DNA from: Leadbetterella byssophila DSM 17132
GTDB lineage: Bacteria > Bacteroidota > Bacteroidia > Cytophagales > Spirosomataceae
NCBI RefSeq assembly: GCF_000166395.1
Contig: NC_014655.1
Coordinates: forward strand, 3,038,001 to 3,102,000
Reading direction: 5' to 3'
DNA length: 64,000 nucleotides
Shown here: in pieces, positions 1 through 64,000 of the stretch
How the letters are laid out: each line of letters opens with the position of its first letter
Position numbering within the stretch: the first letter of the stretch is position 1
Notes under the pieces: model-generated
Database searches by the model: none
What the model saw: the letters and a program-made list of their open reading frames with translations, nothing else
What the model was told of the DNA's origin: nothing
Position numbers and translations under genes: made by a program

Positions 1-256
1 AGTTGATTAATCCACCTATGGAACCTAGCTCCTTCTTTCCGGCCGTTAAGGCCTCTAATACTTGTGTTTCATTAGTGATGTCTGTAGATTGAAAAAGGGC
101 ATTTGGCCCTAATTCTGAAGCTAAAGCTTGACCAGAGGCTTCGTTGATGTCTAAGATAAGAACCTTTCCACCTTGTTCTACGATCATCCTAGATGTGGCC
201 TCCCCAAGACCTGACGCCCCGCCGGAGACCACAAAGGTTTTGTTGTTTATTTGCAT
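1..256 (-). CDS. Short-chain dehydrogenase/reductase, N-terminal fragment
   Basis: The reading frame runs from an ATG at 256 leftwards and leaves the window, so only about 85 N-terminal residues are visible. They show a Rossmann start with the SDR glycine motif GGASGLG near residue 12, an acidic residue at the end of strand 2 (LDIN) that favours NAD over NADP, and a TDIT motif matching the adenine-ring Asp of the family. The type resembles 3-hydroxyacyl-CoA dehydrogenase type II proteins, but the catalytic Ser-Tyr-Lys lies outside the window, so the substrate is unknown. It is co-directional with metG, 13 bases downstream of the metG stop. Confidence 0.8.
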   Translation of the reverse strand, partial: MQINNKTFVVSGGASGLGEATSRMIVEQGGKVLILDINEASGQALASELGPNALFQSTDITNETQVLEALTAGKKELGSIGGLIN

Positions 257-269
257 ATTTTGGGTTGAA

Positions 270-2315
270 TTAACTCACCGGAGCTCCACTCCATACCTTC
301 TTATGAGGTTGAAGTAAAGAAAGGCTGCCGTCCTTATCCTCTGCCATGAGAATCATACCTTGTGATTCTATGCCCATCATGGCTCTAGGAGCAAGGTTTG
401 CAATGAAGGTTACTTGCTTACCTACCATCTCTTCTGCAGAGAAGTGCTCTGCTATTCCGCTTAATATGGTTCTTTTCTCCATACCATCATCGATGAGGAA
501 TTTTAGGAGCTTCTTGCTCTTCTTTATAGGTTCTGCTTCTAAAATAGTTCCTATACGAATGTCTAATTTAGCAAAATCGTCGAATTGAATCGTAGGTTTC
601 AATTCCGGTACATTCTTTCCTTCTAATTCGTTCACCTTCTTAGTATCTAATAATTTTTGTACTTGAGCATCAATTACTGCATCTTCAATTTTTTCAAATA
701 GGAGTCCTCCTTCATTTATGGTAGTTCCTGCAGGAACCAAATCTGTCTTCCCTGCATCAGACCATGTGGGTATTGCACCTGTAGTATTCCACTCTTTCGC
801 ACTCATTTGATCCATGATCTTCCTAGAGGTGAAGGGCAGGAATGGCTCAGAGACTATAGCTAAGGTTCCGGTGATTTGATGTGCCACAAACAGGATAGTT
901 TTCACTCGTTCAGGGTCTTTTACCTTCCAAGGTTCGGTATCAGCAAGGTATTTGTTGCCCAGTCTAGCCACTTCCATCATGCCTGCTAGTGCTTCTCTAA
1001 ATCTATAATGCTGAACGGAATCTCCTATCTGTTCAGGCAGTTTTTTCAAAGCTTCTAAAGTTTGAGTGTCAATCTCCTCAAAGGTGCCTGGAGTAGGAAC
1101 TTTACCTTCAAAATACTTCTTAGTGAGTACTATAGTTCTATTAACAAAGTTCCCGTAGATACCCACTAGCTCCGAGTTATTCTTGGTTTGGAAATCCTTC
1201 CAAGTAAAATCATTGTCTTTCGTCTCTGGAGCATTAGCAGTAAGTACATAGCGTAGCACATCTTGTTTTCCTGGGAATTCCTGAAGGTATTCATGTAACC
1301 ATACGGCCCAGTTTCTGGATGTAGAGATCTTATCGTTCTCCAGGTTCATGAATTCATTTGCCGGTACATTATCCGCCAAAATGTAGGAGCCCTCTGCCAT
1401 GCACATGGCAGGGAAGATGATGCAGTGGAAAACGATATTATCTTTCCCTATAAAGTTAATTAGCTTTGTGTCCTTATCTCTCCAGTAATCCTCCCAGTTC
1501 TTGCCTGTTTTTTCCGCCCATTCTTTGGTCATAGAAATATAACCAATAGGTGCATCAAACCATACATATAGTACTTTTCCATCAGCTCCTTCAACAGGTA
1601 CTTTTACACCCCAGTCTAAGTCGCGCGTCATAGCTCTAGGTTGCAGACCTTGTTTCAGCCAAGATTGGCATTGACCAAATACATTGGTTTTCCATTCTGT
1701 ATGACTATTGACATACTTCTCAATCTCAGGCTGCATCTTATCTAATGGCAAGTACCAGTTCTTGGTGGCCTTCATGACCGGCGCAGATCCAGAGATTGTA
1801 GATTTAGGTTGAATTAGGTCAGTAGGAGATAGTGAAGATCCACATTTTTCGCATTGATCACCGTAGGCTCCTGGACTGTGACAAACAGGACATTCACCCA
1901 CTATGTATCTATCTGCGAGGAACTGCTGAGCGGTTTCGTCAAAGTATTGTTCCGTTTCAATCTCATCAAAAAAGCCTTTGTCATACATCTTTCTGAAGAA
2001 CTCTTGAGATGTTTGATGATGAACAGGGCTTGTGGTTCTGGAATAGATGTCAAAGGAGATGCCAAAATCTTCAAAACTGTCTTTGATGATCTTATAATAC
2101 TTATCTACTACTTCTTGTGGAGAAACTCCTTCCTTCTTTGCCTTGATGGTAATGGGAACACCGTGTTCATCGGTGCCGCTGATAAATGCCACGTCTTCCC
2201 CTTTTGATCGAAGATAACGTACAAATACATCAGCGGGGATATAACACCCTGCCAAATGACCGATATGAATGGGGCCATTGGCATATATCAAAGCAGCAGT
2301 TACTGTATAGCGCAT
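270..2315 (-). CDS. metG: Methionyl-tRNA synthetase
   Basis: Cytoplasmic class I aminoacyl-tRNA synthetase that charges tRNA-Met. The frame is open to 2342, but the ATG at 2315 gives the family-typical start [20 protein letters not shown]; it is also preceded by a TAAATTTG promoter box. The HIGH signature is at residues 17-20, a zinc knuckle has Cys142/145 and Cys155/158, and the KMSKS loop appears as KISTS (329-333), a common Bacteroidota variant. The last ~95 residues form the EMAP-II/Trbp111-like tRNA-binding domain (KLDIRIGTI onwards), which often drives dimerisation. At 681 residues it is full length. The identification is secure. Confidence 0.97.
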
Positions 2316-2339
2316 CGAATAATAGATAATTGGAATGTG

Positions 2340-2347
2340 CAAATTTA
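2340..2347 (-). promoter_or_regulatory. Promoter -7 element for metG
   Basis: Read on the minus strand the sequence is TAAATTTG, an exact match to the Bacteroidota -7 consensus TAnnTTTG. It lies 24 bases upstream of the chosen metG ATG and supports that start. No clear -33 TTTG is seen at the usual distance. Confidence 0.55.
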
Positions 2348-2401
2348 CGGTTTTTTGCCGGAAGTATGGTGGGGTTTACCATTCATAAAAAGAAATAACC
2401 T

Positions 2402-2417
2402 ACTAACAAGTGTTAGT
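2402..2417. promoter_or_regulatory. Perfect palindrome, possible operator of the ABC/M1 operon
   Basis: ACTAACA-AG-TGTTAGT: two perfect 7-base arms around a 2-base spacer, 70 bases upstream of the ABC ATPase start in the 171-base metG/ABC divergent region. The size and symmetry fit a TetR/GntR-type operator. No regulator gene lies next to it, so the ligand and protein are unknown. Confidence 0.4.
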
Positions 2418-2486
2418 TCCGTTCCATCTATTTTTTGAAAGATTCTGATCAAAAGCATTTATTTTTACTTTATTAAACCCATTAAT

Positions 2487-3365
2487 ATGCAGTTATCTAT
2501 ATCCCGCCTAAGTAAAACCTATGCAAATGGTGTTCATGCATTGGACAATGTAAACCTTGAAATTAGAAAAGGAATGTTTGGGCTTTTGGGTCCAAATGGA
2601 GCAGGGAAGTCATCTCTGATGCGGACGGTGGCTACTCTACAGAAACCAGACTCCGGAGAAATTTCTTTCGGCGAAATTGATGTGTTGAAAGATCCATTTT
2701 CACTTCGAAAAGTATTAGGCTATCTGCCTCAAGAGTTTGGAGTATATCCTAACTTTTCTGCGGAAGATCTTCTGGACTATTTTGCTCAATTAAAGGGAAT
2801 AAGTCAAAAAACTGACCGGCAGAAACTTATTCAGGAGGTTTTAGAGATCACAAACCTTTGGGAGGTGAGGAAGAAGCATGTGAGTGGGTATTCCGGAGGA
2901 ATGAAGCAAAGGTTTGGTATAGCACAGTTGCTACTAAATAATCCTCAATTAATCATAGTAGATGAGCCAACGGCTGGCTTAGATCCGGCTGAACGCCATA
3001 GGTTTTTAAATGTTTTAAGAGAGATTGGGGCAAATCATACCGTCATATTTTCTACCCATATTGTAGATGATGTGAGAGAATTATGTCACGAAATAGGCAT
3101 TTTGAATGGGGGTAAGGTACTGTTTAGAGGTACTCCTTCCCAAGGGGAAGCAGAACTTCAAGGTAAGATTTGGATGCGAATCATAGAAAGAGAAGACGTA
3201 GAAGCTTTCCAAAGGGATTATCAGGTCTTATCAGCGAACTATAATCCCGACAATACTTTAAACATCCGCGTATTTTCAGAGCACCAGCCTCATGAGACCT
3301 TTGTGCCTGCTACACCGGGATTAGAAGATGTTTATTTCTCAGCTCTCAAAAACTCTCAAGCCTAA
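2487..3365 (+). CDS. ABC transporter ATP-binding protein
   Basis: ATPase subunit of an ABC-2 type transporter, 292 residues. Walker A is GPNGAGKSS, the Q-loop is in LPQEFGVYPN, the signature is SGYSGGMKQR, Walker B is LIIVDEP followed by TAGLDP, and the H-loop is STHIVDD. All ATP-binding and hydrolysis elements are intact. The stop codon overlaps the next ATG by one base (TAATG), so the ATPase and the membrane partner are translationally coupled. The transported substrate cannot be told from sequence; partnership with an M1 peptidase domain hints at a peptide or signal. Confidence 0.9.
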   Translation: MQLSISRLSKTYANGVHALDNVNLEIRKGMFGLLGPNGAGKSSLMRTVATLQKPDSGEISFGEIDVLKDPFSLRKVLGYLPQEFGVYPNFSAEDLLDYFAQLKGISQKTDRQKLIQEVLEITNLWEVRKKHVSGYSGGMKQRFGIAQLLLNNPQLIIVDEPTAGLDPAERHRFLNVLREIGANHTVIFSTHIVDDVRELCHEIGILNGGKVLFRGTPSQGEAELQGKIWMRIIEREDVEAFQRDYQVLSANYNPDNTLNIRVFSEHQPHETFVPATPGLEDVYFSALKNSQA

Positions 3366-6300
3366 TGTTACGTACCATCTTTACTTTTGAGACCAAAAGG
3401 TGGTTGACGCAACCTACCTTTTATATTTATTTCGCCGCTTTTTTTGGAATTGGTTTTTTAGTGATGGGATCTGCATTAGGATATTTTGATGCATTGACCG
3501 TCACCTCTACTTCTAACACTTTTTATAATTCCCCTTTAGCAGTGAATAGTCTGATCAATGGCTTTTCTCAGCTTTTGAATTTCATCATTCCCACAGTAAT
3601 AGGTTCTACTGTCTACAGGGACTATAAGTATAATATGCATACGGTCCTCTATTCCTATCCTTTTACTAAATGGGACTATCTGGTCGGGAAATTCTTAAGT
3701 GGATTCTTTATTACTGTTTTAGTCTCATTGGCTATCGGGTTATCTTTTATCGTAGCATCAGTCCTGCCGTTTGCGAATCAAGATCTGATGGGTCCTTTTA
3801 GATTATGGGCCTTCCTTCAGAGTTATCTCATCTTTGTGATCCCAAATATCTTTTTTATAGGGGCTATCATCTTTCTATTGGTCACTCTGACCAGGAATGT
3901 TTATATAGGATTTATTTTCATTCTTATTCTCCTGATTCTTCAGTTGATCATTGGTAATCTTACAGAAAACATGGACGATAAGTTTGTGGCTGCACTGATA
4001 GAGCCTTATGGAGAAGAAGCTTTAAGTTATGTTTCAAAGTACTGGTCCATTGATGAGCAGAATTACAATAATATTCCGCTGGATAAATCCATTTTATTGA
4101 ACCGTTTGATATGGATAGGGGTGGGATTTCTGGCATTAGTACTGACCTATACCACCTTTAATTTTTCTCATTCTCCCTTGACTTTTGGGAAAAAGAAGTT
4201 GGGGGAAAAAGTAACTAAGAATAATTTCCAAAGTGTTTTTAAGGTAAAACTGCCTGAAGTAAGTTTTGATTATTCCTTTGCCCACTACTTCAAAACTTCT
4301 TTAAATCTTGCCAAGATTGAGTTCCGATCTATAGTAAGAAACTGGATATTCATCTCCATCGTAGCGGTTTTGTTCCTGTTTGTGATCATCATGGGTTATA
4401 CCCTTGGTGAGGATCTCATGGGTACAAAAACCTATCCCGTAACTTGGAAGATTTTATCTACCATAAGTGGGCAGTTTATCTTCTTTAGTGAAATCCTGAT
4501 CTTTTTGTTTTCTGGTGTGCTTCTTAATCAGGCCATGTCCTCCAGAATGGATAGCTTAGTGGATTCTACTCCTATACCTAATTGGGCCCTCTTGTTGTCT
4601 AAGTTTCTAGCATTAGTAGGCATGTGCCTGGTATTGATGTTTACGGCCATAGTGTCGGGGATGTTAGTACAAGCGTATTACGGCTATTATCATTTCGAAC
4701 TGATACTCTATTTCAAGCAACTTCTATTCTTTACCATGATCAATTGCTTGATACTTATAGGTATGGCTTTGTTCGTACAGTCCTTATTTAAGAATTATTT
4801 GCTGGGCTTTATGACATTAATAGTGTTACTGATGCTGCCTAGTGGGCTTAGAAAATTGGGTGTTGAATTACCTATTTTCCATTTCAACAGTGGGACCGGA
4901 CTCTCCTATTCAGACATGAACGGATTCGGCTCATTTAGAACTCACTTGATTTATAAGGCTTATTGGTTGCTATTTTCAGGTATACTTTATGGGTTGACCT
5001 TGCTGTTTTGGAGAAGAGGTAAGTTTTCTGGTGCGATGGATAGGATATCTACTGCCGCCGGCCGACTAAAACTGCCAATAGCTGCTCCATTAACTTTATT
5101 GCTCACTGCATTCATAGGATTGGGCTATGCTATCTACAGAGAGATTGCAGTAAATAAGCCATTTTATACTTCGAAAGATCAAGAGCTGAGGCTGGTAGAT
5201 TTTGAAAAGAAATATAAGAAATATCAAAATACTCCTCAGCCGCGTATCGTGGACGTACGAGTAGAAATGAATATTTTTCCCAAAGAGCGCAATTATGATG
5301 CTACGGGATTCTTCACCTTAGTGAATAAGACGGATAAAAATATAGATTCACTCATCATTGACTACGCCAAGAACTTGAGAAATGTGCAATGGGATAAGCC
5401 CACTTCTCTTATTCTTGCTGATTCAAATTTGAGATTTTCCATATACAAGCTTGCTGAACCATTGGCTCCGGGAGATACGGTTAAGGCGCAGTTTTTAGTT
5501 GGAAATCCTAGAAACACATGGTTTCAAGATGAATCTCCTGTGTTAGAAAACGGTACCTTTATCAATAATCGTACATTGTTCCCTAGTATTGGTTATCAAG
5601 AAGATAATGAGATTCAAGATAATGATGTGCGGAAAAAGTATGGATTAAAAGATAAAGAAAGAATGGCCTTCCCTTCAGATTTGAAGGCAAGAGGAAATAC
5701 ATATATATCAAATGATGCGGACTGGATCAATTTCGAAGCAATAGTCAGTACCTCAGAAGATCAGATTGCTATCGCCCCAGGATATTTGCAAAGAGAATGG
5801 GGGGATAACGGAAGAAAGTTCTATCATTATAAAATGGATCAGCCTATTCAGAATTTCTATGCCTTTAATTCAGCCAGATATGAGGTGAAAAGAGAGAAAT
5901 ACAAGGGGGTAAATCTAGAAATATACTACCATAAGACGCATGATTATAATATTGATAGAATGATCATGTCCTTAAAAGACGGTTTGGATTACTTCTCAGA
6001 AAACTTTGGCCCCTATCAGCATAAACAAGTTAGAATCTTAGAGTTCCCGCGAACCGGAGGAGGATTTGCACAATCTTTCCCCAATACTATTCCTTATTCA
6101 GAGGCAATAGGATTTATAGCTTGGGTAGATGAAAACAAGCCAAATTCCGTGGATTATCCTTATTCCATCACAGCTCATGAATTAGCGCATCAATGGTGGG
6201 CCGGACAAGTGATCGGTGCTAATGTAAAAGGGGCTACTCTGCTTTCAGAATCCATGTCTGAATATAGCTCTCTCAAGGTTTTGGAAAAGAAATACGGCAA

Positions 6301-6991
6301 GTTTCAAATGCATAAATTCCTGAAAGACGCTCTAGATAATTATCTTTTAGGAAGGGCAAAGGAATGGAAAAGCGAAAACCCATTAATGTATAATGAAAAC
6401 CAGCAATATATACATTACAATAAGGGCTCTTTAGTGCTATATGCTATGAGTGATTATTTAGGGGAGGCTAGATTTAATGCTGTTTTGAAGGATTATATTC
6501 AAAAATATAGATTCCAGGAACCTCCATATACTACCTCCGAAGAGTTTGTTGCACTTTTAAAAGAAGCTACTCCGGATAGTTTGCAGTATCTCATAAAAGA
6601 CATGTTTGAAACCATTACCCTATATAACAATAAGGTAGATAAAGCTTCTGTAAAAGACTTAGGTAAAGGAAAATACCAAGTAGATATAGATTTCCAGGTG
6701 TCAAAATATAGAACAGATAATAAAGGGAAGCGCGATTATAGTGGAGGCATTAAGGATGGGAAGGTGCAATCTTTGCCTTTAGCAGATTATATTGAATTAG
6801 GGATATTTGGAGAAAAAGAGAAAAAAGGCTCTTATGAATACGATAAGGAATTGTACCTTAAAAAATATAAGATTAGTAAGATCAAGAACAAACTGTCCAT
6901 CATTGTAGATGAAAAGCCAGTGGAGGTAGGTGTTGATCCTTATAATAAGTTGATAGACATAGATTCTAACGACAATAGACGGAGTTTATAA
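3365..6991 (+). CDS. ABC-2 permease fused to M1 family aminopeptidase
   Basis: A 1208-residue membrane protein. Roughly the first 600 residues contain two sets of hydrophobic segments typical of ABC-2 permeases. The C-terminal half is an M1 metallopeptidase domain. The zinc motif HELAH is at 938-942, followed by QWW, and the third zinc ligand is probably Glu962 in LSESMSEYSS. That Glu comes after 19 residues, one more than the usual HEXXH-X18-E, as I recall for this permease/peptidase family. The GxMEN-type exopeptidase motif is not obvious. The peptidase probably faces the periplasm, but topology was not computed. It is coupled to the ATPase gene by a TAATG overlap. The last 6 bases overlap the convergent methyltransferase gene. 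Confidence 0.88.
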   Translation: MLRTIFTFETKRWLTQPTFYIYFAAFFGIGFLVMGSALGYFDALTVTSTSNTFYNSPLAVNSLINGFSQLLNFIIPTVIGSTVYRDYKYNMHTVLYSYPFTKWDYLVGKFLSGFFITVLVSLAIGLSFIVASVLPFANQDLMGPFRLWAFLQSYLIFVIPNIFFIGAIIFLLVTLTRNVYIGFIFILILLILQLIIGNLTENMDDKFVAALIEPYGEEALSYVSKYWSIDEQNYNNIPLDKSILLNRLIWIGVGFLALVLTYTTFNFSHSPLTFGKKKLGEKVTKNNFQSVFKVKLPEVSFDYSFAHYFKTSLNLAKIEFRSIVRNWIFISIVAVLFLFVIIMGYTLGEDLMGTKTYPVTWKILSTISGQFIFFSEILIFLFSGVLLNQAMSSRMDSLVDSTPIPNWALLLSKFLALVGMCLVLMFTAIVSGMLVQAYYGYYHFELILYFKQLLFFTMINCLILIGMALFVQSLFKNYLLGFMTLIVLLMLPSGLRKLGVELPIFHFNSGTGLSYSDMNGFGSFRTHLIYKAYWLLFSGILYGLTLLFWRRGKFSGAMDRISTAAGRLKLPIAAPLTLLLTAFIGLGYAIYREIAVNKPFYTSKDQELRLVDFEKKYKKYQNTPQPRIVDVRVEMNIFPKERNYDATGFFTLVNKTDKNIDSLIIDYAKNLRNVQWDKPTSLILADSNLRFSIYKLAEPLAPGDTVKAQFLVGNPRNTWFQDESPVLENGTFINNRTLFPSIGYQEDNEIQDNDVRKKYGLKDKERMAFPSDLKARGNTYISNDADWINFEAIVSTSEDQIAIAPGYLQREWGDNGRKFYHYKMDQPIQNFYAFNSARYEVKREKYKGVNLEIYYHKTHDYNIDRMIMSLKDGLDYFSENFGPYQHKQVRILEFPRTGGGFAQSFPNTIPYSEAIGFIAWVDENKPNSVDYPYSITAHELAHQWWAGQVIGANVKGATLLSESMSEYSSLKVLEKKYGKFQMHKFLKDALDNYLLGRAKEWKSENPLMYNENQQYIHYNKGSLVLYAMSDYLGEARFNAVLKDYIQKYRFQEPPYTTSEEFVALLKEATPDSLQYLIKDMFETITLYNNKVDKASVKDLGKGKYQVDIDFQVSKYRTDNKGKRDYSGGIKDGKVQSLPLADYIELGIFGEKEKKGSYEYDKELYLKKYKISKIKNKLSIIVDEKPVEVGVDPYNKLIDIDSNDNRRSL

Positions 6992-7558
6992 TTCATACTT
7001 TTTGATTTGAATAAAATCATTCATGAGGGTAATTTCCCGGGTTTTTACCCGGGAAAACTCTGTCATGATTTCTTCGATAGACGGCATTTTACTAACAGCC
7101 ACATTTGCGGTTAGCCTAAAGAACAAATACATGCTTTTTATTAAAAGGGATTGCAGTCCTTTTGTCTTTTCCGGGAAATCGCAGACTACGATGGGACAAG
7201 GGGGTAAAAGCCTAATAAGGTTTCTACACTGCTCATCATTAAAATTATCTAGCAGGAAGGGTACTATTATTCCATCATAATAGGAATAGTGGAAATCAAA
7301 CACATCAGCAAGGTGAAATTCTACCTGACCGTGGCTGTGTTTTTGAGCCAAGTGGATCATTTGTTCAGAATGATCCACAAAAATGATGTTATAGTCCTTC
7401 AATAATGGCAAGTAGCTTCCATCTCCTCCGCCTAGGACGAGGAGCTTTGCTCCTTTAGGGAAGTTTTCTGCAGCTAAAGCATGTGCATGGATAAGATGGT
7501 CTCCAAAGATCATCCTGCTGAGAACTTGGTAATATTTAGCTACTCTACCGTAATTCAT
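6986..7558 (-). CDS. Class I SAM-dependent methyltransferase-like protein
   Basis: A 190-residue protein with the SAM-binding motif LVLGGGDGSYLP (around residues 35-46), an acidic residue at the end of strand 2 (IIFVDHSEQM) and a strand-4 motif (YDGIIVPFLLDNF). The N-terminus YYQVLSRMIFG resembles small UbiE/BioC-like methyltransferases of Bacteroidota. The substrate is unknown. The ATG at 7558 sits directly against the U-run of the greA terminator, with no Shine-Dalgarno sequence, so expression depends on read-through or an unseen promoter. The 3' end overlaps the convergent permease/peptidase gene by 6 bases and contains a perfect 10-bp hairpin. Confidence 0.75.
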   Translation of the reverse strand: MNYGRVAKYYQVLSRMIFGDHLIHAHALAAENFPKGAKLLVLGGGDGSYLPLLKDYNIIFVDHSEQMIHLAQKHSHGQVEFHLADVFDFHYSYYDGIIVPFLLDNFNDEQCRNLIRLLPPCPIVVCDFPEKTKGLQSLLIKSMYLFFRLTANVAVSKMPSIEEIMTEFSRVKTREITLMNDFIQIKKYEL

Positions 7559-7588
7559 AAAAAAAACCGCCTACGAAAGGTAAGCGGT
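7558..7588 (-). terminator. Intrinsic terminator of greA
   Basis: On the minus strand a 9-bp stem ACCGCTTAC/GTAGGCGGT (one G-U pair) with a 5-base loop is followed by eight U. It lies 26 bases beyond the greA stop and abuts the start codon of the methyltransferase gene. Confidence 0.85.
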
Positions 7589-7613
7589 AAAAGTATATTG
7601 AGGACTAACTGTG

Positions 7614-8084
7614 CTACAGAGTAATTTCAAGGATTTCTACTTCCACAACTCCTCCCGGAGCTTGAATGTCTGCTTTATCTCCCACTTTCTTACCTAATAG
7701 GCCCTTGGCGAAAGGAGAGTTGATGGAGATCTTACCTTGCTTAAGGTCAGCTTCCTCCTCTGCTACTAAGGTATACTTCATAGTAGCTTTGTTTTTCAAG
7801 TTCTTAATTTTTACAGTAGTCATTAGGGATACCTTAGACGTGTCTATGGTATTTTCATCAAGAATTCTTGCTTTGGCGAAAAGTTCTTCAAGTTTAGCGA
7901 TTTCCGTTTCTAAAAGTGCTTGTGCATCTTTTGCAGCATCGTATTCAGCATTTTCGGAAAGGTCGCCTTTATCTTTCGCCTCAGCCAATGCCTTAGACAC
8001 TTCTCTTCTACCTTTAGTTTTAAGGTCGTTTAGTTTGTTTTTCAAATTATCATATCCCTCTTGTGTATAATATTGGTATGACAT
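7614..8084 (-). CDS. greA: Transcription elongation factor GreA
   Basis: A 156-residue GreA. It binds in the RNA polymerase secondary channel and stimulates transcript cleavage in backtracked complexes. The N-terminal coiled coil (about residues 10-75) carries the acidic tip in LSENAEYDAAKD, where Asp and Glu at positions ~41-44 coordinate the catalytic metal. The C-terminal FKBP-like domain ends in APGGVVEVEILEITL. Length and motifs are canonical. An upstream leader with two intrinsic terminators ends 29 bases before this ATG, leaving no room for a separate promoter, so the gene is probably controlled by termination/read-through. Downstream is its own terminator. Confidence 0.97.
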   Translation of the reverse strand: MSYQYYTQEGYDNLKNKLNDLKTKGRREVSKALAEAKDKGDLSENAEYDAAKDAQALLETEIAKLEELFAKARILDENTIDTSKVSLMTTVKIKNLKNKATMKYTLVAEEEADLKQGKISINSPFAKGLLGKKVGDKADIQAPGGVVEVEILEITL

Positions 8085-8113
8085 GAGTATTAGATTTAAT
8101 TGTTAACGTATTT

Positions 8114-8144
8114 AAAAAAAATTACCCACCGCTTTTCGGGGGTA
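8114..8144 (-). terminator. Second tandem terminator in the greA leader
   Basis: Minus-strand hairpin TACCC-CCG/CGG-T-GGGTA (8 bp with one bulged T, loop AAAAG) followed by AA and eight U. It ends 29 bases before the greA ATG and lies just behind a first terminator, so two stops in series guard greA. Confidence 0.75.
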
Positions 8145-8145
8145 G

Positions 8146-8172
8146 AAAAAAAAGAACGGTTAATAACCGTTC
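8146..8172 (-). terminator. First terminator in the greA leader
   Basis: Minus-strand hairpin GAACGGT-TATTA-ACCGTTC, 7 bp plus possible extra A-U pairs in the loop, followed by eight U. There is no annotated gene upstream on this strand, so it terminates a short leader transcript or small RNA. Confidence 0.8.
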
Positions 8173-8203
8173 CTGAAAGTATGTCCACTTCAGAAACTGG
8201 TAA

Positions 8204-8242
8204 CTAGGTTTGGCCTGATTTTTTAATGTCTTTTCTTTTCAT
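8204..8242 (-). CDS. Possible 12-codon leader peptide upstream of greA
   Basis: Within the predicted leader RNA an ATG opens a 12-codon frame, MKRKDIKKSGQT, closed by TAG just before the hairpins. It is lysine/arginine rich. The position, inside a terminated leader, is what a translation-coupled attenuator would have, but a frame this short can arise by chance. Confidence 0.25.
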   Translation of the reverse strand: MKRKDIKKSGQT

Positions 8243-8260
8243 AATGCTCTAACTTTAATG

Positions 8261-8290
8261 CAAATATATAGCATTCCTTCAATTTTCAAA
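8261..8290 (-). promoter_or_regulatory. Promoter of the greA leader
   Basis: On the minus strand TTTG (8290-8287), an 18-base spacer and TATATTTG (8268-8261) form an almost ideal Bacteroidota promoter (TTTG, ~19 bases, TAnnTTTG). It points at greA. Confidence 0.75.
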
Positions 8291-8452
8291 GGAAACTGTC
8301 ATTAATCTAACGGCAATGTTAGCTAATTAGAAAACAATATCATCACTTTTTAGTTCAATTTTCTTTGGTACATTGTTTTAAACAGCACCTGAGCAGAGAG
8401 GCTTTGGGGCATGAATTGCTTTATAGGTGTGTATACGTTAAATTATTATGCT

Positions 8453-8460
8453 TATTTTTG
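8453..8460 (+). promoter_or_regulatory. Candidate -7 element of lpdA
   Basis: TATTTTTG matches TAnnTTTG and lies 34 bases before the lpdA ATG. No -33 box is evident. Confidence 0.4.
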
Positions 8461-8494
8461 TCATCATTTTTTTAATCTTTAAAGTCAGAAATGT

Positions 8495-9886
8495 ATGGCA
8501 CAATATGATGTGGTGATATTAGGTAGCGGTCCTGGAGGATATGTAACAGCTATCCGGGCGTCACAGTTAGGGTTAAAAGTAGCCGTAATTGAGAAAGAAA
8601 ACCTGGGAGGAGTTTGCCTTAACTGGGGATGTATTCCTACCAAAGCCCTATTAAAATCCGCTCAAGTATTTCAGTATATTCAGCATGCCGCAGATTACGG
8701 TATCAAGGTAGAAAACGCCGATGCTGATTTTAACGCTGTAATAGCACGTTCTAGAGGTGTAGCAGAAGGCATGAGCAAGGGTGTTCAGTTTCTGATGAAG
8801 AAGAATAAAATCGATGTGATTGAAGGATTCGGAACCGTTAAGCCTGGAAAGAAAGTGGAAGTGAAGGCAAAGGACGGAAGTGTGAGTACTGTGGAAGGAA
8901 AGCATATTATCATAGCTACCGGAGCACGTGCTCGTCAGTTGCCTAATGTGCCTATTGATGGAGAGAAGGTGATTGATTACCGTAAAGCGATGGTTCTAGA
9001 TAAGCAACCTAAATCTATGATCGTGATTGGATCTGGTGCTATCGGAGTGGAATTTGCTTATGTCTATGCTAGCATGGGTACTAAGGTGACTATCGTAGAA
9101 TTCATGCCAAACATAGTTCCTGTTGAAGACGAGGATATTTCTAAGGAATTAGCTAAGCAATATAAGAAGATGGGTATTGACGTTCACACGAACTCAAGCG
9201 TGGAGAAAGTGGATACTTCAGGTAAAGGATGTGTGGCTACAGTGAAGACGCCTAAAGGAGAAATTACTCTGGAAGCTGATATCGTGCTTTCTGCAGCCGG
9301 TATTCAAGCAAACATCGAGGGCATTGGTCTTGAAGATGTAGGTATAGCTACGGATAAAGGTAAAATCCTTGTAGATAAATATTATCAGACGAATGTTCCT
9401 GGATACTATGCTATTGGTGATGTTGTGCCTGGACAAGCTTTGGCTCACGTAGCTTCAGCGGAAGGTATTATTTGCGTGGAGAAGATCGCGGGACATCATC
9501 CTCAGCCTTTGAACTATGGTAACATTCCTGGATGTACTTATTGTACTCCTGAGATTGCTTCTGTAGGTTTGACAGAAAAAGCTGCTAAGGAAAAAGGTTA
9601 TGAGATCAAAGTGGGTAAGTTCCCATTCTCTGCTTCGGGTAAGGCTAAAGCAGCCGGAGCTCCTGAAGGATTTGTGAAAGTGATCTTTGATGCTAAATAT
9701 GGAGAATGGTTAGGTTGCCACATGATTGGTGCTAACGTGACAGAAATGATTGCGGAGGCTGTAGTGGCTAGAAATCTAGAAACTACGGGTATGGAGATTG
9801 TTAAATCTGTACACCCTCACCCAACCATGTCAGAAGCTATTATGGAAGCTGCTGCAGCAGCATACGGGGAAGTGATTCACTTGTAA
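8495..9886 (+). CDS. lpdA: Dihydrolipoyl dehydrogenase (E3)
   Basis: A 463-residue flavoprotein that reoxidises dihydrolipoamide in 2-oxoacid dehydrogenase complexes using NAD. The FAD-binding motif GSGPGGY is at about 11-17. The redox-active pair is Cys41 and Cys46 in GGVCLNWGCIPTK. The NAD-binding GSGAIGVEFAY lies near 175. The C-terminal base is His442 in HPHPT with Glu447 five residues on. The gene is complete. It stands alone, not next to E1/E2 genes, so it probably serves several complexes. A shared terminator closes it from the convergent gene. Confidence 0.96.
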   Translation: MAQYDVVILGSGPGGYVTAIRASQLGLKVAVIEKENLGGVCLNWGCIPTKALLKSAQVFQYIQHAADYGIKVENADADFNAVIARSRGVAEGMSKGVQFLMKKNKIDVIEGFGTVKPGKKVEVKAKDGSVSTVEGKHIIIATGARARQLPNVPIDGEKVIDYRKAMVLDKQPKSMIVIGSGAIGVEFAYVYASMGTKVTIVEFMPNIVPVEDEDISKELAKQYKKMGIDVHTNSSVEKVDTSGKGCVATVKTPKGEITLEADIVLSAAGIQANIEGIGLEDVGIATDKGKILVDKYYQTNVPGYYAIGDVVPGQALAHVASAEGIICVEKIAGHHPQPLNYGNIPGCTYCTPEIASVGLTEKAAKEKGYEIKVGKFPFSASGKAKAAGAPEGFVKVIFDAKYGEWLGCHMIGANVTEMIAEAVVARNLETTGMEIVKSVHPHPTMSEAIMEAAAAAYGEVIHL

Positions 9887-9919
9887 AAAAAGAGACACAT
9901 TTCTGTGTCTCTTTTTTTT
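9885..9919. terminator. Bidirectional terminator between lpdA and the AlbA_2 gene
   Basis: Perfect 9-bp stem AGAGACACA/TGTGTCTCT with a TTTC loop, flanked by an A-run on the left and a T-run on the right, so both strands carry a hairpin followed by U. It serves the two convergent genes. Confidence 0.93.
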
Positions 9920-10562
9920 ATGCTAAGGCAAATTGATCCTCGGATTCGTTTGCAAACACTTGGAGTACCCGCGCTAGTACCAGAAGTATTAGGGTCTTGG
10001 ATGCTTGTTTAAGGGGGATATCTGCCACCTTAGAGAACATATTGACCGTGATCTTCCCGTGTTGATCTAAATACTTCATTAAAATCTCCTCTTTCTCCCC
10101 GTAATGGAATCTATAGTTTTTCTCTTTCAAACGCTCTTTTAGAATTTCCCTTACTTCTTTGCTAGCCTGAATAGAGCGGTCAGCATTTCGAACATAAACT
10201 TTACGATCAGAACTATCCCCCGTAGGATTGAAATAGATGAGATGCTCCTCACTTTTTCGGATATGGTAAGCTAGTATAGGTCTGCCATTTTCCAGTTGGA
10301 TTTCCTGCTTGGAATAATGAACGGGAGGATAGATGAATTTGGCGAAACTTCTTTCCATGACAAAAGCATCTTCATCCGGAAATTTTAAGCCGGATAGTTC
10401 TCCATTATCAGCTACACCCAGAAGTAAGGTGCCACCCTGAGTATTTGCAAATGCCACTACTTCTCTCATGATTTTATCCGGGTGGGTAGACTTTAACTTA
10501 AACTCTAATTTGCTTCCTTCCCCTTCTTTCACGAGTTTTTTGAGGTCCTTTAATTCTAACAT
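9918..10562 (-). CDS. AlbA_2 (Schlafen-like) domain protein with C-terminal helical domain
   Basis: A 214-residue cytoplasmic protein. Residues ~1-120 match the AlbA_2/divergent AAA-4 family: EGSKLEFK near the start, FANTQGGTLLLGV and a YVRNADRSIQAS motif near 125-135. The remainder is helical and resembles a winged-helix (ITVNMFSKVADIPLKQASKTLILL). Family members are putative nucleic-acid-binding or regulatory proteins of uncertain biochemistry; I cannot assign a target. It is convergent with lpdA, with which it shares a terminator. Confidence 0.7.
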   Translation of the reverse strand: MLELKDLKKLVKEGEGSKLEFKLKSTHPDKIMREVVAFANTQGGTLLLGVADNGELSGLKFPDEDAFVMERSFAKFIYPPVHYSKQEIQLENGRPILAYHIRKSEEHLIYFNPTGDSSDRKVYVRNADRSIQASKEVREILKERLKEKNYRFHYGEKEEILMKYLDQHGKITVNMFSKVADIPLKQASKTLILLVLARVLQVFANESEDQFALA

Positions 10563-10625
10563 AACAAACCCGACTAATACTCTAATTTACGGCAAACTGC
10601 TCTAAATGGAAATACTTTTTTGAGC

Positions 10626-10651
10626 AAAAAAAAGCACCTCAATGAGGTGCT
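10626..10651 (-). terminator. Intrinsic terminator of the DUF2795 gene
   Basis: Minus-strand hairpin AGCACCT/AGGTGCT (the arms can extend to 9 bases) followed by eight U. The first arm overlaps the TAA stop codon of the gene, so the hairpin starts within the last codon. Confidence 0.88.
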
Positions 10652-10872
10652 TAATATTCGTCTTCGTTGAAGAAGAAATCTTCTTTCGTAGGATAATCCG
10701 GCCAGATCTCCTCTATATTCTCATACGGTTGCCCGTCATCTTCCAATTCGGATAAGTTTTCTATTACCTCATTAGGGGCCCCCGATCTTATCGAGAAGTC
10801 AATTAATTCATCTTTCGTTGCTGGCCATGGGGCATCTTCTAAGTAGGATACAAGTTCTAGTGTCCAGTACAT
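10651..10872 (-). CDS. DUF2795 family small acidic protein
   Basis: A 73-residue, very acidic protein (…WPDYPTKEDFFFNEDEY). The WTLELVSYLEDAPWPATKDELIDFSIRSG pattern fits DUF2795, a small domain common in Bacteroidota and Actinobacteria with no established function. TACTTTTG (10918-10911, minus strand) is a good -7 element 38 bases upstream, and a strong terminator follows, so it is a monocistronic unit. Confidence 0.75.
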   Translation of the reverse strand: MYWTLELVSYLEDAPWPATKDELIDFSIRSGAPNEVIENLSELEDDGQPYENIEEIWPDYPTKEDFFFNEDEY

Positions 10873-10910
10873 AATCCCATTGAGTTTAAGTTAATAAAAT
10901 TAATCGGCTG

Positions 10911-10918
10911 CAAAAGTA
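10911..10918 (-). promoter_or_regulatory. -7 element of the DUF2795 gene
   Basis: Minus-strand TACTTTTG, exact TAnnTTTG match, 38 bases upstream of the ATG. The -33 region is T-rich without a clean TTTG. Confidence 0.5.
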
Positions 10919-11040
10919 AAAAAAACTTTTATCTAAAAACGTTTTACGTAAAAAAAATTGCTTTCTTGAACTACATTATTTTGGTAGGTTATTTATCGCA
11001 CTTTTTTTCAGGAACTTAACGCTTACATGACTTTTGTAAT

Positions 11041-11778
11041 ATGGGAAAAAAATTAGAGATCTGTTGTTATAGCGTACTTTCTTGCACTTATGCTGAGAGG
11101 GGAGGTGCAGACCGTATAGAACTCTGTGCCGGTAGACCGGAAGGAGGAACCACACCTTCATGGGGTACTGTAAAATCAGCATTGGAAGCAGTTAATATTC
11201 CCATCTATGTTATGATTAGGCTTAGGGGAGGAGATTTTTGTTTCAATGCCTATGAAAGGGCTGCTATGCTAGAGGATATCTACAGTCTTAAGCGTTTGAA
11301 GCCAGGTGGGTTTGTTATAGGAGCATTAAAACCTAATGGTACTATAGACTGGGAGGTAATTGATGAGCAATTGGAGGCAATAGGGGATTTTCCGGTGACC
11401 TTTCATAGGGCTTTTGATATGTGCATTAATCCGGAAGAAGCTTTAGAAGGCTTAGTAGAACGAGGGGTTCAAAACATACTGACTTCAGGCTTACATCAAC
11501 ACGCTATAGAGGGATTAATAGAACTGCGGAGATTTGTGGATCTAGCTGCTGGCAGAATTAATATTATGGCAGGAAGCGGTGTCAAGCCGGGAAATATTCT
11601 TCAAATTGCAGTAACCGGCGCGCATGCTTTTCACTTTTCAGCTACGGAGATTTTACAAAGTCCCATGTCATTTAGAAATCCTAGGATTAATATGGGGGCA
11701 AAAGTGGATGAATTTCTCCTATATGAAGCTGATTTGGAGCAAATAAAACATGCGAAAAGCCTTATTGAAACAATATAA
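11041..11778 (+). CDS. cutC: CutC family protein
   Basis: A 245-residue TIM-barrel protein of the CutC family. The family start EICCYSVLSCTYAERGGADRIELCAGRPEGG is clear, followed by PIYVMIRLRGGDF and TFHRAFDM. CutC was named for copper homeostasis in E. coli, but a direct role in copper handling is disputed, so the true substrate is open. The 3' end overlaps the convergent porT gene by 17 bases. The gene is complete. Confidence 0.9.
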   Translation: MGKKLEICCYSVLSCTYAERGGADRIELCAGRPEGGTTPSWGTVKSALEAVNIPIYVMIRLRGGDFCFNAYERAAMLEDIYSLKRLKPGGFVIGALKPNGTIDWEVIDEQLEAIGDFPVTFHRAFDMCINPEEALEGLVERGVQNILTSGLHQHAIEGLIELRRFVDLAAGRINIMAGSGVKPGNILQIAVTGAHAFHFSATEILQSPMSFRNPRINMGAKVDEFLLYEADLEQIKHAKSLIETI

Positions 11779-12487
11779 TCAAACTGACCGTGTGGGTTCT
11801 CAGGCTTTTTACATCCTGTAAATACGCCACACTATTGTTTTTACGAATCATATTAAACAAGCCGTGTGAAAAGTGAAGTTCAGGTGTTACTTTGAAGTAA
11901 GGCCTGAATATCTCTAAACCCGCTCCATATTCTAGCATTAAATCATTCGTTCTCAAAGAGGAATTAAAGACAGAGCGTTTGGAGCCTTTTCTACCTACTG
12001 TGTTTGTCTCAAAAGCCCATCTAGTGCCTCCAAATACATACATGCGGGTGTTAAGTCGCCTTTCCGACTTATACTTAAGATGTACAGGGACTTCTAACCA
12101 GGCCTTATCTACTTGCTCGTCTTTTTGGTATTGGTCATTATCACCTTTGATATAATTGATTTCCCTCTTTTGAATAGTAATATTTAAAGGAGAGAATCTA
12201 AGGTCAAAGTAGTCATTGATGTAATAGTTGATCATTGCCCCCGCTCTGATAGCCGTGGTATTTGGGGAGTTAATAGCATAAATAGCCTGAGAAGTTCCAT
12301 CCGCTTGCTGTATAAAGCTGGATCTATATTTGGTGATATAGTGCGTACTTCCAAACCCAATATAATAACCAAACCTTAAAGGTTTAGCATCGTAATTGGG
12401 TTGATGTTTGGTTTTTACCTGCGCTGATGCCCACCCTAGGGAGAGGAGGCAAAGACACATTATTTTTTTCCAAGGTACACTGAACAT
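11762..12487 (-). CDS. porT: PorT/SprT-type outer membrane beta-barrel protein
   Basis: A 241-residue outer membrane protein with signal peptide (KK, then [13 protein letters not shown], cleavage before Q) and a beta-barrel rich in alternating residues ending in HTVSLIILFQ. The mature start NYDAKPLRFGYYIGFG fits PorT, a component required for type IX secretion and gliding in Bacteroidota. Location directly after ubiE is the conserved context of porT/sprT. The ATG at 12487 overlaps ubiE by 28 bases; an alternative ATG at 12460 forms a TAATG junction but would lose the positive n-region of the signal peptide. Confidence 0.75.
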   Translation of the reverse strand: MFSVPWKKIMCLCLLSLGWASAQVKTKHQPNYDAKPLRFGYYIGFGSTHYITKYRSSFIQQADGTSQAIYAINSPNTTAIRAGAMINYYINDYFDLRFSPLNITIQKREINYIKGDNDQYQKDEQVDKAWLEVPVHLKYKSERRLNTRMYVFGGTRWAFETNTVGRKGSKRSVFNSSLRTNDLMLEYGAGLEIFRPYFKVTPELHFSHGLFNMIRKNNSVAYLQDVKSLRTHTVSLIILFQ

Positions 12488-13188
12488 ATGCCAAAAGTAA
12501 GCGGAATGGCCTTTACATCTCTAAATCCAGCTTCTCTATACACCTTTAGAAAATCCTCTCCATCAGGGAATGCTTTGACAGATTCAGGTAAATAGGTGTA
12601 CGCAGAGCTATCTTTGGATACCAATCTTCCAATTAATGGAAGTATTTTGGTAGAATAAAACCAATACGCTTGTTTAAATAGATAATTTCTGGGTTTTGAG
12701 AACTCTACAACCATACAGGTTCCTCCCGGTTTAAGTACCCGGTTCATGTCTGTCAACCCTTTTAATAGGTTTTCAAAGTTCCTTACTCCGAACGAAACGA
12801 TGACCGTATCAAAGGTATTGTCAGGGAATAGTAATTTTTCAGAATCGCCTAGTTGTAATTCAATCTTTTCCTCTAATCCCAACTTTTGGATCTTCACCCT
12901 TCCTGCATCTAGCATACCCTGGGATATGTCTACTCCAATGATCTTTTCAGGTTTAAGAATCTTATTCGCTTCTATTGCCAAATCACCTGTGCCAGTAGCA
13001 ATATCCAGTATGAGTTGGTTATTTCCCCCTTTTAACATTGACAATGCCTTCTTCCTCCAATAGATGTCTATTCCACCACTTAAGATTCGGTTTAGAAGGT
13101 CATATTTTCCCGCCACATTGTCAAACATGGTAGTTACCTGTTCTTTTTTTGAACCGGGGGCTTCTTTATAAGGTAAAACCTCACTCAT
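12460..13188 (-). CDS. ubiE: Demethylmenaquinone methyltransferase
   Basis: A 242-residue UbiE/MenG methyltransferase that converts demethylmenaquinone to menaquinone with SAM. The SAM motif is [14 protein letters not shown], followed by GVDISQGML and the family stretch [19 protein letters not shown]. Because Bacteroidota use menaquinone, the menaquinone reaction (menG) is the likely one. It overlaps pyrD by 4 bases (ATGA), so the two quinone-linked genes are co-translated, and overlaps porT downstream. Confidence 0.93.
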
Positions 13189-14195
13189 CTTACTAGACTT
13201 TTATTTATTCTTTTGATTAATCCCGGGCCTTCATAGATGAATCCGGAATAGACTTGGATCAAACTAGCTCCTGCTGAGAATTTTTCCTCTGCATCTTCAG
13301 GGGTATGGATTCCTCCTACTCCAATGACAGGAATTTCGCTCTTACCTTTGATATAACGAATTACTTCTGTAGAACGTTCTTTGAGGGGCTTACCTGATAA
13401 ACCTCCTGCTCCTATTTCTTCTACATTTTTGCTCTTTAAATTTGCTCTGGACAGGGTAGTGTTCGTTGCAATGATTCCGGCTATTCCTGATTCCTGAATG
13501 ATTTCTATGATGTCGTCCAACTGCTCATAGCTTAGATCCGGTGCAATCTTTAAAAAGATTGGTTTTCCGTTTGGACCATTCTCTTTCTGTAGAGCGTTCA
13601 AAATTTCAAGGAGGGGGCCTTTTTCCTGTAATTCTCTTAATCCGGGTGTATTTGGAGAAGAAACATTGACAACAAAGTAATCTACCCAGTTTCTTAATGC
13701 TTTAAATGTGATCAGGTAATCCCTTACTGCTAATGAGTTATCCGTAATCTTATTTTTACCTAGGTTTCCACCTACAACTATTGAAGATTTTCTCTTTTTA
13801 AGGTTCTCTACCAAAGCGTCAATCCCATCATTATTAAAACCCATTCTATTGATCAATGCCTGATCCGGTTTTAAGCGGAATAATCTTGGTTTTGGATTGC
13901 CATCCTGGGCTTTGGGCGTAACAGTACCCACTTCCACAAACCCGAATCCCAAAGTGGCTAATTCATCTATCCATCTTCCATTCTTATCGAAGCCTGCAGC
14001 AAGACCTACAGGATTCTTAAATTTTATTCCGGCAAATTCGGTCTCTAAACTAGGGTGACTATAGTCGAAAAGTAGTCGCAGAATAGCTTTACCTCCCGGT
14101 AGCCTATAGATGGTTCTAAGGCATCCCATGGTGAAGTAGTGTATAAATTCTGGATCGAATTTAGAAAGAATGGGGAAGATGAGGTGCTTGTACAA
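13185..14195 (-). CDS. pyrD: Dihydroorotate dehydrogenase (quinone), class 2
   Basis: A 336-residue flavoprotein of pyrimidine synthesis that passes electrons to the quinone pool. Class 2 is shown by the N-terminal membrane-associating extension, by the FMN/substrate loop [10 protein letters not shown] and by the catalytic-Ser motif [16 protein letters not shown] near residue 290 binds phosphate. The frame has no ATG before residue 23; the family N-terminus ([20 protein letters not shown]) needs the TTG at 14195, which lies 16 bases behind a TAATTTTG promoter box. It overlaps ubiE by 4 bases. Confidence 0.95.
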
Positions 14196-14211
14196 CTTTA
14201 GAAAATTTTCG

Positions 14212-14219
14212 CAAAATTA
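14212..14219 (-). promoter_or_regulatory. -7 element of pyrD-ubiE-porT
   Basis: Minus-strand TAATTTTG, exact TAnnTTTG match, 16 bases upstream of the TTG start of pyrD. It supports an independent promoter for this three-gene group, although the TRIC gene lies only 47 bases upstream. Confidence 0.5.
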
Positions 14220-14242
14220 CAGTATTTCTTAGCTTTGACAAA

Positions 14243-14875
14243 TCAATCCTCCTCTTGATCAGGTATAGTGATGGATGGTAAATAGATTTTATACCTCACA
14301 GCCCATATTCGTAATGCCACAATAATCCCTATACAGATAAAGGTATTTAACTCTGAATTTAAACCTAGTTTCTTATTGAAGAAGTAAACAGCTGCCCCTA
14401 TTATACATGCCGTGGCATATAATTCTTTTCTGAAAATTAATGGAACATGATTGAGTAATACGTCTCGCAAGACCCCACCAAAGCATGCTGTGATGGTTCC
14501 TAAGGTAATACAGATAGGAATATTAAATCCTTTAGCTTCTGCAATTTCAGCTCCTGCGATAGTAAATAGCCCTATGCCTAATGCATCAAATAAGAACAAG
14601 GTGGTGCTTAACTTATTCAGGTATTTATAAAAGAATAAGGTCAGCAGAGAGGTGATTAAAATGATCAGTAATATGAAGTCACTTGACAGCCATCCCACCG
14701 GCAAATTGCCTATTAATATGTCACGAAGTGTCCCCCCGCCGATGGAGGTAACAAATGCGATAACCAAGACCCCGAAAGCGTCGAGCTTTTTGCTCATAGC
14801 CATGGTGGCTCCAGAGATGGCAAAGGCAAACGTGCCCAGTACGTTGATGATTTTGAGTAAGTCAATTTCCGGCAT
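14243..14875 (-). CDS. TRIC/UPF0126-type cation channel family membrane protein
   Basis: A 210-residue integral membrane protein with about seven transmembrane segments built as an internal duplication. Repeat 1 has FAISGATMAMSKKLDAFG…GGGTLRD and repeat 2 has FTIAGAEIAEAKGF…FGGVLRD. The GGxxRD motifs are characteristic of prokaryotic TRIC channels (monovalent cation channels; older name UPF0126/YicG). The ATG at 14875 lies only 38 bases from the left end of the IS element, so the native upstream region has been displaced by the insertion. Confidence 0.85.
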   Translation of the reverse strand: MPEIDLLKIINVLGTFAFAISGATMAMSKKLDAFGVLVIAFVTSIGGGTLRDILIGNLPVGWLSSDFILLIILITSLLTLFFYKYLNKLSTTLFLFDALGIGLFTIAGAEIAEAKGFNIPICITLGTITACFGGVLRDVLLNHVPLIFRKELYATACIIGAAVYFFNKKLGLNSELNTFICIGIIVALRIWAVRYKIYLPSITIPDQEED

Positions 14876-14913
14876 AATGTGACAATTTACGAAGTCCTAA
14901 TAGCTCGATAAAA

Positions 14914-14923
14914 ACTTGGACAC
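14914..14923 (+). repeat. Left terminal inverted repeat of the IS element
   Basis: ACTTGGACAC, the exact reverse complement of the right end. Similarity beyond these 10 bases is weak. Confidence 0.75.
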
Positions 14924-14944
14924 AAAACTAAGTTAACAATTAAT

Positions 14945-14952
14945 TAGATTTG
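14945..14952 (+). promoter_or_regulatory. -7 element abutting the IS orfA start
   Basis: TAGATTTG, exact TAnnTTTG match, ends 3 bases before the orfA ATG at 14956, predicting a leaderless or nearly leaderless transposase mRNA. No -33 box at proper distance. Confidence 0.4.
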
Positions 14953-14955
14953 TGT

Positions 14956-15264
14956 ATGTCAAAACATCGAAAAACATGGAGTTTGGAGGAGAAAGAGAAG
15001 ATTGTACTTCATTCTATCCAGCACGGCGTAAGTTATTCATCGCGAGAATTTGGGGTTTCTACTGTGAGTATTTATAATTGGAAAGAGAAATTTGAGAAGT
15101 TAGGCAAAAGTGGCTTGGAAGCAGGAGCAATGACAGATGCCGAGCGTGAACTCAAACAATTACGTCGTGAAAACGAAGCTCTAAAAAGGATAGTTGCTGA
15201 AAAAGAGTTAGCTATTCAAATTAAAGATTCCCTTTTAAAAAAAAGTCAATCTCTAAAGAAATAA
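14956..15264 (+). CDS. IS3-family OrfA (helix-turn-helix)
   Basis: A 102-residue OrfA. Residues ~8-50 form the Tnp_1/HTH_28-type helix-turn-helix (WSLEEKEKIVLHSIQHG…YNWKEKFEKLG), and residues ~65-98 are a leucine-zipper-like coiled coil (ELKQLRRENEALKRIVAEK), as in other IS3 OrfA proteins. The ATG at 14956 is preferred to the TTG at 14950. Near the end, codons TTA AAA AAA form an A AAA AAA slippery heptamer (15237-15243) for -1 frameshifting into orfB. Confidence 0.9.
   Translation: MSKHRKTWSLEEKEKIVLHSIQHGVSYSSREFGVSTVSIYNWKEKFEKLGKSGLEAGAMTDAERELKQLRRENEALKRIVAEKELAIQIKDSLLKKSQSLKK
15237..15243 (+). promoter_or_regulatory. Programmed -1 frameshift slippery site
   Basis: A AAA AAA in the orfA frame, followed by AGT. 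The -1 frame is open from 15225 to the orfB stop at 16160, so slippage gives an OrfAB fusion of about 400 residues. IS3 elements are known to make their transposase this way. Confidence 0.75.
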
Positions 15265-16160
15265 AAATCCAGGTAGTTGACGAATTTCTAGAGCAAGGGA
15301 GGCCTAAATATCTAGTATTAAAGCATGTAGATTTACCTCGAAGCAGCTACTATTACATTTCTACAGGTACAAAACCGGGGAAAAGGGCCTCAGGTTATGT
15401 ATATGATATGGAAAATAATAGGTTTGATATGGATTATATTTTACAAGAAACTAAAACACTTCTGGAGGGCGAATTTGTGGATTATGGGTATTATAAAACC
15501 TACCGCTATTTAAACCAAGAAAAGGGATTGAGAATTGGGGCTTATAGAACCTATAAGCTCATGAAGGAAAACAATTTATTAAAATTTCAACGCAGTAATA
15601 CCAAGAGAATAAGTAGGAACTGGGTAAAAGAACTCGTTCCCATTGTACAAAGAGAATTTGCATTCCTAGAATTTGATATTAAATATGTATATATCCAAGG
15701 AAAACGCACAAATGCGCAAGTACTGACAATTTTGGATGTTTTTTCGAGATGGCAATTGGGACAATACATCGCAAATTCTATTAAATCTGAAGATGTAATA
15801 AATCTATTTGAACAAATTTTACAAACTTATCCGATGCCAAAGCAATTTATAGTAAGAAACGATAATGGCTCACAATTCGAAGCTTTAATAGTTCAAGAAT
15901 ATCTAAAACAAAAAGGTATAACTCAGGAATTTACAAAACCGGCAACACCTCAACAGAATGGACATATAGAAGCCTACCATTCAATTCTGGAAAGTGCTGT
16001 ATGTCAACGATTTGAATTTGAAAGCCTACAAGAATTTAAACAAGTAATGATAAGATGGAAAAAATTCTATAATTTCGAAAGAATACATGGCGGTCTTCAC
16101 TATAAGTCCCCTAGAAAATTCCTCGAATCAATTGGTGTAAAAATTGATCCGAATTGGTGA
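15243..16160 (+). CDS. IS3-family OrfB (DDE integrase domain), expressed as -1 frameshift product
   Basis: About 305 residues in the -1 frame relative to orfA. The integrase-core catalytic triad is visible: Asp in LEFDIKYVYI, Asp in VRNDNGSQF and Glu in NGHIEAYHSILE, followed by the usual C-terminal FYNFERIHGGLHYKSPRKFL. The first internal ATG is at 15408, which would delete the N-terminal ~55 residues (including RPKYLVLKHVDLPRSSYYY); the product is therefore probably made as the OrfAB fusion. No stop or frameshift interrupts the core, so the enzyme may be active. Confidence 0.88.
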   Translation, partial: KSISKEIKIQVVDEFLEQGRPKYLVLKHVDLPRSSYYYISTGTKPGKRASGYVYDMENNRFDMDYILQETKTLLEGEFVDYGYYKTYRYLNQEKGLRIGAYRTYKLMKENNLLKFQRSNTKRISRNWVKELVPIVQREFAFLEFDIKYVYIQGKRTNAQVLTILDVFSRWQLGQYIANSIKSEDVINLFEQILQTYPMPKQFIVRNDNGSQFEALIVQEYLKQKGITQEFTKPATPQQNGHIEAYHSILESAVCQRFEFESLQEFKQVMIRWKKFYNFERIHGGLHYKSPRKFLESIGVKIDPNW

Positions 16161-16175
16161 AATAAATTAAAAATA

Positions 16176-16185
16176 GTGTCCAAGT
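16176..16185 (+). repeat. Right terminal inverted repeat of the IS element
   Basis: GTGTCCAAGT, the exact reverse complement of the left end at 14914-14923. Confidence 0.75.
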
Positions 16186-16193
16186 AATTGCGT

Positions 16194-16883
16194 TTAAGAC
16201 AAAGTCACTAATTTAAATCCCTCTCCGTGAAGATTTATTATTTTAACAGAGGGCTCTTCTTTGAGATACTTTCTCAATTTAGTGATGTAAACGTCCATGC
16301 TTCTGGCATTAAAGTAGGAATCTTCTCCCCAAATCATCTTTAGGGCGTAGGTGCGGCTCACTGGCTCGTTTACATGTTGACAAAATAAGCCAAGCAATGC
16401 TGATTCTTTAGTGGTGAGGCTGATTCTGTTAGAACCACTGATCAGCTCTCTTTTTTCTGTATCGAGTGTTAGCTTGCCAAAAGTAAACTTAGTACTCGTG
16501 TTTATTTCTTCCTTCCCTTGAGTACGTTTTATGATGGCTTTGATCCTAACTAATAGTTCTTCCATTAGAAAGGGTTTTGTCAAATAGTCATCTGCTCCCA
16601 CTTCAAAACCTTTTAGGGTATCTTCTTTCATGGATTTAGCCGTCAGGAAAATGATAGGGATAAACTCGTTATGTAGTCTGATGTCTTTTGCCAAAGAAAA
16701 ACCATCTTTCTTAGGCATCATTACATCAAGTATGCACAAGTGATACTCGTTTAGGCAGAATAGATCGAATGCTTGTTCGCCGTTGACGGCCAGTGTTACT
16801 TGAAAGCCTTTTGCTGTTAAATAGTCTTGTAGTAATTCTCCTAAATTTGGATCATCTTCTGCTAAAAGAAGGGAAATTTTCAT
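16194..16883 (-). CDS. OmpR/PhoB-family response regulator
   Basis: A 229-residue response regulator. The receiver domain has acidic EDD near residues 8-10, the phospho-acceptor Asp in CILDVMMPKKDG, Thr in FLTAKS and Lys in LTKPF. The C-terminal winged helix ends in SMDVYITKLRKYLKEEPSVKIINLHGEGFKL. It overlaps its kinase by 4 bases (ATGA). The pair has the form of Bacteroidota RprX/RprY-type systems; the signal and targets are unknown. The IS element lies 8 bases beyond its stop. Confidence 0.92.
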   Translation of the reverse strand: MKISLLLAEDDPNLGELLQDYLTAKGFQVTLAVNGEQAFDLFCLNEYHLCILDVMMPKKDGFSLAKDIRLHNEFIPIIFLTAKSMKEDTLKGFEVGADDYLTKPFLMEELLVRIKAIIKRTQGKEEINTSTKFTFGKLTLDTEKRELISGSNRISLTTKESALLGLFCQHVNEPVSRTYALKMIWGEDSYFNARSMDVYITKLRKYLKEEPSVKIINLHGEGFKLVTLS

Positions 16884-18475
16884 GCCTTAAATATTAGGGT
16901 GAATGTAGACCCCTGGTCTATTTCTGATTTTAGTCTCATTTTACCTTGGTGAAGCTCTACAAGACTTTTTACATAACTTAAACCCAAACCAAAACCCTTG
17001 ACATCATGGATATCTCCATGAGTTACACGGTAAAATTTTTCAAATATACGTTTTTGATCTTCCTGCGCTATTCCTATACCTTTATCTTCTATGTCAATCT
17101 GAAGTAGTCCTTCTTCCGGATTTGAAGTGGAGATTTTTAAATGAACATGCTCTTTAGAATATTTCAATGCGTTATCCAGAAGATTATAGAAAATATTAGT
17201 TAGATGAACTTGGTCAGCATTAATAATACTGGATTTGGCTTCAAAACATTTTTTGCAATCAACAGAGGAAATTCTTACTTCTAAATTTTGGAGTACGTTT
17301 TCCAGAATGTCATGAACATCCAAAGGTTCTAAGGATAATTCAATTTGTTCTTGTTCCAACTTGGCCATTTGAAGTACCTTATCAATTTGTGAGGCAAGTC
17401 TTTGATTTTCTTCTTGGATAATATTCAAGTAACGATCTGTTCTTTCAGGAGTTTTGGGTACTTCTTTGTCTCTGATTACTTCTAGTGCTAAGGAAATGCT
17501 GGAGACAGGAGTTTTTAACTCGTGTGTCATGTTATTGATAAAATCGTTCTTGACTTTTGCCAGCTTGCGTTCTGATATTAGACTGGTAGCACTATAATAG
17601 AATATACCTCCTACAAGCATGACCAATAAGGTGGAAGCTGTAACTAGCCCTAATAGATTTCTGAAAATCTGATTTTCCCTGTCAGGGAAGTAAACGTAAA
17701 GGAATTGAAATCTGGAAAAAGCATCACTGGGGAATAATTTTACCCTATAGCTATTTTCTAAAATAGGGGTATTTACGGAAGCCAGAACGATATTGCCCTT
17801 ATCTTCCACGGCATATCTATAGGGGATAGTGATGCCTAAATTTGATAATTCTTCTTTTAATAAGGTATCTAACATTAGGATCCCCATTCTATCAGAGATT
17901 TCCCTTTCTCCAAATAAAAGGTCCTGGATGACTCCTTTGACTACCTCCATATTCATAGGGCTTGAGATCCCTTTCTGCTTCGCATCTAACCAAATGGTCA
18001 TCTCGTTCCACTCTTGAAACTTAGATTCTCTGAGACTATTACTTTCTATAAAGCTTTTTAGATTCTCATTCTCCTTTCTTAGCTTTTCATTGATGTATTC
18101 ACTAGCTTTTAGCTTATTTTCGGGAATTTTTTCTCCTAAATTGTCTAGTTTCTTGTCAAATTCCTTTGTGAAGATTTCATCTGGCAAGCCAGGGAAAATA
18201 TAACCTTTTTCAAAGTAAGGATGAGTGTTAGGAGATGTGGAACCTGAGATCTGCAAGAGTTTACCTTGTTCTTTTCTAGCTAGTCTCTGCTGCGCAATGT
18301 AGAGTACTTCCTCCTGCTCTATTTTTTTTGCCGTTTCCATCAGCGCTGTTTTGACATTTCTATCAAACTGCTCTTTTTGGACTTTTAAAGCATTATGAAT
18401 AAAGTACCATTGGAGAGCCACTAAGCTTCCCATGGCCACGATCATAAAAAGTATGAGAAAGGTACTCTTTTTCAT
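16880..18475 (-). CDS. Membrane sensor histidine kinase
   Basis: A 531-residue kinase with transmembrane segments near residues 5-28 and ~270-292 enclosing a ~240-residue periplasmic sensor region that is partly coiled coil. The phospho-accepting His is in FINNMTHELKTPVSS; the ATPase domain carries NLLDNALKYS (N box), DKGIGI and GFGLGLSYV (G boxes). The periplasmic part matches no sensor domain I recognise, so the ligand is unknown. It overlaps the response regulator gene by 4 bases. Confidence 0.92.
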   Translation of the reverse strand: MKKSTFLILFMIVAMGSLVALQWYFIHNALKVQKEQFDRNVKTALMETAKKIEQEEVLYIAQQRLARKEQGKLLQISGSTSPNTHPYFEKGYIFPGLPDEIFTKEFDKKLDNLGEKIPENKLKASEYINEKLRKENENLKSFIESNSLRESKFQEWNEMTIWLDAKQKGISSPMNMEVVKGVIQDLLFGEREISDRMGILMLDTLLKEELSNLGITIPYRYAVEDKGNIVLASVNTPILENSYRVKLFPSDAFSRFQFLYVYFPDRENQIFRNLLGLVTASTLLVMLVGGIFYYSATSLISERKLAKVKNDFINNMTHELKTPVSSISLALEVIRDKEVPKTPERTDRYLNIIQEENQRLASQIDKVLQMAKLEQEQIELSLEPLDVHDILENVLQNLEVRISSVDCKKCFEAKSSIINADQVHLTNIFYNLLDNALKYSKEHVHLKISTSNPEEGLLQIDIEDKGIGIAQEDQKRIFEKFYRVTHGDIHDVKGFGLGLSYVKSLVELHQGKMRLKSEIDQGSTFTLIFKA

Positions 18476-18531
18476 ACTACAAAAATAGGAAGGTACTTAG
18501 AAGTCTAAGGAGGTTTAACTTTTTTTAACTC

Positions 18532-19179
18532 CTACCTTTTGAATCTGTAGACCAAAGAAAAGCGAACATCGTTCATGCTAAGGTAAAAGTCTTGTTGTTT
18601 AGCTTTTTGCACCTGATTAGATATGACGGCAGAAGCTATGTATTCTGTTTTTTCGGTACTAATCATGTATTTGGGGATGAGTTCGGCTCCAAGGTGGAGG
18701 TTTTCAACTATCCGCACCAGTATACCTAGATTTAGACCAGCGCCGTATCTCCACGTAGTATTAATGATTTCAGTCAAAACTTTGTCATCTGCAGTGATAG
18801 CTTCCGTAGTTTGACCACTTCTACCGGCAATGGCCGAAACTCCATATAAGAATTGCATGTGCTCATTGAAATCTTTACGCTTTTCGATTCCGATTCCAAG
18901 GTCATAATTTGATTGCACTTGCTCGCTGACGTTAAGCAAAGTCCCATTAGGGTCTATCATGCTGAAATTCTCTAGCTTTCTTTTTGAGTAAGACGCATTT
19001 AAAAGATCAAATCGCAAATAGGTACTGTTGTTAAAGCCGTACTTATAAGCAAATCCAAAATCTAAATCACGTAATGATTGAACAGTGGCATAGAATTCAT
19101 CCCCCCTGTAGGTGGAGTTTTGTGCCCATGCGGATAAAGTACAAAGCAAAATGCTAAGTTGGACTAGTGTATTTTTCAA
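18532..19179 (-). CDS. Outer membrane beta-barrel protein
   Basis: A 215-residue secreted protein. The signal peptide is KNTLVQLSILLCTLSAWA with cleavage before Q, followed by repeated amphipathic beta strands (FAYKYGFNNSTYLRFDLL, YDLGIGIEKRKDF, WRYGAGLNLGIL) ending in VRFSLVYRFKR, the typical C-terminal barrel strand. It looks like the OMP_b-brl porin-like family. The only in-frame start before the signal peptide is TTG at 19179. It sits downstream of the CCG-domain gene and upstream of the two-component pair, on the same strand. Function is unknown. Confidence 0.75.
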   Translation of the reverse strand: MKNTLVQLSILLCTLSAWAQNSTYRGDEFYATVQSLRDLDFGFAYKYGFNNSTYLRFDLLNASYSKRKLENFSMIDPNGTLLNVSEQVQSNYDLGIGIEKRKDFNEHMQFLYGVSAIAGRSGQTTEAITADDKVLTEIINTTWRYGAGLNLGILVRIVENLHLGAELIPKYMISTEKTEYIASAVISNQVQKAKQQDFYLSMNDVRFSLVYRFKR

Positions 19180-19209
19180 GTTAGGTAGTAGATTAATTAG
19201 CTACAAATA

Positions 19210-19983
19210 TTATAAATCTGCAGCAATTAATTCTGCTAAATCGTAAACTTTAATGCTTTGTTCTTTCTCTTTGAATTTGATTCCATCAGAAAGCATGGTC
19301 ATACAGAAAGGGCATCCCACAGCCACCGTTTCTGCTTTGGTCTCCAAAATATCTTCTGTCCGTTCTACATTGATGTCTTTTTTTCCTTTTTCCGGCTCTT
19401 TGAACATTTGTGCTCCTCCTGCTCCGCAACAAAGCCCTTTGGTTCTACACCTTTTCATCTCCACCAGTTCCGCATCCAGCGCTTGTATCAGCTCTCTAGG
19501 TGCTTCATAAACTTCGTTCGCTCTGCCTAGGTAACAAGAATCGTGGTAGGTGATTTTTTTACCTTTAAAGTTTCCACCAGTGACTTTTAATTTCCCTTCC
19601 GCGATTAAAGCTTGAAGATACTCTGAGTGGTGATAAACTTCATAAGTCCCTCCTAGTTCCGGATACTCGTTCTTTAAGGTGTTAAAACAATGAGGGCAGG
19701 CGGTAACTATTCTTTGGATTCCGTAACCGTTTAATACCTGGATATTCTGCTGGGCTAGCATTTGAAAAGTAAATTCATTTCCGGCTCTTCTGGCAGGATC
19801 TCCGGTACAGGATTCTTCGGTGCCTAAAACAGCAAAGGATATATCAAGATGTTGAAGAATCTTTACAAATGCCTTGGTTACTTTTTTGTAACGCTCATCA
19901 AATGAGCCTGCACATCCCACCCAGAAAAGAATTTCCGGCTGTTCAGTACCCATTTCTGCCATGGTTTTTACCGGTTGATCCAT
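19210..19983 (-). CDS. CCG-domain (Fe-S)-binding oxidoreductase subunit
   Basis: A 257-residue protein with two cysteine-rich CCG domains (heterodisulfide-reductase/GlpC/LutA type). Motifs seen are WVGCAGSFD, ACPHCFNTLKNEYP, HDSCYLGR, RTKGLCCGAGGAQMF and GCPFCMTMLSDG. Such proteins carry Fe-S clusters and pass electrons between a ferredoxin-like partner and quinone or disulfide substrates. Bacteroidota usually encode it beside a larger 4Fe-4S oxidoreductase; that partner is not adjacent here. The promoter TTG-N20-TATTTTTG lies just upstream. Confidence 0.85.
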   Translation of the reverse strand: MDQPVKTMAEMGTEQPEILFWVGCAGSFDERYKKVTKAFVKILQHLDISFAVLGTEESCTGDPARRAGNEFTFQMLAQQNIQVLNGYGIQRIVTACPHCFNTLKNEYPELGGTYEVYHHSEYLQALIAEGKLKVTGGNFKGKKITYHDSCYLGRANEVYEAPRELIQALDAELVEMKRCRTKGLCCGAGGAQMFKEPEKGKKDINVERTEDILETKAETVAVGCPFCMTMLSDGIKFKEKEQSIKVYDLAELIAADL

Positions 19984-20001
19984 AGAAATTTACTTTTTAA
20001 T

Positions 20002-20032
20002 CAAAAATAGTATGCGTGCATAACAATAGCAA
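20002..20032 (-). promoter_or_regulatory. Promoter of the CCG-domain gene
   Basis: Minus strand TTG (20032-20030), 20-base spacer, TATTTTTG (20009-20002): a good Bacteroidota promoter 19 bases ahead of the ATG at 19983. Confidence 0.55.
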
Positions 20033-20049
20033 GTTTCCTTGGCATTTTT

Positions 20050-20970
20050 TTAATGTCGAATTTCCACTACCAGTGTTCTTTGTACCCTCGTGTTATGGTT
20101 GTCGTCTGAGATGAGAAGGAGGGACCTTCCTTCCTCTTTCCAGGTCATACCCTCCATATTATCCGGTTTTAATGGTTTACCCTCGAATGTGGTAGTCTTA
20201 TCCCAATTGAATATCCGTTTTTTCTCCACCTTCTCTCCTGAGAAGTCAGCTTCGTAGATTTGGATAGGTGACATCCTGCCATTGAAGCATCTTTCTAAAA
20301 CCAAGAGCTTTTCCTCTTCACCCGGAATATATAGAATCTCAGATATTCCATTTCCTAAACTAGATCCAGGCGATTGGTTGGGAGATAAGCAAGCATTTCT
20401 ATCTAATGGATACTTGTATAAGATTTCTTTTTCTGGATTTTGATCTTTCCATCTAATGATCATAGTAGAATCTAGACCCGCCTCGAAGGAGTACCATAAG
20501 TCCTTTTGAATAGTTAGTCCCTCTATACCCCGGTTTAGACTGGTGTACGGACTAGTGATCATGCTATATTCCTTGAGAATACGAACTTTCCCTTGTTCAT
20601 CAACCGTTCCTATTCCAGTAGATTCGTCATTTTCGAAGCTGAACCAGAACTTCTTATCTGAACTTTGGTAACGTATAGCTTCAAGGTTTTTGATATCATA
20701 GAACTTTTGAACCAACTGAATTTTATTTTGATGGTTCAGGGTGTATAAGTAAGAATATTGTTTATCCTCAGCAGGACTAGGTGCTTGTCGGTCGGAAACC
20801 AAAAGATAAGTACTATCATTCCATTTTTCTATACCTGAAATTCCTCCAAATATTACCGGTTTCCATGTGGTGCTGTCCATAGCAAACACGGAGTCCACTT
20901 TGGAAATGTACCAATGATCTTGAGCTTTCGCTGAAAGGCTTAGTAGTACAAATAAAATTATCTTACGCAT
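20050..20970 (-). CDS. Esterase-like activity of phytase family protein
   Basis: A 306-residue exported protein with a signal peptide (MRKIILFVLLSLSAKA, cleavage before Q). The body fits the phytase-like esterase family: GGISGIEKWNDSTYLLVSDR near residue 42, SLNRGIEGLTIQ, and PDNMEGMTW near the end, the conserved blades of a beta-propeller. A phosphodiesterase or phosphatase activity is inferred from the family only. The start overlaps the uvrA stop by 8 bases, so it is transcribed with uvrA. There is no known functional link with DNA repair. Confidence 0.75.
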   Translation of the reverse strand: MRKIILFVLLSLSAKAQDHWYISKVDSVFAMDSTTWKPVIFGGISGIEKWNDSTYLLVSDRQAPSPAEDKQYSYLYTLNHQNKIQLVQKFYDIKNLEAIRYQSSDKKFWFSFENDESTGIGTVDEQGKVRILKEYSMITSPYTSLNRGIEGLTIQKDLWYSFEAGLDSTMIIRWKDQNPEKEILYKYPLDRNACLSPNQSPGSSLGNGISEILYIPGEEEKLLVLERCFNGRMSPIQIYEADFSGEKVEKKRIFNWDKTTTFEGKPLKPDNMEGMTWKEEGRSLLLISDDNHNTRVQRTLVVEIRH

Positions 20971-23800
20971 CTAACTCTTTTTTTAGGAAATATCCTGTAA
21001 AACTTCCTTTAACTTTTGCCACTTTTTCTGGAGTTCCTTCTGCCACGATGCGTCCACCCCCTTTTCCTCCTTCAGGGCCTAAGTCAATGATGTGGTCTGC
21101 TACTTTTATTACGTCTAGATTGTGTTCGATGATCAAAATGGTGTTGCCTTTGTCCGCTAGTTTCTGAACTACATCCAATAATTTCCGGATGTCTTGAAAA
21201 TGCAGACCTGTAGTAGGTTCATCTAGGATATATAAGGTCTTTCCGGTATCCTTTTTGGATAGTTCTTCAGATAATTTAACCCTTTGGGCTTCTCCACCTG
21301 AGAGGGTAGTGGCATGTTGGCCTAAGGTAATATATCCAAGTCCTACATCATTCAGTATCTGGACTTTTCTGCTGATTTTTGGTTGGTTCTCAAAGAACTC
21401 AATGGCTTCAGACACGGTCATGTCTAAAACATCAGAAATGGATTTTCCTTTAAAGCGAATTTCCAGCGTTTCTCTATTGAATCTTTTTCCTTTGCAGGTT
21501 TCGCAAGGTACATGTACGTCCGGAAGGAATTCCATTTCAATCTTTTTCATACCTGCTCCTTCGCAAGTTTCGCACCTACCTCCTTTAACATTAAAAGAGA
21601 ACCTTCCCGGTTTGTAGCCTCTGATTTTAGATTCAGGAAGTTCAGCGAATAAGCTTCTGATGTCAGAGAACATTCCGGTGTAGGTGGCAGGGTTACTTCT
21701 TGGAGTTCTTCCGATAGGGCTTTGGTCAACTTCAATCACCTTATCAATATGCTCCAATCCAAGCACTTCTTTGTACGGAAGAGGTTCCCTTTTGGCACGG
21801 AAAAAATGCCTATTCAAAATCGGAAATAAGGTGTCATGAATTAAGGAACTTTTTCCGCTTCCACTAACTCCGGTCACGCAGGTAATCGTTCCTAAAGGAA
21901 TATTAAGAGTGACATTTTTAAGGTTGTTGCCAGTTGCTCCCTTAATACTTAGGATATTTCCGTTTCCTGATCTTCTTTCTTTAGGTATCTCTATTTTAGC
22001 TCTATTGCTTAAATAATCTGCGGTTATTCCACCTTTGGCAATGAATTTCTGAGGAGGCCCTTGGCTAACAACTCTCCCTCCATGCCTACCGGCCCCCGGA
22101 CCTATATCAATGATATAATCCGCTTCCAGCATCATATCTTTGTCATGTTCTACAATAAGGACGGTGTTGCCTAGGTCACGAAGATCTTTCAAGGCTTGGA
22201 TCAACTTTACATTATCCCGTTGGTGCAACCCTATGGAAGGCTCATCCATGATGTATAGTACACCTACCAACTGTGTCCCGATTTGCGTAGCTAATCTGAT
22301 CCTTTGTGCTTCTCCTCCAGAAAGCGTTTTTAGAGGTCTATTCAAGGTTAAATAGTCCAGCCCAATGCCATTCAAAAAACCTAATCGTTTGCGAATCTCT
22401 TTCAATATCTCAGCCGCAATGGCCTGCTGTTTATCAGATAATCTGGATTCTAAGTCGGTGAACCACTCGCTAAGAGAGGAGATATCCATATCTGCTAGCT
22501 CAGCAATGTTCTTTTTGTCTATTAAAAAATGCAAGGACTCTTTCTTAAGCCTCTGCCCGTGACACTCCGGACATTCCTTTATGATCAAGAAATCTTTGAT
22601 CCAATCCTGAATCTTGTCGCTCTCTGATTCTTGTTGGTTTTTCAAAAAAGTTATAATCCCCTCGAATTTTGTATTCCAATCTGTACCCGGGTATTTTTTT
22701 GACGCTACAGGAATAGGTTCTTCGGATCCATAAAGGATGATCTCCAGTACATTCCTAGGGATCTTTTCAATAGGTAGACTTAGGGAGGATTTATGTGCCT
22801 TTAGTAAAGCTTCTATCTGTTTAAATATCCAAAGGTCTCTGTATTCTCCAAGTGGCGCTATACCGCCTCTCATTATGGACAGAGAAGGGTCTGGAATGAT
22901 GGACTCCTCTGTGATTTCTTCGATATGTCCCATCCCTTTACAAACTGGGCATGCTCCGTATGGGGTGTTGAAAGAGAAGGAGTTGGGAGAAGGTTCTTCG
23001 TAGCTGATTCCGGATTCCGGATCCATCAGGTTCTGGGAGAAATATTGGACATTGTTCCCTTCATCCAGTAAAAGTAGGGATCCCTCCCCTAGCTTTAGTG
23101 CGGTTCCTACCGACTGGCTAATTCTGTATCTATCTTCTTTTTTAGGAATGATTCTATCTACTACAATCTCGATGTCATGGATCTTGTATCTATCCACTTG
23201 CATTTTAGGAGTGATCTCTAACAGTTCCCCATCTACACGAACACGAGTATAACCCATCTTAGAGATTTGGACAAAAAGTTCCCTGTAATGCCCCTTACGT
23301 CCTTTGACCATGGGGGCTAGGATGTTCAACTTTTTACCTTCATGTTTGCTCAGAATCTGGTCTATAATTTGATCCTGAGTTTGTTTGATCATGGGTTTGC
23401 CGGTTACATAAGAATAGGCTTCTCCTGCCCGAGCATAAAGTAAACGTAGGAAGTCGTAAATTTCTGTAGTAGTCCCTACTGTAGATCTTGGGTTCTTTGA
23501 AGTGGTTTTCTGCTCAATGCTTATTACAGGTGAAAGACCATTGATCTTATCCACGTCCGGCCTCTCCATATCTCCGATAAAGCTTCTGGCATAGGAGGAA
23601 AAGCTTTCCATATACCGCCTTTGTCCTTCTGCGTAAAGGGTGTCAAAAGCTAAGGAAGATTTTCCACTGCCACTTATCCCCGTAATGACCACCAGGCGAT
23701 TCCTCGGGATATTAACATCAATATTTTTTAGGTTGTGCTCCCGCGCGCCGAACACTTCGATTTGTTCATGCCCGGTTAAATCTATATCGTTCAAAGTCAA
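20963..23800 (-). CDS. uvrA: Excinuclease ABC subunit A
   Basis: A 945-residue damage-recognition ATPase of nucleotide excision repair. Two ABC modules are present: Walker A GISGSGKSS near residue 44 and GVSGSGKSS near 645, each with a signature (LSGGEAQRIRLA, LSGGEAQRVKLS). Zinc modules are CPVC…, CPECHGQR and the CETCEGAG…CETCKGKRF finger. There is no ATG ahead of the conserved EVFGAREHNLKNID, so translation starts at TTG. The first TTG is at 23800; the TTG at 23794 has an AAAAGGAG sequence 7 bases upstream and may be the real start. Confidence 0.96.
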   Translation of the reverse strand: MTLNDIDLTGHEQIEVFGAREHNLKNIDVNIPRNRLVVITGISGSGKSSLAFDTLYAEGQRRYMESFSSYARSFIGDMERPDVDKINGLSPVISIEQKTTSKNPRSTVGTTTEIYDFLRLLYARAGEAYSYVTGKPMIKQTQDQIIDQILSKHEGKKLNILAPMVKGRKGHYRELFVQISKMGYTRVRVDGELLEITPKMQVDRYKIHDIEIVVDRIIPKKEDRYRISQSVGTALKLGEGSLLLLDEGNNVQYFSQNLMDPESGISYEEPSPNSFSFNTPYGACPVCKGMGHIEEITEESIIPDPSLSIMRGGIAPLGEYRDLWIFKQIEALLKAHKSSLSLPIEKIPRNVLEIILYGSEEPIPVASKKYPGTDWNTKFEGIITFLKNQQESESDKIQDWIKDFLIIKECPECHGQRLKKESLHFLIDKKNIAELADMDISSLSEWFTDLESRLSDKQQAIAAEILKEIRKRLGFLNGIGLDYLTLNRPLKTLSGGEAQRIRLATQIGTQLVGVLYIMDEPSIGLHQRDNVKLIQALKDLRDLGNTVLIVEHDKDMMLEADYIIDIGPGAGRHGGRVVSQGPPQKFIAKGGITADYLSNRAKIEIPKERRSGNGNILSIKGATGNNLKNVTLNIPLGTITCVTGVSGSGKSSLIHDTLFPILNRHFFRAKREPLPYKEVLGLEHIDKVIEVDQSPIGRTPRSNPATYTGMFSDIRSLFAELPESKIRGYKPGRFSFNVKGGRCETCEGAGMKKIEMEFLPDVHVPCETCKGKRFNRETLEIRFKGKSISDVLDMTVSEAIEFFENQPKISRKVQILNDVGLGYITLGQHATTLSGGEAQRVKLSEELSKKDTGKTLYILDEPTTGLHFQDIRKLLDVVQKLADKGNTILIIEHNLDVIKVADHIIDLGPEGGKGGGRIVAEGTPEKVAKVKGSFTGYFLKKELDA

Positions 23801-23956
23801 TCTCCTTTTGATTAATCCGCGAAGTTACGAAAATCGAAATTTTTAGACGAATTTGCTTCAGATAATTCATGAGGTTCAAAGGATTATGCTAAGGTTTGTA
23901 GCAGATTAAGAAACATTTAGTTACAAAAAACCGTTAAAGTCTAATATTGCCAACTT

Positions 23957-26296
23957 ATGCGCTTTCTAGCACTACTTTTTTTATCATTACCTATTTACGC
24001 TCAATTTACTGTCAGTGGTACCATAAAGGACGAAGCTAACGGTGAAACTTTAATCGGTGTAAACATTTACGCCAAGGAACAAAAGACAGGAGTGAGTACA
24101 AACGTGTACGGATTTTATTCCTTAAGTCTTCCTGCGGGTACACATACCCTCATCGTTTCCTATGTAGGCTATCACAGTTTAGAAAAGGTGATTAATGTTA
24201 AGGAGGACCAAACATTAAATATTGAATTAAAAGACAAAGGGACAATCTTGCAAGAAGTGGTCATTCAAGCTGAAAAAGAGGATGCCAATGTCAAAAGCGT
24301 GTCCATGTCCGTCAACAAGGTGGAGATGCGGACCATCAAGAAAATGCCGGCCCTTTTAGGGGAAGTAGATCTGGTAAGAAGCATCCTGTACCTTCCAGGT
24401 GTGAGCTCCGTAGGCGAGGGATCTTCAGGGTTTAATGTACGAGGAGGAGCCATAGATCAAAATTTGGTCCTGCTTGATGAAGCACCTGTATATAATTCCT
24501 CTCATTTAATGGGCTTCTTCTCTATTTTTAACCCGGATGTGGTGAAGGATGTGAAGCTGATTAAAGGGGGCGTTCCTGCTCAATATGGAGGCAGAATCTC
24601 TTCCATTTTAGACGTTAGGATGAAGGAAGGAAACAACAAGAAAACTGAATTTACCGGGGGTATCGGAACTATCTTTTCACGGCTTGCCCTAGAAGGACCA
24701 TTGAAGAAAAACAAAGGATCCTATATTGTGGCTTTAAGGAGATCATATATAGACATACTGGCCAAACCTTTCCTAAAAGATGATTTGAAAGATGTAAAAT
24801 TCTATTTCTACGATTTTACGGCGAAGGCGAATTATCAGTTGGACGACAAAAACACCCTTTATCTTTCCGGATATTTTGGACGTGACCTGTTTGGAGCGGA
24901 TTTTGGGTTTGATTGGGGCAATGCCACCACCACCCTCCGTTGGAATCATGTCTTCAATAGAAAACTGTTTTTGAATACTACATTGTTCTATTCAATGTAT
25001 AAATATTCTTTAGATTCTGACCTTAAGAATACGAATAAAGAGGATGTTTTCCGCTGGAATTCTGACATTTTGAATTATAGTATCAAGCCTGATTTTACTT
25101 GGTATTTAAACAGTAAGAATACCATTTCATTTGGAGGGCAAAGCATACTTTATCATTTCAATCCTGGATCTGCTTTGATTGTGTCTAGTAGTGAAGGTAA
25201 GGACATTGGAATTGCGAAGAAGAAAGCCTTAGAATCTACATTATACTTAGGAAATGAGATGAAAATCTCTGATAATTTGACCATTAATGCGGGGATTAGA
25301 TATTCAGATTACAGGTATTTTGGAAGTCCTCAGGCTTATGTTTTTGATGAAAATGGAACTCCTGGAGAAAGAAAGTCAGTCTTGGATACCCTTCATTATT
25401 CCGGAAATGAATTGATACAAAGATATGGCAATTGGGAGCCTCGTTTGTCTGCAAATCTCTCTTTGGGACCTAGAACATCTTTGAAGATTGGATACAATCA
25501 TTTGGCTCAATATATCCACCTATTGTCTAATACAACAGCCTCCTCTCCATTAGATGTTTGGACCCCGAGTACGAACAATATCAAACCTCAGATTTCAGAT
25601 CAGATTGCTTTGGGTCTATTTATGAATTTCAAAGACAATATGTATGAATCTTCAGTGGAAGTGTATTACAAAACCCTGCAGAATCAAATTGACTACATAA
25701 GAAATGCGGATTTACTCTTGAATCCATTAGTAGAAGGTGATTTAATGTATGGCAAAGGCCGTGCCTATGGAGCAGAGTTTTTTGTGAAGAAGAACAAAGG
25801 AAACCTTAACGGTTGGATCAGTTATACCCTTTCGAGAACGGAAAGAAAGGTGAACGGCTTAAACAATAACGATTGGTTCCTTAGTAGGATTGATAAGTTG
25901 CATAACTTATCCGTTGTGGCGATTTATGATATCTCCAAGCGTTGGAATATGGGAGCAACCTTTACTTATATGACAGGTACTCCTGCTAGTTTCCCTACTA
26001 CAAAATACATTTGGCAAGGAATAGCTGTACCGCATAATTATTACGATGAAAGGAATATATATAGAATTCCTGCGAGTCATAGACTTGACTTATCTGCTAC
26101 ACTTAAAAACAAACACGCTCTCTTCAAAAAGGGAGAAAGTGAATGGGTGTTCTCCATTTATAATGTATATAACCGGAGAAATCCCTTCTCGGTGTACGTA
26201 AGACAAAACCCTGATGATCCGTCAAAAACTGAGGCTGTGAGGTATTCTGTGTTTGCCTCTATTTTACCATCTATTACTTATAATTTTAAATTCTGA
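23957..26296 (+). CDS. TonB-dependent receptor with carboxypeptidase-regulatory-like domain
   Basis: A 779-residue outer membrane receptor. Signal peptide MRFLALLFLSLPIYA before Q; CarboxypepD_reg-like domain ~17-105 (TVSGTIKDEANGETLIGVNI, the usual Bacteroidota N-terminus); plug domain ~125-230 with GFNVRGGAIDQNLVLLDEAPVYN; then a 22-strand barrel ending in LPSITYNFKF. It imports an unknown ligand with TonB energy. The downstream DUF4249 lipoprotein begins one base after its stop and is the expected surface partner, by analogy with SusC/SusD. Confidence 0.92.
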   Translation: MRFLALLFLSLPIYAQFTVSGTIKDEANGETLIGVNIYAKEQKTGVSTNVYGFYSLSLPAGTHTLIVSYVGYHSLEKVINVKEDQTLNIELKDKGTILQEVVIQAEKEDANVKSVSMSVNKVEMRTIKKMPALLGEVDLVRSILYLPGVSSVGEGSSGFNVRGGAIDQNLVLLDEAPVYNSSHLMGFFSIFNPDVVKDVKLIKGGVPAQYGGRISSILDVRMKEGNNKKTEFTGGIGTIFSRLALEGPLKKNKGSYIVALRRSYIDILAKPFLKDDLKDVKFYFYDFTAKANYQLDDKNTLYLSGYFGRDLFGADFGFDWGNATTTLRWNHVFNRKLFLNTTLFYSMYKYSLDSDLKNTNKEDVFRWNSDILNYSIKPDFTWYLNSKNTISFGGQSILYHFNPGSALIVSSSEGKDIGIAKKKALESTLYLGNEMKISDNLTINAGIRYSDYRYFGSPQAYVFDENGTPGERKSVLDTLHYSGNELIQRYGNWEPRLSANLSLGPRTSLKIGYNHLAQYIHLLSNTTASSPLDVWTPSTNNIKPQISDQIALGLFMNFKDNMYESSVEVYYKTLQNQIDYIRNADLLLNPLVEGDLMYGKGRAYGAEFFVKKNKGNLNGWISYTLSRTERKVNGLNNNDWFLSRIDKLHNLSVVAIYDISKRWNMGATFTYMTGTPASFPTTKYIWQGIAVPHNYYDERNIYRIPASHRLDLSATLKNKHALFKKGESEWVFSIYNVYNRRNPFSVYVRQNPDDPSKTEAVRYSVFASILPSITYNFKF

Positions 26297-26297
26297 T

Positions 26298-27188
26298 ATG
26301 AAAAAGCTAGTAGGAATATTAAGCTTATCCCTTTTCTTATGGAGTTGTGAAGATGTCATCGATTTAAAAGTGAAGGATGGCAAGGAGCAACTAGTAGTAG
26401 ACGCATGGCTTACCGATGAGGCAGAGGAGCAAAGCGTAACTTTAACCTTGTCTCAACCTTATTTTGATAATGGTAAGCCTAAAGCAGCTTTAGATGCAGA
26501 AGTCTTATTGATTCGTGAAGACAGTACTATATACAGGTTTACAGATGAGAATCAAGACGGTGTGTATACTTTCCGTCCTAGAAATCGTAATTATTTAAGA
26601 TTGAATGAGCGTGTAGCATTGTATGTCAAATACAAGGAGGAGGAATATTACGCAGTTTCCATGTTAAGGCGTGTGCCGCCTATTGACTCTCTGAAGTATC
26701 AGAGTTTTACTTTGCCGGTTAAGCCATCTGATGGACCCAAGTCTGGATTTTTAGCGCAGTTTTTCGCTACAGATTTTCCAGGGGAGGGAGATACTTATTT
26801 AGTCAGATCATTGAAAAATGATACACTAAGGACGAAGTCAAACGAATACACCCTCAGTTATGATGGAGGTCTTTCGCCGGGTAATAAGACTGACGGAATG
26901 GTCTTCTTACAACCTGTTCGTATGGGTATTAACTCTGGGTTATTTGTTCACAATGATAAGATAACCGTTGAACTTTTCTCTATTCCTTTGGATGCCTATT
27001 TCTTCTTGTCTCAATTGCAAACAGAAACAAACAATGGAGGAGTATTTGCTACTCCTTTAAGTAATGTGCCAGGGAATATCTATAATCTAAATCCTGATTC
27101 TAAGGAAAAAGCTTTAGGATGCTTTTTTGTTTCAAGAGTTAGTAGATATACGGCCTATATAGATCAAAATCAAGTAAAATCAGACTAA
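26298..27188 (+). CDS. DUF4249 family lipoprotein
   Basis: A 296-residue lipoprotein. The ATG at 26298 gives a lipoprotein signal (MKKLVGILSLSLFLWSC, lipobox Cys at 17), followed by EDVIDLKVKDGKEQLVVDAWLTDEAEEQSV, the opening of DUF4249. These proteins are encoded behind TonB-dependent receptors in Bacteroidota and are thought to act at the cell surface with them; biochemical function is not established. It starts one base after the receptor stop. The last 9 bases overlap the convergent comB. Confidence 0.88.
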   Translation: MKKLVGILSLSLFLWSCEDVIDLKVKDGKEQLVVDAWLTDEAEEQSVTLTLSQPYFDNGKPKAALDAEVLLIREDSTIYRFTDENQDGVYTFRPRNRNYLRLNERVALYVKYKEEEYYAVSMLRRVPPIDSLKYQSFTLPVKPSDGPKSGFLAQFFATDFPGEGDTYLVRSLKNDTLRTKSNEYTLSYDGGLSPGNKTDGMVFLQPVRMGINSGLFVHNDKITVELFSIPLDAYFFLSQLQTETNNGGVFATPLSNVPGNIYNLNPDSKEKALGCFFVSRVSRYTAYIDQNQVKSD

Positions 27189-27887
27189 TACTAACTCGTT
27201 CCCTCTTAGGATAGGAACGATATCATACAAGTCTTTCTGTAAACAGTAGGTGATGTCCTTGTTGATGCCTAGCCTTTGTAAACGTCTAATGTGAGATGAA
27301 TTAGATAGATACAAAGGCATATTTTCTCTAGAGGCCTCATAGGCTCTCATAGCTAGGATAGCCGCGTCTTCTGCAACGAAATATTCGTCTCTTAATGCTT
27401 CTACTACAGCACCGGCAAAAAGGGTGTCTTCTAGGTTTGGACGGCCTTTCCACCCAGCGCAAAGGACTAGTACATCATAAGGTTGGGCTTTTAAGTAGTT
27501 TACTACGGCCTGAAGGTTAAGGAATGCCCCAACGATCACTTTTACTGCATTCTTCTTGCTCTTGGTGATGGAGAGTGTACCGTTAGTAGTGGTCATGGCT
27601 ATTTTATTCCCCACTAATCTTTCGTCCATGAAACTGAATGGGGAATTGTCTAAGTCAAAACCCTCGACCTTTTCAGCATTTCTTTCAGCAGCTGCTATGT
27701 ATCCTCTTTTTTGATATTCCGCGCATTCTTCAACAGATGCTACTGGGATAATGCTTTGTACACCATAAGCAAATCCGGTTACCATGCAGGAAGTAGCTCT
27801 GAAAATATCTGTAACTACCACAATGGAATTATTAATGTTGTGGTGATGTAGTAAATCAGGAGTTAAGCAAACGTCAATGTTCTTCAT
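27180..27887 (-). CDS. comB: 2-phosphosulfolactate phosphatase family protein
   Basis: A 235-residue protein of the ComB family, Mg-dependent acid phosphatases that make sulfolactate from 2-phosphosulfolactate. Family motifs are VVVTDIFRATSCM near residue 25, ERNAEKVEGFDLDNSPF near 75, TTTNGTLSI near 100 and VLCAGWKGRPNLEDTLFAGA near 140. In methanogens ComB serves coenzyme M; in Bacteroidota, which lack it, the role is unsettled, with sulfonate or sulfonolipid metabolism as a possibility. No comA or comC lies next to it. It overlaps the convergent DUF4249 gene by 9 bases. Confidence 0.85.
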   Translation of the reverse strand: MKNIDVCLTPDLLHHHNINNSIVVVTDIFRATSCMVTGFAYGVQSIIPVASVEECAEYQKRGYIAAAERNAEKVEGFDLDNSPFSFMDERLVGNKIAMTTTNGTLSITKSKKNAVKVIVGAFLNLQAVVNYLKAQPYDVLVLCAGWKGRPNLEDTLFAGAVVEALRDEYFVAEDAAILAMRAYEASRENMPLYLSNSSHIRRLQRLGINKDITYCLQKDLYDIVPILRGNELVLV

Positions 27888-27923
27888 TGGGGGAAAAATT
27901 TCAGCAAAGGTAAAAAAAGCTTT

Positions 27924-28976
27924 TCAAAGCCTCAGGCCTTCCAGCAGTTCAATATATATACGGACACCTTCGAGGATTTCGGAGATATGTATGTATTCAT
28001 CTGCAGTATGTGAGCGGGCAGAATCACCCGGTCCTATCTTGATACTGGTAAAGGGAATTAGTGCTTGATCTGATAAAGTAGGGGAGCCGTAGGTCCCTAG
28101 TCCCAATGCTATTCCTTTTTTTACAATGGGATGGTCCAAAGGAATGCCGGAAGGTTGCAGTCGGATAGATCTAGGAGTAACCTCAGATCTTACATTTTGT
28201 TTAATAATGTCCAAAGTTTCTTCTAAAGAATAGGCGTCAGTTGCCCTCACGTCCACCACAAAGGTGCAGACGTCCGGAACTACATTGTGTTGGGTGCCGG
28301 CCTGTATCTGAGTTACAGACATTTTTACCTTTCCCAGGGTTTCTGATAGCTTTGGGAATTCGAAGTCTTTGAACCACTGGACATCTTCTAGCGCTTTGTA
28401 GATGGCATTGATCCCTTCTTCTCTCGCGGCATGTCCGGCTTTACCAGTGGCTTTGCAGTCTAGCACCATTAAGCCTTTTTCTGCAATGGCCATTTGCATT
28501 AGGGTGGGTTCTCCAATTATGGCTAGTTCGCAGGGAGGCAAATATTTCAATAAATACTCTATTCCATCTTTTCCTGAGATCTCCTCTTCTGCAGAAATGG
28601 CAAAGATCAAGTTATAAGCCAAATCTTCTCTATGGTAGAAATGGAAAAACGTGGCAGCCAAAGATACTAAGGGACCTCCCGCATCATTGCTACCTAGCCC
28701 ATACAATATATCCCCATGAATCTCGGGCTCGAAGGGGTTTTTAGTATATCCTGCATTGGGTTTAACGGTGTCATAATGTGAGTTTAGTAGGATACTTGGT
28801 TTCTGTGGATCAAAGAATTTGTTTTTGGTCCACAGATTATTTTTGACACGTTCAAAGGGGATGTTTTTTTCTTCAAACAAGTTGATAAATAACTGACAAA
28901 CTCCATCTTCTTCTCTACTGAAGGAAGGAGTGGAAATCAGTTTCTGAAGAAATGCAACAGGTGAAAATTCTATCAT
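27924..28976 (-). CDS. M20 family metallohydrolase, probable ArgE-type deacetylase
   Basis: A 350-residue zinc-dependent amidohydrolase of peptidase family M20. Metal and catalytic motifs are SHYDTVKP (first zinc His and catalytic Asp), LGSNDAGGPLVSL (bridging Asp), AISAEEEISG (catalytic Glu and zinc Glu) and ELAIIGEPT. The dimerisation domain lies around 165-275. It resembles bacterial acetylornithine or acetylcitrulline deacetylases; no arginine-pathway genes are adjacent, so the acyl substrate is inference. A TATTTTTG box ends 4 bases before the ATG. Confidence 0.85.
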   Translation of the reverse strand: MIEFSPVAFLQKLISTPSFSREEDGVCQLFINLFEEKNIPFERVKNNLWTKNKFFDPQKPSILLNSHYDTVKPNAGYTKNPFEPEIHGDILYGLGSNDAGGPLVSLAATFFHFYHREDLAYNLIFAISAEEEISGKDGIEYLLKYLPPCELAIIGEPTLMQMAIAEKGLMVLDCKATGKAGHAAREEGINAIYKALEDVQWFKDFEFPKLSETLGKVKMSVTQIQAGTQHNVVPDVCTFVVDVRATDAYSLEETLDIIKQNVRSEVTPRSIRLQPSGIPLDHPIVKKGIALGLGTYGSPTLSDQALIPFTSIKIGPGDSARSHTADEYIHISEILEGVRIYIELLEGLRL

Positions 28977-28980
28977 CCGA

Positions 28981-28988
28981 CAAAAATA
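28981..28988 (-). promoter_or_regulatory. -7 element abutting the M20 gene start
   Basis: Minus-strand TATTTTTG, exact TAnnTTTG match, with only 4 bases to the ATG at 28976, so the mRNA should be leaderless or nearly so. Confidence 0.4.
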
Positions 28989-29051
28989 TAAAATCTTTTA
29001 CAACCCTCCTTTCCATTTCTTAGTCTTAGTGCTAACTAAACAGCCAAGAAA

Positions 29052-29435
29052 ATGAAAAAGTTACTATTCATCTTGTTCGTAGCGTGTACAGCCTGTGATT
29101 CTGGAGAGCCCGTAAAGCATGATGACCTTACCGGTACTTGGGAATGGGTAAAAACCACCGGAGGTTTTGCCGGAGTAAATGAAACACCTCAGGATGGTGA
29201 AGAGGTACTGCTTAAAATTCACGCTAATCTAACCTATGAGCGTTTCAGAAACGATTCTTTGGTTAAGAAAGGTACTTATGCCTTGTCTACAGGAAAATCC
29301 ATGCTACTTCAGAAAGATGTGAAGTTTGTGACCTTTGATAATGGAGTTGAAACCTTCTACGAAGTAAAGGGCCAAGAGCTTAATCTGACTGAAGATGTTT
29401 ATGACGGATTTAATTATGCCTATAAAAGGAAATAG
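29052..29435 (+). CDS. Small lipoprotein, lipocalin-like
   Basis: A 127-residue lipoprotein with signal MKKLLFILFVACTAC (lipobox TAC), then DLTGTWEWVKTTGGF and alternating beta strands. The TGTW motif followed by a small beta-barrel is typical of the lipocalin-like family seen widely in Bacteroidota. Ligand and role are unknown. It is a single-gene unit closed by a strong terminator. Confidence 0.7.
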   Translation: MKKLLFILFVACTACDSGEPVKHDDLTGTWEWVKTTGGFAGVNETPQDGEEVLLKIHANLTYERFRNDSLVKKGTYALSTGKSMLLQKDVKFVTFDNGVETFYEVKGQELNLTEDVYDGFNYAYKRK

Positions 29436-29453
29436 CACACCATACACAACTTG

Positions 29454-29484
29454 AAAGCAGGACCCTGGTTCTGCTTTTTTTATT
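29454..29484 (+). terminator. Terminator of the lipocalin-like gene
   Basis: 9-bp stem AAAGCAGGA/TTCTGCTTT (one G-U) with loop CCCTGG, followed by a T-run. It separates the lipoprotein gene from the glycosidase operon promoter. Confidence 0.88.
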
Positions 29485-29513
29485 GGAATTTCTAGGTATA
29501 ATGTGTATGTTTG
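29483..29513 (+). promoter_or_regulatory. Promoter of the GH51-GH43 operon
   Basis: TTG (29483-29485), 20-base spacer, TATGTTTG (29506-29513), a good TTG/TAnnTTTG promoter. The transcript would start about 15 bases before the ATG at 29534. The -7 box lies inside a dyad. Confidence 0.6.
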
Positions 29514-29522
29514 ACACATAAT
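29498..29522. promoter_or_regulatory. Inverted repeat overlapping the GH51 promoter
   Basis: ATAATGTGT-N7-ACACATAAT, 9-base arms with one mismatch, centred on 29510 and covering the -7 element. Its place suggests a repressor operator for the arabinan-degradation operon. No regulator gene is adjacent. Confidence 0.5.
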
Positions 29523-29533
29523 GTCAATTGCAC

Positions 29534-32017
29534 ATGAGAATAATACCTTTTTTTCTTCTAATTCTATCGGCATTTTCCGCAGTAGCTAAAATAGATTCAC
29601 TTTATCTCTTTGCTTACGGAACAGCAAAGAATGACTATCATAATGGACTACATTATGCTTGGAGTCAGGATCAGGAAAACTGGATTCCCATAGGACCGGA
29701 ATATAGCTTCTTGCGCTCTGACTATGGAAGGTGGGGTTCGCAAAAAAAGATGTATCATCCTTATTTGTTTAGAAGTGAAGGCGGCAACTGGCATTGTGTT
29801 TGGTCATTAAATGAGGAGGATGGTGCCATAGGTTTTGCCTCTTCAGCGGATCTAGTTTATTGGGGTAGGCAGTTTTACCCTGTATTATCACCAGGGAAAG
29901 CTATATCCAAACCTGTACTAGCATCAAAAGGGGTTTATTGGACTTCTAACGACCATAATCTCTATTTTTCAGAGGGATCTGCTCCACATTTTGGTGCAAC
30001 TAAAAAAGTGGAGACTATTTTAGACCTACGCCAAGAGAGGACTGTTATGGGAATGAAGGAGTTGGGAACGGTTCATAAGATTTCAAGAGCGGAGTGGGAA
30101 AAGTTGGTGGACGCATTTAGAATAGCTGAGGCCAAAAGAGTACAAAACGAGGAACGCATAGGAGTGGCTTCTGACCGCTTTAAAGGTCCAATGAAGGTGA
30201 GTATCCATCCCGATTGGAATAAGGGAAAGGCTATTAGCGATATGTTAATAGGAGTCTTTTTTGAGGATATAAATTATGCTGCAGATGGGGGATTATATGC
30301 AGAATTGATTCAAAACAGAGATTTTGAATATCGCCCAAGTGATAAAGAGGATAGGGATCCTAGTTGGAACGCAAAAAAAGCCTGGAATGCAGATGGACTT
30401 ACGTTTACTATAGACTCTGTACGTCCTATCCATAAAAATAATGCTCCCTATGCTAAGCTTGAGGTGAATAGAGTAGGCGGAAGGCTAATTAATGAGGGAT
30501 TTGGAGGGATAGTTCTAAAAAAGGGAGAAAATTATCTCTTCAGCGCAAAAGTGAGGAGTTCCACAGCTGGAAGGGTGAAGGTAAGATTAGTGAATGAACA
30601 AGGGGATGTACTAGCAGAAGGAGTAAGTGAAAATGCAAATAAGGAGTGGAAAACCTTGAAGTTGACTCTAAGCGCCATAGAGAATTCAAGTAATGCAAGA
30701 TTGGAGTTAATCCCTCAAAAAGCAGGCAGATGGGATTTAGATATGATTTCGCTGTTTCCTGAAAAGACGTTCAAGGGGCATGGGTTGAGGGAGGATTTGG
30801 CTCAGGCTATAGCAGATCTGAAACCAAAATTTGTAAGATTTCCCGGGGGATGCGTGGCTCACGGAGACGGGATCAACAATATTTATAGATGGGAAAATAC
30901 TATAGGACCATGGGAAGAGAGGAAACCGCTAAGGAACCTTTGGGGCTATCACCAAACCATGGGTTTAGGCTATTTTGAATATTTCCAATTCTGTGAAGAT
31001 ATAGGGGCGGAGCCTGTTCCGGTGGTGGCTGCAGGGGTACCTTGCCAAAATTCAGCCCATCATGGGTGCGATATAGGGGGCCAACAAGGCGGAATACCTA
31101 TGGAACACATGGATGAATATGTGCAGTCCATTTTGAACTTGATAGAATATGCCAATGGTGCTATTAATACACCTTATGGCAAGAAAAGAGCTGAAGCCGG
31201 ACATCCGGAACCCTTTGGCTTGAAATATCTAGGTATAGGAAATGAAGATTTGATTACAGATATATTTGAAGAGCGTTTTCGTCTGATTTATAATGCTGTC
31301 AAAGCGAAGTATCCTGATATTATTTTGATAGGTACAGTGGGGCCATTTAATGAAGGTACGGATTATGTAGAAGGATGGAAGTTAGCTGATCAAATGAAAT
31401 TAGAGATCGTAGATGAACATTATTACCAGACTCCGGGCTGGTATTTGAATAACCAACATTTCTATGATTCTTATGATAGAAAGGGAGCTAAAGTCTATCT
31501 GGGTGAATACGCTGCACATATTCCGGGTAGGCATAACAATCTGGAAACGGCATTAAGTGAAGCATTGCATTTGATTAATGTGGAGAGAAATGCTGATGTA
31601 GTGCATATGACTTCTTATGCTCCTTTGCTGGCAAAAGATGGATATACCCAGTGGAATCCGGATCTGATTTATTTCAATAATACAGAAGTGAAGCCTACTG
31701 TAGGGTATGAGGTTCAGAAGTTGTTCGGCCAAAATTCCGGTACAAAATATTATCCTTTAGCCATTAGTGGGGCATTTGATGTCAGAAAGCTTGCCGCCTC
31801 ATTAGTTGCAGATCAAGATAATTTTATCCTGAAAGTTGTGAATTTACACCCTATTGAAGCAGATGTTGATTTGACTTGGATCAAACACGCCGAAGTAGAG
31901 AAAACTGTTTTGAGCGGGGATTTGGACGATAAAACAGTAAAACCTGTATCGAGTATTTCAGAGGTGCCTTCAAAGCTTGCACCTTATTCATTGACCATTC
32001 TAAAATTTAAAAAATAA
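29534..32017 (+). CDS. GH51 alpha-L-arabinofuranosidase with N-terminal GH43-like module
   Basis: An exported glycosidase of 827 residues. The ATG at 29534 gives a clean signal peptide (MRIIPFFLLILSAFSAVA); a TTG two codons upstream is not needed. Residues ~20-200 resemble a shortened GH43-type propeller (SLYLFAYGTAKNDYHNGLHYA). From ~215 the GH51 catalytic region begins with GVFFEDINYAADGGLYAE. The acid/base is Glu571 in GNED and the nucleophile Glu658 in LGEYAAH. A C-terminal beta-sandwich follows. It should release arabinose from arabinan or arabinoxylan side chains. It abuts the GH43 gene with no gap. Confidence 0.9.
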   Translation: MRIIPFFLLILSAFSAVAKIDSLYLFAYGTAKNDYHNGLHYAWSQDQENWIPIGPEYSFLRSDYGRWGSQKKMYHPYLFRSEGGNWHCVWSLNEEDGAIGFASSADLVYWGRQFYPVLSPGKAISKPVLASKGVYWTSNDHNLYFSEGSAPHFGATKKVETILDLRQERTVMGMKELGTVHKISRAEWEKLVDAFRIAEAKRVQNEERIGVASDRFKGPMKVSIHPDWNKGKAISDMLIGVFFEDINYAADGGLYAELIQNRDFEYRPSDKEDRDPSWNAKKAWNADGLTFTIDSVRPIHKNNAPYAKLEVNRVGGRLINEGFGGIVLKKGENYLFSAKVRSSTAGRVKVRLVNEQGDVLAEGVSENANKEWKTLKLTLSAIENSSNARLELIPQKAGRWDLDMISLFPEKTFKGHGLREDLAQAIADLKPKFVRFPGGCVAHGDGINNIYRWENTIGPWEERKPLRNLWGYHQTMGLGYFEYFQFCEDIGAEPVPVVAAGVPCQNSAHHGCDIGGQQGGIPMEHMDEYVQSILNLIEYANGAINTPYGKKRAEAGHPEPFGLKYLGIGNEDLITDIFEERFRLIYNAVKAKYPDIILIGTVGPFNEGTDYVEGWKLADQMKLEIVDEHYYQTPGWYLNNQHFYDSYDRKGAKVYLGEYAAHIPGRHNNLETALSEALHLINVERNADVVHMTSYAPLLAKDGYTQWNPDLIYFNNTEVKPTVGYEVQKLFGQNSGTKYYPLAISGAFDVRKLAASLVADQDNFILKVVNLHPIEADVDLTWIKHAEVEKTVLSGDLDDKTVKPVSSISEVPSKLAPYSLTILKFKK

Positions 32018-33919
32018 ATGAAAAGATTGCTTTTGTTGGGGTTAGTCGCCCTTATAAGTCTGCCTATTTCGGCACAGGAATATGTTTATGGACCGGCAGA
32101 GAAAGATTTTACGGGTTATTTGTTCGCTTACTTTACCGGCAATAAGGTTGAAGAGGAGGCCATACATTTTGCCATCAGTACAGATGGGTATAATTATAAG
32201 GCCTTGAACGGAAATAAGCCTATATTGGATTCTAAAATAATTAGTTCCACCGGAGGGGTCAGGGATCCTCATATACTAAGGGCTGAAGATGGGAAGACCT
32301 TTTATATGGTGGTTACAGATATGACTTCTTCGAAGGGTTGGGATTCAAACCGCGCTATGGTTTTATTGAAATCTAGTAATCTTTTGGATTGGACATCATC
32401 AGTCATCAATATTCAGAAGAAATACGCCGGTCAGGAGGATTTGAAAAGAGTTTGGGCTCCTCAAACAATTTATGATCCATTGGCAAAGAAATACATGGTT
32501 TATTGGTCCATGAAACATGGAGATGGTCCGGATATCATATATTATGCTTATGCGAATCCTGAATTCACTGATCTGGAAGGGGAACCAAAGGTTTTATTTC
32601 ATCCTAAAAATGGGAAATCCTGTATTGATGGGGATATCGTGTATAAGAATGGGCTATTCTATATGTTCTATAAGACAGAAGGCCATGGAAACGGTATAAA
32701 ATTAGCAATTACTGATGATCTTTCTTCCGGAAAGTGGATTGAGCAACCGGGCTATAAACAGCAAACCAGAGAAGCTGTTGAAGGATCCAGTACATTTCGA
32801 TTGATCAATTCGGATACTTACATTCTGATGTATGATGTGTACATGAAAGGGAAGTATCAATTTACCCAAAGCAAAGACCTGGATAAATTTAAGGTAATTG
32901 ATGAAGAGATTTCTATGGACTTTCATCCGCGACATGGGTCTATCATTCCTGTTACCACGAGAGAATTGAAAGCTCTAACTCAGAAGTGGGGATTGCCGGA
33001 AGGAATTAAATTAAGTGAAAGAGTAAATCCGGTGCTTGAAGGATTCTACGCTGATCCCGATGTTCTGTACTCAGAAAAAAACAAGAAGTATTATATATAT
33101 CCTACCAGTGATGGATTTGACGGTTGGTCAGGATACTACTTCAAAACCTTCTCTTCCACAGATCTGAAGAATTGGAAAGATGAAGGTGTGATCTTAGATT
33201 TGAAAAAGGACGTTTCCTGGGCGGATAGAAATGCATGGGCTCCCTGCATTATTGAGAAGAAAGTAAAAGGGAAATACAAGTATTATTATTATTTCACAGC
33301 AGCTCAGAAAATTGGGGTAGCAGTCTCAGATGAACCTACTGGTCCATTTGTTGATTCCGGCAAGCCATTGATCGACTTCAGACCTGAAGGGGTTAAAGGT
33401 GGGCAGGAGATAGATCCTGATGTTTTTATGGATCCGAAAACCGGTAAATCTTATTTGTACTGGGGCAATGGTTACTTAGCAGTGGCTGAACTTAATGAAG
33501 ATATGATTTCCATTAAGAAGAACACCATAAAACTTATGACTCCGGACAATACATTCCGAGAAGGTGTTTATGTATTTTATAGAAATGGGCTGTATTATTT
33601 CTTATGGTCAGAAGATGATACCAGGAGTGAAAACTATAGAGTAAGGTATGCTACTTCTACTTCTCCGACTGGTCCTTTGAATATTCCAAAAGACAATTTA
33701 ATACTACAGAAAGACCCTTCTTTGGGGATATATGGAACAGGACATAATTCCGTGTTGCAGATTCCGAATAAGGACGAGTGGTATGTAGTTTACCACAGAT
33801 TCAGTAAGCCTATAGGAATTACAATGGGTGATGCCGCAGGATTTCACCGTGAAATAGCGATTGATAGAATGGAATTTAACGATGACGGATCCATTAAACC
33901 CGTCATCGTAAAAGATTAA
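32018..33919 (+). CDS. Tandem-domain GH43 glycoside hydrolase
   Basis: A 633-residue exported protein (signal MKRLLLLGLVALISLPISA). It contains two five-bladed GH43 propellers. In the C-terminal one the catalytic set is clear: base Asp346 in YADPDV, pKa-modulating Asp466 in EIDPDVFMD and acid Glu515 in FREGVYVF. The N-terminal one has possible counterparts Asp83 (GGVRDPH), Asp204/206 (CIDGDIVY) and Glu255 (EAVEGSS), so it may also be active. Family members are arabinofuranosidases, xylosidases or arabinanases. The ATG follows the GH51 stop directly, so both act on the same polymer. Confidence 0.87.
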   Translation: MKRLLLLGLVALISLPISAQEYVYGPAEKDFTGYLFAYFTGNKVEEEAIHFAISTDGYNYKALNGNKPILDSKIISSTGGVRDPHILRAEDGKTFYMVVTDMTSSKGWDSNRAMVLLKSSNLLDWTSSVINIQKKYAGQEDLKRVWAPQTIYDPLAKKYMVYWSMKHGDGPDIIYYAYANPEFTDLEGEPKVLFHPKNGKSCIDGDIVYKNGLFYMFYKTEGHGNGIKLAITDDLSSGKWIEQPGYKQQTREAVEGSSTFRLINSDTYILMYDVYMKGKYQFTQSKDLDKFKVIDEEISMDFHPRHGSIIPVTTRELKALTQKWGLPEGIKLSERVNPVLEGFYADPDVLYSEKNKKYYIYPTSDGFDGWSGYYFKTFSSTDLKNWKDEGVILDLKKDVSWADRNAWAPCIIEKKVKGKYKYYYYFTAAQKIGVAVSDEPTGPFVDSGKPLIDFRPEGVKGGQEIDPDVFMDPKTGKSYLYWGNGYLAVAELNEDMISIKKNTIKLMTPDNTFREGVYVFYRNGLYYFLWSEDDTRSENYRVRYATSTSPTGPLNIPKDNLILQKDPSLGIYGTGHNSVLQIPNKDEWYVVYHRFSKPIGITMGDAAGFHREIAIDRMEFNDDGSIKPVIVKD

Positions 33920-33921
33920 TA

Positions 33922-34560
33922 TTATTTATCAATAGGGAGGGCAGGATTTCCAAAAACGGTCTTGCCCTCTTTTATGTCTTCAATTACAACAGAACCGGCA
34001 CCGATTCTCGCGTTCTTACCTATTTTTACTCCGGAAACAATAATAGCGCCTGATCCAATAAAGGCCCCATCACCTATTTCAGCTTCCGAGTTAATTACTG
34101 CGCCTGCGCCGATTTCTACAAATTCACCTATTTGTGCTCCGGAGTCAACTATCGCTCCCGATAATAGGACCGAATGATTTCCAATCTTTGCCCAAGGGTT
34201 AACTATGGCGCCTGCGGCTATAAGGATTCCATTCCCAACTATGGCATCTTCAGCAACTACAGCTTTATTATGAATGGCATTAACCGGCATGCTTTTGCGC
34301 TTGTCTACTAGTAGTTTTACCATTTTTTCCTTTGCTGTTTTATGCTCAATGGCCACAAAGGCTTCCGTTTTGTTTCCAATGATATTGAGGAATTTATCGT
34401 CTTGAAGCTCACCTAATACCAATACTTCGGATATTTCTGTATTATAAAGTTTAGTGTCATCATCCAGAAAACCATATACTAAAACATCATTTCCTGAAAA
34501 TATATCCAGGGCAAGCTTGCCCACTTTCCCAGCCCCTAGAATTAAAACCGGATTGTTCAT
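33922..34560 (-). CDS. NeuD/PglD-type sugar O- or N-acyltransferase
   Basis: A 212-residue protein. Residues ~1-90 form the N-terminal nucleotide-sugar-binding-like domain (VLILGAGKVGKLALDIF, YGFLDDD), and residues ~95-205 are left-handed beta-helix hexapeptide repeats (IVGNGILIAAGAIVNPWAKIG…) ending in VFGNPALPI. Members acetylate amino- or sialic-acid-type sugars from acetyl-CoA. The catalytic His is probably in the N-terminal region of the helix (VNAIHNKAVV). No glycan cluster is adjacent, so the acceptor is unknown. A TACTTTTG box lies 17 bases upstream. Confidence 0.82.
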   Translation of the reverse strand: MNNPVLILGAGKVGKLALDIFSGNDVLVYGFLDDDTKLYNTEISEVLVLGELQDDKFLNIIGNKTEAFVAIEHKTAKEKMVKLLVDKRKSMPVNAIHNKAVVAEDAIVGNGILIAAGAIVNPWAKIGNHSVLLSGAIVDSGAQIGEFVEIGAGAVINSEAEIGDGAFIGSGAIIVSGVKIGKNARIGAGSVVIEDIKEGKTVFGNPALPIDK

Positions 34561-34576
34561 ATGCTTAATTTTTTTA

Positions 34577-34584
34577 CAAAAGTA
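34577..34584 (-). promoter_or_regulatory. -7 element of the NeuD-like gene
   Basis: Minus-strand TACTTTTG, an exact TAnnTTTG match 16 bases before the ATG at 34560. Confidence 0.45.
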
Positions 34585-34592
34585 ACACCGTT

Positions 34593-35726
34593 TTAAAGAA
34601 AGAGGTGAGCTTGATTTAATCTTTGCACGGCTTCAGTTAGAATCTCGTCTTCTTTGGCTAGGCAGAATCGGAGTACTTTATGGTCTGTTCCATCTTGATA
34701 AAAGACAGAGATGGGAATAGAGGCAATTTTAGCTTTTCTGGTTAATATCTCGCTGATTTCTGTGTCACAAAGGGAAGTAGGCGTTTTGAAAACCAGATTC
34801 TGAAAAAATGTTCCTTGTGAAGGTAAGATGCCAAATAGATTTTGGTCTATTTTATTTAGGAATACTTCTCGTTTGGCTTCATAAAATTTGCTTAGCGTCA
34901 AGTGGCTATCCGATTCTGAGATGTAGTCGGCAAGAGCATATTGTGCAGCTGTGAAGTTGCAAAAGGTGATGTATTGATGGATCTTTCTTAATTCTTCCGT
35001 AAGACGGGGTGGAGCTAAGCAATATCCTGTTTTCCAGCCTGTAATGTGGTAGGTTTTAGCGAATGAGCTGCAGACAAAAGTTCTTTCTCTTAGTTGAGGG
35101 TATTTTGCCAGAGATAGGTGTTTATGCTCGTCAAATGTGATGTATTCATACACCTCATCTGAAATGAAGATGATTTCAGGATGCTTTTCTGCAATGTGAA
35201 TCAATGCCTTTAGGTCTTCTTCTTGTAAAACCTTACCGGTAGGGTTATGCGGGGTATTGATTAATATAACTTTAGTTTTTCCGGTGATGCTTTTTTCTAC
35301 AAAATCCCAGTCGATCTTGTACTCCGGGAAATTCATCTTGATAAATTTTGGAATCCCTCCTTGTAATAGAATGGCAGGCACATATAGGTCATAGCAAGGT
35401 TCGAAGACAATGACTTCATCTCCCGGGTTTACACTTGCTGTTATGGCACAAAACAAGGCTTCTGATGCTCCTGTTGTGACCGTTATTTCTTTTTCGGGAT
35501 GGTAGCCGTATCTATGGGATAGAGCGGAGCGTAATTCCGGTATTCCGGAGGTAGGAGCATACTGATGTTTGCCGTTTTGAATATGTTTTTGAAGGTAGGC
35601 AACTAACTTTTCATCCGGATAAAAGCTAGGGAAGCCTTGAGATAGATTGATGGCTTGAACTTCATTGGCCATAGCCGTCATTTTGGTGAAGATGCTATGG
35701 CCAATCTGTGGAAGTTTTGATATCAT
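34593..35726 (-). CDS. Class I/II aminotransferase, methionine aminotransferase type
   Basis: A 377-residue PLP enzyme of fold type I. The order of motifs (NLSQGFPSFYPDEKL near 28, APTSGIPELRSALS near 57, INTPHNPTGKVL near 163, DEVYEYITFD near 200, SSFAKTYHITGWKTGY near 233 with the PLP Lys) corresponds to YbdL-like methionine/aromatic aminotransferases. Such enzymes can end methionine salvage by transaminating KMTB. It overlaps the upstream aldo/keto reductase-like gene by 4 bases (ATGA), so the two are co-expressed. Confidence 0.85.
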   Translation of the reverse strand: MISKLPQIGHSIFTKMTAMANEVQAINLSQGFPSFYPDEKLVAYLQKHIQNGKHQYAPTSGIPELRSALSHRYGYHPEKEITVTTGASEALFCAITASVNPGDEVIVFEPCYDLYVPAILLQGGIPKFIKMNFPEYKIDWDFVEKSITGKTKVILINTPHNPTGKVLQEEDLKALIHIAEKHPEIIFISDEVYEYITFDEHKHLSLAKYPQLRERTFVCSSFAKTYHITGWKTGYCLAPPRLTEELRKIHQYITFCNFTAAQYALADYISESDSHLTLSKFYEAKREVFLNKIDQNLFGILPSQGTFFQNLVFKTPTSLCDTEISEILTRKAKIASIPISVFYQDGTDHKVLRFCLAKEDEILTEAVQRLNQAHLFL

Positions 35727-36604
35727 TTTCTTTGCTTACTTACTAAACTAAAAAGTTTGTACCATTGTGCATGGGTCAGTGAAATGTTAGTGGCTGCAGC
35801 TACATTTTGGATTCGCGCAGGGTTAGGAGATCCTATGATAGGTAGCATGCCCAGATTCAATAACCATGCCACTGCAATTTGTTCTACGTTTGATTGATGT
35901 TCGTTTGCTATCTCTGTTAAAGCGTCACGTAGTACTACACTATCTAATGTGGTGCCTTCTAATATATCTCCTCCCGCTAATGGGGCCCAAACCAATGGTT
36001 TTCCGAAGGACTCTTTGATTTCATCTAATCTGCCATCAAAAATAGCTTCAGGGTTGAGGATGTTGAATTTCAGATGGTTTGTTACTATAGGTAAATCCAA
36101 TACAGATTTTAATAGTCTGTATTGTGAAGAGGAGAAATTTGCAACACCTATATGTTTCACCACTCCACTGTGTACCAGATAATCCAGAGTGCCGGCTATT
36201 TCTTCAATGTCTGTTATATAATCAAGCCCATCTAATAGCAAGATGTCCAGGTATTGCTTTCCAGATTTTTGCAAAAAAGTATCTAATTGACGAATAAGCG
36301 CAGTTCGCGACTGATCAATGATTTCATAGCCTTCTGGACTGATTTCTTTACCTAATCTAGCTAAAGTTACTAGGTCTTTTCGGTCAAAATCGTTCTTTGC
36401 CAGGGTATCAAAAAATACTTTATGTATTCTCTCGTTCTTGCCGGCCGCAGAGAACTCAAACGTGGTAATTCCTAGGTCAAGACATAATTTGAAGACCTTT
36501 TCTGCCTCTTCTTCATGGAAATCTACCATTTCCTCCCAACGCCACAGGGAGTACAATGCCTTGGATACTTTCGGTCCTGAATCACTCAAATATATCTTTT
36601 CCAT
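35723..36604 (-). CDS. Aldo/keto reductase-fold protein with degenerate active site
   Basis: A 293-residue TIM-barrel protein of the YdhF-like aldo/keto reductase family (HIGVANFSSSQ, VAWLLNLGMLPIIGSPNPARIQ for the NADP phosphate end). The catalytic tetrad appears lost. Where family members have FDTAxxYGxE it reads FEFSAAGKNE, giving Glu50 for Asp and Gly55 for Tyr. The His of LLHRPD is Asp125 (LLLDGLDY), and the Lys site reads LARLGKE. It may bind a cofactor without reducing carbonyls. It is coupled by a 4-base overlap to the aminotransferase gene. Confidence 0.75.
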   Translation of the reverse strand: MEKIYLSDSGPKVSKALYSLWRWEEMVDFHEEEAEKVFKLCLDLGITTFEFSAAGKNERIHKVFFDTLAKNDFDRKDLVTLARLGKEISPEGYEIIDQSRTALIRQLDTFLQKSGKQYLDILLLDGLDYITDIEEIAGTLDYLVHSGVVKHIGVANFSSSQYRLLKSVLDLPIVTNHLKFNILNPEAIFDGRLDEIKESFGKPLVWAPLAGGDILEGTTLDSVVLRDALTEIANEHQSNVEQIAVAWLLNLGMLPIIGSPNPARIQNVAAATNISLTHAQWYKLFSLVSKQRK

Positions 36605-36629
36605 TACTCTAAAATTTTACTAAAATTAT

Positions 36630-36661
36630 AAAAAAAACGCCACGAATCTCAGCCGTGACGT
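36630..36661 (-). terminator. Orphan intrinsic terminator
   Basis: Minus-strand stem ACGTCACG/CGTGGCGT (8 bp, one G-U), loop of 9, followed by eight U. No protein gene lies upstream on this strand before hemE, so it implies a non-coding transcript. Confidence 0.75.
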
Positions 36662-36805
36662 CTTTCCACCAATTAAAGTTTTAGTCCATCGAATAAAATT
36701 GCAATAATGTTATAGGCCTTTCGGCCGCCTTATTTTCTAATTAAAGGTTTAATGACGAGGAACTATCCCGTTCATTTACAATTCAAATGTCACTATTTAG
36801 TTTAG
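36630..36805 (-). ncRNA. Putative small RNA, about 175 bases
   Basis: Predicted from a minus-strand TAATTTTG box (36818-36811) to the orphan terminator at 36630. It contains the hairpin GGCC-GAAA-GGCC with a GNRA tetraloop at 36715-36726. I do not recognise it as 4.5S RNA, tmRNA or RNase P RNA: none of their conserved cores is present. A 6S-like RNA cannot be excluded by eye. The start is inferred. Confidence 0.4.
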
Positions 36806-36827
36806 TCTACCAAAATTATAGACTAAA
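36801..36827. promoter_or_regulatory. Perfect 9-base dyad around a promoter element
   Basis: TTTAGTCTA-N9-TAGACTAAA, no mismatch. The 9-base centre plus one neighbour holds the minus-strand -7 element TAATTTTG. It can act as an operator or form a hairpin. Confidence 0.5.
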
Positions 36828-36891
36828 AATTTTATTCACTTAATGAAATAGTTAAAGAAATTCTTAAAAATGTAAAATTTCTACTGCGGTA

Positions 36892-36920
36892 TTTCCCCCT
36901 TCGGGCTTGGGAAAGTTTTT
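36892..36920 (+). terminator. UUCG hairpin with U-run ahead of hemE
   Basis: Plus-strand stem TTTCCC/GGGAAA with an inner CC-TTCG-GG (classic cUUCGg tetraloop) and a CTT bulge, followed by G and five U at 36916-36920, 13 bases before hemE. It could be an attenuator or a terminator for a plus-strand leader. Confidence 0.4.
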
Positions 36921-36921
36921 G

Positions 36922-36929
36922 TAATTTTG
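36922..36929 (+). promoter_or_regulatory. -7 element abutting hemE
   Basis: TAATTTTG, exact TAnnTTTG match, ends 4 bases before the hemE ATG, so a transcript from here would be leaderless. It overlaps the end of the region after the UUCG hairpin. Confidence 0.4.
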
Positions 36930-36933
36930 CAAA

Positions 36934-37953
36934 ATGGAACTACAAAATGATTTGCTGCTTAGGGCAGCCAGAGGAGAAAAAACAGAAAGAGTGCCGGTTT
37001 GGATGATGCGTCAAGCTGGTAGAATCCTAAAAGAGTATAGAGAAGTAAGGGCGAAAGCCGGAAGTTTCATAGCTCTAGCTACTACTCCTGAACTTGCTGC
37101 AGAAGTAACATTGCAGCCCGTGGATATTTTAGGAGTGGATGCAGCCATTATCTTCTCTGATATTTTAGTAGTTCCTGAGGCCATGGGACTTCCGTATGAA
37201 ATGGTGGAAGCTAAAGGACCCTATTTTCCAAAAACTGTGAAGACGAAAGAGGATATTGATTTATTGGTCACCACAGAAATGGAAGACAGACTATCTTATG
37301 TCTATGAATCCATGGATATTGTAAAAAGAGAGCTTGGAGGAAGAGTACCTTTGATTGGATTTGCAGGTGCTCCTTTTACCATATTTTGCTACATGATTGA
37401 AGGCCAAGGTTCTAAGACTTTTTCCAAAGCAAAAAAGGTACTTTACAGTGATCCAGAATTTGCCCATACCTTATTAAATAAGATTACCGAAGCTACTATT
37501 TCCTATTTAAAAGGAAAGGTGAAGCACGGTGCGGATTTACTTCAAATCTTTGACTCCTGGGCCGGAGTTTTATCGCCTGCCCAGTATTCGGCCTTTTCTA
37601 TTCCTTACTTGAAGAGAATTTCAGATGCATTTCCCGAAGTTCCGGTTACTTTATTCTCAAAAGGTGCATTTTTTGCTAGGAAAGACTTGGGCGAATTATC
37701 TTGTGATGTTGTAGGATTAGATTGGAACATGGACATCCGGGAGTCCAGGGAGCTTATTCCAAATAAGACTTTGCAAGGAAACCTAGATCCATGTGTGCTT
37801 TATAGCCCTTTCTCGGAGGTAGAAAAGCAAACGAAAACCATGGTTCAAGCCTTTGGCAAAGAAAGATATATTGCTAACCTGGGGCATGGAGTGTATCCTG
37901 ACACAGACCCGGAAAAGGTTAAATGCTTTATTGAGACGGTGAAAGCTTGTTAA
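36934..37953 (+). CDS. hemE: Uroporphyrinogen decarboxylase
   Basis: A 339-residue cytoplasmic heme-biosynthesis enzyme that decarboxylates uroporphyrinogen III to coproporphyrinogen III. The signature [10 protein letters not shown] is at residues ~21-30 (Arg residues bind propionates), followed by IIFSDILV with the catalytic Asp, [16 protein letters not shown] (the second family signature) and [13 protein letters not shown] near the end. The gene is complete. It appears to be alone, with a possible leaderless promoter, about 8 kb from hemA. Confidence 0.96.
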
Positions 37954-37998
37954 AATTTTTGAACCCTCTGTCCGTTTTCATGTAATAAACCATATGTG

Positions 37999-39597
37999 AT
38001 GAAGAGATATCTTGTATTCTTTTTGCTTCCGTTTTCCCTCTTAGCTCAGAAGGCAGAGCCTTTGGGAACAGCCGTGAATTCAGAATACAATGAACTACAC
38101 CCTCTGATAAGTGCAGATGGTAAGACTCTTTTTTTTGTCAGGGCAGGGCATCCTTCTAATACCAAAGGGAAAGAACATTCGAACGATATTTGGTATACAG
38201 AAAAAGGTAAAGATGGAAAGTGGGTGAGTGCTAAGCGCATGCCCCGTCAGTTAAATAGAGATAGGTATAACGATCTATTTTATATCTCTCCAGATGGAAA
38301 TACAGCTATTATTAGAGGAGAATACGAGAAGGGGGTAATAAATATGGATAAAGTGGGGCTTTCTATCATCAAGAAGAAAGGTTCTGTATGGCAGAATCCT
38401 GAAGCCCTTAAAATTCCCGGCTTAAGCAAGAAGGTGAAAGGACCGATACTCACGGCTACTATGAGTAATAATGGTAAAGTGATTATCTTGTCTTTTAGTG
38501 AAAAGAAGGGAGGAGGGGATGATGATCTGTATGTGACCCTTATGGATAAACAAGGCAACTGGTCTGAATTAAAAAGCCTGGGCAAAGATATCAATACCGG
38601 AGATGTGGAATGTTCACCCTATCTCAGTGCAGATAACTCCACCTTATATTTTGCTTCCAATAGAAAAGGAGGCGAAGGAGGATATGATATTTGGATGAGT
38701 AGGAGAAGAGGAAAGGGATGGTTCTCCTGGACTAAACCTGTGAACCTGGGGCCACATATCAATAGTAAGGAAGATGAAATGTATTATACCATGGAGTCTT
38801 CCGGGGAATATGCCTACTTTGCTTCAAAAAATAACTCCATGGGGAAATATGATCTATTTCGTATACGAGTGGAGGATTTGACGCAAGAATCTACACCAAA
38901 CGAAGGGGTGCTACAAGCAACTACCTTAGCTGAAGAGAGGAAAGAAGAAGAACAGCCTATCGTCCCTACAAAAGTAGCTATAATTAGTGGGAAGGTTACT
39001 GATCTGACTACTGGAAAGCCTATTGAAGTTAGAATCATCTATGAAGATATGGAGGATGGAGAAGAATTAGGTGTGGCTACTTCTGATCCTATAACCGGTG
39101 AATATAAGATTGTATTACCCTATGGAAAGAGATACTCCATTCGACCTGAATCAGATAATCTACTTGGGGTTTCAAAAAGTATAGACTTGACCATTCCCGG
39201 ACAATATAAAGAGATCACGGGGCAAGATTTAGAAACAGCTCCTATCAAGGCAGGGACAGCTATAACTCTTAATAATGTATTCTTTGAGTTTGCGAAGGCA
39301 ACTTTAGAAAAAGAATCATTCCTGGAATTAGACCGACTGATAGCATTGCTTGTCAAAAATCCTAACATGGCCATAGAAGTTCAAGGACATACGGATAATG
39401 TAGGTTCTGATAATGCAAACATGCGATTATCCCAGCAGAGAGCAGATGCAGTTAAGGCGTATTTTGTAGAGAAAGGTATTGCAACGGATAGAATTACCAG
39501 TACGGGATTTGGAGAAAGTAGACCTGTGGCCTCAAATGAAACTACAGAAGGTCAGGCTAAAAACCGTAGGGTGGAGTTTGTGATCTTAAGGAAATAA
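37999..39597 (+). CDS. OmpA-family outer membrane protein with PD40 propeller
   Basis: A 532-residue exported protein (signal KRYLVFFLLPFSLLA, cleavage before Q; ATG at 37999 preferred to GTG at 37996). Residues ~20-290 hold WD40-like PD40 repeats (LISADGKTLFFVRAG, YLSADNSTLYFASNRKGGEGGYDIWMS). Residues ~325-405 form a carboxypeptidase-regulatory-like domain. Residues ~415-530 form an OmpA peptidoglycan-binding domain (QGHTDNVGSDNANMRLSQQRA, TGFGESRP). The order propeller-CRD-OmpA is that of T9SS protein PorE without its TPR part, so it may anchor a complex to peptidoglycan. Role not proven. Confidence 0.83.
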   Translation: MKRYLVFFLLPFSLLAQKAEPLGTAVNSEYNELHPLISADGKTLFFVRAGHPSNTKGKEHSNDIWYTEKGKDGKWVSAKRMPRQLNRDRYNDLFYISPDGNTAIIRGEYEKGVINMDKVGLSIIKKKGSVWQNPEALKIPGLSKKVKGPILTATMSNNGKVIILSFSEKKGGGDDDLYVTLMDKQGNWSELKSLGKDINTGDVECSPYLSADNSTLYFASNRKGGEGGYDIWMSRRRGKGWFSWTKPVNLGPHINSKEDEMYYTMESSGEYAYFASKNNSMGKYDLFRIRVEDLTQESTPNEGVLQATTLAEERKEEEQPIVPTKVAIISGKVTDLTTGKPIEVRIIYEDMEDGEELGVATSDPITGEYKIVLPYGKRYSIRPESDNLLGVSKSIDLTIPGQYKEITGQDLETAPIKAGTAITLNNVFFEFAKATLEKESFLELDRLIALLVKNPNMAIEVQGHTDNVGSDNANMRLSQQRADAVKAYFVEKGIATDRITSTGFGESRPVASNETTEGQAKNRRVEFVILRK

Positions 39598-39618
39598 AAA
39601 AACCGGGTTACCCCGGTT
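39596..39618 (-). terminator. Terminator of the IscA-type gene
   Basis: Minus-strand stem AACCGGG/CCCGGTT, loop GTAA, followed by a seven-U run. It overlaps the TAA stop of the IscA-type gene on one side and the stop of the convergent OmpA-family gene on the other. Confidence 0.85.
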
Positions 39619-39943
39619 ATACTGAAAAGCTTTCTCCGCAGCCACAAGTTCGAGTGGCGTTGGGGTTCTTAAAATGAAATCCTTTTCCATTTAGGCCATC
39701 ACTAAAGTCTAGTTCTGTGCCCATTAAATAAAGAAGGCTCTTCTTATCTACGAAGATCTTGATGCCTTTGTCTTCAAAAATATGGTCTGTAGGCTGTTGT
39801 TCAGCATCAAAGGCCAAGTTATACATCAATCCGGAACATCCTCCACCTTCTACGGCGACACGGATGCCATGGTTGTCATTTTTTCCCTCTTTTTCTCTCA
39901 GTTCAAAGATCTTTTCCTTAGCTATATCTGATACTGTGACCAT
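39617..39943 (-). CDS. A-type iron-sulfur carrier protein (IscA/SufA/ErpA family)
   Basis: A 108-residue HesB-like protein that carries Fe-S clusters or iron to target enzymes. The three conserved cysteines are Cys36 in GGGCSGLMY and Cys100/Cys102 in TCGCGESF. It stands alone rather than in a suf or isc operon, so the exact subtype (IscA, SufA, ErpA) cannot be given. It has its own terminator. Confidence 0.92.
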   Translation of the reverse strand: MVTVSDIAKEKIFELREKEGKNDNHGIRVAVEGGGCSGLMYNLAFDAEQQPTDHIFEDKGIKIFVDKKSLLYLMGTELDFSDGLNGKGFHFKNPNATRTCGCGESFSV

Positions 39944-39997
39944 GATTAAATTTAATTTTCTGCTATATAATAACGGAATTTTTTATGCCGGAGTTCA

Positions 39998-41197
39998 TTA
40001 AGGATAAAGCAGATACTTCTTTCTCATTTCCTTATACTGAGATAGGCCAGGCTCCCAAGAAGCTCTAATTTCTTCCGCCGTAGCTCCGGATTCAATTTGT
40101 TTTCTGAATTCGTAAACACCTGCTAGGTAATCAATATTTCCCATTTGCTTGCTTTGGGACCTGTCAAAGAACTTATCTTTTGCCGGATATGCCTTATAAA
40201 GTTCTATCATCCATTCAATCTGAATTCTTCCCGTTTTACGGAAATGGGCTGTATCAAACTCTCTAAGATCTAATCCGTAACAAGCTTGATCCTGATGAAG
40301 AGGAGTTTCCGCCATTCCTTTGATGCTTTTAGGGGTGAATTGGAAGTCGTACTTTCCTTTTAACAAAGGCGCTCCTAAGATGGTGAATGGAGTTAAGGTC
40401 CCTCTGCCTTGGCTAATAATGGTGCCTTCGAAAAGACATAATGTTGGATATAATAAGATACTTTGAGGAGTATTTAAGTTAGGAGAAGGCTTAACGGGAA
40501 GCTCATAATGCATGTCATGATGGTAGTTTTGTACAGGAATTATGGTAATGTCCGTTTTCATTCCTCCCGGTAGCCATCCTTCACCGTTGATCATTTGAGC
40601 AAATTCTCCTATAGTCATTCCATGAGTCATAGGGATAGGGAATTGTCCTATACCTGACTTTAATCTCATATCTAAGATAGGACCATCTATGATATATCCA
40701 TTAGGATTTGGTCGGTCTAAGATGAGCATAGGTTTTTTGTGCTCCGCACAAGCTTCCATTACATCTCTTAATACATTAATGTAGGTGTAAAATCTACATC
40801 CCACGTCCTGAATATCAAAGATCATAATATCCAAATCCTTCAAGTCTTCTTCTGAAGGTTTTCTTTTTTTGCCGTATAGAGAAATGATCTTAATTCCGGT
40901 TGCTTCATCGATTTCGTCGCCCACTTTGATTCCCGCACTAGCATTACCTCTGAACCCGTGTTCCGGCCCAAATGCTTTTTTAATCTGTATGCCTCTCTGA
41001 ATAAGGGTGTCTACTAAATGCCTGTCCCCTACGATGGAGGTCGGGTTTGCTAAAATACCTACTCGTTTACCTTCAAGTAGAGAGAGGTATTTGTCCATTT
41101 GTTCTGCTCCTGTAGTGATGGTCTGTGCTTTTGCACAGCTGATTAGCCCAAATAATAAGGGCAGTAGTAATAAAATTGAAAATGGGCGCTTACGCAT
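39998..41197 (-). CDS. namZ: Exo-beta-N-acetylmuramidase NamZ-type (DUF1343)
   Basis: A 399-residue exported protein; the signal region MRKRPFSILLLLPLLFGLISC has a lipobox Cys, so it is probably a lipoprotein. Family motifs are GKRVGILANPTSIV near 43, AFGPEHGFRG near 76, DIMIFDIQDVGCRFYTYI near 125 and LDRPNPNG near 160. DUF1343 proteins were shown to be NamZ (GH171), which release terminal MurNAc from peptidoglycan fragments, supporting wall recycling. The catalytic Glu is probably in GPEHGFRG; this follows from the family. No other recycling gene is adjacent. Confidence 0.87.
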   Translation of the reverse strand: MRKRPFSILLLLPLLFGLISCAKAQTITTGAEQMDKYLSLLEGKRVGILANPTSIVGDRHLVDTLIQRGIQIKKAFGPEHGFRGNASAGIKVGDEIDEATGIKIISLYGKKRKPSEEDLKDLDIMIFDIQDVGCRFYTYINVLRDVMEACAEHKKPMLILDRPNPNGYIIDGPILDMRLKSGIGQFPIPMTHGMTIGEFAQMINGEGWLPGGMKTDITIIPVQNYHHDMHYELPVKPSPNLNTPQSILLYPTLCLFEGTIISQGRGTLTPFTILGAPLLKGKYDFQFTPKSIKGMAETPLHQDQACYGLDLREFDTAHFRKTGRIQIEWMIELYKAYPAKDKFFDRSQSKQMGNIDYLAGVYEFRKQIESGATAEEIRASWEPGLSQYKEMRKKYLLYP

Positions 41198-41282
41198 GTT
41201 AATTTAATATGTAAATGTTCGGTAAAATTACTTAATAATTATGGAAGAAAATTGTGTTTTGCTTAGTAAAAATATTATTTTT

Positions 41283-41287
41283 GGAGG
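41283..41287 (+). promoter_or_regulatory. Shine-Dalgarno-like sequence deciding a start
   Basis: GGAGG ends 2 bases before the ATG at 41290. Such sequences are rare in Bacteroidota. It supports this ATG over an in-frame ATG at 41254. Confidence 0.4.
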
Positions 41288-41289
41288 TT

Positions 41290-42114
41290 ATGATAGAGAA
41301 CATTAGAGACTACTTTGCAGCCATACCCAGCCTACATAGATCCATTATTTTGGTAGGAGGCATAGGTTTTTTTTGGATGTTGGAATATATCATTCCTCTA
41401 TTCCAACATAGATATCACAAGGTTAAACATGCCGGGTTCAATCTGTTTTTTACTTTGACTACGATAATAGTCAACTTTTCTCTGGCCTTCGTCTTACTGA
41501 AGGCGAGCGACTGGGCAGTTCAAAATCAATTTGGAATCATCAATTGGTTGCCTGAAATGCCATTGTGGGTATATGGATTAGTAGGATTGTTACTGCTGGA
41601 TTTAATTGGAGCCTATTTCGTACATTGGTTAGAACATCAAGTAAAATGGATGTGGATGTTTCATTTGATTCATCATAGTGATTTGCATGTGGATACTACC
41701 ACTGCTAACAGGCATCATCCGGGGGAGAGTGTTTTTCGACTAGTATTTACCGTTGTGGCAGTAGTGCTCACAGGTGCACCTATGTGGCTAGTGTTCCTTT
41801 ACCAGTCTCTTTCCGTAGTTCTTTCTCAGTTTAATCATGCTAATATCCGTCTCCCTGAAAAGCTGGACAAGGTTTTAAGTTACATCATCGTAACTCCAGA
41901 CATGCACCATACCCATCACCACTATGTGTTGCCCTACACTGATTCCAATTACGGGAATATATTTTCCATATGGGACAGGTTATTTGGGACCTTTTCTTAT
42001 TTGAAAAGAGAAGAATTGGTGTATGGTGTGGACACGTGTATGGATCCTGAGGAGAATCAGCATATTGGTGCTATGTTAAAGATACCTTTTGGCTTCTACA
42101 GGAGGTCATCCTAA
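41290..42114 (+). CDS. Sterol desaturase/fatty acid hydroxylase family membrane protein
   Basis: A 274-residue membrane di-iron enzyme. About four hydrophobic segments surround His boxes HWLEH, HLIHHSD, NRHHPGE and MHHTHHHY, which bind two irons. Family members hydroxylate or desaturate lipids; in Bacteroidota the substrate is often a fatty acid or carotenoid, but it is unknown here. The ATG at 41290 is chosen because it is preceded by GGAGG and gives a family-like start (MIENIRDYFAAIPS); 12 extra codons are open upstream. It is a single gene. Confidence 0.85.
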   Translation: MIENIRDYFAAIPSLHRSIILVGGIGFFWMLEYIIPLFQHRYHKVKHAGFNLFFTLTTIIVNFSLAFVLLKASDWAVQNQFGIINWLPEMPLWVYGLVGLLLLDLIGAYFVHWLEHQVKWMWMFHLIHHSDLHVDTTTANRHHPGESVFRLVFTVVAVVLTGAPMWLVFLYQSLSVVLSQFNHANIRLPEKLDKVLSYIIVTPDMHHTHHHYVLPYTDSNYGNIFSIWDRLFGTFSYLKREELVYGVDTCMDPEENQHIGAMLKIPFGFYRRSS

Positions 42115-42213
42115 AATTTTAGCTGTCATCATTTGAGTTTACCGCTCGTGTAGATCCGGTTTAAGTGTAGCTTTTTTATTCCCAAATTTGAATTGAAAAA
42201 GCTATTACTTATA

Positions 42214-44664
42214 ATGAAAACTATTCTTTTAACACTCTTAGTGTGCCTAAGTGCTGTGGCACAAAATGTACGTACAGTATCCGGTAAAATTTACGATGAA
42301 AAGGGGGAAACTCTCCCGTTCGTTAATGTTTTGCTATTTAAATCAAATGGTACATCATTCTACAAGGCCGTAACTTCTGATGAAGACGGAGGTTTTGTGT
42401 TTGATCAGGTAGATAATGACTCCTATTATGTAAAGGTCACTTCCGTGGGTTTCATGGAATGGCAAAGTGAGGTCTTTGAAATCAAAAATCAAAGTTTCGA
42501 GTTAGGTAAAATTGTGTTAGCTGAAAATGCCAAAATGTTAGAGGCAGTTCAGGTCAGAGGCAAAAAGCCTTTCGTTGAGCAACATATCGATAAGATGGTG
42601 CTGAATGTGGAAAATAGCATTGTCAGCAGCGGAAGTACTGCTCTTGAAATACTAGAAAAAGCTCCGGGTGTAACTGTGGATAGACAAAATGATCAAATCA
42701 AGATCAAAAATAAGACAGGTGTGGTAGTGATGATTGATGGTAAGATTACCTATATGTCAGAAGAGGCTCTTGCTCAATACTTGAATAATTTGACTTCTGA
42801 CCAAATAGAGTCAATAGAAATAATAACTCAACCTTCTTCAAAATATGAGGCCGCTGGTAACTCGGGTGTTATTAATATCAAACTGAAAAAGAACAAGAAT
42901 TTTGGAACCAATGGCTCTGTAAGTGCTAGTGCCGCATCCGGATGGTTGCCGGATTCAGACCCAGATCTGTTCAGGGGTAACCTAAATCTTAACCTAAACC
43001 ATAGAAATAAGAAGTGGAATTTGTTTGGCAACGGGAATATTGGCAGATCCAGATTCTATAGTGACAATGACATCAAGAGAACTACCACCTATGCAGGGGT
43101 AACTACTGAATTTGATCAACATGCAGAGCGTGTTGGTGGAGGTAAATTCTACTCCATCAGAGGAGGGGCTGACTATCTATTAAGTGATAGGACTACACTA
43201 GGTGTCCAAGGTGATTTTAATGGATGGGACGGATTCATGGTAGGAGATGGTTTAACAAAGATGAGAGAGATACGTGGGGGAGAAGCGTTTAACAGCTACT
43301 TGTTGCCTACCTCTGAGCGTGATATGTTTAACGCCAACTTTTCCGGTAACTTTAACCTTCGCCATAAAATGAGAAAGGCGGGTGGAGAAATTAGTTTCGA
43401 CTTAGATTATAGTGGATTTAGGGCTGATTCAAAACAAGAATTAAAGAATGAATATTATAGTGTTTATTCTAAGGCAGACTCTGTGACACGTCAATATATG
43501 GTTCAACCTACAGATATCGATTTGTATTCTGCCAAATTAGACTTCGTGTATCCTGCGAATGAAAATCTAAAATACGAATGGGGGCTTAAGTCGAGTTTTG
43601 TAGATACAGATAATAATTTCAAATATCAAAACTGGGTTTTGGGTAATTGGGAAACCGATTTAAATAGGACAAATCACTTTGTGTACAAAGAGTATATCAA
43701 TGCGGGGTATGTAAATGCTTCATATAAATGGAAGAACTGGTATTTTCAAGGCGGTTTAAGGTTAGAACATACCATCTCAGACGGGGAATCTTTCACCACT
43801 AAAGAAAGAAATAAGAGAGATTATTTGAATCTTTTTCCTACTCTTTTTGTGCAGCAAAAATTAAATGACAATAATTCTTTGAAATATTCTTACAGTAGAA
43901 GAATTGATAGACCTAACTATCAGCAGTTGAATCCATTTATGTTCATCTTGGATCCGTACACATACATAGTTGGAAATCCTTTCTTAAAACCTCAGTTTAC
44001 GGATTCCTATGAATTTACCTATACCTTTAAAGATCAGTATAGTGCAGGTCTGTCATTCTCTGATACTAAAGGTCTGATATTCCAAGTGTTGGAGCAAGAT
44101 GATGCTACAAAAACTACATATCAAACGAATAGTAACTTAAAAGGAACTCAGAACTACTCAGTTAACTTCTCTGCTCCTTATGCTATTACCAAATGGTGGA
44201 ATTCTCAAAACAGTTTGAATGTGTTCTATCAGCACTACAAGGATGCAGATGTGGCAGGTGCTTCTTTAAATAAGGGTAAGGTAGCTTATAACTTCAATAC
44301 TAATCACAGTTTCTTGTTGCCTAAGAATTGGTCGGCCGAGTTAAGTATGTGGTTTAACTCCCCTGCTTTATACGGCATTATTGAGGTAGATAAGCCACAA
44401 TATGCGGTTAATGGTGGAATTCAGAAATCATTCCCGCAAAAGAATTCTAAGTTGAAGTTAAGTTTCTCAGACTTGTTCCTGACATCGTTCTTTGGTGGAA
44501 AGATTAACTATGCCAATATGAATGTAGATTTAGGCAACCGTTGGACATCAAGAAGGATATCCTTGACTTATACTTGGAATTTTGGAAATCAGAATGTCAA
44601 GGTTTCCAGGAGATCAACAGGAAATGATGACCTGAAGCGTAGAGCAGCTTCAGACGCTCAATAA
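42214..44664 (+). CDS. TonB-dependent receptor / outer membrane beta-barrel family
   Basis: An 816-residue outer membrane protein (signal MKTILLTLLVCLSAVA, cleavage before Q). It starts with a CarboxypepD_reg-like domain (RTVSGKIYDEKGETLPFVNVLLF), then a plug with SIVSSGSTALEILEKAPGVTVD and SKYEAAGNSGVINIKLKK, and ends with a large beta barrel of the OMP_b-brl_3 type (YSYSRRIDRPNYQQLNPF, ISLTYTWNF). The C-terminal tail NDDLKRRAASDAQ runs beyond the last strand. The ligand is unknown. The ATG at 42214 is preferred to a TTG at 42193. A strong terminator follows at once. Confidence 0.88.
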   Translation: MKTILLTLLVCLSAVAQNVRTVSGKIYDEKGETLPFVNVLLFKSNGTSFYKAVTSDEDGGFVFDQVDNDSYYVKVTSVGFMEWQSEVFEIKNQSFELGKIVLAENAKMLEAVQVRGKKPFVEQHIDKMVLNVENSIVSSGSTALEILEKAPGVTVDRQNDQIKIKNKTGVVVMIDGKITYMSEEALAQYLNNLTSDQIESIEIITQPSSKYEAAGNSGVINIKLKKNKNFGTNGSVSASAASGWLPDSDPDLFRGNLNLNLNHRNKKWNLFGNGNIGRSRFYSDNDIKRTTTYAGVTTEFDQHAERVGGGKFYSIRGGADYLLSDRTTLGVQGDFNGWDGFMVGDGLTKMREIRGGEAFNSYLLPTSERDMFNANFSGNFNLRHKMRKAGGEISFDLDYSGFRADSKQELKNEYYSVYSKADSVTRQYMVQPTDIDLYSAKLDFVYPANENLKYEWGLKSSFVDTDNNFKYQNWVLGNWETDLNRTNHFVYKEYINAGYVNASYKWKNWYFQGGLRLEHTISDGESFTTKERNKRDYLNLFPTLFVQQKLNDNNSLKYSYSRRIDRPNYQQLNPFMFILDPYTYIVGNPFLKPQFTDSYEFTYTFKDQYSAGLSFSDTKGLIFQVLEQDDATKTTYQTNSNLKGTQNYSVNFSAPYAITKWWNSQNSLNVFYQHYKDADVAGASLNKGKVAYNFNTNHSFLLPKNWSAELSMWFNSPALYGIIEVDKPQYAVNGGIQKSFPQKNSKLKLSFSDLFLTSFFGGKINYANMNVDLGNRWTSRRISLTYTWNFGNQNVKVSRRSTGNDDLKRRAASDAQ

Positions 44665-44668
44665 AATT

Positions 44669-44706
44669 AAGAGCCTCAGGAACTTTGGACTGAGGCTCTT
44701 TCGTTT
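44669..44706 (+). terminator. Terminator of the outer membrane receptor gene
   Basis: Perfect 11-bp stem AAGAGCCTCAG/CTGAGGCTCTT with a 10-base loop, followed by TCGTTTTT. Confidence 0.9.
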
Positions 44707-44714
44707 TTCTAATG

Positions 44715-44738
44715 GTTAGATTCTTTGAAGAATCCAAC
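44715..44738 (+). terminator. Possible second (tandem) terminator hairpin
   Basis: Arms GTTAGATTCTT/AAGAATCCAAC with one mismatch and 2-base loop (in practice a shorter stem), followed by TTTCCTTTTT. It sits 9 bases after the first terminator. Confidence 0.4.
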
Positions 44739-44781
44739 TTTCCTTTTTCAGTATAATATTGAATACTGAGGCCTCTATTAA

Positions 44782-44799
44782 AATATGATTTTTATCATG
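44782..44799. promoter_or_regulatory. CRP-type dyad upstream of hemA (imperfect copy)
   Basis: AATATGA-N6-TCATG. It matches the TATGA-N6-TCATA dyads found upstream of ccoI and ccoNO in 9 of 10 half-site bases. It lies 122 bases before the hemA ATG. Confidence 0.4.
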
Positions 44800-44894
44800 C
44801 TCTTGATTATCAATTATTTGGTTATAAGTAAATTATAGGAATTTAGAATATTTCTAAATTTAGATTTAACTAGATTTTGTACTAAAATTAAGAG

Positions 44895-44902
44895 TAAATT
44901 TG
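44895..44902 (+). promoter_or_regulatory. -7 element of hemA
   Basis: TAAATTTG, exact TAnnTTTG match, 19 bases before the hemA ATG. A TTTG at 44876-44879 lies 15 bases upstream, closer than the usual spacing. Confidence 0.5.
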
Positions 44903-44921
44903 TGTTCGATTTTGTAAAGGA

Positions 44922-46181
44922 ATGTCAGAGAGATTACAGAGTTTGTCTTTGTCTTATAAAAAAGCTCCCTTTGAAATTAGGGAGAAACTGACCTTGTCAG
45001 AGGGTGAGATTAAGGATCTGTATATCAAATTCAAAGATGTTTTAGGTATCAAAGAATCTTTGATCATTTCTACTTGTAATAGAACGGAAGTATATTTCCG
45101 GTCGGCTGATGACATCAGTGCAGATTTGATTCGTCTTTTAGCTTCAGTTAAGGCGATTGATTCCTCAGAATTAGAAGGGTATTTTGAAGTTAATACAGAA
45201 GAGAGGGCTGCTTTGACCTATCTTTTTGAAGTTGCTTTAGGATTGCATTCTCAAGTAGTAGGAGACCAGCAAATCATTAATCAGGTTAAGCAAGCTTATC
45301 AATGGGCTGCTGATATGGATATGACGGGCACGTACCTGCATAGAGTTATGCACACTATCTTCTTTGCGAATAAGAGGGTGGTACAGGAAACGGAATTCCA
45401 TGATGGTGCAGCTTCCACTTCTTATGCCACTATTGATTTGATGCAAAGTATTCTTCCTGCCATGGCTCATCCTAGAATTTTAGTTTTGGGATTGGGAGAA
45501 ATGGGAGAAGATGTGGCTAAAACTTTGTTTGAGAAAGACATCAAGAATGTGACTTTATGTAATCGTAGTAAAGAAAAAGCGGAGGCTTTAGCTGAGCTTT
45601 ATCAGTACGATTATATGTCCTATTTTGATTTGATCAATAGGATTTCGGAGTTTGATATTATCATCTCTTCTTTGCGTTTGATGCAGCCCATTATCACTAA
45701 GTCTGTATTGAGCAAGCGTCAGTCTATTACCTATTGTTTTGACCTTTCTATTCCTCATAGTATTCATCCGGAAGTAGCTGAATTGCCGGGTGTAGTTTTC
45801 TATGGATTGGATGAGATTCAACAAATCACAGATGAATCTATAGACAAGAGATTAGCAGCAGTTCCAGCGGTAAAAGGCATTATTGAGGAACTTGTAGAAG
45901 ATATAGATACTTGGTCTAAAGAGCTTCAGTTATCTCCTACCATTCATAAACTTAAGAATGCTTTAGAGCAGATTCGTCAAGAGGAAATGGCTAAGCATTT
46001 GAAAGGTTTGACAGAAGAGGAGGCTAAAAAAGTGGAGAAAATCACTTCCGGAATGATGCAAAAGATCATTAAAATGCCTGTTCTTCAATTGAAAGCCGCT
46101 TGTAAAAGAGGTGAGGCCGAAGAACTCATTGACTTCATAACAGATCTATTTGATCTGGAAAAAACTTCCATTAAAGCTTAA
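44922..46181 (+). CDS. hemA: Glutamyl-tRNA reductase
   Basis: A 419-residue NADPH enzyme that starts heme synthesis by reducing glutamyl-tRNA to glutamate-1-semialdehyde. The catalytic Cys52 is in ISTCNRTEVYF, VGDQQIINQVKQAY binds substrate, and the NADPH domain has ILVLGLGEMGEDVAKTL near 187. The C-terminal dimerisation helices are present. The stop codon overlaps that of the convergent ccoS (TTAA). A location beside the cbb3 oxidase genes fits a demand for heme. Confidence 0.96.
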   Translation: MSERLQSLSLSYKKAPFEIREKLTLSEGEIKDLYIKFKDVLGIKESLIISTCNRTEVYFRSADDISADLIRLLASVKAIDSSELEGYFEVNTEERAALTYLFEVALGLHSQVVGDQQIINQVKQAYQWAADMDMTGTYLHRVMHTIFFANKRVVQETEFHDGAASTSYATIDLMQSILPAMAHPRILVLGLGEMGEDVAKTLFEKDIKNVTLCNRSKEKAEALAELYQYDYMSYFDLINRISEFDIIISSLRLMQPIITKSVLSKRQSITYCFDLSIPHSIHPEVAELPGVVFYGLDEIQQITDESIDKRLAAVPAVKGIIEELVEDIDTWSKELQLSPTIHKLKNALEQIRQEEMAKHLKGLTEEEAKKVEKITSGMMQKIIKMPVLQLKAACKRGEAEELIDFITDLFDLEKTSIKA

Positions 46182-46327
46182 TCTTTTTTTTCGTCTTCGA
46201 ATAGAATCCGAATGGCAGGTGTATGCGTGTCATCAAATTGTCCATCTTTTGTAGCCCAAAAGAATGAGATCAAAAATCCACCGGCAATCAAGAGTGCCAA
46301 TATCACTAAGAATACAATAACTCCCAT
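46178..46327 (-). CDS. ccoS: Cytochrome oxidase maturation protein CcoS, cbb3-type
   Basis: A 49-residue membrane protein. One N-terminal transmembrane helix (VIVFLVILALLIAGGFLISFFW) is followed by ATKDGQFDDTHTPAIRILFEDEKKD; the GQFDD…P…RILFED tail is the CcoS signature. It is needed for heme/copper insertion in CcoN in other bacteria. The ATG overlaps the ccoI stop by one base (TAATG) and the stop overlaps the hemA stop from the other strand. Confidence 0.92.
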   Translation of the reverse strand: MGVIVFLVILALLIAGGFLISFFWATKDGQFDDTHTPAIRILFEDEKKD

Positions 46328-48708
46328 TAGATCAGTTTTTTAATTTTGGCAAATAAATAAGTAGAACCTACTGCGAATAGGACTACTGACATAGAACTTA
46401 ATGGCATAAATACGGCTGCATACAGAGGGCTCAGGTATCCACTGGTGGCTAAGCCAAGTCCTATGAAATTATATAATATAGAAAGGGCAAAAGCTGCTCT
46501 TACTACTAGCATGGATGCTTTGCTGAAAGATAGGAATTTCCCTAGTTTTCCGAAACCTTCAGCATCCAGTATGATGTCACAACTTGGGGAAAAGGCATTG
46601 ATGTCCTCACTTAAGGCTACTCCTACATGTGCTTGTCGCAACGCTCCCGCGTCATTTAAGCCATCTCCTATCATTAGGACTTTCCTACCGTCAAGGGCTT
46701 GTATATAGCTTAATTTATCCTGAGGTTTTAGTTGGAATCTCATATCTGAGAAATACGGAGCTAAAACTCTTTTGTCTCTATCTCCATCTCCAGAAATTAA
46801 TCTCAGGTCATAGTATTGGCTTAATCGATTAAGGACCCCATCCCAGTTCTTTCTGTATTTTGTTTCGATCTGGTAATATCCTTTAATTACTCCATCTACT
46901 TCGATCCAGACCTGTCCAGGTTCTCTGTCTTTTACCTGAAGGAAGCTAGCACTACCTAAACGTAGTGCGTGCCCTTCCACCTTGCCCATTATGCCATGGC
47001 CTCTGATTTCCTTAAAGTTAGAAACGGAGTAAGTAGCTTCTGGTATATGGGCGGTCAACAGTTTACTTAGGGGATGTAAAGATTGGGAAGTGAGGGATTT
47101 GACCCATTTCAGTTCTTCTATATTTAGTTCTTGACCATGGTATGCAATTTGACCCGTATGTCCTTCTGTTAAGGTACCGGTTTTGTCAAAAGCTATGGTG
47201 TCTATTTCCGCCAATAATGGAATAATACCTTGATTTTTGACAAAGAACTTGTTCTTGCCCAAAATGCTCATGGCTGCATTCATGGCAAATGGTAAGGCCA
47301 AGGTAAGTGCGCAGGGGCAGGCCACCATTAGAACAGCGGTGACTGTTCTCCACATGAGTTCAGGATTATTTATTTTCCAATATATGCCTGTGATAAGGGC
47401 TATACCTATAGCTATATAGGTAAAATATTTGGCGAAAATATTAGCAAAGTGAGATGTCCGAGAAGACTTTTCTTTCTTGAATGCTTCATTGTTCCATAGT
47501 TCTGTCAAGTAGCTTTTTGAAACCGGCTTTTCGATTCGGATATCAATCTGGGTGCCTAATTGCCTGCCTCCTGCATATATACTTTCTCCCTCTTGAACTT
47601 CTATAGGAGCGGATTCTCCAGTAACAAAGCTGTAGTCGACTAGCGCATTACCGGAAATTACGGTGGAGTCTGCCGGTATGAGTTCCTGATGTTTGATTTC
47701 TACGATTTCACCTTGCTGAAGTTCAGAAATGTTCTTGAATTCTCCGTCTTTCGTTTTAACAGCTAGAGGAAAGTAAGATTTGTAGTCGTGTTCAAAGGAA
47801 AGGTACTTGTAAGTAACTTGCTGCATCCATTTACCTACCAATAAGAACAGTACGAGTCCCGCTAAACTGTCCCAATATCCCGAGGTTTGTTCTATGAATG
47901 TTTCATAGGTACTACGAATAAAGAGTGCCGTGATTCCCATGGCGATGGGTATGTCTACACTTAATACGTTAGTGGTTTTCTTCCAATTCTCTTTTATAGA
48001 GATCCAGGCACCTTTGAGGAAATCAGATGCACCATAAAAGAATACCGGAAGTGCCAATAGGAAGTTCAAGTACAAGAAGAACTTCTGGTATTGAGCATCT
48101 ACTGCATTTTGGAGATCCAGTTTAAAGTATTCAGGAAAGCTTAGTAGCATAATGTTTCCAAAGCAGAATCCGGTAACTCCTATTTTTAGGAGGATGGAAT
48201 GATTTTGTTTTGGTTCGTTTGCCTTTACACTTCCGAATGAGATGCTGGGGGGATAGCCTAAGGTGGCAAGTAGTTCTACTATTTCTTTGAGTGTGACTTT
48301 CTGAGGATCATAACTGACAAAAAGCCTCTTTTGGATGAAATTTAGTCGGGAAGTAAGGATTCCCTCTTTGATCTTTTGGAAATTTTCCAAAAGCCAAACG
48401 CAAGAGCTACAGTGTACATCCGGTATGAATAGAGTGACTTTAGCTAAGTTTTGGCTATTATAATCCAATAAGGAAGAGCAAATGGTTTCGTTGCTTAGAA
48501 AATCGTATTTACCCTGAAAGTTTTTGGCTTTCAGATTCGTACCATCATTAAAGTCATAGTAGGTGCAAAGCCCATTATCGGAAAGGATTTCATATACGGT
48601 TTTGCATCCTACACAACAGAACACTTTATCGTCATAATGCAAGGTTTCTTGCTCGCAAAGGCTATCGCAATGATAGCATTTCACCTGCTCTATTTCTTTA
48701 ATTTTCAT
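46327..48708 (-). CDS. ccoI: Copper-transporting P1B-type ATPase CcoI/FixI
   Basis: A 793-residue P-type ATPase that supplies copper for cbb3 oxidase assembly. The N-terminus has a cysteine-rich knuckle (CYHCDSLC…CCVGC) and an HMA domain (CSSCVWLLENF). About eight helices follow, with CPC at 464-466, phosphorylation Asp508 in DKTGT, SLHPLSK and GDGLNDAGAL. The ATG at 48708 is preceded by GGGGA; the frame is open three codons further to a TTG. It is coupled to ccoS by TAATG. A CRP-type dyad lies 100 bases upstream. Confidence 0.94.
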   Translation of the reverse strand: MKIKEIEQVKCYHCDSLCEQETLHYDDKVFCCVGCKTVYEILSDNGLCTYYDFNDGTNLKAKNFQGKYDFLSNETICSSLLDYNSQNLAKVTLFIPDVHCSSCVWLLENFQKIKEGILTSRLNFIQKRLFVSYDPQKVTLKEIVELLATLGYPPSISFGSVKANEPKQNHSILLKIGVTGFCFGNIMLLSFPEYFKLDLQNAVDAQYQKFFLYLNFLLALPVFFYGASDFLKGAWISIKENWKKTTNVLSVDIPIAMGITALFIRSTYETFIEQTSGYWDSLAGLVLFLLVGKWMQQVTYKYLSFEHDYKSYFPLAVKTKDGEFKNISELQQGEIVEIKHQELIPADSTVISGNALVDYSFVTGESAPIEVQEGESIYAGGRQLGTQIDIRIEKPVSKSYLTELWNNEAFKKEKSSRTSHFANIFAKYFTYIAIGIALITGIYWKINNPELMWRTVTAVLMVACPCALTLALPFAMNAAMSILGKNKFFVKNQGIIPLLAEIDTIAFDKTGTLTEGHTGQIAYHGQELNIEELKWVKSLTSQSLHPLSKLLTAHIPEATYSVSNFKEIRGHGIMGKVEGHALRLGSASFLQVKDREPGQVWIEVDGVIKGYYQIETKYRKNWDGVLNRLSQYYDLRLISGDGDRDKRVLAPYFSDMRFQLKPQDKLSYIQALDGRKVLMIGDGLNDAGALRQAHVGVALSEDINAFSPSCDIILDAEGFGKLGKFLSFSKASMLVVRAAFALSILYNFIGLGLATSGYLSPLYAAVFMPLSSMSVVLFAVGSTYLFAKIKKLI

Positions 48709-49050
48709 ATTCCCCAAATTTTAAGAAAGGTCATGTGAATTTTGGTCCTGTTAAGTATTTGGTTACAAAACTGGAACAATGCTAAGATTTATAAAATGAC
48801 CTGGAATTCGGAAAAATATGACCATTCTCATATTCAAAAGGTTAAATCAGTCCCTCAATCTGAAATTTATAGAATATTTTTTCAGAGGTAAAATAATTAA
48901 TGTGCTGAATAACAGTCAAATATAGATGATTTTCTGGTCATTATTAAGATGATTTTTAAGGGAATGATGAACATCATTTTATAACTTTGGGAGTTGAAAT
49001 AATTTTGTAAGGTTTACAAGTGTCTATCGGGCACTTTAAAACAAATAAGT
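48709..49050. other. ccoI / PAS-kinase divergent regulatory region
   Basis: 342 bases without a gene. It contains the dyad AATATGA-N6-TCATATT (48815-48834), plus-strand boxes TAACTTTG (48982-48989) and TAATTTTG (49000-49007) as candidate promoters for the kinase, and a minus-strand TATATTTG (48924-48917). None has a good -33 partner. Confidence 0.55.
48808..48834. promoter_or_regulatory. CRP-type dyad upstream of ccoI
   Basis: TCGGAAAAATATGA followed by N6 and TCATATT. The dyad AATATGA-N6-TCATATT has perfect 7-base arms and the 5-6-5 spacing of CRP sites (TGTGA-N6-TCACA). The same first 14 bases recur upstream of ccoNO. Confidence 0.65.
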
Positions 49051-50244
49051 ATGGGTGAAAGGGACTTTTCAGATCCTTCGGAAGGGATTTTTATGTATAC
49101 CACAGAGGGCATCTTTATCGTAGATCAAGATGGGATGATTATCCGAGCTAATCCTAGCGCGGAAAAGATATTTGGGTATCCTGAAAATACCTTGGCTGGA
49201 AGAAGAATTGAAGATCTGATACCAAAGAGATATCATAAATCTCATCCAAACCATAGAAAATCATTCCATGGTGAATCGCAAGCGCGCTCCATGGGTTTGG
49301 GGCGAGATTTATATGGATTGAGGTTAGATGGTTCTGAATTTCCGGTGGAGATCAGTTTGAGCCCTTTTTCCAATAGTACCGGAAATTTCGTGATCGCTTT
49401 TGTGATCGACATTAGTGTGAGAAAAGAAGCGGAATTAAAGCTAATTGCCTACAAAGACGAACTTGAAAAGAAAGTGGAAGAACGAACTCTTGACTTAAGG
49501 AGTACGATAGAAAGCTTAGAGACAATTAAGAATGATCTCGATGATGCTTTAAAGAGAGAGCAGGAACTGGGCTCTATGAAGAGTCGCTTTGTGTCTATTG
49601 CCTCTCATGAGTTCCGCACGCCATTAGCCACAATACTTTCATCCTTGTCTTTAGTAGAGAAATATGGCAATTTGAATGAAATAGAGAAGAGAGATAGGCA
49701 TATTCAGAGGATAAAATCAGCCGTAAGAAATTTAACAGAGATCCTCAATGATTTTCTATCTCTAAATAGATTAGAAGAGGGTAAGGTTGTTATTTCTTCG
49801 GAGACTTTTGAAGTTGATATATTAATGGAAGAAGTCTATAATCAAGTTTTGCCCTTATTGAAAAAGGATCAGACTATAGTGAGGCAACATACGGGTTCAT
49901 TGAGATTTAAATCCGATCCGAGGTTGATTACCAATATATTGTTGAATCTACTTTCGAATGCTATTAAGTTTTCTGCAAATGGAAAAACTATCCGCCTAAG
50001 TTCTCATCTTGATGATAAAGGCTTGGTGTTAAAGGTCAAAGATGAGGGGATTGGAATTCCGGCAGGGGAAAGAAAGAGAGTTTTTGAAAGATTCTACAGG
50101 ATGAGTAATGCGGGGGAAATTCAAGGGACCGGATTGGGCTTGAGTATCGTGAGTCATTACGTGACCTTGTTAAACGGAACGATTTCATTTGAAAGCACAG
50201 AGAACGTGGGAACTGAATTCACAGTTGTCCTGCCTGAAAGTTAA
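49051..50244 (+). CDS. PAS-domain sensor histidine kinase, FixL-like
   Basis: A 397-residue cytoplasmic kinase without transmembrane segments. PAS domain ~10-128, coiled coil ~130-172, His186 in SIASHEFRTPLATIL, ATPase motifs NLLSNAIKFS, DEGIGIP and GTGLGLSIV. Aligned to the heme PAS of rhizobial FixL on G-x-G-R and DG, His65 falls on the proximal heme ligand and Arg85 on the oxygen-sensing Arg220. This is suggestive; many non-heme PAS domains share part of the pattern. The gene is divergent from ccoI and 4 bases upstream of its regulator. Confidence 0.85.
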   Translation: MGERDFSDPSEGIFMYTTEGIFIVDQDGMIIRANPSAEKIFGYPENTLAGRRIEDLIPKRYHKSHPNHRKSFHGESQARSMGLGRDLYGLRLDGSEFPVEISLSPFSNSTGNFVIAFVIDISVRKEAELKLIAYKDELEKKVEERTLDLRSTIESLETIKNDLDDALKREQELGSMKSRFVSIASHEFRTPLATILSSLSLVEKYGNLNEIEKRDRHIQRIKSAVRNLTEILNDFLSLNRLEEGKVVISSETFEVDILMEEVYNQVLPLLKKDQTIVRQHTGSLRFKSDPRLITNILLNLLSNAIKFSANGKTIRLSSHLDDKGLVLKVKDEGIGIPAGERKRVFERFYRMSNAGEIQGTGLGLSIVSHYVTLLNGTISFESTENVGTEFTVVLPES

Positions 50245-50248
50245 GACT

Positions 50249-51286
50249 ATGAGAATATTATTAATAGAGGATAACCAGGAGATTCGTGAGAACATTTGCG
50301 AGATTCTGGAATTGGATGGATTCGATGTCATTACTGCTGCTAATGGTAAGGAGGGTTTAGATTTAGCTAGAGAATCTGTCCCGGATCTTATTGTATGTGA
50401 TATCATGATGCCGGTGATGGATGGGTATACTGTTCTTTATTTCTTATCCAAAGAGCCAAAGACTGCTGATATTCCCTTTATTTTCCTTACGGCTAAAGCT
50501 GAACGCTTAGACTTTAGAAAAGGTATGGAGATGGGGGCTGATGATTATATCACAAAGCCTTTTGAAGATGTAGAATTAATCAATGCTATCCGTAGTCGCC
50601 TGAAAAAAAAGGAACTGGTTAGGAAGGAGTATTCCAAGGATATGCAGGGTCTAGATCAGTTGGTATCCGATGCTGAAGGAGAAAGGGCCTTGAAAAACCT
50701 GATTGAAAACAGGGAAGTGAGGGATTACAAGAAGAAGACAGATATTTACAGGGAAGGAGACTATCCTTTATATTTATACTATCTGCAATCCGGTAAGGCC
50801 AAAGCTTACAAGACGAATGAATACGGGAAGGAGTTAATCATTAATCTTTACAATGAGGGGGATTTTATAGGTTATACGGACCTCATTCGGGAGTCTAATT
50901 TCAATGAAACCTTGACGGCTCTGGAAGATTGTAAGGTGATTTTGATCCCCAGAAAGATCTTCTCGGATTTGATCCTTAAAAATCCATCCGTTTCTATAAA
51001 GTTTATTCAATTGATTTCAAAGAATATTCAAACCATAGAGTCGGAGCTGATTAAGCTAGCTTATAATTCGGTTAGAAAAAGAGTTTCAGAGTCTTTATTG
51101 CTTTTCTTCAAAGATGAAACAGAATCACTAAAAGTGAGTAGGGAAGATTTAGCTTCCAAGGCGGGCACTTCCTTAGAAACGGCCATTCGTACTTTGTCAG
51201 ACTTTAAAGATGAAAGATTAATAGAGATAACGGGAGGGAGAATATCCCTTTTGGATGTTGATCGTTTGCGTAATATGCGTAATTAA
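50249..51286 (+). CDS. Response regulator fused to CRP/FNR transcription factor
   Basis: A 345-residue protein with an N-terminal receiver (~1-120: EDN, Asp51 in LIVCDIMMPVMDG, Thr in FLTAKA, Lys in ITKPF), a cyclic-nucleotide-type beta-roll (~165-260: REGDYPLYLYYLQSGKAKAY, EGDFIGYTD) and a Crp-type helix-turn-helix (~300-345: SREDLASKAGTSLETAIRTLSDFKDERLIE). The recognition helix has Glu and Arg spaced as in CRP/FNR (E-x3-R). There is no Cys cluster like FNR. The ATG at 50249 begins MRILLIEDN; it is 4 bases behind the kinase stop. The 3' end overlaps the convergent TauE-like gene by 4 bases. Confidence 0.9.
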   Translation: MRILLIEDNQEIRENICEILELDGFDVITAANGKEGLDLARESVPDLIVCDIMMPVMDGYTVLYFLSKEPKTADIPFIFLTAKAERLDFRKGMEMGADDYITKPFEDVELINAIRSRLKKKELVRKEYSKDMQGLDQLVSDAEGERALKNLIENREVRDYKKKTDIYREGDYPLYLYYLQSGKAKAYKTNEYGKELIINLYNEGDFIGYTDLIRESNFNETLTALEDCKVILIPRKIFSDLILKNPSVSIKFIQLISKNIQTIESELIKLAYNSVRKRVSESLLLFFKDETESLKVSREDLASKAGTSLETAIRTLSDFKDERLIEITGGRISLLDVDRLRNMRN

Positions 51287-51945
51287 GGTGCTTTACAAAG
51301 GGTCATTTCCCCATGCATTGTGGGGAGATGCATTCCTTTGTAAATGAAGAATACACCTAAAATGAGATAGGCATAAATGAAAACCTTTTGACTTTTTAAT
51401 CCTGAGGGAATCCATTTTCCAATAAATCCAAAGCTCATCATAACCGGTAGGGTGCCAATTCCAAAGAATAGCATATACAAGGCTCCCTCTTTCAAGCTTC
51501 CCAATACGAATGCCCCGCTTAATGCTGCATAGACCATGCCGCAGGGAAGTAGGCCATTAAGCATTCCGAATAAAAATTGTTTGCTTTTTCCCCCTTTTGA
51601 AGATAACTGGCTAATCCCTCTTCTTAGGCTGGCTGTAAATCTTGTTATGAAGTAGCTTTGATCAATCTTGCTTTTGAACTTAATTGGCAGTAATGTGAAG
51701 GTCAAAATCAGAACCCCTAGGGCAATAAAAAGATACTTTTGAGAAAGATAAAACCCTGTTTGTTGGCCTAAAACTCCAATAAATAAGCCTAACAGTACAT
51801 AAGTAGTGATTCTTCCGCTATTATAGATAGCCCTGCTAAGCAGGTATCTCCTTGGGTTAGCCGGAACTAATAAAGAGATAGGCCCGCACATGCCTAAGCA
51901 GTGCAGGCTACCTACTAACCCTAATATAAACGCAGAATGTATCAC
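51283..51945 (-). CDS. Sulfite exporter TauE/SafE family membrane protein of the cbb3 cluster
   Basis: A 220-residue membrane protein with about six helices. Features are LVGSLHCLGMCGPISL at the N-terminus and FGMLNGLLPCGMVYAALSGA in the middle, a pattern of the urease-accessory-like/DsbD-like TauE proteins that recur in cbb3 gene clusters and probably help copper or cofactor delivery. Cysteines in HCLGMCGP and LLPCGM may bind metal. The start codon is GTG at 51945, directly after the fixH stop. The real role is inference. Confidence 0.75.
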   Translation of the reverse strand: MIHSAFILGLVGSLHCLGMCGPISLLVPANPRRYLLSRAIYNSGRITTYVLLGLFIGVLGQQTGFYLSQKYLFIALGVLILTFTLLPIKFKSKIDQSYFITRFTASLRRGISQLSSKGGKSKQFLFGMLNGLLPCGMVYAALSGAFVLGSLKEGALYMLFFGIGTLPVMMSFGFIGKWIPSGLKSQKVFIYAYLILGVFFIYKGMHLPTMHGEMTLCKAP

Positions 51946-52377
51946 TTACAGGATAATTTTCTCCTCTTTCATGTAGTTTTTGCCCTTGTTTGACCAATTC
52001 ATTTTTAGTACCCAAAGGCCTTTTGCTAAGGTTTGGGTGGGAATGACTTGTTCAGTTTGATCTGCTAACACAAAGGGAACTTCTATGTCTAGACCAGCTT
52101 TTGAAGGGCGGTAGAACAGAATGGTGCCTTTTGAACCTTTGAGTTCCTCAGGAAAGGAGATTTTAATGGATTCAGCACTTTTTTGAATGTTTATGGGAGA
52201 GCTGAGATCGGAGGTGTTGTGTAATTTATCAATTTCCTCCTGGTAAGCTATTTCTTTTTTGTAGTAATCCGGACTTACTAGGGTAATATCATCTTGTTTA
52301 ACACAGAAGGTTACCAAGGATAAGATGAAGACTACAAATGCACCATAGGTGATAGCTATTTTATGTCCAAAGTTCAT
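51946..52377 (-). CDS. ccoH: FixH/CcoH family protein
   Basis: A 143-residue membrane-anchored protein. One N-terminal helix (KIAITYGAFVVFILSLVTFCV) is followed by a periplasmic beta-rich domain, with DDITLVSPDYYKKEIAYQEEID matching the family start (SPDYY…) and KGLWVLKMNWSNKGKNYMKEEKI at the end. FixH/CcoH assists assembly of the cbb3 oxidase. It lies 4 bases behind ccoG and touches the TauE-like gene. Confidence 0.85.
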   Translation of the reverse strand: MNFGHKIAITYGAFVVFILSLVTFCVKQDDITLVSPDYYKKEIAYQEEIDKLHNTSDLSSPINIQKSAESIKISFPEELKGSKGTILFYRPSKAGLDIEVPFVLADQTEQVIPTQTLAKGLWVLKMNWSNKGKNYMKEEKIIL

Positions 52378-52381
52378 GATC

Positions 52382-53788
<1,407 letters not shown>

Positions 53789-53794
53789 TATTTC

Positions 53795-54592
53795 TTATTG
53801 TTGTGCCGTAGAATCAGCTGCCACGACGAATAATTCCCCTTCGGGCGCTTTTCCATTGGCGGGTTTGCTACCTTGTAAAGACAAGATATAATTCGCTACG
53901 TCTTGCATATCTTTAGGTTTAATGGTGGATTGCCAAGAGATCATACCTTTCTCCGGAACACCGTATTTAATGGTTTTAAACACGTTATTAATTCCACCAC
54001 CATGTAACCAGTACTCGTCAGTCAAGTTAGGACCTACAGTACCTTCACCGTTCGCACCATGACAAGCTGCACAGTTTGCATCAAAGATGCTTTTACCATT
54101 AGCTAGCGCTTTAGTGTCCTCCAGGGTTAAGCTTACGGAGTTCTCGTCAATAGCATTACCTTGTTGTGCTTGGTAAGCTTCAACCTCCTTTCTGGCTTTT
54201 TCCATAGAGATCTCATATTCTTCACCGGATAGAGGAGCTTTTTTCCATACATGGAAAATTAGTAAGTAAGCCACTGAGAAGATGATAGTAATATAGAACA
54301 GGTTAAGCCACCATGGTGGAAGGTGATTGTCAAGTTCCTTTATGCCATCATAATCATGATCCAGAAGGATTTCTTTTTCATCCTTCACACTCACTGTAGT
54401 TCCGGTGATCTTCTTCCACCATTTCCCAAAGTCAAACTCCTCGTAGGTTTGCCCCGTTTTATAGGCTATCAGGCGCTTTGTTGTGCTATTGGTTTGTAAG
54501 ATTACAAAGATCAACATTAGCGCCACACCGATCATTAGAATAACTAATATGACCAGTAGAAGATCTTCTATAGTATTTATTTTGTATTCCAT
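53795..54592 (-). CDS. ccoP: cbb3 oxidase subunit CcoP, single-heme type
   Basis: A 265-residue cytochrome c subunit. Two transmembrane segments (~10-32 and ~93-112) and a C-terminal cytochrome c domain with one heme site CAACH (Cys174, Cys177, His178) and a probable axial Met in KGMISW. Proteobacterial CcoP usually has two hemes, so this version is the shorter, mono-heme form often seen in Bacteroidota. The alanine/glutamine-rich tail is not conserved. It is co-directional with ccoQ and ccoNO. Confidence 0.9.
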   Translation of the reverse strand: MEYKINTIEDLLLVILVILMIGVALMLIFVILQTNSTTKRLIAYKTGQTYEEFDFGKWWKKITGTTVSVKDEKEILLDHDYDGIKELDNHLPPWWLNLFYITIIFSVAYLLIFHVWKKAPLSGEEYEISMEKARKEVEAYQAQQGNAIDENSVSLTLEDTKALANGKSIFDANCAACHGANGEGTVGPNLTDEYWLHGGGINNVFKTIKYGVPEKGMISWQSTIKPKDMQDVANYILSLQGSKPANGKAPEGELFVVAADSTAQQ

Positions 54593-54605
54593 TTTGACTT
54601 AATTT

Positions 54606-54764
54606 TTAATCCTCTAGAGGCAAATTTTCCAGATATTCTCTCTTCTTGGCATCTAATCTATAGACATAAAAGCCCAGACCTATAAAGAATAGAAAGAAGA
54701 CGATCAGGGAGAAGACCGGGTAGATGCTAACTCCCTCTACTAGTTCGAAATAGTGCTTAAACAT
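54606..54764 (-). CDS. ccoQ: CcoQ-like small subunit
   Basis: A 52-residue protein: MFKHYFELVEGVSIYPVF, one membrane helix (SLIVFFLFFIGLGFYVYRL) and a charged tail DAKKREYLENLPLED. Length, topology and place between ccoNO and ccoP fit CcoQ (cbb3 oxidase subunit 3). It starts 4 bases after the ccoNO stop and ends 13 bases before ccoP. Confidence 0.85.
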   Translation of the reverse strand: MFKHYFELVEGVSIYPVFSLIVFFLFFIGLGFYVYRLDAKKREYLENLPLED

Positions 54765-54768
54765 GATC

Positions 54769-56907
54769 TTACTTTTGTTTTATGTCTGTTCCTAATCTTT
54801 GTAGGTAAGCTATCAAAGCGATGATCTCTTTGTCTTTTGTTACCTTTATCTTATCCTTTTCCAGGTTTTTCGCGATGATTTCCGCCTGTTTGTTTGACTC
54901 TTCGACTGCCGTATCTTCGAAGCCTTCTTCGTAAGGTACACCGAGTTGTCTCATCACTTTGATCTTTTTAGGAAGATCAGAGTAGTCTATATCATCATCT
55001 ACTAACCAAGGGTAGCTAGGCATGATAGAGCCTGGAGACATGGAAGTAGGGTCAAACATGTGGTTGTAGTGCCAGCTGTCAGGATATTTACCTCCAATTC
55101 TATGTAGATCCGGACCGGTTCTTTTTGATCCCCAAAGGAATGGTCTGTCATAAACGAACTCTCCGGCTTTAGAATACTCTCCATAACGTTCTGTCTCGTC
55201 TCTGAATGGTCGTACCATCTGTGAGTGACAGCTCACGCAGCCTTCACGGATATAAATGTCTCTACCTGTTAATTCAAGAGGAGTATATGGTTTTACAGAA
55301 GCTATGGTAGGCACATTGGACTTGATTAAAGCTGTAGGTACGAATTCCACTAAACCGCCTATGGCAACCGCAACTATGGCTAAACCTGTGAATATGAATG
55401 GCTTTCTTTCAAGTATAGTATGCCATCCTCCACCTACTACCTGTACATTTTTCTGAAGAGCTGGAGCTTCAGCTGCATCATAGTCAGCAAAGGATCCTTG
55501 AGCGGCCGTTTTAAGTAAGTTGTATATCATTATGAAAACACCCACCAAGTACATGGTACCACCTACTGCTCTCATCATGTACTGAGGCACGATCTTAGTA
55601 ACGGTTTCAAGGAAGTTAGGATAAGCCAGGAATCCATCTGCGGTAAACTCTTTCCACATTAAGCTTTGAGTTAAACTTGCCCAATAGAGAGGTAGAGCAT
55701 AGAAAATGATACCCAGCGTTCCTATCCAGAAGTGTAGGTTTACTAAAGACTTAGAGTACATTTTAGTATTCCACATTTTTGGTACCAAATAGTATAGGAT
55801 ACCAAAGATCATGAAACCATTCCAGCCTAATGCTCCGATGTGTACGTGTGCTACGATCCAGTCAGTGTAGTGCGCTATGGCGTTCACATTTTTCAAGGAT
55901 AGCATAGGGCCTTCGAAAGTGGCCATACCATAAGCAGTAACCGCAACCACAAAGAACTTCAGGACATTGTCCTCTCTTACTTTATCCCAAGCTCCTCTTA
56001 AGGTTAATAGGCCGTTTAGCATACCTCCCCAGGAAGGAGCAATAAGCATAACGGAGAATACCGTACCTAAACTTTGTGCCCAGTCGGGAAGAGAGGTATA
56101 TAATAAGTGGTGAGGTCCTGCCCAGATGTAAATGAAAATGAGGGACCAAAAGTGTATGATGGAAAGTTTATAAGAGAATACCGGCCTATTAGCTGCTTTT
56201 GGTAGGTAGTAATACATTAGACCTAGGTAAGGTGTGGTCAAGAAGAATGCCACAGCGTTATGTCCATACCACCATTGAACCAAAGCATCCTGTACCCCTG
56301 CAAACATGGAATAACTCTTAGTGAATGATACCGGAATGGCTAAAGAGTTAACAATATGAAGAAGAGCTACGGTCACTATGGTGGCAATATAGAACCAGAT
56401 GGCCACATACATGTGTCTTTCTCTTCTCTTGGCTATCATTCCAAAGAAGTTGATGGCAAATACCACCCAAATCAGTGCAATAGCTACGTCAATAGGCCAT
56501 TCTAATTCAGCATATTCTTTGCTTGAGGTTAAGCCCATAGGCAAAGTGATTGCCGCAGCCAGAATGATCAACTGCCATCCCCAGAAGTGAATCCAGGATA
56601 GAGCCTTACTGAACAGACCAGTTTTAAGTAATCTTTGGCTGGAATGGTAGACCCCGGCAAACATGGCGTTCCCTACAAAGGCAAAGATGACCGCATTCGT
56701 GTGTAAAGGTCTTAGCCTACCGAATGTAGTGTGGGGGTTCTCGAAGTTCGCTTCGGGTAGAAATAGTTGGATCGCCAGAGTAAGTCCGACTAACATTCCT
56801 ATTACTCCATATACCACTGAAGCTATAAGGAAGGCCTTGACGATCTTGTTGTCATATTCGAACTGCTCCAAGACTCCAACACCTGATGTTTGAGTATTAT
56901 TCTGCAT
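54769..56907 (-). CDS. ccoNO: cbb3-type cytochrome c oxidase CcoN-CcoO fusion
   Basis: A 712-residue fusion. Residues ~1-480 are CcoN, the heme-copper catalytic subunit with about 12-14 helices and conserved His motifs (RPLHTNAV, WWYGHNAVAFFLT, HYTDWIVAHVHIGALGWN). After a linker, residues ~510-712 are CcoO with a helix and one heme c site CVSCH (Cys557, Cys560, His561) in EGCVSCHSQMVRPF. The fusion is common in Bacteroidota. It gives high-affinity oxygen respiration. A dyad shared with ccoI lies 75 bases upstream of the ATG. Confidence 0.95.
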   Translation of the reverse strand: MQNNTQTSGVGVLEQFEYDNKIVKAFLIASVVYGVIGMLVGLTLAIQLFLPEANFENPHTTFGRLRPLHTNAVIFAFVGNAMFAGVYHSSQRLLKTGLFSKALSWIHFWGWQLIILAAAITLPMGLTSSKEYAELEWPIDVAIALIWVVFAINFFGMIAKRRERHMYVAIWFYIATIVTVALLHIVNSLAIPVSFTKSYSMFAGVQDALVQWWYGHNAVAFFLTTPYLGLMYYYLPKAANRPVFSYKLSIIHFWSLIFIYIWAGPHHLLYTSLPDWAQSLGTVFSVMLIAPSWGGMLNGLLTLRGAWDKVREDNVLKFFVVAVTAYGMATFEGPMLSLKNVNAIAHYTDWIVAHVHIGALGWNGFMIFGILYYLVPKMWNTKMYSKSLVNLHFWIGTLGIIFYALPLYWASLTQSLMWKEFTADGFLAYPNFLETVTKIVPQYMMRAVGGTMYLVGVFIMIYNLLKTAAQGSFADYDAAEAPALQKNVQVVGGGWHTILERKPFIFTGLAIVAVAIGGLVEFVPTALIKSNVPTIASVKPYTPLELTGRDIYIREGCVSCHSQMVRPFRDETERYGEYSKAGEFVYDRPFLWGSKRTGPDLHRIGGKYPDSWHYNHMFDPTSMSPGSIMPSYPWLVDDDIDYSDLPKKIKVMRQLGVPYEEGFEDTAVEESNKQAEIIAKNLEKDKIKVTKDKEIIALIAYLQRLGTDIKQK

Positions 56908-56981
56908 AATCTGTCAGAGGTTTTTAGTTATTGAGGTGTAAAATTAGGAGGGTGAGAAAGGGGGAAATATGACAGCAGATA

Positions 56982-57008
56982 TCGGAAAAATATGAGTTTG
57001 CTCATAAT
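56982..57008. promoter_or_regulatory. CRP-type dyad upstream of ccoNO
   Basis: TCGGAAAAATATGA followed by N6 and TCATAAT. The inner palindrome TATGAG-TTTG-CTCATA is perfect over 16 bases. The first 14 bases are identical to the copy upstream of ccoI, in the same orientation to the gene. A half site GGAAATATGA lies 23 bases nearer to ccoNO (56963-56972). Confidence 0.65.
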
Positions 57009-57168
57009 GCACTATTGCTTGCTGTAGATGAAGTTTAAAATGCTTATGAGCAGGGTGTTGTGTTAAAAGTTTTAATGAAGGGTAGTAATATGCGTGCCTT
57101 AAATGCTAAGGGGATTTCATTTTTTAAGTAACTTGCGTCCAAAATCAAATGTATTGAAATTTTAATTT

Positions 57169-57579
57169 ATGGAATTATTACAGGAGGTAGCCAATATATC
57201 TGGCAGACCGGGATTATACCGAATAGTTAAACCAGGAAGAGGCGGAGTTATCGTTGAATCTTTAGATGCTAGCAAGAAGAGAGAAATGATCAATGCCAAT
57301 GCTAAAGTATCTGTATTGAAAGAGATCTCAGTATATACTGAGAACGTTAATGAATCAAAACCTCTAAGTGAGATCTTCCTGGTCATCCGTGAAAAGCACG
57401 GTGAAAAAGTGGATTTCGATATGAAGAATGCCAGCAATAAAGATTATTTCGACTTTTTTGAAACGGTATTGCCTGAATTTGACAAGGAGAGAGTTTACGC
57501 TACTGATGTAAAAAAGATCATTAACTGGTATAATACGCTGAGTCAATTCTTACCTGAAATTTTTGAAGAAACAAAGTAA
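57169..57579 (+). CDS. DUF5606 family protein
   Basis: A 136-residue cytoplasmic protein that matches the DUF5606 family: MELLQEVANISGRPGLYRIVKPGRGGVIVESLD at the start and YATDVKKIINWYNTLSQFLPEIFEE at the end. The N-terminal ~60 residues look like a small beta barrel, the rest is helical. The family is widespread in Bacteroidota with no assigned role. It ends in a terminator. Confidence 0.8.
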   Translation: MELLQEVANISGRPGLYRIVKPGRGGVIVESLDASKKREMINANAKVSVLKEISVYTENVNESKPLSEIFLVIREKHGEKVDFDMKNASNKDYFDFFETVLPEFDKERVYATDVKKIINWYNTLSQFLPEIFEETK

Positions 57580-57588
57580 TTAAAGGAG

Positions 57589-57615
57589 GGGCTATCTGTT
57601 AGGGTAGCCCTTTTT
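57589..57615 (+). terminator. Terminator of the DUF5606 gene
   Basis: Stem GGGCTATC/GGTAGCCC (8 bp, one G-U) with loop TGTTAG, followed by five T. The next gene begins 10 bases later. Confidence 0.85.
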
Positions 57616-57624
57616 AATATAGAT

Positions 57625-58581
57625 ATGGTAGTGATCATAGGTGGAGGCCCCATAGGAATGGCCTGCGGAATAGAGTGTAAGAAAGCAGGATTAGATTATG
57701 TAATCCTAGAGAAGGGATGTTTAGTAAATTCTCTATATCATTATCCAACTACAATGACCTTCTTTAGTACCTCAGAGAGACTGGAATTAGATAATATTCC
57801 TTTCGTTTCTAACTCTGCAAAACCTACCCGCGCGGAGGCTCTGGAATACTATAGAAGAGTGGCTCAAAATCAACAGTTGAACATCCACTTGTTTGAAGAA
57901 GTCTCTGATGTATATAAAGTAGAGAAAGGTTTTGAAGTGAAGACTTCTAAAAGAACCTATTCAGCTGAAAAAGTGATCTTGGCCACAGGATTTTATGATA
58001 TTCCTAATCTCTTAGGTATACCGGGAGAAGATTTGCCTAAGGTGAAACACTATTATAAAGATCCACACTTCTATGCTTTCCAAAAAATAGTAGTCATAGG
58101 AGCTAATAACTCTGCCGTAGATGTGGCTCTTGAGACCTTTAGAAAAGGTGCAGATGTGACCATGGTCATTAGAGATGGAGAGATAGGTAGGACTGTGAAA
58201 TATTGGGTAAGACCTGATATAGAAAACCGGATTGCGGAAGGTTCTATAAAGGCTTATTTCCATTCTACTCTCAAAGAAGTGAGAGAACACGAAGTAGTGA
58301 TCCATACTCCGGAAGGAGAGGTGGTGATAGATAATCAATGGGTTTTAGCCATGACGGGCTATACGCCTAATCTTTCCTTCTTAGAAAAACTAGGGATTAA
58401 ACTCTCTGAAGACGGAGTAAGAAAGCCTTTTTATGACGAGAACACCATGGAGACTAATGTGCCCGGACTATACTTAGCCGGCGTCATATGCGGAGGCCTA
58501 GATACCAGAAGGTTATTTATAGAAAATTCACGCGAACACGCTGTAAAAATAGTTGCACATATTTTAACTGCTAAGGAGTAG
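57625..58581 (+). CDS. ypdA: YpdA family bacillithiol disulfide reductase
   Basis: A 318-residue FAD/NADPH oxidoreductase. GGGPIGMACG near residues 6-15 binds FAD, the ATGFYDIPNLLGIPGEDLPKV stretch and GANNSAVDVALETFRKGADV (NADPH site) are typical of YpdA/Bdr, and LAGVICGGLDTRRLFIENSREHA ends the protein. YpdA reduces oxidised bacillithiol in Firmicutes; its presence suggests that this organism makes bacillithiol. It has no thioredoxin-reductase CxxC. The 3' end overlaps the convergent LuxE-like gene by 18 bases. Confidence 0.85.
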   Translation: MVVIIGGGPIGMACGIECKKAGLDYVILEKGCLVNSLYHYPTTMTFFSTSERLELDNIPFVSNSAKPTRAEALEYYRRVAQNQQLNIHLFEEVSDVYKVEKGFEVKTSKRTYSAEKVILATGFYDIPNLLGIPGEDLPKVKHYYKDPHFYAFQKIVVIGANNSAVDVALETFRKGADVTMVIRDGEIGRTVKYWVRPDIENRIAEGSIKAYFHSTLKEVREHEVVIHTPEGEVVIDNQWVLAMTGYTPNLSFLEKLGIKLSEDGVRKPFYDENTMETNVPGLYLAGVICGGLDTRRLFIENSREHAVKIVAHILTAKE

Positions 58582-59610
58582 GTTACATCCTCGGATATCT
58601 GAATTATCAAATCTTCCTACCACTTTAAATCCTTTGTAGTCTTCTGTGAAGACGCCTAGGTCCTGAGTTTCAATGAAACTACATGAATCTATATTTGCGA
58701 GGTCAATGACGTTAATTCCTCCTGTTCTTTGCTTGTGTGGGCCAGATTTTTGACCAATAGCAAAATGAGGTAGGTAAGTAAACGGGTCATTCACTTCTCT
58801 AAGGAGGACTTTCATATAAGGGGGAAGTTCAAAAACTCCCTCGCCTTTTGAGTAACCTTGCGATAGAAGTTCAGTCATCCCGTACTCTGAATGTATGGTT
58901 TTTATACCAAAGCCTTGGGTTAGAATCTCATGAAGTTCTTCTCTGATTAATTCTTTTCTTCTTCCTTTCATTCCTCCCGTCTCCATTACGATAAGTCTGT
59001 CACGGATAGGTTCCAGTTTTTTGACCAATGCCGTGTTTTCTACCAGGTCTAATAATGCAAAACTTACACCTATTAGGAGGATTTTTCTATGATCTGCTGC
59101 AAGCATTCGATCTACCATTTCCTCTGTATTATTAAGGAAAAAACCACCGAATTTGCTAAAACTGTTATAAATAAAGTTTTCAACCATATACACGAGCGAA
59201 GAGTTATTTCGTTCGAGATAGGAAGGTAAAAGTGCGAAGATATGGTAGTCTGAAAGGGGAGAATAGATGGTCTCAAAGGTCTTTCTACTTAGGACTTCGT
59301 ATAGCGCAAGGTCTTTCACCAAGTGTCTGCTTGTAGTGCTAGAGGTAGTGCCGCTGCTCTCAAAGATGACCTGAGGTTCTGAGAATCCCGTACTGATAGG
59401 GTGGGATTTGAAAAAGGAAATGGGCAAAAAAGGTATTTTCTCCAACCTTTTCACCTGATCCGGGGTCTTATTCAGACTGGAGGCGTAAGCTTGGTAAACC
59501 GGGTTTTGGTGGAATTGGTAACGGTATATTTCCAGGGCTAAATCCTCGAATGATCGGGGATCAGAACCCAGATGTACTAGTGCAGACTTTAATTCTTCCC
59601 TAATGCTCAT
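58564..59610 (-). CDS. LuxE-like acyl-protein synthetase family protein
   Basis: A 348-residue protein of the adenylate-forming LuxE/PaaK-like family. Motifs are FESSGTTSSTTSRH near 85 (phosphate loop), HIFALLPSYLERNNSSLVYM, ETGGMKGRRKEL near 210 and HSEYGMTELLSQGYS near 238 (adenine site). LuxE activates fatty acids for luciferase; here there are no lux genes, so it may activate an acyl group for another acceptor. The ATG at 59610 is preferred to GTG two codons earlier. TACTTTTG (59642-59635) is upstream. Confidence 0.75.
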   Translation of the reverse strand: MSIREELKSALVHLGSDPRSFEDLALEIYRYQFHQNPVYQAYASSLNKTPDQVKRLEKIPFLPISFFKSHPISTGFSEPQVIFESSGTTSSTTSRHLVKDLALYEVLSRKTFETIYSPLSDYHIFALLPSYLERNNSSLVYMVENFIYNSFSKFGGFFLNNTEEMVDRMLAADHRKILLIGVSFALLDLVENTALVKKLEPIRDRLIVMETGGMKGRRKELIREELHEILTQGFGIKTIHSEYGMTELLSQGYSKGEGVFELPPYMKVLLREVNDPFTYLPHFAIGQKSGPHKQRTGGINVIDLANIDSCSFIETQDLGVFTEDYKGFKVVGRFDNSDIRGCNLLLSS

Positions 59611-59634
59611 CTTCACGCTTTTTTATTATTTTTA

Positions 59635-59642
59635 CAAAAGTA
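59635..59642 (-). promoter_or_regulatory. -7 element of the LuxE-like gene
   Basis: Minus-strand TACTTTTG, exact TAnnTTTG match, 24 bases upstream of the ATG. Confidence 0.45.
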
Positions 59643-59652
59643 AGTTTAAACC

Positions 59653-60162
59653 ATGCGTATTCGTAAAATATTCCCGCTCTTCTTACTTCCAATATGCCTG
59701 GGCTGCTTCAGTGTGCCTGATTTTGATAATGTACCAGAGATTGAATTCCAGTCTATAAGTAATGCATTGAGGGTAGATGAGGTTACAGGAGGATATAAAG
59801 ATTCTATTACTGTTTCATTAAAATTTAGAGATGGTGATGGTGATTTGGGGTATGATACCTGGGAACGCGATTCTTTGGAAAAGCTAGGAATTAAGACGAA
59901 TTTCTTAGTGACCATTTGGAGGAAGGATAAAGGGAAATATGTGGTTTACGAACCTACTCAGCCTATTGTGGATATGTTTTTCCGATTATCAAAAGATAAA
60001 CCGGGGCCTATAGAAGGTGTGATCCATTATAGGTATGAGAATTTGCACTCATTTTATCGCTATCCTAAAGATACTGTGAAGTTTGAAATAGCTATCATGG
60101 ATAGAGCTGGTCATATCAGTAATAAAGTGATGACGGATTCTGTGATCTTCCGACCGATTTGA
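59653..60162 (+). CDS. Lipoprotein of unknown function
   Basis: A 169-residue lipoprotein (MRIRKIFPLFLLPICLGC, lipobox LGC). The mature part contains SLKFRDGDGDLGYDTWERD, an acidic DGDGD stretch like a calcium-binding loop, then beta-rich sequence ending in MDRAGHISNKVMTDSVIF. Similar lipoproteins with an FRDGDGDLG motif occur in Cytophagales, but I know no function. It lies 16 bases upstream of the dipeptidase and may be co-transcribed. Confidence 0.65.
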   Translation: MRIRKIFPLFLLPICLGCFSVPDFDNVPEIEFQSISNALRVDEVTGGYKDSITVSLKFRDGDGDLGYDTWERDSLEKLGIKTNFLVTIWRKDKGKYVVYEPTQPIVDMFFRLSKDKPGPIEGVIHYRYENLHSFYRYPKDTVKFEIAIMDRAGHISNKVMTDSVIFRPI

Positions 60163-60178
60163 TTAACCTAACTTATTT

Positions 60179-61381
60179 ATGAAATATATCTATACCCTTT
60201 TGTGTGTAGCTGCATTCTCAGCTAGCACTGTAGCACAAAAATCCCACGCGGATAAAGCGAAGGAATTGGCTCAGAAGTTTATCATCGCGGATGGCCATGT
60301 GGACTTGCCTTATCGTCTACAGATCAAGAATTTCCGTTTAGAAAAATCCTATACAGGAATACCTGTGCAGAGTGAGGAAGGAGACTTTGATTTTGTGCGT
60401 GCCAAAGCTGGTGGATTAGATGCTCCATTTATGTCCATCTATATTCCGGCAAACAGAAGTACGCAAGAGGCAAAGTTGCTTGCTGACACCTTGATCAATA
60501 TGGTGGAATTTATTGCTAAAGAGAAAAGTAATTACTTTGAAGTAGCTAAAACGCCGGATGATGTTAAGAGAATTAAAAAAGCCGGGAAGATAGCTTTGCC
60601 CATGGGTATGGAAAACGGCTCACCTATCACCAGTGTGTCTGATGTAGCTTTATATCGTAAAAAGGGGATCAGCTATGTGACGCTTACTCACTCAAAAGAC
60701 AATGATATTTGTGACTCCAGCTATGATAGTACGAAGACCTGGAGTGGTTTAAGCCCATTTGGTGTGGAGGTAGTAAAAGAGATGAACAAAACCGGTATAA
60801 TGGTAGACGTTTCTCATATCTCAGATGATGCCTTTTTTGATGTAATTAAGGTGTCTAAGGTTCCGGTGATAGCTTCCCATTCTTCTGCAAGGAAATTCAC
60901 ACCATGTTGGCAAAGAAACATGTCTGATGAAATGTTGAAGGCATTGAAAGCCAATGGTGGGGTGATTATGGTGAACTTTGGTTCTACATTCTTAGATTCA
61001 GATGTGGTTAAGTACAAAGCTGCAGCTACAGAAAAGATCAGAAAAGAGCTTGAAGAAAAGGGTTTGGCCGGAAAGGAATTGAGAGACGGTATAGCTCGAG
61101 AGATAGCTAAGGATTACAGGAACTACTCAGACGTAAAAAGGGTGGCAGATCATATAGATCATATCGTGAAGATTGCGGGTATAGATCATGTGGGAATAGG
61201 GTCTGATTATGATGGTGTTGGGGATAGTTTACCTACAGGTTTGAAAGATGTTTCAGACTATCCGAATCTATTGGCAGAATTACTTCAAAGAGGATATTCA
61301 GAAAAAGATATAGAAAAGATCTGTTCCGGTAACCTGTTCCGGGTATGGAACAAGGTTTTAGAATATGCAAAATCTCGTTAA
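60179..61381 (+). CDS. Membrane dipeptidase, peptidase family M19
   Basis: A 400-residue exported zinc dipeptidase (signal MKYIYTLLCVAAFSASTVA, cleavage before Q). The metal-binding His-x-Asp is in IADGHVDLPYRL; further ligands are the Glu in PMGMENGSPI, the His in VDVSHISDDAF and the His in ASHSSAR; DHVGIGSDYDG completes the site. It probably degrades dipeptides in the periplasm. It overlaps the YheT-type gene by 17 bases. Confidence 0.92.
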   Translation: MKYIYTLLCVAAFSASTVAQKSHADKAKELAQKFIIADGHVDLPYRLQIKNFRLEKSYTGIPVQSEEGDFDFVRAKAGGLDAPFMSIYIPANRSTQEAKLLADTLINMVEFIAKEKSNYFEVAKTPDDVKRIKKAGKIALPMGMENGSPITSVSDVALYRKKGISYVTLTHSKDNDICDSSYDSTKTWSGLSPFGVEVVKEMNKTGIMVDVSHISDDAFFDVIKVSKVPVIASHSSARKFTPCWQRNMSDEMLKALKANGGVIMVNFGSTFLDSDVVKYKAAATEKIRKELEEKGLAGKELRDGIAREIAKDYRNYSDVKRVADHIDHIVKIAGIDHVGIGSDYDGVGDSLPTGLKDVSDYPNLLAELLQRGYSEKDIEKICSGNLFRVWNKVLEYAKSR

Positions 61382-62315
61382 AATAAGGCCACCCTTCTTA
61401 CAGTGGGGTGGCCATCTTCAATCCATATATCCTAGCTTATTTCGGGCAGTTCCAATAGTTTATGAAAGGGAAAGGCTGGAGCTAGAAGATGGAGACTTTT
61501 TGGATCTGGACTGGCATAAGGTAGGTTCTAAAAAGTTGATCATAGTTACTCATGGCTTAGAGGGGGATTCCACACGCCCTTATGTTACGGCCCTTATCAA
61601 GTTATTTTCTCAACAAGGTATAGACGGTTTAGGCTGGAACTGCAGGAGTTGTAGCGGAGAGATCAATCGTCTCCCCAGGTTTTATCATCATGGTGATGCT
61701 GAGGATCTGAGAACGGTGGTTGAGCATGCCATACGTTTAGGTTATGATAGCATTTTCCTTTCCGGTTGTTCTATGGGAGGAAGTCTTACCTTGAGATTAC
61801 TAGGTGAGCATCCGGAGCGTTTACCGAAAGAGGTAATGGGAGCTTTTGTGGGTTCTGTGCCTTTGGATATTTATAGTTCTGTGAGGGAATTAGACAGGCC
61901 TTATAAAAGATTCTATATGAATCGCTTTTTGCGTAAGCTAAAGGCTAAACTGATGATCAAAGAGCAGATGTTTCCGGGAAACGAGTTGGTTTCATGTAGA
62001 GACTTTGTCCACATCAAGAATTTCGTGGACTTTGACGGTAGGTATACGGCGCCTATTCACGGCTATCGGTCGGCTTTCGACTTTTATGAAAAAGCTTCTA
62101 CAAAGCCTTTATTGCATAGGGTACAGGTACCCACGATGATAGTGCAATCTTTGAATGATCCATTTTTAGGTCCGGAATGTTATGAGCCAAGTGATAATCC
62201 TTTGATTCAATTTATATTGACTAAGAACGGAGGTCATGTAGGCTTTATGGTACAAGGGCAAGAATACACCTGGACAGAAAAAAAGGCCTTGGAATTCTTC
62301 CAAAGCCTTTTGTAA
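61365..62315 (+). CDS. YheT family alpha/beta hydrolase
   Basis: A 316-residue hydrolase. The family opening PPFLQWGGHLQSIYPSLFR is clear; the oxyanion/loop motif is VTHGLEGDSTRPYV and the nucleophile Ser is in SGCSMGGSLTL. Asp and His of the triad are probably in SLNDPFLGPE and GGHVGF. YheT enzymes hydrolyse esters or lipids of unknown identity. Its last codons (62281-62311) encode a hairpin that acts as the terminator of the convergent ahcY. Confidence 0.88.
   Translation: MQNLVKIRPPFLQWGGHLQSIYPSLFRAVPIVYERERLELEDGDFLDLDWHKVGSKKLIIVTHGLEGDSTRPYVTALIKLFSQQGIDGLGWNCRSCSGEINRLPRFYHHGDAEDLRTVVEHAIRLGYDSIFLSGCSMGGSLTLRLLGEHPERLPKEVMGAFVGSVPLDIYSSVRELDRPYKRFYMNRFLRKLKAKLMIKEQMFPGNELVSCRDFVHIKNFVDFDGRYTAPIHGYRSAFDFYEKASTKPLLHRVQVPTMIVQSLNDPFLGPECYEPSDNPLIQFILTKNGGHVGFMVQGQEYTWTEKKALEFFQSLL
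62278..62311 (-). terminator. Terminator of ahcY inside the YheT-type gene
   Basis: A 14-base-arm inverted repeat with one mismatch, AAAAGGCCTTGGAA/TTCCAAAGCCTTTT with loop TTC. On the minus strand it is followed by a U-run (A-run 62278-62284), so it can stop ahcY transcripts; it lies in the coding tail of the hydrolase gene. Confidence 0.8.
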
Positions 62316-62332
62316 ATGTATGTATATTGAGA

Positions 62333-63646
62333 TTAGTATCTGTACATATCTGTTTTATACGGACCTTCTACTTTCACCCCAATGTAATCTGCTTGTTCTT
62401 GAGTAAGTACATCAAGTTTAGCTCCTACATGTGAAAGGTGTAAAGCGGCAACTTTTTCGTCTAAGTGCTTAGGAAGTACGTATACGTCTTTCTCGTATTT
62501 TTCAGATTGTGTCCAAAGTTCGATTTGAGCCAAAGTTTGGTTTGAGAAAGAGCATGACATCACGAAGGATGGGTGCCCCATAGCACAACCTAAGTTCACA
62601 AGTCTACCTTCAGCCAGTACGATGATATCGTTTCCGTTTACATTGTACATGTCTACTTGTGGCTTGATGGTAGATTTAGTGTGACCATAATTTTGGTTCA
62701 ACCAAGCCATGTCGATTTCATTATCAAAGTGGCCTATGTTACAAACTACGGCTTTGTCTCTCATTTTTAAGAAATGCTTCGACTGGATGATATTGCAGTT
62801 ACCTGTAGCTGTAACGAAGATTTGTGCGCGAGTAACGGCTTCGTCCATAGGTACTACTTCGAAACCATCCATAGCTGCCTGAAGGGCGCAAATAGGGTCG
62901 ATTTCGGTAACCAATACTCTACATCCTGCTCCTCTTAAAGAGTCAGCTGATCCTTTACCTACGTCACCGTAACCGGCCACTACGGCTACTTTACCTGCTA
63001 ACATCAAATCCGTAGCTCTACGAATAGCATCTACTAATGATTCTCTACAGCCGTATTTGTTATCAAATTTAGATTTAGTAACGGAATCATTTACGTTAAT
63101 GGAAGGAAGTAGTAGCGTTCCGTTTTTCTTTCTTTCATATAAACGGTGTACACCTGTAGTGGTTTCTTCTGATAAGCCTTTGATGCCTTCCACTAATTCA
63201 GGGTAAACGTCAAATACCATATTCGTTAAATCACCACCATCATCTAAGATCATGTTAAGTGGCTTACGTTCTTCTCCAAAGAATAAAGTTTGTTCTATAC
63301 ACCAATCAAACTCTTCAGCTGTCATACCTTTCCAGGCATAAACTTGAATTCCTGCTGCTGCAATGGCTGCTGCTGCGTGATCCTGTGTAGAGAAAATATT
63401 ACATGAAGACCAGGTTACTTCTGCTCCAAGTTCTACTAGAGTTTCGATAAGAACAGCAGTTTGGATGGTCATGTGAAGACAGCCTGCGATCCTTGCTCCC
63501 TTTAGAGGTTTAGAAGGGCCATATTCTTTTCTGATCTCCATTAAGCCCGGCATTTCTGCTTCTGCTAAGGTGATTTCCTTGCGACCCCATTCGGCCAAGG
63601 ATATGTCCTTCACTTTATAAGGAAGGTAGGTACCTGCGGTTTTCAT
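62333..63646 (-). CDS. ahcY: Adenosylhomocysteinase
   Basis: A 437-residue NAD-dependent hydrolase that splits S-adenosylhomocysteine to adenosine and homocysteine, relieving inhibition of methyltransferases. Motifs seen are [29 protein letters not shown], the NAD-binding [21 protein letters not shown] and [34 protein letters not shown]. The C-terminal KTDMYRY supplies the conserved Lys-Tyr of the NAD site. A TTTG-N21-TAATTTTG promoter lies upstream. Confidence 0.97.
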
Positions 63647-63677
63647 ATTATTAATGCAATTTTACTAAAAATGAACG

Positions 63678-63710
63678 CAAAATTAGATAAAATATTTTAT
63701 TTGAACCAAA
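63678..63710 (-). promoter_or_regulatory. Promoter of ahcY
   Basis: Minus-strand TTTG (63710-63707), 21-base spacer, TAATTTTG (63685-63678), 31 bases ahead of the ATG at 63646. Confidence 0.6.
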
Positions 63711-63783
63711 GAATATAGATAATAAATCTATGTTTCGGGTGCTAATTAGATAAATGCACTAAAAATGCTATATCTCAGGCAAT

Positions 63784-63807
63784 AAAAAACCCCCGATGAA
63801 CGGGGGT
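63784..63807 (-). terminator. Terminator of typA
   Basis: Minus-strand stem ACCCCCG/CGGGGGT with a 5-base loop followed by six U, 8 bases beyond the stop codon of typA. Confidence 0.88.
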
Positions 63808-63814
63808 GATATGT

Positions 63815-64000
63815 TTAAGCCAGAGCGTCTTCGTTTTTACGTTCCATGCGTTTTCTCTCGTTTTCATCCAAGTAGATTTTTCTCATACGAAGTGATTTAG
63901 GCGTCACTTCAAGGTATTCATCTTTTTGGATGTACTCCATACATTCCTCCAGAGAGAAGTTGATTTTAGGAGCAATCTTGACGTTATCATCAGAACCCGA
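63815..64000 (-). CDS. typA: Translational GTPase TypA/BipA, C-terminal fragment
   Basis: The last 61 codons are in the window; the gene continues to the right. The visible sequence includes EECMEYIQKDEYLEVTPKSLRMRK and IYLDENERKRMERK, the conserved C-terminal end of TypA/BipA, a ribosome-binding GTPase involved in stress and 50S assembly. The GTPase domain is outside the window. Confidence 0.85.
   Translation of the reverse strand, partial: SGSDDNVKIAPKINFSLEECMEYIQKDEYLEVTPKSLRMRKIYLDENERKRMERKNEDALA

Follow-up and report, generated by a model that had tools for sequence, protein, structure and literature searches.

A PAS kinase and a receiver-CRP fusion regulator as a probable two-component switch for the cbb3 oxidase of Leadbetterella byssophila

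FixL, FixJ and FixK, described in rhizobia and Caulobacterales, form a relay in which a haem-PAS-type kinase exerts two-component control over a CRP/FNR-type factor, with cbb3 genes of the fixNOQP/fixGHIS type as targets and TGA-N6-TCA as the operator core. In BjFixL, the distal Arg220 stabilises bound O2. To our knowledge, there has been little work on the control of the high-affinity oxidase in Bacteroidota, and a literature search (with most subscription journals outside its reach) returned no characterised Bacteroidota case among the matches listed. According to excerpts of PMC4999443, Caulobacterales have lost FnrN and carry FixLJ plus FixK in its place, and the FixK/FnrN consensus is TTGANCNNGATCAANG.

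The window analysed here is the whole stretch of 64,000 nucleotides from Leadbetterella byssophila DSM 17132 (NC_014655.1, positions 3,038,001 to 3,102,000), and it holds a kinase-regulator pair surrounded by the genes of a cbb3 oxidase.

46178 to 46327, reverse strand: ccoS, 49 aa, ends taken from the sequence
46327 to 48717, reverse strand: ccoI, copper-type P-type ATPase, divergent from the kinase gene and named by context
49051 to 50244, forward strand: sensor histidine kinase, 397 aa, FixL/DosP-type PAS, HisKA and HATPase_c
50249 to 51286, forward strand: response regulator, 345 aa, receiver (Asp51), CRP/FNR-type cNMP-fold and winged helix
51283 to 51945, reverse strand: DsbD_2/SafE-like membrane protein by domain match, convergent with the regulator gene and overlapping its 3' end by 4 bases
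51946 to 52377, reverse strand: ccoH/fixH, by domain match
52382 to 53788, reverse strand: ccoG/fixG, by domain match
53795 to 54592, reverse strand: ccoP, with FixP_N above the Pfam cut-off and under the NCBIfam cut-off
54606 to 54764, reverse strand: ccoQ-like, 52 aa, by position, without a family match
54769 to 56907, reverse strand: ccoNO fusion, catalytic and mono-haem subunits, by family matches

The coordinates, strands and 4-base gap of the pair are exactly those of the original prediction, as is its place inside the island, between ccoS/ccoI on one side and the genes for FixH, CcoG, CcoP and CcoNO on the other; the predicted layout needs two small corrections, in that ccoN and ccoO are a single fused gene and that the DsbD_2/SafE-like gene adjoins the regulator gene. 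In a family profile search, the ccoI product scored under the curated copper-ATPase subfamily cut-offs. In relatives, the proteins encoded next to the pair include Usp and radical-SAM ones, the latter HemN-like by eye.

A domain search resolved the kinase into PAS_9 (19-122), HisKA (176-244) and HATPase_c (289-396), and a fold search of the kinase core returned expected families only. FixL was the top match of a PAS-only search, and a 19-sequence PAS profile gave PDB matches of which the best 14 (FixL, DosP/EcDOS, plus 10jx) had E <= 5.1e-21, the next in rank being a blue-light photoreceptor at E 2.6e-9. His65 aligns with the proximal haem His of BjFixL and EcDosP, a residue found in 117 of 118 aligned kinases, a set that includes the window kinase itself and some genomes in duplicate (111 of the 112 distinct kinases once identical copies are dropped). 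In excerpts of PMC10468136, the proximal His is the primary determinant of haem binding in the FixL/DosP cluster and is present in 60% of it. Judged by these alignments, the PAS domain of the window kinase belongs to the FixL/DosP haem-PAS group and carries the proximal haem His. DosP/EcDOS and other haem-PAS sensors share the PAS family and this His, whereas the output in DosP/EcDOS is a cyclic-di-GMP phosphodiesterase and here a histidine kinase. The N-terminus of seven partner kinases failed to align, and four of these are receiver-like by eye.

The residue on the distal side is less uniform. Arg85 of the window kinase aligns with the FixL distal Arg (a distal-Arg role is also given to EcDOS Arg97 by reference titles in PMC4263535), and it is among just 30 of the 118 kinases with this Arg, the position being Met, Leu, Phe, Ile or others in the remaining 88, some of them from the window's own genus. 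Such replacement would suit a signal other than O2, either with NO, CO or redox acting at the haem or with a non-haem ligand bound by a PAS domain that has retained the fold and the His, and excerpts of PMC10468136 likewise describe certain FixL-cluster members with a switched cofactor. We consider such a signal unlikely in view of the almost invariant proximal His, the Arg85 of the window kinase and the nature of the target, since a high-affinity oxidase suits O2 supply as the cue.

The regulator consists of Response_reg (3-115), cNMP_binding (158-244) and HTH_Crp_2 (278-342) by domain search. Asp51 and Lys103, like Glu310 and Arg314 in the recognition helix, do not vary among 38 aligned sequences, one of which is the window's, in agreement with the earlier claim that the receiver Asp and the CRP helix-turn-helix are intact; with the receiver Asp and Lys and an adjoining kinase gene, the protein has the features of a two-component receiver-CRP response regulator. 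The proposed merging of FixJ and FixK in one protein stands as a functional analogy and falls as a homologous one, because the output is cNMP_binding plus HTH_Crp_2 in place of the GerE/LuxR-type helix-turn-helix of FixJ, the best matches of the receiver are of the PleD/RpaA/CpxR/PhoB type, and a tree without any FixK places the CRP part with Bacteroidota CRP/FNR proteins, all 55 fusion CRP parts sampled falling into a single clade (support 0.757). FixK is a stand-alone CRP/FNR protein without an input domain, whereas the CRP part here is fused to a receiver. Without the FixJ output domain, a separate FixK or the intermediate transcription step, the pair is not a member of the FixL-FixJ-FixK system, which by analogy it appears to resemble in its working.

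Compared with FNR and FnrN, and with a standalone Bacteroidota relative considered below, the fusion has in common the fold, the slot divergent from ccoI and the operator type, but a receiver occupies the place of the N-terminal Cys motif. The window regulator does not have the Cys set of Fe-S FNR, an N-terminal Cys motif plus the VCxIP Cys: its only Cys residues, at positions 17, 50 and 228, are in no CxxC, and the VCxIP Cys is present in just 12 of the 55 sampled fusions. By eye, it also lacks the Arg-Ser motif, which we take to be the cAMP contact of CRP. A fold search of the CRP part returned expected families only, and the Crp/Fnr protein of Porphyromonas gingivalis (2gau), which is without a receiver, is among its nearest solved structures. 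Viral contigs yielded no relative.

The two genes travel together. Among 139 regulator loci (the window's own among them, and some genomes counted from two sources), 128 have a homologous kinase gene upstream, its stop at most 250 bases from the regulator start, and 11 have none; the pairing is thus not a matter of chance. Linkage of the pair to ccoN extends across the family and is not universal. Both genes are among the matches listed for 106 family genomes (the regulator matches listed cover 119 of 137 positive genomes, and the nearest regulator copy was taken), with a distance of <15 kb in 68, 15-50 kb in 7, far apart in 4 and different contigs in 27. The prospect raised with the original prediction, that the pair might usually lie away from cbb3 genes in related genomes, is therefore not borne out. 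In the window's genus, three of the nine genomes listing both genes are linked and six unlinked. The regulator occurs in 120 of 124 ccoN-positive family genomes vs 17 of 26 ccoN-negative ones (Fisher p 1.7e-5, uncorrected for ancestry), and three of the four ccoN-positive genomes without it possess a standalone FNR. At the level of the phylum, where searches scored the best 4-8 candidates per genome, the count covers 46 of the 49 positive genomes, without three that belong to the window's family, and takes one regulator copy per genome; of six with no ccoN listed, five are without a ccoN match and one (G358) has a ccoN ranked below the matches listed.

Candidate regulatory sites were sought in the window by sequence scan. 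TGA-N6-TCA palindromes occur 22 times in the 64 kb, and the best three are those in front of ccoI, ccoNO and the kinase gene, near boxes resembling TAnnTTTG, the -7 element consensus.

48766 to 48773: ccoI box CAGTTTTG, 51 bp from the operator centre, one mismatch to TAnnTTTG
48819 to 48830: TGA-N6-TCA operator (TATGACCATTCTCATA) upstream of ccoI, with a half-site TCA 22 bp downstream
48965 to 48976: TGA-N6-TCA operator (AATGATGAACATCATT) upstream of the kinase gene
49000 to 49007, forward strand: TAnnTTTG-type -7 box (TAATTTTG) of the kinase-regulator operon, exactly 29 bp from the operator centre
56939 to 56946: ccoNO box TAATTTTA, 52 bp (not 51) from the operator centre, hence one base off position, and one letter off consensus
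56993 to 57004: TGA-N6-TCA operator (TATGAGTTTGCTCATA) upstream of ccoNO, with a half-site TCA 23 bp downstream

The FixL-FixJ-FixK analogy is upheld by this operator, of CRP/FNR (anaerobox) type and common to the cco and kinase promoters, together with the ccoN linkage and a FixL-type sensor with the haem His; on sequence evidence, cbb3 genes are predicted targets here. The operators differ from the FixK/FnrN consensus in their outer letters, since TGA is mostly preceded by A or C and TCA mostly followed by T or G. A scan of the window with the FNR consensus (TTGATN4ATCAA, 2 mismatches) gave 82 matches vs 67.8 expected, which is uninformative alone, and a genome-wide search for WATGAN6TCATW gave 40 vs 30 for a control, with no regulon obtained. 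A palindrome upstream of hemA at 44786 was discarded as an operator, as it is probably due to chance and the -7 geometry is missing by eye.

Relatives carry the same operator at the same genes. In fusion-linked islands, TGA-N6-TCA is present in 26 of 27 ccoS upstream regions (shuffle mean 1.5), 17 of 22 for ccoI (1.2) and 7 of 12 for ccoNO (0.5); upstream of the kinase gene it is found in 51 of 78 regions (3.9), 27 being without a site. These counts refer to intergenic stretches, and the shuffles keep base composition only; an earlier count of 42/47 with dinucleotide-keeping shuffles was set aside, as it included matches inside the ccoS coding sequence. The fusion set in the operator and geometry counts comprises the contigs with a fusion among L100-L179 (ccoN on the contig or not), L240-L259 and the window.

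The operators of relatives often come in pairs. Between adjacent operators, 22 bp is the distance in 70 of 128 pairs, against 4 for the next commonest, and [TC]AnnTTTG occurs 51 times at +29 and 50 times at +51 from the operator centre, a single box being scored at both offsets where operators are paired, with a mean of 0.79 and a maximum of 7 at other offsets. The background leaves out offsets <8 and the peak neighbours 28, 30, 50 and 52, which count 5, 2, 1 and 8 (6, 2, 1 and 5 in an earlier count). TAnnTTT was also seen 19 times at offset 6, overlapping the operator edge. Where a site exists, this geometry characterises 42 of 59 ccoS and 8 of 13 ccoNO regions, together 50 of 72, at which the operator would mostly occupy a class II-like, activator-type position. 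It is rare elsewhere (6 of 38 for ccoI, 14 of 75 for the kinase gene), so that it lends no general support to activation at ccoI and kinase promoters; the view that the geometry marks all three promoter kinds was rejected after a recount with stretches extended into called genes. This rarity, and the separation of the pair from ccoN in several genomes of the window's genus, would fit an accidental neighbourhood, or a pair acting as repressor or anti-activator of cbb3. Such explanations are very improbable, given that the linkage recurs in several different gene arrangements and that the operators of the 50 ccoS/ccoNO promoters stand at the activator position, 29 or 51 bp upstream of the -7 box.

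Islands without the fusion show what else may bind these operators. They contain TGA-N6-TCA just as frequently (ccoS 11/11, ccoI 11/12). Of 20 fetched islands in which the pair is missing, 11 have a standalone CRP/FNR regulator divergent from ccoI, together with the same operator. This regulator, which was aligned with A. fischeri FNR, is probably an Fe-S FNR-type protein. A close standalone FNR (at least 68% identity) coexists with the fusion in 11 of 137 fusion-bearing family genomes. The window's own genome has 22 cNMP-fold matches, 21 beyond the fusion, and, by eye, the recognition helix contains Glu-x-x-Ser-Arg in five of its 17 short cNMP-fold proteins; another cco operator binder is therefore possible, and the idea that the fusion is the genome's sole protein with a recognition-helix Glu...Arg was dropped. 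If a different CRP/FNR-family protein bound the cco operators, the kinase-regulator operon would be one more of its targets and the fusion would control other genes. We hold this to be distinctly unlikely. The fusion is the best HTH_Crp_2 match of its genome, with only two others above the cut-off, a 205 aa protein without the recognition-helix Glu (by eye) and a fragment, and the close standalone FNR is found in 14 of 124 ccoN-positive family genomes vs 120 for the fusion. Moreover, tandem 22-bp operators occur in 22 of the 40 site-bearing regions of ccoS and ccoI in fusion-linked islands vs 3 of 22 in fusion-less ones (Fisher p 0.0025, uncorrected for ancestry); islands with the fusion elsewhere (5/19) and short ccoN loci (8/16) were outside this test.

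On the evidence of sequence, the pair is probably a two-component switch that controls the cbb3 oxidase in response to oxygen (or to haem redox). The FixL-type PAS domain would hold haem via His65 and loss of O2 would turn the kinase on; the pairing and the intact residues suggest that the kinase then phosphorylates Asp51 of its partner. Phosphorylation, rather than cAMP or an Fe-S cluster, would cause the CRP/FNR-like domain to bind DNA as a dimer, and operator statistics point to binding and activation at the TGA-N6-TCA sites of ccoI, of ccoS/ccoNO and of the pair's own promoter. At the ccoS/ccoNO promoters of relatives, the operator centre lies ~29 bp upstream of TA/CAnnTTTG, and in many cases another operator precedes it by 22 bp. 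The switch may stand in for the standalone, probably Fe-S, FNR-type regulator of the same-operator islands of some relatives.

A wider reading, which we put forward tentatively and at somewhat less than even chances, is that of a class-wide hypoxia switch of Bacteroidia. A haem-PAS kinase, together with a phospho-gated substitute for FNR, would take the part of Fe-S FNR in the same slot and on unchanged operators. The fused receivers might let two CRP-type dimers sit side by side on 22-bp phased operators (~ -41.5, -63.5), a tandem promoter logic that is rarer in fusion-less islands, with their mostly single sites; sensor and DNA-binder would have been exchanged while the cis code remained constant.

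These results suggest that the three-protein FixL-FixJ-FixK relay is here shortened to two proteins, with the receiver fused to an FNR/CRP-like factor. They yield a candidate made up of two genes, the exact positions of operators in the window and a promoter code common to many relatives. One genomic slot, held either by what is probably an Fe-S sensor or by a haem-type kinase pair, offers a natural experiment, and targets become predictable in other Bacteroidia genomes.

The genome of Leadbetterella byssophila DSM 17132 is complete (4.06 Mb), and its kinase-regulator pair lies within the cbb3 oxidase island at the coordinates originally noted, both proteins having complete domain sets. The genes run ccoS, ccoI, kinase, regulator, SafE, ccoH, ccoG, ccoP, ccoQ (named by position) and ccoNO, the kinase and the regulator alone being on the forward strand. 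The 64 kb contain 22 palindromes of the form TGA-N6-TCA, and the three best lie upstream of ccoI, ccoNO and the kinase.

The kinase-regulator pair and predicted operators of the cbb3 island (positions in the window)
48819-48830: predicted operator upstream of ccoI, 51 bp from CAGTTTTG; half-site 22 bp downstream
48965-48976: predicted operator upstream of the kinase, exactly 29 bp from TAATTTTG
49051-50244, + strand: PAS histidine kinase, complete domain set
50249-51286, + strand: regulator (receiver-CRP/FNR fusion), complete domain set
56993-57004: predicted operator upstream of ccoNO, 52 bp from TAATTTTA, one base off; half-site 23 bp downstream

A palindrome of the same form (AATATGATTTTTATCATGCT, 44786-44797) lies upstream of hemA, which starts at 44922 and adjoins the island; it lacks the -7 box geometry described below and is possibly a weak target or a chance occurrence.

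Of 139 regulator loci fetched, 128 have a homologous kinase gene upstream; where its PAS could be aligned (118 loci), the two genes range from overlapping by 29 bases to lying 232 bases apart, mostly with less than 40 between them. The family sample comprised 150 genomes, of which 137 carry the regulator (E 1e-40 or better) and 124 carry ccoN. In the 106 with both among the matches listed, the two are within 15 kb in 68, 15-50 kb apart in 7, far apart in 4 and on different contigs in 27; in most of these genomes the pair is near cbb3 genes rather than away from them. Relatives differ in the relative strand and the order of the two, so that the linkage is not simply a single inherited block. 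Within the genus of the window, pair and ccoN are linked in three genomes, including its own, and unlinked in six (more than 1 Mb apart in one, on other contigs in five), while another carries the regulator with no ccoN match. Of 345 genomes sampled across the phylum, 49 have the regulator at E 1e-50 or better, and every one of them is from the class of the window; in 46 of these, three family members being left out, ccoN is within 15 kb in 14, within 50 kb in 3, far in 10, on other contigs in 13 and not listed in 6. Linkage is recurrent yet not universal.

Four loci feature a fusion with ccoI nearby and no kinase gene directly before it. Receiver-CRP regulators (39.7-45.3% identity) are also present on Hymenobacter, Runella and Spirosoma plasmids (NZ_CP007144.1, CP014769.1, NZ_CP030856.1, NZ_CP089543.1), where the matches also include annotated PAS proteins, and the system may therefore be mobile. 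Recurrent neighbours of the pair include a conserved protein of ~120-135 aa (42 sequences; no Pfam match in the one example scanned), often divergent from the kinase, as well as universal stress proteins (22) and HemN-like radical-SAM proteins (9).

When only the PAS domain served as query, FixL was the top match (E 2.5e-11) and the haem PAS sensor 1v9y scored 3.8e-11, the alignments being gap-free across the haem region. A profile of 19 relatives retrieved FixL and DosP/EcDOS structures plus 10jx, all at E 5.1e-21 or better, the next match being a blue-light photoreceptor (2.6e-9). In the own genome, the family profile scored the window kinase at 192 bits and three other PAS_9 matches at 28-40 bits. 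The proximal His of BjFixL, RmFixL and EcDosP corresponds to His65 here, which is conserved in all but one of 118 kinases (117; 111 of the 112 distinct ones), whereas the adjoining residues vary. Passages of PMC10468136 describe the proximal His as the primary determinant of haem binding, kept in 60% of the FixL/DosP PAS cluster. The distal Arg, present here as Arg85, is found in 30 of the 118, its commonest replacements being Met (26), Leu (26), Phe (17) and Ile (8). Given the family match and the conserved His, haem binding is likely. The predicted structure (mean pLDDT 87.5) comprises the PAS, a long helix and the kinase core. No PAS could be aligned in ten kinase-like neighbours, of which three are partial, three have another N-terminus (one with a FixL-like PAS further upstream) and four have, by eye, a receiver-like N-terminus. 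In these four (L112, L160, L176, L178) the input module seems to have been exchanged, with kinase core and receiver-CRP partner retained.

An alignment of 38 regulator sequences shows no variation at Asp51 and Lys103, nor at Glu310 and Arg314 of the recognition helix. A tree of the CRP part, built from 55 sampled fusions, 33 standalone regulators and two CRPs from the own genome, with no FixK, placed all 55 fusions in one clade with modest support (0.757). Standalone regulators beside ccoI carry a CxxC near the N-terminus and the Cys of VCxIP in 12 of 13 sampled cases, the other having neither; among all 33, both motifs occur in 28 and neither in 5. Both align with A. fischeri FNR, whose third N-terminal Cys does not. 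In the fusions, by contrast, the receiver occupies the place of the first motif and the VCxIP Cys is retained in 12 of 55, so that sensing is probably via phosphorylation and not via an Fe-S cluster. Nothing is concluded on domain packing, as the predicted model has a mean pLDDT of 80.8 and a pTM of 0.45.

Upstream of ccoNO, a screen of 64 trimers and 11 spacings returned TGA-N6-TCA as the strongest inverted repeat, found in 42 of 47 against a mean of 5.1 and a maximum of 12 in dinucleotide shuffles, although some of these sites fell within the coding sequence of ccoS. When only the intergenic DNA of fusion-linked contigs is counted, the operator occurs upstream of ccoS in 26/27, ccoI in 17/22, ccoNO in 7/12 and the kinase in 51/78 (composition shuffles: 1.5, 1.2, 0.5 and 3.9). 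Where the fusion is elsewhere in the genome, the values for ccoS, ccoI and ccoNO are 11/13, 9/9 and 4/7, with 10/17 for unlinked kinases; in fusion-less genomes they are 11/11, 11/12 and 1/4. Adjacent operators are exactly 22 bp apart in 70 of 128 pairs, the next spacings reaching 4 each (257 non-redundant regions). Tandem operators characterise 22/40 fusion-linked against 3/22 fusion-less ccoS and ccoI regions with a site (p 0.0025, uncorrected for ancestry).

The element TAnnTTT[GA] starts 29 bp from the operator centre 33 times and 51 bp from it 32 times (other offsets: mean 0.61, maximum 4). A recount with [TC]AnnTTTG, extending 70 bases into called genes, gave 51 and 50 (mean 0.79, maximum 7); a tandem pair of operators contributes its single box to both figures. 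Either offset is found in 42/59 ccoS and 8/13 ccoNO regions with a site, and in only 6/38 ccoI and 14/75 kinase regions. This split ties the activator geometry to the oxidase promoter; at ccoI and kinase promoters the operator is common, and its position relative to the box is mostly different, or the box unrecognisable. The recount slightly weakens self-control and control of ccoI, leaving the main assessment unchanged. If TAnnTTTG is the -7 consensus of Bacteroidota and lies at the usual distance from the transcription start, the operators would fall near -41.5, which is the class II position, and near -63.5, one position further upstream.

The strongest doubt concerns which protein binds the operators in the own genome, since it has 22 cNMP-fold matches, the fusion included. 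Among 21 matches listed, 17 besides the fusion are short proteins with a truncated helix-turn-helix that stops with the recognition helix or shortly beyond it (for example IASYLGIT...SLSRIR); five of them show Glu-x-x-Ser-Arg in that helix by eye. HTH_Crp_2 has three matches over cut-off, the fusion ranking first.

The fusion is present in 120 of 124 ccoN-bearing family genomes. Three of the remaining four have a close standalone FNR (at least 68% identity to the query), and an 87% complete draft has neither. Close standalone FNRs occur in 14 family genomes, 11 of them also with the fusion. In 11 of 20 fetched islands from fusion-less genomes, a CRP/FNR gene lies divergently to ccoI, and seven of these 11 belong to a family that we take to be Flavobacteriaceae. 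This alternation of standalone CRP/FNR and kinase-fusion pair in the same slot has a parallel in Caulobacterales, where FixLJ-FixK replaced FnrN according to passages of PMC4999443.

The original analogy to FixL-FixJ-FixK, with FixJ and FixK functions merged in one protein, is supported as a functional analogy by recurrent ccoN linkage, a FixL-type PAS with conserved His and a shared operator. The kinase would sense O2 through haem and pass phosphate to the fusion, which would bind DNA and activate at low O2. Haem-PAS two-component and FNR/FixK-type control of cbb3 is a known kind of system; the merging of receiver and CRP is unusual. No description of the cbb3 promoter code appears in the titles, abstract openings and passages of the literature matches listed.
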